Assembly (NCBI GenBank): GCA_002713165.1
Contig: PAVT01000013.1
Span: 1 to 32,153 of the forward strand
Source: Verrucomicrobiota bacterium
Lineage (GTDB): Bacteria > Bacteroidota > Bacteroidia > Flavobacteriales_E > Vicingaceae
Reading direction: 5' to 3'
DNA length: 32,153 nt
Under the pieces are notes generated by a model. That model made no database searches. It saw only the letters and a list, made by a program, of their open reading frames with translations, and was not told the origin of the DNA. Both the position numbers and the translations under genes were made by a program. Positions within the stretch are counted from its first letter, which is position 1. Each line of letters starts with the position of its first letter. Below are positions 1 through 32,153 of this stretch, in pieces.

Positions 1-64
1 CCCTCTTATCAATTTTTCGTAGTACTTTCAATATTTTATTGTAATTTTCTTCTAAGTTGTTCAT
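1..64 (-). CDS. Start of an unidentified leftward gene (partial)
   Basis: An ATG on the minus strand opens a frame of 21 codons that runs off the left edge without a stop. The visible peptide begins MNNLEENYNKILKVLRKIDK and is charged and likely helical. I do not recognise a family from so short a piece. The A+T-rich stretch between this start and the next gene (65-258) has no other credible coding content and would be a divergent promoter region. A chance open frame of this length cannot be excluded. Confidence 0.3.
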   Translation of the reverse strand, partial: MNNLEENYNKILKVLRKIDKR

Positions 65-226
65 TGTATTTAGTTGTTTGATTGCCAAATAAATATAAGA
101 CTTTTAGCCTGAAAATGAACAACTTATTTTATATTTTTACAAATGCACTACGGGTATAGTTACCTAACTTTTAAGGACCCTCAATAACAATTTTTCAATT
201 AATCATTGAATCTTTCGATTATTCTA

Positions 227-234
227 TATATTTG
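227..234 (+). promoter_or_regulatory. Candidate Bacteroidota-type promoter (-7 box) for the universal stress gene
   Basis: TATATTTG matches the Bacteroidota -7 consensus TAnnTTTG exactly. An ATTG at 205-208, 18 bases upstream, could be a weak -33 element (consensus TTTG). The implied transcription start is near 241, giving a leader of under 20 bases before the ATG. No Shine-Dalgarno sequence is present. Confidence 0.45.
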
Positions 235-258
235 GGAAGTTTAACAAAATAAAACACT

Positions 259-1086
259 ATGGAAAGTACGTACAAGGTTCTCGTTCCGCACGATTTTACA
301 GCAGAAGCTGACGCAGCTGTTTCAAACGCTGCAATGGTAGCAAAGAGTTTCCAGGGAGAGGTTGTTTTACTGCACGTCATATCTAGTGATAAGGCTAGAG
401 AACAAGCTGAGGAAAAGTTAAAATCAATCGCTGCTGATGCATCAAATACATATTCTGTTGATGTGAATTATGAGATCCGAAAAGGAAGCATTTTTGATAG
501 GATTCCAGAGGTGGCAGAGGAGACCCATGCTATGCTAATTGTAATGGGCACTCATGGTATAAAAGGAATTCAGCACTTAACCGGAAGTTATGCGCTCAAG
601 GTAATTGGACATTCCAAGATTCCATTTATTGTGACACAAGATAAAAAGTCAAAAGGAAAACTAGTTGATCTGGTCTTACCAATTAAGTTTTCACAAGAAA
701 CTAAATCGAAACTTTCTATCACTGCAAGTATTGCAAAACATTTTGGAGCCATTGTGCATATTTTTACTGCAAACGAAACCGATGAGTTTATCAAAACAAA
801 GGTTAATCGAGAACTAACATTCGCAAAAAACTACTTTAGTGAGCGTAATGTAAAATACGAAGTTGAAAAAGCCCCTGAAAGTGGACATTTTCTTAAGCAA
901 ATGTTAGATTATTCAAACGACATTGATGCAGACATGATCGCTATCGTAAATACTTCAGGTGAAGGAGGATTTATGCCAGGGCTGTTTAAAGGAGACGGTG
1001 AATTGGAAGTTATTTCTAATGCTTATAAAATTCCAGTAATTGTAATGAACCCTTCACAAATATTTGTGCCAGAGCACTTTGGTTAA
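259..1086 (+). CDS. Universal stress protein, tandem UspA domains
   Basis: This is a cytosolic universal stress protein of 275 residues, the length expected for two fused UspA domains. Domain 1 (about 5-127) starts with the typical strand KVLVPHDFT. It has a nucleotide-binding loop like the family G-2X-G-9X-G-S motif at G97, G100, G109 and S110, but with eight rather than nine residues between the second and third glycines. Domain 2 (about 134-268) keeps the fold pattern and ends in KIPVIVMNP, but its loop is degenerate, so it probably does not bind ATP. Such proteins are usually induced by starvation or stress, and the precise role of this one cannot be read from sequence. It is transcribed alone, with its own -7 box upstream and a strong hairpin terminator just after the stop. 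The start at 259 is the only sensible ATG. Confidence 0.93.
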   Translation: MESTYKVLVPHDFTAEADAAVSNAAMVAKSFQGEVVLLHVISSDKAREQAEEKLKSIAADASNTYSVDVNYEIRKGSIFDRIPEVAEETHAMLIVMGTHGIKGIQHLTGSYALKVIGHSKIPFIVTQDKKSKGKLVDLVLPIKFSQETKSKLSITASIAKHFGAIVHIFTANETDEFIKTKVNRELTFAKNYFSERNVKYEVEKAPESGHFLKQMLDYSNDIDADMIAIVNTSGEGGFMPGLFKGDGELEVISNAYKIPVIVMNPSQIFVPEHFG

Positions 1087-1106
1087 ATAGAAGTAAAAGT
1101 AAAAAG

Positions 1107-1128
1107 AAAAGGGACGAATGTCCCTTTT
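1107..1128. terminator. Bidirectional Rho-independent terminator between usp and accC
   Basis: A 9-bp stem, AAAAGGGAC / GTCCCTTTT with loop GAAT, is flanked by A-rich sequence on the left and T-rich sequence on the right. It can therefore terminate transcription from both sides. It lies 20 bases after the usp stop and directly beyond the accC stop codon, so it separates two convergent units. Confidence 0.85.
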
Positions 1129-1129
1129 T

Positions 1130-2473
1130 TTATTGCCTTTTCAGCACAAAAGTATCCATGAACTTTGTTGTGCAGTTGCCTTTTAGAAAATTTTCATCCT
1201 CCATGAGCTGTTGATGAAAAGGGATCGTTGTCTTAATTCCCTCTATTACATACTCACTCAATGCTCTTTGCATCTTTTCGATTGCCTCTTTCCGTGTTTG
1301 TGCAACTGTGATGAGTTTCGAAATCATTGAATCATAATGCGGAGGAATCACGTAGTCTGCGTAGACATGTGTATCAACTCTTACTCCATGACCTCCAGGA
1401 GCATGATAAGTAGTAATTGCACCAGGGCTCGGGCGAAAATCATTGAAAGGGTCTTCTGCATTTATTCTGCATTGGATCGCATGCATCAAAGGGTAATAAT
1501 CTTGACCAGATATTTTCTCACCAGCAGCAATTTTAATTTGCTCTTTGATTAAATCAAAGTTGATCACTTCCTCTGTGATAGTATGCTCTACTTGTATCCG
1601 AGTGTTCATCTCCATAAAGTAAAACTTCCTGTTTTTATCAACAAGAAACTCTACTGTACCTACACCTTCATATTTAACAGCTGAGGCAGCTTTGACAGCT
1701 GCTTTGCCCATCTGCTCCCTTAATTTTTTTGTCATAAAAGGTGAGGGAGTCTCTTCTACCAGCTTTTGGTGTCTTCTTTGGATGGAGCAGTCGCGCTCAG
1801 ACAAATGACAATAATTGCCAAATTGGTCTCCTGCAATTTGAATCTCAATGTGGCGAGGTTCTTCAATGAATTTCTCCATATACATGCCATCGTTGCCAAA
1901 AGCGGCTGCAGCTTCAGTACGAGCGCTGTTCCAAGCATCCTCTATTTCAGCCTCTTCACGAATAATGCGCATTCCTTTTCCGCCACCACCCGCAGTGGCT
2001 TTCATCATCACAGGATAGCCTATGGATTTCGCTGTTTTTTTTGCGTCTTCTAAATTTTCTAGAAGACCCTCCGAACCAGGAACGGTGGGAACGCCTGCTT
2101 TTATCATGGTAGATTTTGCCGAAGCTTTGTCTCCCATGCCATCAATCATTTCAGGAGAAGCACCAATAAATTTTATTCCATGCTCATCGCAAATCTTTGA
2201 AAATTTTGCATTTTCTGAAAGAAATCCGTACCCGGGATGAATAGCATCTGCATTGGTGATTTCAGCAGCTGCCATAATGTTCGAGATTTTAAGATAGGAT
2301 GCTGAACTTGGCGGCGGACCAATGCAGACCGCCTCGTCTGCAAATCTTACGTGAAGACTGTTTACATCTGCTGTGGAATATACAGCAACTGTTTTGATCC
2401 CCATTTCTTTGCAAGTACGAATGACCCGCAAAGCAATCTCTCCTCGATTGGCAATTAATATCTTTTTAAACAT
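1130..2473 (-). CDS. accC: Biotin carboxylase subunit of acetyl-CoA carboxylase
   Basis: AccC carboxylates the biotin carried by AccB, using ATP and bicarbonate, in the first committed step of fatty acid synthesis. The 447 residues match the usual length of about 449. Visible landmarks are the N-terminal [14 protein letters not shown], the ATP-grasp glycine loop GGGGKG at 162-167, the signature [12 protein letters not shown] at 226-237, and the catalytic segment [10 protein letters not shown] with E288, N290 and R292, numbered as in the E. coli enzyme. It is the last gene of the leftward pdxA-DUF177-rpmF-fabH-accB-accC cluster, 33 bases after accB. Transcription ends at the hairpin immediately beyond the stop. 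A stand-alone subunit (no fused BCCP or carboxyltransferase domain) next to accB supports acetyl-CoA carboxylase rather than pyruvate or propionyl-CoA carboxylase. The carboxyltransferase genes accA and accD are not in the window. Confidence 0.97.
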
Positions 2474-2506
2474 AAAAGTGCTCTCGTTAAATTATTGCAG
2501 ATGTCT

Positions 2507-3061
2507 TTAACCTTTTGGGTCAACCAAAAACAAGACTTGATCGTATTCAACTGGAGTAGAATCATCTACTAAAACCTTCACAATTTTTCCGCTTACCTCA
2601 CTTTCAATGTCATTGAAAAGCTTCATTGCCTCAATAACACAAACAGTTTCACCTTCATTTACAGTATCTCCAACTTTAACAAACTCTGCTTTGTCAGGTG
2701 ATGGTTTTCTATAAAAGGTGCCAATCATCGGAGACCTAATCTCTAAATAATTTTCAGTGACATCCGATTCTCCAGCATCTTTTCCTATAGAATCACTTTT
2801 TGCCTCTACAGCTGCCTGCGGTATACTCGTTGGAGCGGCAGGGTGCACCATAGTGGCACCTACTTGTTGCATAGGTATCTGATTTGGAATAACATGACCA
2901 ACAATGTTTTGCTGTTCGTCAATTCCTTGTTTATTTCCACGGCTTCTCCTGAACGGTGGAGTTTTAATGTTTATTTTGAAGTCCTTTTGCTCAATTTCAA
3001 CTTCACTCACGCCAGATTTTGAAACGAACTTGATCAATTCTTGAATTTCCTCAACAGTCAT
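2507..3061 (-). CDS. accB: Biotin carboxyl carrier protein of acetyl-CoA carboxylase
   Basis: AccB carries the biotin that shuttles carboxyl groups between AccC and the carboxyltransferase. The 184-residue protein has the usual order: an N-terminal helical segment (1-34) beginning MTVEEIQELIKFV, a flexible Pro/Ala/Gln-rich linker (about 55-100), and a C-terminal biotinyl domain (about 106-183). The biotinylation motif EAMK sits at 144-147, with Lys147 the modified residue. The biotinyl domain begins with the expected RSPMIGTFYRKPSP pattern. It lies 33 bases upstream of accC and 56 bases downstream of fabH in the same direction, so co-transcription is likely. Length and domain order are normal for bacterial BCCP. 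Confidence 0.96.
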   Translation of the reverse strand: MTVEEIQELIKFVSKSGVSEVEIEQKDFKINIKTPPFRRSRGNKQGIDEQQNIVGHVIPNQIPMQQVGATMVHPAAPTSIPQAAVEAKSDSIGKDAGESDVTENYLEIRSPMIGTFYRKPSPDKAEFVKVGDTVNEGETVCVIEAMKLFNDIESEVSGKIVKVLVDDSTPVEYDQVLFLVDPKG

Positions 3062-3117
3062 TTTGGTGTATTATGATTTTAAAGGTTAAAAATAGAAATT
3101 AATGAGAACAAAGCAAT

Positions 3118-4116
3118 TTATTTGCTGTCGTATCCCCATTTTAGGTAAATAGCACCCCAGGTAAACCCTCCGCCAAATGCAGAGAGGATAAGGTTATCGC
3201 CTTTTTTTAGTTGATTTTCCCATTCCCAGAGGCACAATGGGATTGTACCACTTGTGGTATTGCCAAATTTTTCAATGTTCAGCATAACCTTTTCACTTCC
3301 TATGCCCATCCTTTTTGCTGTGGCATCTATAATTCGCTTATTCGCTTGATGTGGTACGAGAAATCGGACGTCTTCACTAGTTAAGTTGTTTTTTTCCATG
3401 ATTTCTGCGGAGACCTCTGCCATGTTTGTTACAGCAAATTTGAAGACAGCTTGTCCCTCTTGATATACAAAATGTTCTTTTGCATCAACGGTGGCATGAC
3501 TAGCGGGCTTTACCGATCCACCTGCTTTTTGGTGTAAATGAACCCTTCCAGATCCATCTGTCCGCATTATGGTATCTATAATGCCGTAATCCTCAGTGGT
3601 TGGTTCTAACAAGGCTGCACCACATCCATCTCCAAAAATCACGCATGTTGCCCTGTCTTCATAATCAATAATGGAGGACATCTTATCTGCTCCAACCACC
3701 ACCACTTTTTTACAAGCACCACTTTCTATATATTTTGAAGCTGTTGTTAAGCCATATAGAAAGCCAGAGCATGCTGCCATCAAATCAAAACTAAATGCGT
3801 TCTTAGCACCTACTTTATCTGTAATGATGTTTGCCGTTGCTGGAAATACCATATCAGGAGTAACAGTACAACAAATAAGTAAATCAATTTCATCTGCCTG
3901 AATCCCCCTTTTTTGCAACAATTCATTGACTGCATGCACGGCCATGTCAGAAGTTCCGAGGCCTTCACCTTTTTGAATACGCCTTTCTTTTATGCCTGTT
4001 CTACTCGTGATCCATTCGTCTGTAGTGTCAACCATAGATTCAAGAATCTGATTGGTTAACCTGTACTCTGGGACATAACCCCCAATACCTGTTAATGCTG
4101 CATGGATTTTCCCCAT
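3118..4116 (-). CDS. fabH: 3-oxoacyl-ACP synthase III (beta-ketoacyl-ACP synthase III)
   Basis: FabH starts fatty acid synthesis by condensing an acyl-CoA primer with malonyl-ACP. At 332 residues it has normal family length. The Cys-His-Asn catalytic triad is visible: Cys116 in MAACSGF, His256 in VPHQANKRI and Asn286 in FGNTTSGT. The N-terminal [13 protein letters not shown] and [10 protein letters not shown] motifs are also typical. In Bacteroidota the enzyme often accepts branched primers, but specificity cannot be read here. It sits between rpmF and accB in a leftward cluster. The 115-base gap before it is the largest inside that cluster and could hold an internal promoter, though I see no good TAnnTTTG box there. 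plsX, which often lies between rpmF and fabH in other bacteria, is absent. Confidence 0.96.
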
Positions 4117-4231
4117 TCGATTAGTTCTATGCTTAATAAATAAATTTAATTGCTTTCAAGAATGTGAAAGTAATCAAATCTTGAAGGAACAAATTGTAAA
4201 AACAAGATGCCTGAAAGAATAGAACCAAGAC

Positions 4232-4420
4232 TTAAGCCTCTCCTTTTTCCATAATTACCTTGCCTCTGTAGTAGAGTTTGCCTTCATACCAATGTGCTCT
4301 ATGATATAAATGTGGCATACCAGTGGTTGGACAAGTCGCAATTGTTGGTGCAGTTGCCTTGTAATGGGTTCGTCTTTTGTCTCTACGCGTTTTTGATATT
4401 TTTCTCTTGGGATGTGCCAT
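4232..4420 (-). CDS. rpmF: 50S ribosomal protein L32 (bL32), zinc-independent form
   Basis: This is a small basic protein of 62 residues of the large ribosomal subunit. The N-terminus [20 protein letters not shown] is a clear bL32 signature. The zinc-binding form carries two CxxC-like pairs, but this protein has a single cysteine, in [17 protein letters not shown], so it is the C-minus, zinc-independent type. This version is the one I associate with Flavobacteriia and helps place the organism. It lies 11 bases downstream of the DUF177 gene, the conserved yceD-rpmF pairing, and upstream of fabH. Confidence 0.96.
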
Positions 4421-4431
4421 TTGACTTAGGT

Positions 4432-4956
4432 TTATTTCCGTTTTTCGTTCAATTCTTTAAGTTTTGACCACCTAGGGTCAGCTTCAGGTGATTCCTCTTT
4501 GTTTTGAAGAGATGTTAATTTTTTAATAATTAATGGATCGCAATCTTCTATAGAATTATGCTCAATTTTTGCAGGGATTTGAAGGTGAACTAACTCGTAT
4601 ATTTCTTCTGTTATGTCCAATTCAAATGCGTTTTCCGGGATAATCTTAATTTCTGTGGGTTGGGCATCATCCTCAATCCCAAACTTTACAATTAAATGTT
4701 CAAGACCATCAATGTTCATTTTCAATTTGTCATTGCATCTATCGCATACAGAATTAACCGATCCCTTGATCTTAAATGCTAGTTTAAAAAATGTCATTCG
4801 TTTTTCAAACTGAACATCAATTTCAATAGTTGCATCTTTAATTATCGAATAATCAAATTGATCAAAGAACGTAGAGTCCAGCTTATAGGTGAACTCATGA
4901 TTTCCATTTTTCAAACTTGAAAAAGGAATGATTATTCGATTCTTCCTGTTTTTCAT
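4432..4956 (-). CDS. DUF177 (YceD-like) protein paired with rpmF
   Basis: A 174-residue cytosolic protein of the DUF177/YceD family, which is conserved next to rpmF across bacteria and plastids and is linked to 23S rRNA accumulation or large-subunit biogenesis. Visible features are the single CxxC pair CDRC at 71-74 within a beta-rich region, the acidic middle [18 protein letters not shown] (111-128), and a C-terminal [10 protein letters not shown] motif (160-169) that is typical of the family. Cysteine pairs in this family may bind metal, but here only one pair is present. The gene overlaps nothing. It starts 59 bases after pdxA, with a good -7 box in that gap, so it may begin its own transcription unit leading into rpmF. 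The family assignment is firm; the molecular role is inference from the family. Confidence 0.88.
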
Positions 4957-4991
4957 CCTCTTTGGGTGTAACCTTCCAAAAAAGAAGGGGG

Positions 4992-4999
4992 CAAATTTA
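4992..4999 (-). promoter_or_regulatory. Candidate -7 box upstream of the DUF177-rpmF-fabH-accBC unit
   Basis: Read on the minus strand this is TAAATTTG followed by C, matching TAnnTTTG. The implied start is near 4985, about 29 bases before the DUF177 ATG. I see no matching -33 TTTG. It would allow the ribosomal and lipid genes to be expressed independently of pdxA. Confidence 0.4.
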
Positions 5000-5015
5000 A
5001 TAATTAAATCGTTTG

Positions 5016-6065
5016 TTATGCCCTGTTTTTGCTTGTTTCGAGCTTATTTTTAATCAGTTCTTCATTCATCAATCTTGTACGGCTTAATTCAATAGCATTG
5101 TATATAGCTGAGCGCATAGAAGATTCATTCGCAATTCCCTTGCCTGCAATGTCCATAGCAGTGCCATGATCTGGAGAAGTCCTTATAAAAGAGAGTCCAG
5201 CAGTATAATTTACTCCAGTACCTGAAGAAAGCATTTTTGCTGGAATTAACCCTTGGTCATGATACATGGCAAGAACACCATCAAATTCATTGAAATTTCC
5301 CGAACCAAAAAACCCATCTGCAGGATAGGGCCCAAAAGCCAAAATGCCAATTGTTTTAGATTGTTGAATCGCTGGCAATATTTCTTTTTCTTCTTCAAGA
5401 CCTATGAGGCCATTGTCTCCACTGTGTGGGTTTAAACCAAGTACGGCAATCTTTGGCTTACGGATATTAAAGTCATTTCTAAGGGTTTTATTGAATATAC
5501 TTAGCTTCTTTAGAATTAAGTCAGTTTTGATTAGGCTGCTTATCTCATTGATTGAGTAATGATTTGTGACGAGTCCTATACGGCTATAATCATTGACCAT
5601 TAGCATAAGGCTCTCAGAATTACCATCTTTATGTTCTAAATATTCCGTATGTCCAGCAAAATCAAATGCGGTTTGTTGGATGTTGTCTTTGTTTATCGGG
5701 GCTGTCACTAAGCAATCGATTTCTTGATCTATAAGGTCTTTCATCGCACGTTCAAGTGCTTCATATGCACAAAGTGCTGAAGCCTTGGTTGGATTCCCAT
5801 ATTCAGCTGTCTTTAGCTCACTGTCAACTGAAATCAATGTAGCTGACTTTCCATTTGCTTTGTTTGGATGACCAATGTGTTGTAGTTTCAACTCACCCAA
5901 TTGTAAATCTTTTATACATTGGTTTAAGATGGATTTATTTCCGTAGACAATAGGATTACACAGCTCAAGAATTCTCTTGTCGCTCAATACTTTAATTATA
6001 ATCTCAGGTCCAATCCCATTAGCGTCTCCCATGGTAATGCCAACATTAATTATTCTCTTTTCCAT
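5016..6065 (-). CDS. pdxA: 4-hydroxythreonine-4-phosphate dehydrogenase
   Basis: PdxA oxidises 4-phosphohydroxy-L-threonine in the DXP-dependent branch of vitamin B6 synthesis. That branch also uses the product of Dxs, which is encoded further along this window. I start it at the ATG at 6065, giving 349 residues. The longer open frame begins with TTG, an ATG at 6077 is also possible, and MEKRIINVGITMGDANGIGP is the usual N-terminal shape. With this numbering the substrate His139 (AGHTEYLEH) and the metal-binding His169 (TNHYSI), His214 (NPHSGDNG) and His269 (MYHDQG) are all present. It is leftward and probably the first gene of the cluster running to accC, divergent from mqnC across a gap of roughly 130 bases. 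Confidence 0.94.
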   Translation of the reverse strand: MEKRIINVGITMGDANGIGPEIIIKVLSDKRILELCNPIVYGNKSILNQCIKDLQLGELKLQHIGHPNKANGKSATLISVDSELKTAEYGNPTKASALCAYEALERAMKDLIDQEIDCLVTAPINKDNIQQTAFDFAGHTEYLEHKDGNSESLMLMVNDYSRIGLVTNHYSINEISSLIKTDLILKKLSIFNKTLRNDFNIRKPKIAVLGLNPHSGDNGLIGLEEEKEILPAIQQSKTIGILAFGPYPADGFFGSGNFNEFDGVLAMYHDQGLIPAKMLSSGTGVNYTAGLSFIRTSPDHGTAMDIAGKGIANESSMRSAIYNAIELSRTRLMNEELIKNKLETSKNRA

Positions 6066-6198
6066 CTTATTTTTCATATCTGACAATAATCCTAAAACAA
6101 CTGCTTTGCTTGTCTGTTTGCTAATTGAATCTTGCTATATTGATTAATTTTATACTTAACAAAACTAATACAATTTAGAAGGCTTAATTGAGTTTAAA

Positions 6199-7338
6199 AT
6201 GAAGAAGAACACCATGCAATTAAACGGACTGCTTGATAGAGCTTTACATAATGAATTTTTATCTGCGGAGGAAGGTCAGTATCTTTTTGAGAATGCTTCA
6301 ACAGCTACATTGGCTTTCGTGGCCAATCAATTGAAAATAGCCAAAAAAGGCAATCAAAAAGTCACTTGGATCATTGATCGAAATGCAAATACGACCAATG
6401 TATGTATAGCTAATTGTAAATTTTGCAATTTTTTCAGAGTACCTGGTCACGATGAAGCATACATTACATCAATTGAACAATACAAAAGAAAAATCGATGA
6501 GCTTTTTAGGTATGGGGGAAATCAATTATTACTGCAAGGAGGGCACCATCCCGACTTGGGACTAAGTTTCTATAAAGATTTATTTGAAAAGTTGAAAACT
6601 ATATATCCAGAGTTGAAATTACATGCTTTAGGGCCACCAGAAATTGCTCATATCAGCAAACTGGAGGGTTTAAGTCACCATGAAGTTTTGACAGAGCTTA
6701 AGGAGTCCGGCCTAGATTCATTGCCGGGAGCAGGTGCTGAGATTTTAAATGATAGGGTGCGCAGATTGATTTCGAGAGGGAAGTGTACTGGGAAAGAATG
6801 GCTAGATGTAATGAGAGCCGCTCATAAACTTAACATAACTACATCTGCAACAATGATGTTCGGTCATATTGAAACCTTGGAAGAACGCTTTGAACATCTG
6901 GTGTGGCTGAGAGAAGTGCAGTCTGAAAAACCAGAAAACTCGAAAGGATTTCTAGCATTTATACCTTGGCCTTTCCAAGATGACGGCACACTATTGAATC
7001 GCATTAAAGGTATTCGAAATCAAGTGAATTCGGATGAATATATCCGCATGATTGCCTTATCTAGAATCATGTTGCCCAATATAACCAACATACAAGCAAG
7101 TTGGTTAACCGTTGGAAAAGAGGTTGCTCAAATTTGTCTACACTCTGGTGCTAATGATATGGGTTCAATTATGATTGAAGAAAATGTCGTATCCGTAGCA
7201 GGAGCTCCTCACCGTTTTACAGCAGACGGAATTCAAGAAGCAATAAAAGAAGCAGGGTTTGCACCGCAACTGCGTACTCAGGAATATGAAGATTGCGTAT
7301 TGCCAAATGAGATAGAGCAACAAGTAATTACTTATTGA
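6199..7338 (+). CDS. mqnC: Cyclic dehypoxanthinyl futalosine synthase (radical SAM)
   Basis: MqnC is the radical-SAM enzyme that cyclises dehypoxanthine futalosine in the futalosine route to menaquinone. The 379-residue protein has the radical-SAM cluster motif CxxxCxxC at Cys69, Cys73 and Cys76 (VCIANCKFCNFF), a glycine-rich LLQGGHHPDLGL (111-122), and the family blocks GLDSLPGAGAEIL (171-183), ATMMFGHIET (217-226) and FIPWPFQ (254-260). These blocks separate MqnC from MqnE and from CofH/CofG, which share the fold. Its presence implies this organism makes menaquinone by the futalosine pathway rather than the Men pathway, although no other mqn gene is in view. A large surface-protein gene follows 15 bases later and ribE after that, so the three are probably one transcript. 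Confidence 0.93.
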   Translation: MKKNTMQLNGLLDRALHNEFLSAEEGQYLFENASTATLAFVANQLKIAKKGNQKVTWIIDRNANTTNVCIANCKFCNFFRVPGHDEAYITSIEQYKRKIDELFRYGGNQLLLQGGHHPDLGLSFYKDLFEKLKTIYPELKLHALGPPEIAHISKLEGLSHHEVLTELKESGLDSLPGAGAEILNDRVRRLISRGKCTGKEWLDVMRAAHKLNITTSATMMFGHIETLEERFEHLVWLREVQSEKPENSKGFLAFIPWPFQDDGTLLNRIKGIRNQVNSDEYIRMIALSRIMLPNITNIQASWLTVGKEVAQICLHSGANDMGSIMIEENVVSVAGAPHRFTADGIQEAIKEAGFAPQLRTQEYEDCVLPNEIEQQVITY

Positions 7339-7353
7339 CGTCTAAATGAGAGA

Positions 7354-9969
7354 ATGAAAAAAGTTTTATCAATAATCAGTTTTTTTTTAATACTGTCTGT
7401 CTCCTTGTTTGCAACACACAACAGGGCAGGAGATATAACCTACAAACACATTACTGGTTTAACATACGAAATATCAGTTTCAATTTTTGCAGATCCGAAC
7501 AGTCCTGCCTTTAGAAACCGTGATGAAATTGAAATTAACTGGGGAGATAATTCAGGAATTGATTCCGTTGGAAATCCGATTGTAGGGCCAGACATACCTA
7601 ACAGGCCAAATGTAAAGAAACGGACTTGGATTGCACGACATACCTTCCCAGGGCCTGGGAGCTTTCGTATACGTGTTGAAGATAGAAATAGAAATGGAGG
7701 AGTTGACAACATTTCAAATTCAATCAATGTTCCTTTTACCGTTGAAACTTTGCTTAGAATACCATTGGATAATCAGAATAATAACTCTGTAGTATTGCGC
7801 AATGATCCAATTGATGATGCCTGTTTTGGGGAGCTCTATATTTATAATCCTGGAGCTTTCGATCCGGACGGAGATTCGCTAGCCTATGAATTGGCGTCTA
7901 GTTTAGGGACAGGAGGGTTTCAAGCACCAGGTTTCAACTTTCCATCGGCATCAATAAGCCTTGTTGTAGATCCGATTAGTGGAGATCTTATATGGAACAG
8001 GCCCGACGAGGTAGGGCTATATAACCTTGCGATACGAATAAAAGAATACAGAAATGGTGTGCTTGTAGGTAGTGTGTTGAGAGATATGCAGATACAGGTA
8101 TTTCCTGGATGCAATAATCGCCCTCCCAACATACTTGTTAATCCTTTTACTTGTGTTGAAGCTGGAGAAAGTCTTCGGCTGCAAATAAGAGCAGAAGACC
8201 CTGATGCAAATGATGATGTGAGTTTAAGTATTACAAGCGAAATTTTAGAGGCACCCATTGGAAGTAGAGTTGCTTTTAATTCGAGTATCCCAAATAACCC
8301 TACAAACGGCACATTGATTTGGAACACTATATGCGATGATGTAAGGGCTAACCTATACAATGTAAGTATTAAGGCAGAGGACGATGCAACACCTATAGTT
8401 CTGGCTTCGTTCCAGAACACGACAGTGAAAGTAGTTGCTCCAGCACCAGAAAGTTTGATGGTTTCTCCCATCAATCAAAACTTGAGACTAAATTGGATCA
8501 ATAGCAAGTGTCAGAATGCCTTGGGGTATAATATTTACAGAAGGATAGATTCAACAGGATTTGTCCCTGACAGCTGCACCACTGGAGTCCCTAATGAAAT
8601 AGGATACACGAAAATTGCGGAGATCGAAGGATTGGACACCACTAACTTTATAGATGATAATGGTGGAGATGGGATGATTCCCGGTAGAAAGTATTGTTAT
8701 TTAGTTACTAAGTATTTTGTTGATGGAGAAGAGAGTTTAGCTTCTGAAGAGGTGTGCGCACAAATTCAAAAAGTTGTGCCTATAATTACACAAACATCTG
8801 TTGTTCAGACAGATGATAATAAGGGGCAAATCCAATTAAAATGGTCTCCACCAGAAATTTTTGATAGTATTCTTTTTCCACCTCCTTATCGCTATTTGAT
8901 TTATCAGCACGAAAACAATGATCTTGTAAAATTAATCGATTCTACCTTAACCCTTACTGACACCTCAATTTTGGTTGATGAATTGAATACAACAAATAAT
9001 ATCTTTTCTTTTAATGTTGATTTATTAAGTTTAGGTTTAGGCAGGGTTATTTTAGGAAAAACGGCCAAGGCACAATCAATATTTTTAAATATTGTGCCAA
9101 CTGACAACGTATTAAAGTTAAATTGGGATGTGAATGTGCCATGGAGAAATGAGCAATACATTATATTTAAAAGGAACAATATTTCAGGTCTGTTTGATTC
9201 AATAGCAACCACAACAACTACCTTTTTTAATGACTCCAACCTAACCAATGGAATTGAATATTGTTACTACATCAAATCAATAGGGAGATATGATTTTGAA
9301 AAACTGAATGATACTATTGTCAACTTGTCACAAATTTCATGTGCAATTCCAGAAGACAACATTCCTCCTTGTTCTCCTCAATTTTCGATAACTTCAGATT
9401 GTGAAGAGGATAGTTTAAGAGTTAGTTGGGTCCAAAAAAATCATTCTTGCAGTGATGATGTCGTAGGGTTTCGAATATACTACAGCTCTAAGGAACAAGG
9501 TGATTTTAGCCTATTATCTGAAGTCAACTTGAGTGAAAGGTCATTTTTGCTACAGAACAGAGCAGTTGCAGGATGTTACTCTTTAAGAGCTATTGACTCT
9601 TCTAAGAATGAGAGTGTAGATTTTACGACTAATTGTGTTGAGTTTTGCCCTGTGTATGAACTGCCAAATGTATTTACTCCGAACAATGACAACTTAAATG
9701 ATTTGTTTACCCCAATTAAGCCTTACAGGGATGTAGATTCAATCAATTTAGTTGTATACAATAGGTGGGGAGAAATTGTCTTTGAGACGTCAGATCCAGA
9801 TATAAATTGGAATGGGGTGCATCAAAGTTCAAATAAGATTTTAAGTAGTGGAGTGTATCTTTATTCTTGTGATGTATTCGAAAAGAGTTTATTTGATTCT
9901 GCAATAGTTCGTAAATTGAAAGGAACCATAACAATCTTCAATCCAGAGGCCCCTATAAAAACCAATTAA
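7354..9969 (+). CDS. Giant secreted protein with FN3-like modules and a T9SS type-B sorting domain
   Basis: An 871-residue exported protein. A signal peptide (1-20, ending SVSLFA) precedes THNRAGDITYKH, a beginning shared by many gliding-motility-associated proteins. A beta-rich region (about 25-255) follows, then a cadherin-like segment (about 255-355), then about four fibronectin-III-like modules recognisable by LRLNW, IQLKW, LKLNW and LRVSW strands. Residues 772-871 form the type-B C-terminal sorting domain (CHU_C type): NVFTPNNDNLND, YNRWGEIVFE, WNG and SGVYLYSC. Such domains direct secretion through the T9SS, with the protein kept at or released from the surface. The function is unknown; adhesion or motility is only plausible. 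The gene sits between mqnC and ribE, with a 15-base gap before it and none after. A run of nine T in the signal-peptide codons is a possible slippage site. Confidence 0.88.
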   Translation: MKKVLSIISFFLILSVSLFATHNRAGDITYKHITGLTYEISVSIFADPNSPAFRNRDEIEINWGDNSGIDSVGNPIVGPDIPNRPNVKKRTWIARHTFPGPGSFRIRVEDRNRNGGVDNISNSINVPFTVETLLRIPLDNQNNNSVVLRNDPIDDACFGELYIYNPGAFDPDGDSLAYELASSLGTGGFQAPGFNFPSASISLVVDPISGDLIWNRPDEVGLYNLAIRIKEYRNGVLVGSVLRDMQIQVFPGCNNRPPNILVNPFTCVEAGESLRLQIRAEDPDANDDVSLSITSEILEAPIGSRVAFNSSIPNNPTNGTLIWNTICDDVRANLYNVSIKAEDDATPIVLASFQNTTVKVVAPAPESLMVSPINQNLRLNWINSKCQNALGYNIYRRIDSTGFVPDSCTTGVPNEIGYTKIAEIEGLDTTNFIDDNGGDGMIPGRKYCYLVTKYFVDGEESLASEEVCAQIQKVVPIITQTSVVQTDDNKGQIQLKWSPPEIFDSILFPPPYRYLIYQHENNDLVKLIDSTLTLTDTSILVDELNTTNNIFSFNVDLLSLGLGRVILGKTAKAQSIFLNIVPTDNVLKLNWDVNVPWRNEQYIIFKRNNISGLFDSIATTTTTFFNDSNLTNGIEYCYYIKSIGRYDFEKLNDTIVNLSQISCAIPEDNIPPCSPQFSITSDCEEDSLRVSWVQKNHSCSDDVVGFRIYYSSKEQGDFSLLSEVNLSERSFLLQNRAVAGCYSLRAIDSSKNESVDFTTNCVEFCPVYELPNVFTPNNDNLNDLFTPIKPYRDVDSINLVVYNRWGEIVFETSDPDINWNGVHQSSNKILSSGVYLYSCDVFEKSLFDSAIVRKLKGTITIFNPEAPIKTN

Positions 9970-10563
9970 ATGTTCACAGGAATTATAGAGCAAACTGCAG
10001 AGCTCATCAAGTTATCAAAAGAGTCCAGCAATTTACGATTGACCATTTATGCAGGCTTTGTTGATGAATTAAAGGTAGACCAAAGTATTGCACATAATGG
10101 TGTTTGTCTAACTGTAGAGAAGATTCTTGAGGAGAGGTATGAGGTAGTTGCAGTAAAGGAAACGCTGGAAAAAACGAATCTGAATTCCTTAAAAGAAGGT
10201 GATGTCTTGAATTTAGAACGGTGTCTTCGCATGAGTGACCGCATAGATGGACACATTGTACAAGGTCATGTAGATGAGGTGGCTAGAATTTCAGAAATTA
10301 ATGAGGTAGAGGGAAGCTGGATAATTGGATTCGATTTGCACTCCAATACTGACCTTATCGTTGAGAAAGGCTCTATTTCAATTAATGGAGTAAGCTTAAC
10401 TGCGTTTGATGTGGGGGAGAAATTCTTTCGTGTTACTATTATTCCTTACACATTCTATCACACATCTTTTCAACATTCTAAAATTGGTGATCAAGTGAAC
10501 ATTGAGTTTGATATTCTAGGCAAGTACGTGGCAAAAATGTCAAGTAAGCCAGCTAAAAGGTAG
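9970..10563 (+). CDS. ribE: Riboflavin synthase, alpha subunit
   Basis: RibE converts two molecules of 6,7-dimethyl-8-ribityllumazine into riboflavin and a pyrimidine, the last step of riboflavin synthesis. The 197 residues comprise two lumazine-binding repeats. The first (about 1-95) has MFTGIIEQTAEL and SIAHNGVCLTV; the second (about 96-190) has DGHIVQGHVDEVA and SISINGVSLTAFDV. The N-terminal MFTGIIE is the family hallmark and fixes the start, whose ATG directly follows the TAA of the preceding surface-protein gene. That arrangement suggests translational coupling. The last 11 bases overlap the end of the convergent metF gene. Some genomes call this gene ribC; the product is not in doubt. 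Confidence 0.95.
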   Translation: MFTGIIEQTAELIKLSKESSNLRLTIYAGFVDELKVDQSIAHNGVCLTVEKILEERYEVVAVKETLEKTNLNSLKEGDVLNLERCLRMSDRIDGHIVQGHVDEVARISEINEVEGSWIIGFDLHSNTDLIVEKGSISINGVSLTAFDVGEKFFRVTIIPYTFYHTSFQHSKIGDQVNIEFDILGKYVAKMSSKPAKR

Positions 10564-11506
10564 ATTTAGCAATCTTACTTACTGTTTTGGATTTACCCAT
10601 TGTATAGTAATGAATGCATGGCACACCTGCTTCAATCAATTCTTTCGATTGTGCAATTGCCCACTCAGCACCTACATTTCTAACATCTTCATTGGTTTTG
10701 CATTGATAAAGTGCATTTGTTAATTCAACAGGTAAATCGATGTTAAAGAACTTTGGTAAAAAAGTGATGTGCCGAAGAGATTCAATCGGTTTAATCCCCG
10801 GTATAATTGGCGCTTCTATACCTTCAGCACGGCATCTTTCGCAAAATTCAAAAAACTTTTTATTGTCAAAAAATAGTTGGGTTACTATGTAGTGAGCACC
10901 AGCATCGATTTTTTGCTTAAGTCTTTTTATGTCTGCGTCCATGTTTGGGGCCTCAAAATGTTTTTCAGGGTAGCCTGCCACACCTATAGAGAAATTCGTA
11001 GGAGTTGCATTTTCGATGTTTGGGTCCATGTATATACCATTGTTTAAACGGACAATCTGTTCCACCAAGTCAACTGCATATCGATTTCCTCCATCTTCAG
11101 GCACAAAATGAGGTTCAGTCTTGATAGGATCACCGCGTAACGCTAATACATTGTTAATACCTAAAAAATGAAGGTCGATTAATGCATTTTCAGTTTCCTC
11201 TTTATTAAAGCCTCCACAAATCAAGTGGGGAACTGCTTCAATGTTGTATTTGTTTTTGATCGCTGCACAAATACCAACTGTTCCTGGACGTTTTTTGATG
11301 GCTATTTTCTCAAGAAACCCCTTCTCTCGCTTTTTATAAATGAATTCTTCCCTGTGATATGTAACGTTGACAAAAGCCGGATCAAATTCCAATAATGGAT
11401 CAATTCCATCATAAATAGATTGGATACTTTTTCCTTTTAATGGGGGAAGTATCTCAAAAGAGAATAAGGTTTTATCTCCTTGTTTTAATTTTTTTACAAA
11501 ATCCAA
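10553..11506 (-). CDS. metF: Methylenetetrahydrofolate reductase
   Basis: MetF reduces 5,10-methylenetetrahydrofolate to 5-methyltetrahydrofolate with FAD, supplying methyl groups for methionine synthesis. At 317 residues it has typical bacterial length. Family markers are FSFEILPP with the catalytic-type Glu18, ALRGDP with Asp126 (the FAD-side aspartate), and VTQLFFDNKKFFEFCERC. The start is a TTG: no ATG is available before the conserved FSFEILPP block, and an in-frame TAA lies only one codon upstream. The leader is only about 27 bases from a terminator hairpin, so either the promoter overlaps that hairpin or the gene depends on readthrough from the surface-protein gene upstream. Its 3' end overlaps ribE by 11 bases tail to tail. 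Confidence 0.94.
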   Translation of the reverse strand: MDFVKKLKQGDKTLFSFEILPPLKGKSIQSIYDGIDPLLEFDPAFVNVTYHREEFIYKKREKGFLEKIAIKKRPGTVGICAAIKNKYNIEAVPHLICGGFNKEETENALIDLHFLGINNVLALRGDPIKTEPHFVPEDGGNRYAVDLVEQIVRLNNGIYMDPNIENATPTNFSIGVAGYPEKHFEAPNMDADIKRLKQKIDAGAHYIVTQLFFDNKKFFEFCERCRAEGIEAPIIPGIKPIESLRHITFLPKFFNIDLPVELTNALYQCKTNEDVRNVGAEWAIAQSKELIEAGVPCIHYYTMGKSKTVSKIAKSTF

Positions 11507-11532
11507 ATTTTATGTAATGTTTAGATGTAAGA

Positions 11533-11559
11533 AAAGCCCCTCAGATTTTGAAGGGCTTT
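11533..11559 (-). terminator. Rho-independent terminator after the 1031-residue T9SS protein gene
   Basis: Inverted repeat AAAGCCC (11533-11539) and GGGCTTT (11553-11559). On the minus strand it is followed by a T-rich run (TTTTCTTA). It lies just after the stop of the upstream surface-protein gene and just before metF. The plus strand is also T-rich beyond it, so it may work in both directions. Confidence 0.75.
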
Positions 11560-11579
11560 AGTTTTTATATTTTTATTCT

Positions 11580-14500
11580 CTACCTAAGGAGGGTAACACT
11601 TCCTTTAATCAAACCCTGGGATTCATCATTAATGTCTAAAAGGTAGTAATATACACCATCTTCGTAATCACCTCCATCCCAGTCATTTTTGTAGTCGTTG
11701 TCCTCATAAATGAGTTCTCCCCAACGGTTGAATATCTGGATAGTGCTTCCAGGATATACTTCGAGCAAATCAAAACGGAGAAAGTCATTTATTCCGTCTT
11801 CATTTGGTGTAAACACATTTAGTCGATCAATTACAATGTTACAGGCCTCTGCTGTGCCGATTGGGCCAAATTTACATACGGCCTCAGGACCTACTTCGCT
11901 GTTCACTGCTCTCACTTGAAGCTTGTATTGTTGACCTGATATCCAATGATGAAGATTATACAATCCATTCGCTCTGTGCCACCCTCCTGTATCATTATTT
12001 ACAACAAGGTCACTCTCATCACGAATTTGTCCAAACCGATCTATACCTCGCACCTGATTCCAATCAGGACCATCATCGGCTGGCCAGAAAAAGCGTTGTT
12101 GTACAACACCATCTTTAAATGTTACCTCAATACACTCTACTCTAGGAGGAACAAGTTTGTCAGCTACATTGATAAAAACAGAGTCAGCGCTTTTGCAAAC
12201 GGAATTCGCAGTGGTTTTCGTGACTTCTAGTTTGTATCGGCCCCTTTCAGAGTTGGTTAGGCTCGGACTTGTTTCTCCCGGAATGATTTGTTTATCCAAA
12301 AACCATTGGTAAGTCATTAGGTCAGGAGCTCTATAGGTAACAGTGTTGTTCATGCGGTATTGTTCTCCAGGGCAAATCGTTGAGTCACGAGCATCAAGTT
12401 CAACCTCAACTTTTTCTCTTCTTACTTTAAATGGTATTGGATCCACAACACAATCATTGATCGTAAAGCCAACAGCCAACTCAAATTCTCCACCTGAACC
12501 AAAAGCTATTTCACCTACGTCAAGTGTGTCATTTTTGATCTGACTGTTTGAACTACCACCGATTGGAATAGTTTTAGGCGGTAAACCATTTGGTTGTCTT
12601 TGTGTAAACTCCCACCTAAAATCAGTAGCATTTTGCAGGTCTGGATGGTCACTTAAGTCAATTACAGGCCAATCTTCATTTGGGCAAAGCTCAATATCAT
12701 CGATAACTACTTCTGGAACATTAAAGCTTTCTATAAAAACGGTTCGATCATCGTCTGAGCAGAATTCATCGTTAAGTTTTGATGCTCCAGGACTTGACCA
12801 TGGGAAGTTTCTTACAACTTCTATGGTCCACCAGCCTTCAGGGAAGTTGCTTAAATCGGTAAAACGGTGTTCAAAATTGTATTCCGATAAATTCCCATCT
12901 GATGCTCTTCTTTGATCCGTCCATTGCACAGGAGCATTAAATGAGGGACCGCGGAAAGAGTATCTGGTGATGAATGCATCTTTAAGCAGTTGATTTGTTT
13001 CCTTGTTTGATTTACCGTCGAATGGTTTAATTATCGCAGCTTCGGCGTCCCAACATATTTTTATGGGGTCATCTCCCTCGAAAATATAGGTATAATCAGT
13101 ATTTACGGTAATAGGAATTACAATATTTTCATCGATCTCTTGTCCGCATTCATTAATCATGGTGTTTCCATCATCTCCTTTTTTGGTTACTATGGAGTAA
13201 TTTCCAGGACCTATATCCTGCACAGTTGTTATAGCAAACCGATTGAATTGTCCGAAAACGTTTGCACCAACAGCCTCCACTGTAAGGTCATAGGAGTTTT
13301 TATCAATTGAAACCAGCGGATTCCCATTTGGATCAATGCGGTACATTCTAAACTCAGGAGTTTCACCTTTGGCGTGAAGACTGCTCTCAAACATGGGGTC
13401 CGATACATCAAATACAAATTCTTTGGATGCACAATCGAATTCCCAACGGCCATCACCATTCAAAACGGCATTTGGAGCAGTAAAAGTTGGTTGAACAGTA
13501 TTGCATCTTTTGTCAATGTTGATCCGGATGTCTCTAAATGTTTCGTTTATTGTTCGCTCATCCAATTGGAGCTCAATTTTTCCATTGTTTAAAACCTCCT
13601 TGTAGAAAGGTCTTCGTTCCGTTATTTTTATCGTAAACACACCGGTAAAGCTGCTAACATTTTTACCCAATACACTCAAGTCGGGGGTGAAACTTAACAC
13701 ACCTGTGTTGGAGTCCAATTCAAGGGCACTAAATACATTCACAAAATCAGGTGGCTTAACAGGAAAAGGAACTGAGGATGAAAATCCAGCAGAATATTCC
13801 ACGGGCCTACCAGTATTGCCTGCACCATCTTTTCTTGTAGGCGTCATACTAAACACCAAGCGATCTTTAACAAGATCAGTGCCTATTATGGTTTGATGCT
13901 TTCCAGCATTAGGATCATTGGTTGGGTTGTTGATTCTTTTAACCAACAATGTTTGATCATTGTCAAGTACCCGCAATTTAAATTCTTGTGGAGTACCATC
14001 GCAAAAAGGAAAAATAGGGTGTGGATTGTTCCATTGCGCAGGAGTATTGTCCCCAGGAGCGGTCCAACTCGTGAAGGCCGGATTTCCTGTACCATCTGTT
14101 TTGGATACTAAACAAACAGTAGTAAATTTTGAAAGTGTAGCAAAAGTACTTTTGCGCTCCACATTTTCAGTTCCTTGCGAAAAAAACTGAATACCATTGA
14201 GAGGCGAATTTGGAGGAAAAAAAGGTTGCACTGCATATTGAACTATCCAATCATCACGCTGTGGTAAAAGGATTCGATCGCTTCTGTAGTATTGAAATTC
14301 GGTGCAAGAAGGCTGAGGAGAAGTAAGACAAGGTGGGCCGTCATTTTGGCCTCTCCCACCAAATTGGTTCAATGATATAGCAATCGGCGGATTTTTATGT
14401 TTTTTTGTTGTGCCGTAGCTATTTCCTGCAGTTTTTTCAGTCCTTAACAACAAGGTTTTTGTGCTGGCAAATGGAGCGTTAAAAAAGCAATCACGATAAA

Positions 14501-14675
14501 ATTTATAAGTAAATCTGTAAGATCTTAAGTTTGCACATTGTGCCTCTCCGATTGCAGGATCATATTCTACCAAAATCTCCCCCGCAGCATAGGATTCAGA
14601 TTGAGCGTTTGATTTCAACCCCGAGAAAAGGAAGCAAATCAAAAAAATGCTAGCTATTAGTTTCAAATTCTTCAT
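11580..14675 (-). CDS. Giant secreted protein with Ig/FN3-like modules and a T9SS type-B sorting domain
   Basis: A 1031-residue exported protein. A signal peptide (1-24, ending GLKSNA) is followed by an N-terminal region with AAGEILVEY and YRFTYKFYRDC, which echoes the AGDITY start of the other type-B protein in this window. Long beta-rich regions follow. An Ig-like segment with STICPGEQYRMNN and YQWFLDKQIIPG lies around 760-835, and an FN3-like segment around 838-935. Residues 953-1031 are the type-B (CHU_C) sorting domain: NVFTPNEDGIND, FNRWGELIYED, WDGG and DGVYYYLLD. It should be exported by the Sec and type IX systems to the cell surface or medium. No catalytic motif is visible; a structural or adhesive role is possible but unproven. 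It is transcribed divergently from lepA and has its own terminator. Confidence 0.87.
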   Translation of the reverse strand: MKNLKLIASIFLICFLFSGLKSNAQSESYAAGEILVEYDPAIGEAQCANLRSYRFTYKFYRDCFFNAPFASTKTLLLRTEKTAGNSYGTTKKHKNPPIAISLNQFGGRGQNDGPPCLTSPQPSCTEFQYYRSDRILLPQRDDWIVQYAVQPFFPPNSPLNGIQFFSQGTENVERKSTFATLSKFTTVCLVSKTDGTGNPAFTSWTAPGDNTPAQWNNPHPIFPFCDGTPQEFKLRVLDNDQTLLVKRINNPTNDPNAGKHQTIIGTDLVKDRLVFSMTPTRKDGAGNTGRPVEYSAGFSSSVPFPVKPPDFVNVFSALELDSNTGVLSFTPDLSVLGKNVSSFTGVFTIKITERRPFYKEVLNNGKIELQLDERTINETFRDIRINIDKRCNTVQPTFTAPNAVLNGDGRWEFDCASKEFVFDVSDPMFESSLHAKGETPEFRMYRIDPNGNPLVSIDKNSYDLTVEAVGANVFGQFNRFAITTVQDIGPGNYSIVTKKGDDGNTMINECGQEIDENIVIPITVNTDYTYIFEGDDPIKICWDAEAAIIKPFDGKSNKETNQLLKDAFITRYSFRGPSFNAPVQWTDQRRASDGNLSEYNFEHRFTDLSNFPEGWWTIEVVRNFPWSSPGASKLNDEFCSDDDRTVFIESFNVPEVVIDDIELCPNEDWPVIDLSDHPDLQNATDFRWEFTQRQPNGLPPKTIPIGGSSNSQIKNDTLDVGEIAFGSGGEFELAVGFTINDCVVDPIPFKVRREKVEVELDARDSTICPGEQYRMNNTVTYRAPDLMTYQWFLDKQIIPGETSPSLTNSERGRYKLEVTKTTANSVCKSADSVFINVADKLVPPRVECIEVTFKDGVVQQRFFWPADDGPDWNQVRGIDRFGQIRDESDLVVNNDTGGWHRANGLYNLHHWISGQQYKLQVRAVNSEVGPEAVCKFGPIGTAEACNIVIDRLNVFTPNEDGINDFLRFDLLEVYPGSTIQIFNRWGELIYEDNDYKNDWDGGDYEDGVYYYLLDINDESQGLIKGSVTLLR

Positions 14676-14689
14676 CTATCAAAAATTTT

Positions 14690-14703
14690 CTTCACTAGTG
14701 AAG
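14690..14703. promoter_or_regulatory. 14-bp perfect palindrome in the leader of the 1031-residue protein gene
   Basis: CTTCACTAGTGAAG reads the same on both strands and ends 15 bases before the ATG of the leftward surface-protein gene. A near-match to the -7 box (TACTGTTTG on the minus strand, one base too long) lies just upstream at 14710-14718. A second inverted repeat, AACAGTT-6 bases-AACTGTT, lies at 14746-14765. Either could be an operator or a transcript hairpin. This is pattern only. Confidence 0.3.
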
Positions 14704-14829
14704 TTTGGACAAACAGTAAAGTAACTGATTTTTCTAAACTCTCACAACAGTTCTATTCAACTGTTCACTGACGAAAGTTTTACAGAATGCGTTGCATTAA
14801 AAAAGGAAAAATATAGGAAACTAATGCTG

Positions 14830-14837
14830 TAAATTTG
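14830..14837 (+). promoter_or_regulatory. Candidate -7 box for lepA
   Basis: TAAATTTG matches TAnnTTTG exactly. The implied start is near 14844, leaving a leader of about a dozen bases before the lepA ATG at 14856. There is no convincing -33 element at the right distance. Confidence 0.4.
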
Positions 14838-14855
14838 TAGCACTAGTAAATTGGG

Positions 14856-16652
14856 ATGGAAAACATACGAAACTTTTGCATAATTGCACACATTGATCAT
14901 GGTAAAAGTACTTTGGCCGACAGGCTCTTAGAGCAAACGCAATCGATCACAACACGACAACTTCAAGCTCAGACTTTGGATGATATGGACTTGGAGCGGG
15001 AACGTGGAATTACCATAAAGAGTCATGCAATTCAGATGAATTATACCCAGGAAGGGAAAAATTACATTTTGAATTTAATTGATACCCCTGGGCATGTTGA
15101 TTTTTCCTATGAAGTTTCTAGATCTATCGCTGCATGTGAAGGGGCACTGCTTATTGTGGATGCTGCTCAAGGCATTCAAGCTCAAACCATTTCTAATTTG
15201 TACTTGGCCTTAGAGCATGACTTAGAAATTATTCCTGTAATTAATAAAATTGACTTGCCTAGTGCTATGCCCGAGGAGACAAAGGATCAAATCATTGATT
15301 TGATTGGTTGCAAAAGAGAAGAAATTATTGCGGCTAGTGGCAAAACTGGGATAGGCGTTGACAACATTTTGAAAGCCATTGTTGATCGAGTTCCTGCTCC
15401 AAAAGGCGACCCCAATGCCCCATTACAAGCGTTAATTTTTGACTCGGTATTCGATTCTTACAGAGGAATTCATGCATATTACAAAGTCTTAAATGGTGAG
15501 ATCAAAAAGGGCGACAAGGTTAAGTTTTTTAACACCGGAAAGGAGTATGATGCAGATGAAGTTGGGGTCCTTAAACTTAATCTAGAGGCAAGAAAAGTTG
15601 TAAAAACTGGTGATGTTGGATACATTGTATCTGGCATTAAATCGGCCAAGGAAGTGAAAGTTGGGGATACCCTAACAACGGTGAAAAATCCATGTGAAGT
15701 TGCCATTCAAGGCTTTGAGAATGTAAAGCCTATGGTATTTGCTGGAATTTATCCAGTAGATACTGATGAATACGAAGAATTGAGAGAGGCGATGGAAAAA
15801 TTGCAGCTCAATGATGCCTCACTTACTTTTGAGCCTGAGTCTTCGGCAGCCTTAGGGTTTGGCTTTAGGTGTGGATTCTTGGGCATGTTGCACATGGAAA
15901 TTATTCAAGAACGTCTTGAACGGGAGTTTAACATGACAGTGATTACCACTGTGCCAAATGTTTCTTACAAGGCTTACCTAACTAAAACTCCAGATGAAGT
16001 CATCTTAATTAATAACCCTTCAGACCTTCCAGACGCAAGTTCATTGGATAGAGTAGAGGAGCCCTACATCAAAGCTCAGATTATCACAAAATCGGAGTTT
16101 GTTGGTGCGGTTATGAATTTGTGCATTGAAAAAAGGGGCGAACTTAAAAATCAAGTTTATTTGACAACGGATCGTGTTGAGCTAAGCTTTCAAATTCCTC
16201 TTGCAGAGATTGTATTTGATTTTTATGATCGTTTGAAAACAATTTCGAAAGGGTATGCGTCATTTGATTATAACCCCATTGGATATCAAGAGTCTAAACT
16301 TGTAAAAATGGATTTGTTGTTGAATGGTGATCAGGTAGACGCCCTATCTGCCTTGATTCACAAAGACAAGGCTTTTGATTTAGGGAAAAAAATATGTTTG
16401 AAGCTAAAAGAATTGCTGCCCAGACAGCAATTTGACATTGCTGTGCAAGCTGCGATAGGAGCAAAGATTATCTCAAGAGAAACAGTTAAAGCACTTCGGA
16501 AAGATGTTACAGCAAAGTGTTACGGCGGTGACATTACAAGAAAACGCAAACTACTCGAAAAGCAGAAAAAAGGAAAGAAAAGAATGCGTCAAATTGGAAA
16601 TGTTGAGGTTCCCCAAAATGCATTCTTAGCTGTTCTCAAATTAGACGATTGA
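14856..16652 (+). CDS. lepA: Elongation factor 4 (back-translocating ribosomal GTPase)
   Basis: LepA/EF4 is a translational GTPase that acts on stalled or mis-translocated ribosomes and in 30S maturation. The 598-residue length is exactly typical. G-domain motifs are present: AHIDHGKST (G1, 11-19), DTPGH (G3, 76-80) and NKID (G4, 130-133). The switch segment [15 protein letters not shown] (42-56) is characteristic. The C-terminal LepA-specific domain ends with [20 protein letters not shown] and [11 protein letters not shown]. The gene stands alone on the plus strand between two leftward units. It ends 13 bases from the stop of the convergent sigma-operon gene, with no obvious terminator between them. 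Confidence 0.97.
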
Positions 16653-16665
16653 TTTTCTAGTATTG

Positions 16666-18012
16666 CTAGTGTTTGTCTAGCTTCCAGCGTATCCAAACGC
16701 CAAAGTTTTGACTTTGGAAACGACTTGTATTGTCTGTTCTGAATGATCCTAAATCTGCTTCATAACTGTATGATGCACCCAACACTAATGAATTGTTTAA
16801 GACGAAGCCAACTTCTGCAGTGCTTGCTTGTCCTATAAACACCGGATTAATTTGTGGGGCATTCTCTTTAAGCGTGCTATATTGCATGCTGTTCGGATTA
16901 AAATAGGTGCCATTCTGCGAAAGCGCATAGTTAACAATTACTCCGGAACGTATGCCAGCAGTAATTTTTCCAAAGCGTTTTTCAAAACCGACAGTAATTG
17001 GCAATTGAAGTCTCCTGAAGGTGTTTCTCACGCTTACATTTTCTTCTAGAGTGTTTGTGTTTTCCTCTACTCGAGCATTGATGTCTTGTCGAATTAAGAT
17101 GACTGGCTTGCCGTTTTCATCATAACTATCATTGATGACCGTGTAGGTAGTGTCATAAAAAATTTGATAATTACTCTCAGTTGAGTTGTTTGAATAGCTT
17201 ACATTCTCCGAAAACTCAGATATTCTTAATCCAATTCCTACTCTAAAGGCTTTGTAATTCTTTATCAATTCTAAGCCATAAGTAGATTTTCCTGTAGCTT
17301 TTATATCAGCATTTTGCGCTTCGGTTGGAGGCTCATTAAACTCAAGTGATCTAGAAATTCTTAAAGATTGCTCAGCGATAATGGCAACGTCAATACTTTG
17401 CTTTTTTTGTTTGATGTTTTGCATTTCATAAGGACTTATTTCAGTCAGCAAAGGAGTTCTTAAGGGAGAGTATTCATAATCCGCATATATCAATTCACGT
17501 TTTAGTTGATCTATGGATGGGTTTACTACAGTATAAGCGTACTGTTCATTTTCTTGTCTTTCTCTTGAGTCAAATTTATTTCGAACTACATTGTTCTGTG
17601 AAGGAGCGTTTGAAATTTTGTTTTCTGCGAAAGTATTGTTGGATTGATGTGAATGTCCAATTTTAGTGTCAGTGTTATTCAGGTCATAAAATTCTTCAGC
17701 ATATGTTTCAGCTGGTTGAGTCAAGTTCGGTGGGGTCTGGAGAGATAGAATCGCAGTAGTGTTCCCGAATAGTTTTAAAGTGAAATTCGATTGCTTTACA
17801 ATAGGATTGTTGCTTGTGAAGAACAGCAAAGGAAGTACTGCAATCATTAGCCCAATGTTGCCAATAATACCATTAAATCTAAGAAATCGCGTGTAATTGC
17901 GGTCTAAAATGGAGGCTAGCCTTGACCACAATTGAGGATTGTAAGGATACTCGACATTTAAACCCTCCTTGAAGAATTCATCTACCTCATTCTCTCTATT
18001 AAACCAACCCAT
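16666..18012 (-). CDS. Candidate dual membrane-spanning anti-sigma factor with C-terminal beta-barrel-like domain
   Basis: A 448-residue protein 6 bases downstream of an ECF sigma gene. Residues 1-45 are hydrophilic and include YNPQLWSRLASILD (24-37), resembling the short sigma-binding heads seen in Bacteroidota. Residues 48-66 (GIIGNIGLMIAVLPLLFF) form one transmembrane helix. A polar linker rich in Asn, Gln, Ser and Glu follows (about 67-230). The rest (about 233-448) alternates polar and hydrophobic residues in strands such as AFRVGIGLRISEF, RLQLPITVGFEKRFG and NFGVWIRWKL, as in small outer-membrane barrels. This order (cytosolic head, inner-membrane helix, periplasmic linker, outer-membrane barrel) is that of the Dma anti-sigma family described in Bacteroides thetaiotaomicron. 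There is no cleavable signal peptide. Anti-sigma function is inferred from architecture and neighbourhood; a plain barrel protein with an N-terminal anchor is the alternative. Confidence 0.65.
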   Translation of the reverse strand: MGWFNRENEVDEFFKEGLNVEYPYNPQLWSRLASILDRNYTRFLRFNGIIGNIGLMIAVLPLLFFTSNNPIVKQSNFTLKLFGNTTAILSLQTPPNLTQPAETYAEEFYDLNNTDTKIGHSHQSNNTFAENKISNAPSQNNVVRNKFDSRERQENEQYAYTVVNPSIDQLKRELIYADYEYSPLRTPLLTEISPYEMQNIKQKKQSIDVAIIAEQSLRISRSLEFNEPPTEAQNADIKATGKSTYGLELIKNYKAFRVGIGLRISEFSENVSYSNNSTESNYQIFYDTTYTVINDSYDENGKPVILIRQDINARVEENTNTLEENVSVRNTFRRLQLPITVGFEKRFGKITAGIRSGVIVNYALSQNGTYFNPNSMQYSTLKENAPQINPVFIGQASTAEVGFVLNNSLVLGASYSYEADLGSFRTDNTSRFQSQNFGVWIRWKLDKH

Positions 18013-18018
18013 ATTGCC

Positions 18019-18567
18019 TTAAATTGCTTGGTTAAATAATTCTAATTTGGCTTGAAGTTTTTTTCTAGCCTGACTTAGATGCCATTTTGAAGTGTTTTCA
18101 CTCATCTCAAGTAACTCTCCAATTTCTCTATGTTTAAAGCCATCAATTGCATAAAGGTTAAAAACTTTTGCGGTGAGCACCGGCAATTCACGAATCATTT
18201 TGAGTAGATACTCACATTCAAGTTCAGCTTCTTTTGCATGTATTGAAAAGGGCAATTTAGAGACACTTAAATCATCAAGGTAACTTACTCTTGATTGTTC
18301 TCGTTTTTGTTTTCTGTATTCATCAATAAGGTGATTGACTGCTATCCTTTTCATCCAAGCAACGAAAGAGTCTTTATTGTTAAATTGAGAAAGGTTACTT
18401 AGGATTTTTAAAAATATTGAGTTGAGGCTTGAACCTGCTGAATCATAATCATTTTTGTATCGAATGCAAATGCTCATTAAATACGAAAACACTTCTTTGT
18501 ATAACTCATTTTGGGCAGATCTTTTACCCTGTAAACAAGCATCGAGTATTTCCTTCGTGATTTTCAT
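18019..18567 (-). CDS. ECF-type RNA polymerase sigma factor
   Basis: A 182-residue sigma-70 family factor of the extracytoplasmic-function type, containing only regions 2 and 4. Region 2 (about 8-90) contains FVAWMKRIAVNHLIDEYRKQ, the -10-binding 2.3/2.4 segment. Region 4 (about 118-172) contains LPVLTAKVFNLYAIDG and a helix-turn-helix, HREIGELLEMSENTSKWHLS (146-165). It would redirect RNA polymerase to a small regulon when released from its anti-sigma factor. It is the middle gene of a tight leftward trio: 18 bases after the PKD-repeat protein gene and 6 bases before the candidate membrane anti-sigma gene. That spacing argues that all three are one system. The target promoters are unknown and none is recognisable in the window. 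Confidence 0.92.
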   Translation of the reverse strand: MKITKEILDACLQGKRSAQNELYKEVFSYLMSICIRYKNDYDSAGSSLNSIFLKILSNLSQFNNKDSFVAWMKRIAVNHLIDEYRKQKREQSRVSYLDDLSVSKLPFSIHAKEAELECEYLLKMIRELPVLTAKVFNLYAIDGFKHREIGELLEMSENTSKWHLSQARKKLQAKLELFNQAI

Positions 18568-18585
18568 CGCAGTCTCTCTCTAAAA

Positions 18586-21369
18586 TTACTGTTTTATAAT
18601 TCTTTTTACAACAAATTGGTTACTGTTCCATAAACGTATAAAATACATGCCTGGTTGTATATGACTTAATTCAATCGTATTATTAGCTTCATTTACAAGT
18701 CCTTCTGCCTTAATTTTGCCATTGACATCTAAAAGTTCATAGGCCATTGAATTGATTAACATGTTTGACTCAATTTGGATTGAATTTTTTGTTGGGTTTG
18801 GGTAAATATTCATGTGCTTCTCTTTATCACTTTCCTCGTCCAATCCAACAAATGAACCATCAAGAACTCTCAGCAAGAAGCCTTTGTTTTTTAGTAAGTA
18901 ACCGTTTGAATCAAGGCCTACCTCTTCGCAATAAGATGACATGCAGCCCAAATCGTCGTCACTTATATACAAACAAATATTGTATAAGCCAAAATTTTCA
19001 TATTTGTGTGTAGGCGTTCTACCATTTGAAGTTTCTCCATCACCAAAATTCCACAGATAATTATGACTATTCCTTTTTGTTGAAGTATTGATTAGATACA
19101 GGGTACCTCTTTTTGATGTGTCTAACGCTATTTGATATTTGGCCTGACAAAGACGTTGAACACTTATCTCAATAGTGTCATGAAAAACATTCACACAGTT
19201 CCCATCTTTCCCAAAAACAGTTTGTCTGACAACATACAAACCATTTTTATCATATACATGTTGCGGGTTTTCAATACTGTCAACTTTCCCATCTCCAAAA
19301 TCATAGAAAACTTTTTCATAAAATGATGCCGTATTCGCAAATCTTACAGTATCTTCTTTAATTGAGTATTCGAATCCAGCAAGGCATTTTGGAGGGACAG
19401 TCACTGCAATAGATTTGCATTGCGTTTTTTGACAGTTGTTTCTTTCATTAAAAACCGTCTGACACACTTGATAAGTCCCCGAATTCTTGAAAATATAAAC
19501 GGGGTTAGATTCTGATGATGAATTGCCGTCTCCAAAACTATATTCTAGCTGATTGTAATTTGTTGCTTTATTTAAAATGAAGAGACTGTCTTGAACTACA
19601 ATTGCATCAAAATTAGGATCACATATTTTGGGCAAAACAATGCTTACATCTAAACATTTTATGCTTTCGCAATTGTTGGTTGTATCAATTACGGTCTGAC
19701 AAATTCTGTATGTTCCATTACGACTATAGGTGTGCTTTGGATTGCGATTAGTAGTAGAAAAACCATCTCCGAAATCGTATCGACAATAGTTATTGTTGGA
19801 AGAAAGATCTCTGATTGATACACTGTCTGCAACTATAGTTACACTAAAATTTGCTAAACATCTTGGTGGTATAAATACGTTGATACTGTCTTCGAAAAAA
19901 CTTTCACAATTTGTGAGTTTATTTACGACCTTTTGGCGTACAAGATAAGTGCCACTGTTTTGGTATAAATGTTCGGGATTCTCAATAATTGAACTATCTC
20001 CATCACCAAAATAATAAGTAATAAAATCATAAAAACGCGCATTATTCTTGAACTGGACAGTTGGCCCTGTTTGTGTATAATTAAAGCTTGCAGTACATTT
20101 TGGAGGAAGTACAATGTTTATTGTTTTACAAAGTGTATCTCGACAATTGTTCACTGAATTTTTAATGAATTGACATACTTGTAAAGGTCCATTGTTCGAC
20201 AAGATGATTTTAGCATTTGGATGTGATAATGTAATGCCATTGCTTAAGCTGTATACTATTGAATTGTAGCTCTTTGCTTTATTTAAAATTTCAAGTGTAT
20301 CAAGATTTAAGCTGAGATCGAAGTCTGCCAAACAAGCTTTGGGTACGTTAATGGTAACTGTATCACAGGTGGTTTTTGTGCAATTTGTTGTTGCGTTGTA
20401 AACTGTTTGACAAACTGAATAAACACCATTTTTTTTATAAGTATAAATAGGATTATCAACAAACGAACTGTCCCCATTGCCAAAGCTGTAGAAGATGTTT
20501 GTAAAGTTTTTAGCAGTGCTTAAAACATGAAGATTGGAATCATTTACGATTGCTTTAAACCCAATTTGACAAATTTTTGGAGCCTTTATGCGCACCGTGT
20601 CAGCATAACTGCAAGAGGTATTTGATGTAGAATCGAAAACACTCAATGTTACAGTAAAAAGTCCTGAAGATGAATATCGATGTTTTGGGTTAAGATTTCC
20701 AAAAGTAGATTTGCCATCTCCAAAGTCCCAATGTATAGAGCTTGAATTTGAAGAAGCAACAATGCCTTTAAAATGCATACTATCTCTACTGAGCGAGGTA
20801 TAATTAAACTTAGATTCACAGTAGTTTACGTATAATGTATCTGAAGTAATACATGAGGCGGCACCGGGGATATAGGCCTTTAACTTTACAGGGTATATGC
20901 CTGTTTTTTTGTAATTGTGTGTTGGATTTTGAAATGATGAAAAGGTGCTGTCACCAAAGTCCCATTTATAGGTATAATTTGAGATAGGGGTGGTTTGATC
21001 AGTAAAAATCACCGAATTGGTTTTATCGATACTGAAGTTAAATGCAGCATCACAATTAGAAGAAAAATTGGAAACGATAATAGAGTCACAAATTGTCGAG
21101 GTGCAATTGATGCTGTCGGAAATGGTGAGACATACTTGAAAAATCCCTGAGTTTTGATAGGTGTGAACAGGTTCCTTCAACATGGATGAGTCTCCATCAC
21201 CAAACTTCCAAGAATATTGCGTATTGCTACTAGCTCCTAAAGAAAGATCATAAAATGAGGCTATTAGTCCTGAATTGTTGTACGAGAAAAAAGCAGAACA
21301 AGATTGGGCACGCGTACTCAGAGTACTTAATATAACTACAGCATAAAAGAAAAGAATTCTTATCGACAT
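18586..21369 (-). CDS. Secreted ten-PKD-repeat protein with a T9SS type-A sorting domain
   Basis: A 927-residue exported protein. A signal peptide (1-21, ending STRAQ) is followed by ten tandem PKD modules of about 80-85 residues. They are recognisable by repeated FGDG-type turns such as WKFGDGDSS, WDFGDSTFS, YSFGNGDSS, YYFGDGDSS and WNFGDGETS. Module five is degenerate, with YSLSNG in place of FGDG. Most modules carry Cys near the start (PKCLA or PKIC) and an NC....C pair near the end, so disulphide bracing is likely. Residues 853-927 form the type-A sorting domain (MNIYPNPTKNSIQIES ... GMYFIRLW ... KRIIKQ), marking export through the type IX system. PKD arrays usually serve as spacers or adhesive stalks; no catalytic domain is present. 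It is probably the first gene of the sigma/anti-sigma operon. An AGGAGG sits only two bases before the ATG. Confidence 0.9.
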   Translation of the reverse strand: MSIRILFFYAVVILSTLSTRAQSCSAFFSYNNSGLIASFYDLSLGASSNTQYSWKFGDGDSSMLKEPVHTYQNSGIFQVCLTISDSINCTSTICDSIIVSNFSSNCDAAFNFSIDKTNSVIFTDQTTPISNYTYKWDFGDSTFSSFQNPTHNYKKTGIYPVKLKAYIPGAASCITSDTLYVNYCESKFNYTSLSRDSMHFKGIVASSNSSSIHWDFGDGKSTFGNLNPKHRYSSSGLFTVTLSVFDSTSNTSCSYADTVRIKAPKICQIGFKAIVNDSNLHVLSTAKNFTNIFYSFGNGDSSFVDNPIYTYKKNGVYSVCQTVYNATTNCTKTTCDTVTINVPKACLADFDLSLNLDTLEILNKAKSYNSIVYSLSNGITLSHPNAKIILSNNGPLQVCQFIKNSVNNCRDTLCKTINIVLPPKCTASFNYTQTGPTVQFKNNARFYDFITYYFGDGDSSIIENPEHLYQNSGTYLVRQKVVNKLTNCESFFEDSINVFIPPRCLANFSVTIVADSVSIRDLSSNNNYCRYDFGDGFSTTNRNPKHTYSRNGTYRICQTVIDTTNNCESIKCLDVSIVLPKICDPNFDAIVVQDSLFILNKATNYNQLEYSFGDGNSSSESNPVYIFKNSGTYQVCQTVFNERNNCQKTQCKSIAVTVPPKCLAGFEYSIKEDTVRFANTASFYEKVFYDFGDGKVDSIENPQHVYDKNGLYVVRQTVFGKDGNCVNVFHDTIEISVQRLCQAKYQIALDTSKRGTLYLINTSTKRNSHNYLWNFGDGETSNGRTPTHKYENFGLYNICLYISDDDLGCMSSYCEEVGLDSNGYLLKNKGFLLRVLDGSFVGLDEESDKEKHMNIYPNPTKNSIQIESNMLINSMAYELLDVNGKIKAEGLVNEANNTIELSHIQPGMYFIRLWNSNQFVVKRIIKQ

Positions 21370-21408
21370 AACCTCCTGTTAATCAAGAGACGAACAATTG
21401 TCCCAAAA

Positions 21409-21422
21409 AGTTGGTTTCAACT
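21409..21422 (-). terminator. Weak possible terminator after dxs
   Basis: On the minus strand AGTTG-AAAC-CAACT is followed by TTTTGGG. The stem is only 5 bp, so this is a weak candidate for separating dxs from the PKD-protein gene. The 91-base gap otherwise shows nothing clear. Confidence 0.3.
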
Positions 21423-21460
21423 AAAATTAAGAAAAGAAATTCAACTTTGACAAGAAAGCT

Positions 21461-23398
21461 TTAAGCAGTGAACTGACTGTTCACATTTTTTTTATTTTTC
21501 AGAAGCTTGAGAGCACTTGATACAATGCTTGTACTATTGTAATTGCACTCTTCATATAACTGATCCTGATTGCCGTGTTCAATAAATTCATCTGGGATAC
21601 CTAATCTTTTAATGTGTGCATTGTAATTGTTGTCTATCATAAATTCAGCTACAGCACTTCCCATTCCTCCTTGAATACATCCATCTTCTACTGTGATAAT
21701 TGAATCAAACTTAGTGAAGACTTCATGCAATAAAACCTCATCCAAGGGTTTTACAAATCGCATGTCGTAAAGAGCCGCTGAAACATTGTTCTCAATCGAT
21801 AGGTTTTCAACGGCTTTTAATGCATAGTTGCCAATGTGACCTATGCTTAATATAGCGATATCGCTTCCATTCACAACTTTTCTTCCTTTTCCAATTTTTA
21901 AAGATTTTAAAGGAGTCTTCCAACTTGGCATAACACCCTGCCCTCTTGGATATCGGATTACAAATGGACCATGGTCTTTTTCTTGTGCAGTAAACATTAA
22001 GTTTCTTAACTCTTCTTCATTCATTGGTGCAGAAACAATCATGTTTGGAATTGATCGCATATATGCTAGATCAAATGCGCCATGGTGTGTGGGCCCATCG
22101 GCACCTGCCATACCTGCTCGATCAAGACAGAAAATGACATGCAAATTTTGAAGGGCTACATCATGCACAACTTGATCAAACGCTCTTTGCATGAATGATG
22201 AATAAATGTTACAAAAAGGGATCATTCCTGAGGTGGCTAAGCCTGCTGAAAATGTCACTGCATGCTGTTCTGCAATGCCAACATCAATGGCACGATCTGG
22301 CATTGCTTTCATCATAATGTTTAATGAACTTCCTGATGGCATTGCAGGTGTAATGCCCATGATTTTCTCGTTTTTTTCTGCAAGCTCCACGATAGTATGC
22401 CCAAATACATCTTGGTATTTTGGAGGTTGGGGGTCTTTAGGTGTAACCTTAATTATTTCCCCTGTATCTTTATTAAAAAGGCCAGGAGCATGCCATTTAG
22501 TTTGGTCCTTTTCGGCAAGATCATACCCTTTACCTTTGGTGGTAAGAATGTGCAGAATTTTTGGGCCTTGAATTTCTTTTAAGTCTTTCATGACTTCTAC
22601 AAGATGGCTTACATCATGTCCATCTATTGGGCCGAAGTACCTGAAATTCAAAGACTCGAAAAGGTTACTTTGTTTTAACAAAGTGGATTTAATCCCATGC
22701 TCAACTTTTTGAACTATTGCTTGGGCGTTTGGACCAAATTTTGAAATTTTTCCCAACAAACTCCAAACTTCGTCTTTCACTTTGTTGTATGTTGGAGAAG
22801 TTGTAATGTCTGTGAGGTATTCTTTCAAAGCACCAACATTCGGATCGATTGACATGCAATTGTCATTGAGTACCACCAACATATTCGAATCTTCTACGCC
22901 TCCATGATTTAAACCTTCGAAGGCTAGTCCAGCAGTCATAGCTCCATCGCCAATTACTGCGATATGTTGTCGATTTATTTTCTGCAATCTTGCACCCACG
23001 GCCATGCCCAATGCGGCAGATATAGATGTTGAGCTATGGCCTACCCCAAAAGTGTCGTATTTACTTTCAGATCTTTTTGGGAAGCCACTAATGCCTTTAT
23101 ACTTTCTATTTGTATGGAAGATTTCGCGACGCCCCGTGAGTATTTTATGTCCATAGGCCTGGTGACCTACATCCCAAACGATTTGGTCGTCCGGAGTATT
23201 GAATACATAATGCAAGGCTACAGTTAACTCCACCACTCCCAAGCTAGCGCCAAAGTGACCACCCTTTACTGAAACAACATCAATGATGTATTGACGCAGT
23301 TCCTTTGCAATCTGAGGCAAATCCTTGGTGTTGAACTTGTCCCTTAAATCTTTCGGAAATTCAATTTGGGATAAAAATTCTCCTGCTTTAAAATCCAT
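21461..23398 (-). CDS. dxs: 1-deoxy-D-xylulose-5-phosphate synthase
   Basis: Dxs condenses pyruvate and glyceraldehyde-3-phosphate with thiamine diphosphate. It feeds the non-mevalonate isoprenoid pathway and also vitamin B6 synthesis, where PdxA (in this window) acts. I start at the ATG at 23398, giving 645 residues, close to the usual 620-650. The open frame can be extended by 19 codons to a GTG, but that extension carries no family sequence and would lie upstream of the candidate promoter. Visible markers are KGGHFGASLG with His49, the thiamine-diphosphate motif GDGAMTAGLAFEGLNH (150-165) with Asn180 downstream, and the transketolase-type DRAGMAGADGPTHHGAFD. It lies 95 bases after the PurF-like gene in the same direction. 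Confidence 0.96.
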   Translation of the reverse strand: MDFKAGEFLSQIEFPKDLRDKFNTKDLPQIAKELRQYIIDVVSVKGGHFGASLGVVELTVALHYVFNTPDDQIVWDVGHQAYGHKILTGRREIFHTNRKYKGISGFPKRSESKYDTFGVGHSSTSISAALGMAVGARLQKINRQHIAVIGDGAMTAGLAFEGLNHGGVEDSNMLVVLNDNCMSIDPNVGALKEYLTDITTSPTYNKVKDEVWSLLGKISKFGPNAQAIVQKVEHGIKSTLLKQSNLFESLNFRYFGPIDGHDVSHLVEVMKDLKEIQGPKILHILTTKGKGYDLAEKDQTKWHAPGLFNKDTGEIIKVTPKDPQPPKYQDVFGHTIVELAEKNEKIMGITPAMPSGSSLNIMMKAMPDRAIDVGIAEQHAVTFSAGLATSGMIPFCNIYSSFMQRAFDQVVHDVALQNLHVIFCLDRAGMAGADGPTHHGAFDLAYMRSIPNMIVSAPMNEEELRNLMFTAQEKDHGPFVIRYPRGQGVMPSWKTPLKSLKIGKGRKVVNGSDIAILSIGHIGNYALKAVENLSIENNVSAALYDMRFVKPLDEVLLHEVFTKFDSIITVEDGCIQGGMGSAVAEFMIDNNYNAHIKRLGIPDEFIEHGNQDQLYEECNYNSTSIVSSALKLLKNKKNVNSQFTA

Positions 23399-23421
23399 TT
23401 TTTCGGCTAATGAGAGCAAAA

Positions 23422-23429
23422 CAAATATA
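23422..23429 (-). promoter_or_regulatory. Candidate -7 box for dxs
   Basis: On the minus strand TATATTTG matches TAnnTTTG exactly. The implied start is near 23415, about 17 bases before the ATG at 23398. It supports the shorter dxs start, because the alternative GTG would lie upstream of the transcript. No clear -33 element is seen. Confidence 0.45.
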
Positions 23430-23493
23430 ATACAATTAAGTTCTGAGAGATACACACATGTATATAGAACGAGAGTTAAATCAACTGCCTAAG

Positions 23494-25395
23494 CTAATAC
23501 GCACGTTTGTTCTTTCCTTCATAATAGTATACAAAACTTCTATTTACGACTTTGTTGCCCCCTTGAGTGGGGTAATTTCCTGTAAAATACCAATCTCCTT
23601 TATGGTTTGGAATTGCAGTATGCAATCCCTCAATGCTTTGATATAAAATTTCAACCTCTGAATTTATTGATTTTGGTGTTAGCAGAGCAGATACTTTTTG
23701 TGAAATTTCTTCTGCTGTAAATGAATCATATATGCGTTTTACATGATTTACATTGCTTTGGGAATCAGGGCTTGAATCTAACTTACATAATCTATAAACA
23801 TCTTTTATTACAGATTCTTTTCCTCTTTCTTTTAACAAAGATATTGCAGCCTGAAAAGCTATGAAATCACCTAGTTTGGCCATGTCAATTCCATAACAAT
23901 CAGGATATCTTATTTGAGGCGCTGATGATACAATGACAATTTTTTTGGGGCCTAGTCGGTCAAGAATGCGTAATATGCTTTGGCGTAATGTTGTTCCACG
24001 AACAATTGAATCATCAATCACTACCAAATTATCCTTACCTCTATTTATCGTACCATAGGTAATGTCGTAAACATGAGTAACAAGATCATCTCTGGCATCA
24101 TCTTGGGTAATGAAGGTTCTCAATTTAGCATCCTTAATCGCTATTTTCTCAATTCTAGGCTTTATATTCAGAATTTTTTCGATTTCATGCTCTGATGGAT
24201 TGGCGCCTAAACCAACTAACTTTTCCTTTTTATATAGATTAAGGTGCTCTTCAATTCCTTGTACCATGCCATAGAAAGAGGTTTCTGCAGTATTTGGAAT
24301 AAAAGAAAATACAGTGTTTTCAATGTCTTTGTTAATTGACCTTATTATTTGTGGAGTGACAGATTTACCCAAGCGCTTTCTTTCTTGATAAATGTCTTTG
24401 TCGCTTCCTCTTGAAAAGTAAATTCTCTCAAATGAACACGCTCGCTTTTCGAGCGGTTCTCTTATTTTTTTGATACTGACATTCGCATCTTTTTTTACAA
24501 TAATTGCATGCCCTGGATCTAATTCTTTAATGTCTTCAACTTTTAAGTCGAAGGCTGTTTGAATTGCAGGACGCTCAGAAGTAACAACAACTACTTCATC
24601 ATCGGAGTAGTAAAAGGCTGGTCTTATTCCCGAAGGATCTCTTAATACAAAGGCATCCCCATGTCCAACAATGCCCGCCATTGTATAACCTCCATCCCAG
24701 TCTTCAGCCGCATTTCTTAAAATTCGATGGATTTTCATCTCCCTTGCAATCAATGCTGAGATTTCGTTTTTTGCGTATCCTAGGGTCTTGAACTTTTTGT
24801 ACAGTTTTTTATTCTCCATGTCCAAAAAGTGGCCTATTTTTTCAAGCACGGTGACCGTATCCGATTGCTCTTTTGGATGTTGCCCTAAATTGACGAGAAG
24901 GTTGAATAATTCATCAACGTTGGTGAGATTAAAGTTGCCTGCTACCACAAGATTTCTTGTCATCCAATTGTTTTGTCTTAGAAATGGATGACAATTTTCT
25001 ATGCTGTTTCTTCCAAAGGTCCCATACCTTAAATGACCAAGAAATACTTCCCCTGTAAAACCTACATTTCTTTTAAGATAATCGACGTCTTTTAGATGTC
25101 TTGGATCTTCTTGTTCAAGCGCAAAAAACTTATCGTTGATCTTTCCAAAAATTTCTTTAATGGGTTGGTTGCCATTTGAACGCAGTCTACTGATGTAGCG
25201 TTGACCAGGGGCCACATCCAGTTTTATGTTGGCAACACCAGCTCCATCTTGGCCTCTGTTATGCTGCTTCTCCATAAGAAGATAGAGCTTGTCTAGGCCG
25301 TAGGTAGCAGAACCGTATTTTTCTAAATAATATTCAAGAGGTTTTTTTAATCTAATGAATGCGATGCCGCATTCATGTTTTATTTGGTCACTCAT
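23494..25395 (-). CDS. PurF-like class II amidotransferase / phosphoribosyltransferase, long Bacteroidota form
   Basis: A 633-residue relative of amidophosphoribosyltransferase (PurF), which makes phosphoribosylamine from PRPP and glutamine. The N-terminal glutaminase domain has Cys9 (HECGIAF), which would become the N-terminal nucleophile after propeptide removal, plus RGQDGAGV (47-54), GHLRYGTFG (120-128) and DPSGIRP (253-259). The phosphoribosyltransferase domain has CSFERIYFSRGSD (320-332) and a PRPP loop VVIDDSIVRGTT (458-469). It is over 100 residues longer than classical PurF (about 470-510), with a C-terminal extension containing GDWYFTGNYPTQGGNKVV. I associate this long form with Bacteroidota, beside a conventional PurF, so its true substrate may differ. 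It lies 36 bases after infB in the same direction. Confidence 0.82.
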   Translation of the reverse strand: MSDQIKHECGIAFIRLKKPLEYYLEKYGSATYGLDKLYLLMEKQHNRGQDGAGVANIKLDVAPGQRYISRLRSNGNQPIKEIFGKINDKFFALEQEDPRHLKDVDYLKRNVGFTGEVFLGHLRYGTFGRNSIENCHPFLRQNNWMTRNLVVAGNFNLTNVDELFNLLVNLGQHPKEQSDTVTVLEKIGHFLDMENKKLYKKFKTLGYAKNEISALIAREMKIHRILRNAAEDWDGGYTMAGIVGHGDAFVLRDPSGIRPAFYYSDDEVVVVTSERPAIQTAFDLKVEDIKELDPGHAIIVKKDANVSIKKIREPLEKRACSFERIYFSRGSDKDIYQERKRLGKSVTPQIIRSINKDIENTVFSFIPNTAETSFYGMVQGIEEHLNLYKKEKLVGLGANPSEHEIEKILNIKPRIEKIAIKDAKLRTFITQDDARDDLVTHVYDITYGTINRGKDNLVVIDDSIVRGTTLRQSILRILDRLGPKKIVIVSSAPQIRYPDCYGIDMAKLGDFIAFQAAISLLKERGKESVIKDVYRLCKLDSSPDSQSNVNHVKRIYDSFTAEEISQKVSALLTPKSINSEVEILYQSIEGLHTAIPNHKGDWYFTGNYPTQGGNKVVNRSFVYYYEGKNKRAY

Positions 25396-25431
25396 GTTTA
25401 AATGGCGGTGTAAGAGCTATAAAATCAATTT

Positions 25432-28137
25432 TTACAATGTTTGCTTAACCTCTACTTCTTGATACGCTTCAATGATATCACCCACTTTAATGTCGTTAAA
25501 ACCCTCTATGTTTAATCCACATTCATATCCTTTAGCCACTTCCTTCACATCATCCTTGAATCGCTTCAAAGAACCAAGTTCGCCAGTATACACTACAATG
25601 CCATCTCTGATCAATCGAACCTTATCGTTTCGACTGACTTTGCCCTCCAATACCATGCAACCTGCAATTGTTCCAACCTTGGAGATTTTAAAAGTTTCTC
25701 TAATTTCAATTGAAGAGGTAACTTTTTCCTCGACTTTTGGCTTGAGCATTCCCTCCATTGCGGACTTAATCTCCTCAATTGCGTCGTAAATAATCGAATA
25801 CAGTCGAATGTCTATTTCTTCTTTCTCGGCTACTTTTCTTGCACTTACAGATGGTCTAACTTGGAATCCGATTACAATGGCATCGGATGCTGCTGCTAAC
25901 ATAATGTCAGACTCAGTTATCTGACCTACAGATTTGTGGATGATGTTCACTTGAATTTGCTCTGTTGATAGTTTCAATAAACTGTCAGACAATGCCTCAA
26001 TTGATCCATCAACGTCTCCTTTAACAATTACGTTTAATTCTTGGAAGTCACCGATCGCAATTCGTCGACCAATTTCGTCAAGTGTAATGTGTTTTTTCGT
26101 TCGTGTACCTTGCTCTCTTTGTAATTGCAGTCGCTTGGTAGCTATGTTTCGTGCTTCTCTTTCATCGTCCATAACATTGAACGAATCTCCTGCATTTGGA
26201 GCACCGCTTAGTCCTAAAACAGAAACAGGAATGGATGGGCCCGCTTCACTCACGTCTTTACCTCGCTCATTGTACATGGCTTTAATTCTACCACTATGCG
26301 GACCGGCAAGAATAACATCTCCAATTTTCATCGTCCCTGTTTGCACCAGCAAAGTGGCTACATAACCTCTTCCTTTGTCAAGACTGGCCTCTATTACTGC
26401 ACCTTTAGCATTTCTGTCGGGGTTTGCTTTTAACTCCAATAGTTCAGACTCTAGCAATACTTTTTCTAAAAGCTCTTCTACTCCTTGGCCAGTTTTTGCT
26501 GATACCTCTTGACTTTGAAATTTGCCTCCCCAATCTTCAACCAATATGTCCATTTGAGATAATTCCTCTCTCAATCTGTCTGCATTGGCATCAGGTCGAT
26601 CTACTTTGTTGAACGCAAATATTATTGGAACGCCTGCTGCTTGAGCATGATTGATGGCTTCCTTTGTTTGTGGCATTACATTATCATCCGCAGCAATGAC
26701 TACGATAACTACGTCTGTTACCTGAGCCCCTCTAGCCCGCATAGCTGTAAAGGCTTCGTGGCCGGGAGTGTCTAAAAAGGTGATGCGTTTGTTTTCCTTT
26801 AATGCGACATTATAGGCCCCTATATGTTGGGTGATCCCGCCTGCTTCTCCTGCAATTACATTTGCACTCCTGATATAATCCAAAAGTGAAGTTTTACCAT
26901 GGTCAACATGGCCCATTACTGTCACAATTGGATACCGCTCTTTTAGATCCTCTTCTTTGTCCGCTTCTTCCTGAACTTCTTCTTGAGATTCCGGCTTAAT
27001 AAATTCTAAATCAAATCCAAATTCTTCTGCAACAATAGAAAGTGTTTCGGCATCGAGTCTTTGATTGATAGAGACGAACATACCCAAGGTCATACAAGCA
27101 GAGATAACTTCATTGACATTGACATCCATCATTGCTGCCAATTCATTGGCGGTAACAAATTCCGTAACTTTTAGTATACTCTTTTCTGCTTCAGCTTGTT
27201 CAGCTTCTAGTTGCGCTTGTTCACTCGCAGCTTCACGTTTTTGTTTACGGTACTTAGCACCTTTGGATTTTCCTCCACCTCCTGTTAGTCTAGCAAGTGT
27301 TTCTTTGATTTGTTCTTGAATTTCCTTATCAGTTAATTCAGGGTCATTTGTTTTTCTTGCTCCTCCAGCTTTTGCTTTTCTTCGAGGCTTTTCATCAGCA
27401 ATTCTTCGTCTTTTTCGCTTTGGCTTTTGGGTTTCTTTATCTTGTGAGGAGGAAGCGACAGGTTTTTTCTCTTTTGGTAATTCTATCTTTCCTAATACAG
27501 TCACTCCTTCAAGCTTTTCAACATCAGTTTTATGTTCTTTTGGATTGCTAGCGACAGGTTTCTCTTCAACTTTTTCTTTTGGTGTATTTTCTACTTTTAC
27601 TTCTTCATTTGCTATTTTTTCAGTGTTGGCTACTTCAGTTTTTTCAGCCTCTTTTTTGTTTTCACTTTCATCTATTTTTGATTTACGAGCTGGTCTAGAC
27701 TTTAGGTTCATTGAATCCAAGTCAATTTTTCCAACTACCTTAGGCCCATCACCCGTTTTCTCTTCTTCAACAGTTGCCTCTTTTTTCGCTTCTTCTTTAA
27801 CTTCTTTTACCTCATCTTTCTCCGGTTCAATTTCCTTGTCCGCAGGAATGTTTTTGATTAAGATGCTTTCATCGTCTTCCTTCGATTTAGCTTTTTCCTG
27901 TGGATGCTCTATGGATACACTCTCCCTTTCTATAGAAGGCATACTAACATTTTGCGACTCTTCTTTTACGCTCTTATCGTCTTGAAATTCTGCACTTAAT
28001 ATATTGTAGTGCTCTTCGCTAATCTTGGTATTGGGCTTGGCTTCAATCTCAATGCCATTCGAGGATAAGAATTCAACGATGGTGCTGATTCCTAAATTAA
28101 ACTCTCTTGCTACTTTACTTAATCTTTTTACTGGCAT
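25432..28137 (-). CDS. infB: Translation initiation factor IF-2
   Basis: IF-2 is the GTPase that brings initiator tRNA to the 30S subunit and promotes subunit joining. The 901-residue protein has a small N-terminal domain ([20 protein letters not shown], 4-23) typical of Bacteroidota IF-2. A long Lys/Glu-rich disordered linker (about 55-320) follows, then a second IF2_N-like segment (about 325-375), then the G domain with GHVDHGKT (409-416), DTPGH (456-460) and NKVD (510-513). The C-terminal half has domains II to IV. It follows nusA by 32 bases, the conserved rimP-nusA-infB order. Long open frames on the opposite strand here are shadows of the Lys/Glu-rich linker. Confidence 0.97.
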
Positions 28138-28169
28138 ATAATCCTTTCTCTTTGTGAATATAAACTGAA

Positions 28170-29411
28170 TTATTCAAATTCCATGAGGAAAATTTTCTTT
28201 ACTTCAGCAATGGTTTCTTCTTCCAAATCTGTTCGCTTAACCAATTCGGCATCAGACAATTCTAATACATTTTTAGCTGTATCACAACCAATTGATTTGA
28301 GTTCATCAATGATCCAATCATCAATTTCATCTGTAAACTCATCCAATGCTACGTCATCATCAATGTCATTTCCTGCATCTTCTCTGTAAACATCAATTTC
28401 AAAACCGGTTAATTTGCCTGCGAGTTTAATGTTGTGTCCACCTCTACCTATGGCGAGTGAAACTTGGTCAGGAGCTAAATAAACCTCAGCCTTGTCGTTT
28501 TCCTCATCTAAATTGATGGAAGAAACTTTGGCAGGACTTAGGGCCCTTGTGATGTATAGTTTTAAATTATTGGTGTAGTTGATTACGTCAATGTTTTCAT
28601 TCTTTAGTTCTCTGACGATGCCATGAATTCTAGATCCCTTCATACCTACACATGCACCTACTGGATCAATTCTATCGTCGTATGACTCAACCGCTACTTT
28701 AGCTCTTTCTCCTGGTTCTCGCACAATTTTTTTGATGGTAATCAAACCGTCAAATATTTCGGGAACCTCCATTTCAAAAAGGCGGGCCAAAAATTCCGGA
28801 GCAGTTCTTGAGAGGGTGATAATGGGTTTGTTGTTCCTCATTTCAACTTTCTTGACCACAGCACGAATATTGTCCCCTTTCTTGAAATAGTCGTTTGGAA
28901 TTTGTTCCAATTTAGGCAGGATCAGTTCGTTTCCTTCATCATCAATGATGAGCAATTCTCTTTTCCATACTTGATAAACTTCCCCGTTAATAATTTCTCC
29001 AACGCGATCTTCATATTTTTTGAAAATGTTATCTTTTTCCAACTCCAATACCTTTGAGATTAGATTTTGTCTAAGAGCCAGCACGGCACGTCTCCCAAAA
29101 TCTGAGAGTTTAACTTCCTCAGAGGCTTCTTCCCCAACTTCAAAGTCAGGCTCTATTTTAATGGCCTCAGAGAGTGCTATTTGACTATTTTCATCTTCAA
29201 CCTCTCCATCTTCTACAATTTCTCGGTTACGCCAAACCTCTAAATCTCCTTTATCAATGTTTAAGATAATGTCAAAATTTTCGTCTGATCCGTATCGCTT
29301 AATGATCATACTTCGGAAAACAGATTCCAAAATATTCATCATTGTAGGTCTGTCTATGTCTTTGAATTCTTTAAATTCAGTAAACGACTCTGTTAAATTG
29401 ATTTTATCCAT
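28170..29411 (-). CDS. nusA: Transcription termination/antitermination factor NusA
   Basis: NusA binds RNA polymerase and nascent RNA and modulates pausing, termination and antitermination. The 413-residue protein has the N-terminal polymerase-binding domain (1-130), an S1 domain (about 135-203), and two KH domains marked by [10 protein letters not shown] (257-266) and [11 protein letters not shown] (322-332). A short acidic C-terminal segment with a helix-hairpin-helix-like region ([17 protein letters not shown]) completes it. It lacks the long C-terminal repeats of E. coli NusA, which is usual outside Proteobacteria. It lies 5 bases after rimP and 32 bases before infB, in the classic operon. 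A terminator-like hairpin upstream of rimP could allow NusA to control its own operon. Confidence 0.96.
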
Positions 29412-29416
29412 CTTGT

Positions 29417-29884
29417 TTAATTAAATACTATAATCACTTTAGTTTCTTTTACCTGCTCCATGGGAACATTTATGTTTTTTATTACTAGTTGTTTTTTCTT
29501 TTTGCCTTCAATTTTTTCTTTTGAACTTATTTCTAATTCAACTTCTTCCTCATTGGCTTTTAGCAACTTCCCTTTTATCTTTTCTCCTTTTATAGTTTTT
29601 ACTTCTACCATTCGATTAAGATAACGCTGGTATTGCCTTAGTATCTTAAACGGTTGGTCCATTCCTGCAGAGCTAACTGTAAGCTCATAGTCCTCTTCAT
29701 CACGATCTAAATTTGACTCTATGTGCCTACTAATGCTCACGCAATCATCAATTTTCACACCTCTGTCACCATCAATTTCAATACGAATTTTATTTCCGGT
29801 ACCTACGTTCAGATCTACTATAAAATAGTCTGTTTTCTCGATGGCCTCGTTCACAAGTGAGCCTATGATTTTAGTGTCTATCAT
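29417..29884 (-). CDS. rimP: Ribosome maturation factor RimP
   Basis: RimP assists maturation of the 30S subunit. The 155-residue protein has normal length and the typical blocks IRIEIDGDRGVKIDDCVSIS (33-52), YELTVSSAGMDQPFKILRQY (66-85), and a C-terminal SH3-like domain with VKTIKGEKIKGKLLKANEEE. It is the first gene of the rimP-nusA-infB operon. A candidate promoter (TACTTTTGCA on the minus strand) lies about 70 bases upstream, and a strong hairpin with a T-run lies between that promoter and the ATG. The start at 29884 is preceded by AAAGGAAAGG, which may help initiation. Confidence 0.93.
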   Translation of the reverse strand: MIDTKIIGSLVNEAIEKTDYFIVDLNVGTGNKIRIEIDGDRGVKIDDCVSISRHIESNLDRDEEDYELTVSSAGMDQPFKILRQYQRYLNRMVEVKTIKGEKIKGKLLKANEEEVELEISSKEKIEGKKKKQLVIKNINVPMEQVKETKVIIVFN

Positions 29885-29903
29885 CCTTTCCTTTAGTTAC
29901 AAA

Positions 29904-29927
29904 AAGAGGGGACGTTTGTCCCCTCTT
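29904..29927 (-). terminator. Strong hairpin terminator between the MORN gene and rimP, possibly a leader attenuator
   Basis: A perfect 10-bp stem, AAGAGGGGAC / GTCCCCTCTT with a 4-base loop, is followed on the minus strand by TTTTTG. It can terminate the MORN-repeat gene, whose stop is 47 bases upstream. It also lies between the candidate rimP promoter and the rimP ATG, so transcripts from that promoter must read through it. Its core resembles the usp/accC terminator (GGGAC...GTCCC). Confidence 0.82.
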
Positions 29928-29951
29928 AATTTACTTCCAACTGAATCGCTG

Positions 29952-29959
29952 CAAAAGTA
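29952..29959 (-). promoter_or_regulatory. Candidate promoter (-7 box) for rimP-nusA-infB
   Basis: On the minus strand TACTTTTG followed by CA matches the Bacteroidota -7 box, including the common GCA extension. The implied start is near 29945, giving a leader of about 60 bases that contains the hairpin at 29904-29927. No clear -33 TTTG is visible. Confidence 0.5.
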
Positions 29960-29974
29960 CGAATATTCCTTTGT

Positions 29975-31702
29975 TTAGTTTTTATCTTCTATTTTAACTT
30001 TTTCTCCTTTTTCAAAAACAATGGTTTTTAACAGATCGTCTTGCTTTTTCCCATAGAACTTAAAGGTCCCGTGCGGAACACCTTCTACATACGATTTTTC
30101 ACTTTCTAAAGTGCCAATTTCGTACCAGTTGATGACTTTGCCATCAAGCCGCCCATTTTTATACGTAGCGCTCATCATGGGTATGCCATTTTCATAAAAA
30201 CTTCTCCAGTTACCCTCTTTTTTACCTTCACGGTAATTGGTTTCATCCCGAAGACCCTCATTTGCGTACCAACTTTTTCTGACCCCATTCAACACCCCAT
30301 TTAAATATGTTTCCTCTAATTCTAATTTGCCCTGAGTTGACCAATACCTCCAGGTGCCGTTTTTTACGCCTTCAAGAAATGAACCCACATAACGTTGCTT
30401 ACCATCTGTATACCAGCCTTTCCAATGGTCGTTTTGTAGGCCTCGAGAATAACTCCCAGCATCTTGCGCTTGCCCATTAGAATAATACGTAAACCATGGA
30501 CCTTCCTCAAGATTTTCTTTATAAACTCCTTCCATGATTAATGTTCCGTTTTCATGCCATATTTTCCATTGACCCTCTTTCATGTCATTTACGTAGTCGC
30601 CAACTTTCCATTTGCTTCCATCTTTGTAAAAGAATTCCCAACTTCCTTCTCTTTTTCCATTTAAATAATTGCCTGTGGATAAAAGTTGTGTAGACTCCTT
30701 ATAATAATATTTCCATGTTCCACTCTGTTTGTCATCCATAAAGTATCCAGACATATCTTTCTGTCCAGATGGATGAAACCACTGCCATTCTCCGGACTTC
30801 ATTCCTTTTTTAAATTTTCCAATCTCTGCTATTTTTCCTTCTTTGAAATAAGTGGTGGTTAAACCATCTTTATGCCCTTCATTGAAGGTCTCCTCTCGAT
30901 TAAGTTGTCCTGAAATGAAATAATGACGCCATGGACCCGACTTAAGTCCTTCTTTATATTGACCTTCTGATTTTTTGTTTCCGTTTGGGAAGAAGGTCAC
31001 CCAATCTCCATTAGGTTGGTTATTTTTAAACGTTTCTACAGAGATCAAGACTCCTTCGCTGTTCCATTTTTCCCAACGTCCCTCTCTTTTTCCTCCATCA
31101 TACCTTCCAGATTCTTTGGTCTTGCCATTGCTGTGATAAATCGTCCATACGCCCGACCCGTTTAAAATCAGTTGCTTTCCCACTTCATCGAAAAAACTCT
31201 CGATCAGCTGTTCGTCATCTGTATAGGTAATGAGCATCTTTATTTGTCCATTCGGATGCCATTCTTTCCACTGCCCCTTGCGTTGGTCAATTTCATACCA
31301 TCCTTCTCGTTTTTTATTCCCATCTGCATAATTAAACGTCCACAAACTGTCTTTGTAACCTTTTTTATAGTAGCCAGTTAGCTCAACCTTGCCGTTTGGA
31401 TAGTATGTGGTGAACAGCCCATCTCGTTTGGCATCAATAAATGAACCTTCTTCTGCGAGTTCACCATTTTCAGTAAAATGTTTGTAAGGGCCATGAAACT
31501 CACCAAATTTAAAATTGACCAGTTGAATCAATTGTCCTGATTTATTGTAAAACTTCCATTCGCCATCTTCGATGCCTCCTTGGATGAGGTTGCCTTCTGC
31601 TTTTGGTTTTCCATTTTGCCATTTATAGGTCGTGAAGCTTTGCGCTATTGAAAAGTGGGTAGATAAAGCAAAAAGAAATAAAGTGGATAGGAGTATTTTC
31701 AT
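29975..31702 (-). CDS. Secreted MORN-like (YwqK family) repeat protein
   Basis: A 575-residue exported protein. A signal peptide (1-20, ending HFSIA before Q21) precedes about 21 repeats of roughly 23-25 residues, each with a core like GxWxxYxxNGxxxxxGxYxxGxxxG. Examples are REGRWEKWNSEG, KSGEWQWFHPSG, KEGQWKIWHENG and KNGTWRYWSTQG. These are MORN_2/YwqK-type repeats, which form a long beta-sheet ribbon. One repeat (about 160-185) is irregular and contains FDEVGKQLILNGSGVW, a variant I recall from related Bacteroidota proteins. There is no type IX sorting domain, so it probably stays in the periplasm or at the outer membrane. Databases often label such proteins YwqK-family antitoxins, but nothing here supports a toxin-antitoxin role. 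It stands alone, with a -7 box upstream and a strong terminator downstream. Confidence 0.85.
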   Translation of the reverse strand: MKILLSTLFLFALSTHFSIAQSFTTYKWQNGKPKAEGNLIQGGIEDGEWKFYNKSGQLIQLVNFKFGEFHGPYKHFTENGELAEEGSFIDAKRDGLFTTYYPNGKVELTGYYKKGYKDSLWTFNYADGNKKREGWYEIDQRKGQWKEWHPNGQIKMLITYTDDEQLIESFFDEVGKQLILNGSGVWTIYHSNGKTKESGRYDGGKREGRWEKWNSEGVLISVETFKNNQPNGDWVTFFPNGNKKSEGQYKEGLKSGPWRHYFISGQLNREETFNEGHKDGLTTTYFKEGKIAEIGKFKKGMKSGEWQWFHPSGQKDMSGYFMDDKQSGTWKYYYKESTQLLSTGNYLNGKREGSWEFFYKDGSKWKVGDYVNDMKEGQWKIWHENGTLIMEGVYKENLEEGPWFTYYSNGQAQDAGSYSRGLQNDHWKGWYTDGKQRYVGSFLEGVKNGTWRYWSTQGKLELEETYLNGVLNGVRKSWYANEGLRDETNYREGKKEGNWRSFYENGIPMMSATYKNGRLDGKVINWYEIGTLESEKSYVEGVPHGTFKFYGKKQDDLLKTIVFEKGEKVKIEDKN

Positions 31703-31720
31703 TCAAAATTTTTCTTGATT

Positions 31721-31728
31721 CAAAGTTA
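31721..31728 (-). promoter_or_regulatory. Candidate promoter for the MORN-repeat gene
   Basis: On the minus strand TAACTTTG matches TAnnTTTG. An ATTG about 21 bases further upstream could be a weak -33 element. The implied start is near 31714, about 12 bases before the ATG. Confidence 0.4.
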
Positions 31729-31840
31729 AAATTATGAGCATTTGGGATTCAATATTGGGAGATTCATTTATGAACAATTCAATTGGCACTATTTATAGGA
31801 ATTAAGGGATATGATAGATTGACTTATCTTTACCCCCTTT

Positions 31841-32153
31841 ATGGCGTCAAATCCACTTATTATCGCTCATCGCGGAGCCTCGGGGCTTGCACCTGAAAAC
31901 ACCTTAAGCGCATTTAAAAAAGCCATTGATGTTGGTGTGGATAGAATTGAAATAGATTCTGATATTTCACTACGTCCTAAGGGAGGGTCTGATGTTACTG
32001 ATATAGAAGAAGCTGTAGAGACAGATCAAGAAACAGTTGAAGATCCAGATTCAACAGAAGAAGTAACAGAACCTTATCAAACGATATCTGCAACAAGTGA
32101 TGAGATAAGTTTTTATTCTGGCAAGGATGTTAATTTTGACCTTCTTTATACAA
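31841..32153 (+). CDS. Glycerophosphodiester phosphodiesterase start, joined to an unrelated acidic sequence (partial)
   Basis: An ATG at 31841 opens a frame that continues to the right edge. Residues 1-39 (LIIAHRGASGLAPENTL, then AFKKAIDVGVDRIEID) are a textbook N-terminus of a glycerophosphodiester phosphodiesterase, an enzyme that cleaves glycerophosphodiesters to glycerol-3-phosphate. His10, Arg11 and Glu37 are the expected active-site positions. After Asp39 the family continuation (a VHLTKDG-like strand and a catalytic His) is missing. Instead 65 residues follow, rich in Glu, Asp and Thr (for example DIEEAVETDQETVEDPDS), like a linker in a secreted or surface protein. The frame stays open, and the other frames are closed. 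Either the contig end is chimeric or the gene carries a real fusion or insertion. As it stands, this would not be an active enzyme. Confidence 0.6.
   Translation, partial: MASNPLIIAHRGASGLAPENTLSAFKKAIDVGVDRIEIDSDISLRPKGGSDVTDIEEAVETDQETVEDPDSTEEVTEPYQTISATSDEISFYSGKDVNFDLLYT

Follow-up and report, generated by a model that had tools for sequence, protein, structure and literature searches.

Which system is formed by an ECF sigma factor and the 448-residue protein encoded directly beside it, and which genes would it control? The two genes lie in a window (the whole stretch of 32,153 nucleotides that was analysed) from the incomplete genome of a Flavobacteriales bacterium (1.77 Mb, 66.7% complete). 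The nearest named relative among the carriers of the module is Acidiluteibacter ferrifornacis (Flavobacteriales), in agreement with the first-pass annotation, which had placed the pair in a different, probably flavobacterial lineage. That annotation had also proposed that the pair is a dual membrane-spanning anti-sigma (Dma) system. To our knowledge, Dma proteins have been studied in only a few Bacteroides and Phocaeicola genes. The family was defined by a sigma-binding N-terminal domain, a membrane helix, a disordered tether, a C-terminal barrel and an ECF21 sigma gene alongside, and its authors place it in the Bacteroidota at large (PMC13088901). Because the family spans the phylum and pairs of this kind are frequent throughout the class, a Dma instance outside Bacteroides is unsurprising. 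Most of the new information is carried by a PKD-repeat partner protein and a promoter motif, both absent from the first-pass annotation.

The pair belongs to a minus-strand operon of three genes, encoding in order the PKD protein, the ECF sigma factor and the Dma-like protein, with intergenic gaps of 18 bp (PKD/sigma) and 6 bp (sigma/448-residue protein). The two reading frames of 448 and 182 residues were found where the first-pass annotation had put them. The features are as follows:

16666..18012, minus strand: Dma-like protein, 448 aa, predicted to span both membranes (ORF, hydropathy, AlphaFold2, Foldseek and head profile)
18019..18567, minus strand: ECF sigma factor, 182 aa, of the 'LN' clade (Pfam and sigma tree)
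18586..21369, minus strand: PKD-repeat protein, 927 aa, first gene of the operon, with a signal peptide-like start and a T9SS type A C-terminal sorting domain (profile matches; conserved partner)
21371..21377, minus strand: Shine-Dalgarno-like AGGAGGT before the PKD gene (read directly from the sequence)
21390..21414, minus strand: predicted promoter CCAACT-N16-CGT, with the -35 element at 21414-21409 and the -10 element beginning with CGT at 21392-21390, 20 nt before the PKD start

The dxs gene lies upstream of the operon in the same direction, after a gap of 91 bp, and lepA, on the opposite flank, points towards it. The sigma/partner pair recurs across the family and the phylum with its order and architecture unchanged, and therefore the arrangement is not due to chance. 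Moreover, the sigma stop codon overlaps the start of the partner in four loci (L003, L004, L007 and L009). An Rfam search of the window gave no match. Elsewhere in the window, a 575-aa protein (29975-31702) with a signal peptide-like start contains many MORN/YwqK-like repeats (GxxxGxWxxYxxNG). Two large secreted proteins outside the operon (7354-9969 and 11580-14675) have C-terminal ends resembling the gliding-type (type B) T9SS sorting domain.

Pfam and NCBIfam searches of the 448-residue protein returned no family match; its architecture was read from hydropathy and structure prediction. The strongest hydrophobic stretch begins at residue 48 (mean hydropathy 2.09), and a single strong helix covers residues 48-66. 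Two AlphaFold2 runs, with 10 and then 18 homologues, both gave helices at 6-18 and 26-64 (the head plus the membrane helix), disorder at about 63-202, and eight barrel strands (206-224, 234-253, 256-297, 303-347, 350-367, 391-404, 409-420 and 429-445). The barrel was modelled at a pLDDT of mostly 70-97, and of mostly 80-97 in the deeper run with 18 homologues; in this run the tether (about residues 63-202) stayed below 50. The head was modelled at a pLDDT of only 50-62. A Foldseek search against the PDB returned outer-membrane barrels, including the 8-stranded OmpW, OprG, OmpA, NspA, Ail and OmpX. The layout is thus a head (1-45), a membrane helix (about 47-66), a disordered tether (about 65-205) and a barrel (206-445). 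Both the one membrane helix and the C-terminal barrel had been read correctly from the sequence before; the linker, put at about 165 residues, was about 141 residues by structure prediction. The barrel is predicted to sit in the outer membrane, and the N-terminus in the cytoplasm.

Strands 3 and 4 of the barrel are about twice as long as is needed to cross a membrane, and form a hairpin (256-347) that is predicted to be extracellular by the usual barrel topology. The tip of this hairpin, IFYDTTYTVINDSYDENGKPVILIRQDIN (284-312), showed the highest conservation within the protein in a comparison of eight family members: 14 of its 29 columns reached at least 75%, with a mean of 0.71 against 0.43-0.59 for the strands. 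The tether is 140-203 residues long in most relatives, and up to 379. The earlier proposal that the linker spans the periplasm holds in so far as the tether of ~141 residues can reach across 20-25 nm, but only when extended to 40-50% of its contour length. For the tether in this state, a worm-like-chain model yields an estimated force of about 8-13 pN, so that a pull on the head through envelope spacing or barrel movement would be physically plausible.

The relationship with the known Dma proteins was examined using profiles. A Bacteroides finegoldii record (L085), which carries genes for a sigma factor, a barrel protein, DUF4943, DUF4858 and a nitronate monooxygenase, served as the Dma2 reference; its barrel protein was taken as the Dma2 orthologue by synteny, because this order matches the described das2-dma2-BT_1557-1556-1555. 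A profile of 11 heads was aligned by hhalign with three Bacteroidales Dma heads, one of them from the Dma2 operon, at a probability of 93.4 (E 2.6e-7); whereas two sigma-protein segments of equal length, used as controls, gave only 0.2 and 0.4. The barrel profile matched the Bacteroidales Dma barrels at a probability of 91.6, and the head profile had no significant match among solved structures. Since the head profile matches and the controls do not, the 448-residue protein is Dma-like by descent of its head and by architecture: it has a homologous head, a single membrane helix, a long disordered tether and a C-terminal barrel. Judged from sequence, the head is homologous to the Dma heads and might likewise bind its sigma factor. 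Direct binding and inhibition of the sigma factor, and control of vesiculation, are also among the characters of Dma proteins. No FecR domain was detected in the 448-residue protein by Pfam, and the neighbouring genes are lepA, dxs and the PKD gene rather than those of a FecR-type system.

The 182-residue protein beside it is an ECF sigma factor according to Pfam (Sigma70_r4_2, 8.7e-14; Sigma70_r2, 3.3e-8; Sigma70_ECF, 2.3e-11). However, it does not group with the Das2 orthologue of B. finegoldii. A tree built from 57 sigma factors places it inside a 28-row group with a support of 100/100, and this group has N at the usual Q of region 2.2, mostly with L before the N; whereas the Das2 orthologue and its Bacteroidales relatives lie outside the group and have an ordinary region 2.2 sequence. 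The region 2.2 glutamine is thought to contact the core polymerase. In the window sigma this region reads SLNSIFLKIL in place of the usual D..Q..F. The proposal of a Dma system is therefore correct for the architecture and the head homology, but its reading as simply the Bacteroides system is not supported, as the sigma clade, region 2.2 and the promoter (see below) differ. Several further observations concern these sigma factors. The replacement of the region 2.2 glutamine by N, mostly within an 'LN..(F/Y)LK(I/V)' motif, marks a large clade of Bacteroidota ECF sigma factors. In genome G011, the sigma gene of L006/L093 has a frame of only 106 aa from the first listed start despite its full-length homology, owing to a stop, a frameshift or an assembly error. 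The window's own genome has two more ECF sigma genes (L078 on contig C54 and L079 on C47), each followed by a single-helix protein with a Dma-like head; the L079 sigma is the closest of this genome to the Bacteroidales Das group.

The first gene of the operon distinguishes a subgroup within this clade. The C-terminal sorting domain of the PKD protein was identified by both PF18962 (Por_Secre_tail, 1.3e-12) and TIGR04183 (1.5e-11), and the T9SS core protein SprA is present in the same genome (SprA_N, 7.5e-32); the PKD protein is therefore a predicted T9SS cargo. The PKD-sigma-Dma trio is found in the family of the window (f1) and in a second uncultured Bacteroidota group (L127 and L140-L143). 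Among the relatives of both groups with a readable upstream gene, one or two PKD proteins like that of the window directly precede the sigma gene in every case where the sigma identity is at least 46%. These trio sigmas form one supported clade (11 rows, 100/93). The culturable relative Acidiluteibacter ferrifornacis has all three genes of the trio (L133). A PKD protein also comes first in two family members with more distant sigmas (L101 and L102), and in none of the loci from the same search with a sigma identity below 40%. The flanks of the trio are variable, with dxs in several loci and quite different genes in L090, L091 and L140-L143. Near-complete relatives contain about 105-118 T9SS cargo genes, and we estimate that a cargo gene would lie beside the sigma gene by chance in roughly 3-4% of loci, and not as a rule. 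Secreted proteins with T9SS-like tails were also seen upstream of the sigma gene, at a larger distance, in four loci of the sigma clade from other families (L115, L119, L121 and L124); the cargo link may thus be wider than the PKD subgroup.

The upstream regions of the PKD genes share the motif CCAAC(C/T)-N16-CGT. It was found in 17 of 21 such regions, including 14 of 15 within the family group of the window, and the spacer was exactly 16 in all of them, with no match at spacings of 12-15 or 17-20. Shuffled upstream regions gave a chance rate of 0.0002 per region, and across the 225 kb of module loci the motif matched 13 times, as often as there are PKD-start sites in them. Of 23 further loci assumed to belong to this sigma clade, 20 have the motif ahead of the sigma gene, and none has it in antisense. 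It is absent before all three Bacteroidales Das-type sigmas and before the sigmas of L097-L099, of which L097 and L098 belong to another sigma clade. The promoter lies directly before the sigma gene in the loci that have no PKD gene, and before the PKD gene in those that have one; most duplicated PKD genes have their own copy. The motif thus goes together with this sigma group, as would be expected under autoregulation. In several of the PKD promoters of L091, L092, L093 and L094, no more than 7-9 nt separate the end of the CGT from the start codon, so that near-leaderless transcripts would result.

A search of eight module genomes placed the motif in intergenic DNA immediately ahead of a start codon at 11 PKD genes and two other genes. 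Outside the operon, the strict pattern ACCCAACY-N16-CGTNNT gave no more matches than a reversed control, and a wide regulon is therefore not claimed; both results suggest that the regulon is narrow. Matches before a glycosyltransferase gene in G036 (L172), a GtrA-like gene in G004 (L191) and a secreted protein gene in G007 (L197) were set aside as single cases that may be due to chance.

These results point to a Dma-type circuit in which a dual-membrane sigma/anti-sigma pair regulates its own operon and a T9SS surface protein is the main output, a reading that we consider probable. The gene order, the architecture, the head homology and the promoter motif with its distribution were computed; we infer the binding of the sigma factor by the head, the use of the motif by this sigma, the membrane topology and the activation step. 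The cytoplasmic head of 45 residues would hold the ECF sigma factor, the membrane helix would serve as the inner-membrane anchor, and the disordered tether would cross the periplasm to the barrel in the outer membrane, with the long hairpin exposed outside the cell. A trigger at the barrel, such as a surface ligand, the state of the barrel or the envelope spacing, would lead to release of the sigma factor, probably after cleavage of the tether or a pull on it. The free sigma factor would then read the CCAAC(C/T)-N16-CGT promoters, above all that of its own operon, which would raise the levels of the PKD surface protein exported by the T9SS, of the sigma factor and of the anti-sigma factor.

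What the barrel would sense can be read in two ways. The circuit might be a closed gauge, in which the exported PKD protein binds the barrel hairpin, and the occupied or empty state is relayed through both membranes to the sigma factor; the cell would then count its own surface protein (or its T9SS output) and adjust the production. We regard this gauge as rather unlikely; it was suggested by the PKD linkage and the conserved hairpin, and by these alone. A hairpin exclusive to the PKD loci was considered and rejected, as a related one occurs in L097 and L098, which have no PKD gene, and that of L140-L143 is altered; the cases of L097 and L098 weaken an exclusive link between the hairpin and the PKD protein. 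Alternatively, the 448-residue protein could be an anti-sigma factor in which the barrel is only an anchor, or a general gauge of outer-membrane stress (misfolding, the BAM or the LPS state), and the PKD protein would have no sensing role. The chances of this second reading are about even. It is a narrower version of the circuit, and competes with the gauge for the PKD protein, not with the circuit. A Phocaeicola vulgatus pair of the same architecture responds to envelope stress caused by the toxin BcpT (PMC9308784), and many clade members without an adjacent PKD gene still keep the partner protein and the promoter. However, the conservation of the hairpin tip suggests that in this subgroup the protein has a specific partner at the surface, and the persistent PKD linkage would be left unexplained if stress alone were sensed.

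Two other explanations would affect the circuit itself. The PKD motif could be read by another ECF sigma factor, so that the trio is co-regulated and not autoregulated. AAC/CGT is the general form of ECF promoters, which means that another ECF sigma could read the motif, and further ECF sigma genes with partners of a similar kind are present in the genome. However, the motif accompanies this sigma clade from family to family, and at loci lacking a PKD gene it is located directly in front of the sigma gene; neither the Das-type sigmas nor those of L097 and L098 are preceded by it. Its restriction to this clade argues for the cognate sigma and makes the alternative quite improbable. Even less credible, with only a slight chance of being correct, is an ordinary outer-membrane barrel beside an unrelated sigma factor, with the N-terminal helix as a signal peptide that has a long n-region. 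Pfam names the barrels of the relatives only as OMP_b-brl, and they are publicly annotated as porin family or outer membrane beta-barrel proteins; but the head is conserved and homologous to the Dma heads, a conserved n-region of 45 residues is not a signal peptide, and the sigma gene adjoins in nearly every locus examined, often with translational overlap.

The analysis has consequences beyond this locus. A large separate clade of Dma-like systems is placed across many Bacteroidota families, and its promoter consensus with fixed spacing makes the regulons predictable from sequence. For one subgroup, the main predicted output is a T9SS surface protein from the same operon, which is a candidate ligand or output; this offers a testable link between outer-membrane sensing and the expression of T9SS cargo.

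Control of an ECF sigma factor by the state of the outer membrane, through an anti-sigma factor, is known from FecA-FecR-FecI. That system uses a separate TonB-dependent receptor and a separate anti-sigma factor; whereas the window system has the barrel and the head in one chain, and no adjacent TonB receptor. PorXY-SigP with PorA of Porphyromonas gingivalis likewise ties a T9SS C-terminal-domain surface protein to ECF sigma control, but its signal passes via a two-component system (PMC7712824); in the window one polypeptide would link the surface and the sigma factor, and the cargo is a predicted target. In the pair M0N98_03760-61 of P. vulgatus, an ECF sigma gene likewise precedes that of an anti-sigma factor which is predicted to reach through the periplasm to a barrel in the outer membrane, and the sigma gene is induced when the system is active (PMC9308784). 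The P. vulgatus response lengthens the LPS O-antigen and includes NigD-like genes (PMC9308784); whereas the predicted targets here are PKD T9SS cargo. A close likeness also exists with Dma1/Das1, Dma2/Das2 and Dma3 of Bacteroides thetaiotaomicron (PMC13088901), which share the head with a homologous profile, the membrane helix, the disordered tether, the barrel and the adjacent sigma. Compared with them, the window protein is too divergent for a single-sequence search, no NigD or PUL genes are adjacent, the sigma factor belongs to another clade with the 'LN' signature in region 2.2, the promoter differs, and the operon is led by a PKD protein predicted to be exported by the T9SS. The window system is a sister system of the Bacteroides Dma, with its own operon in which the T9SS PKD protein comes first.
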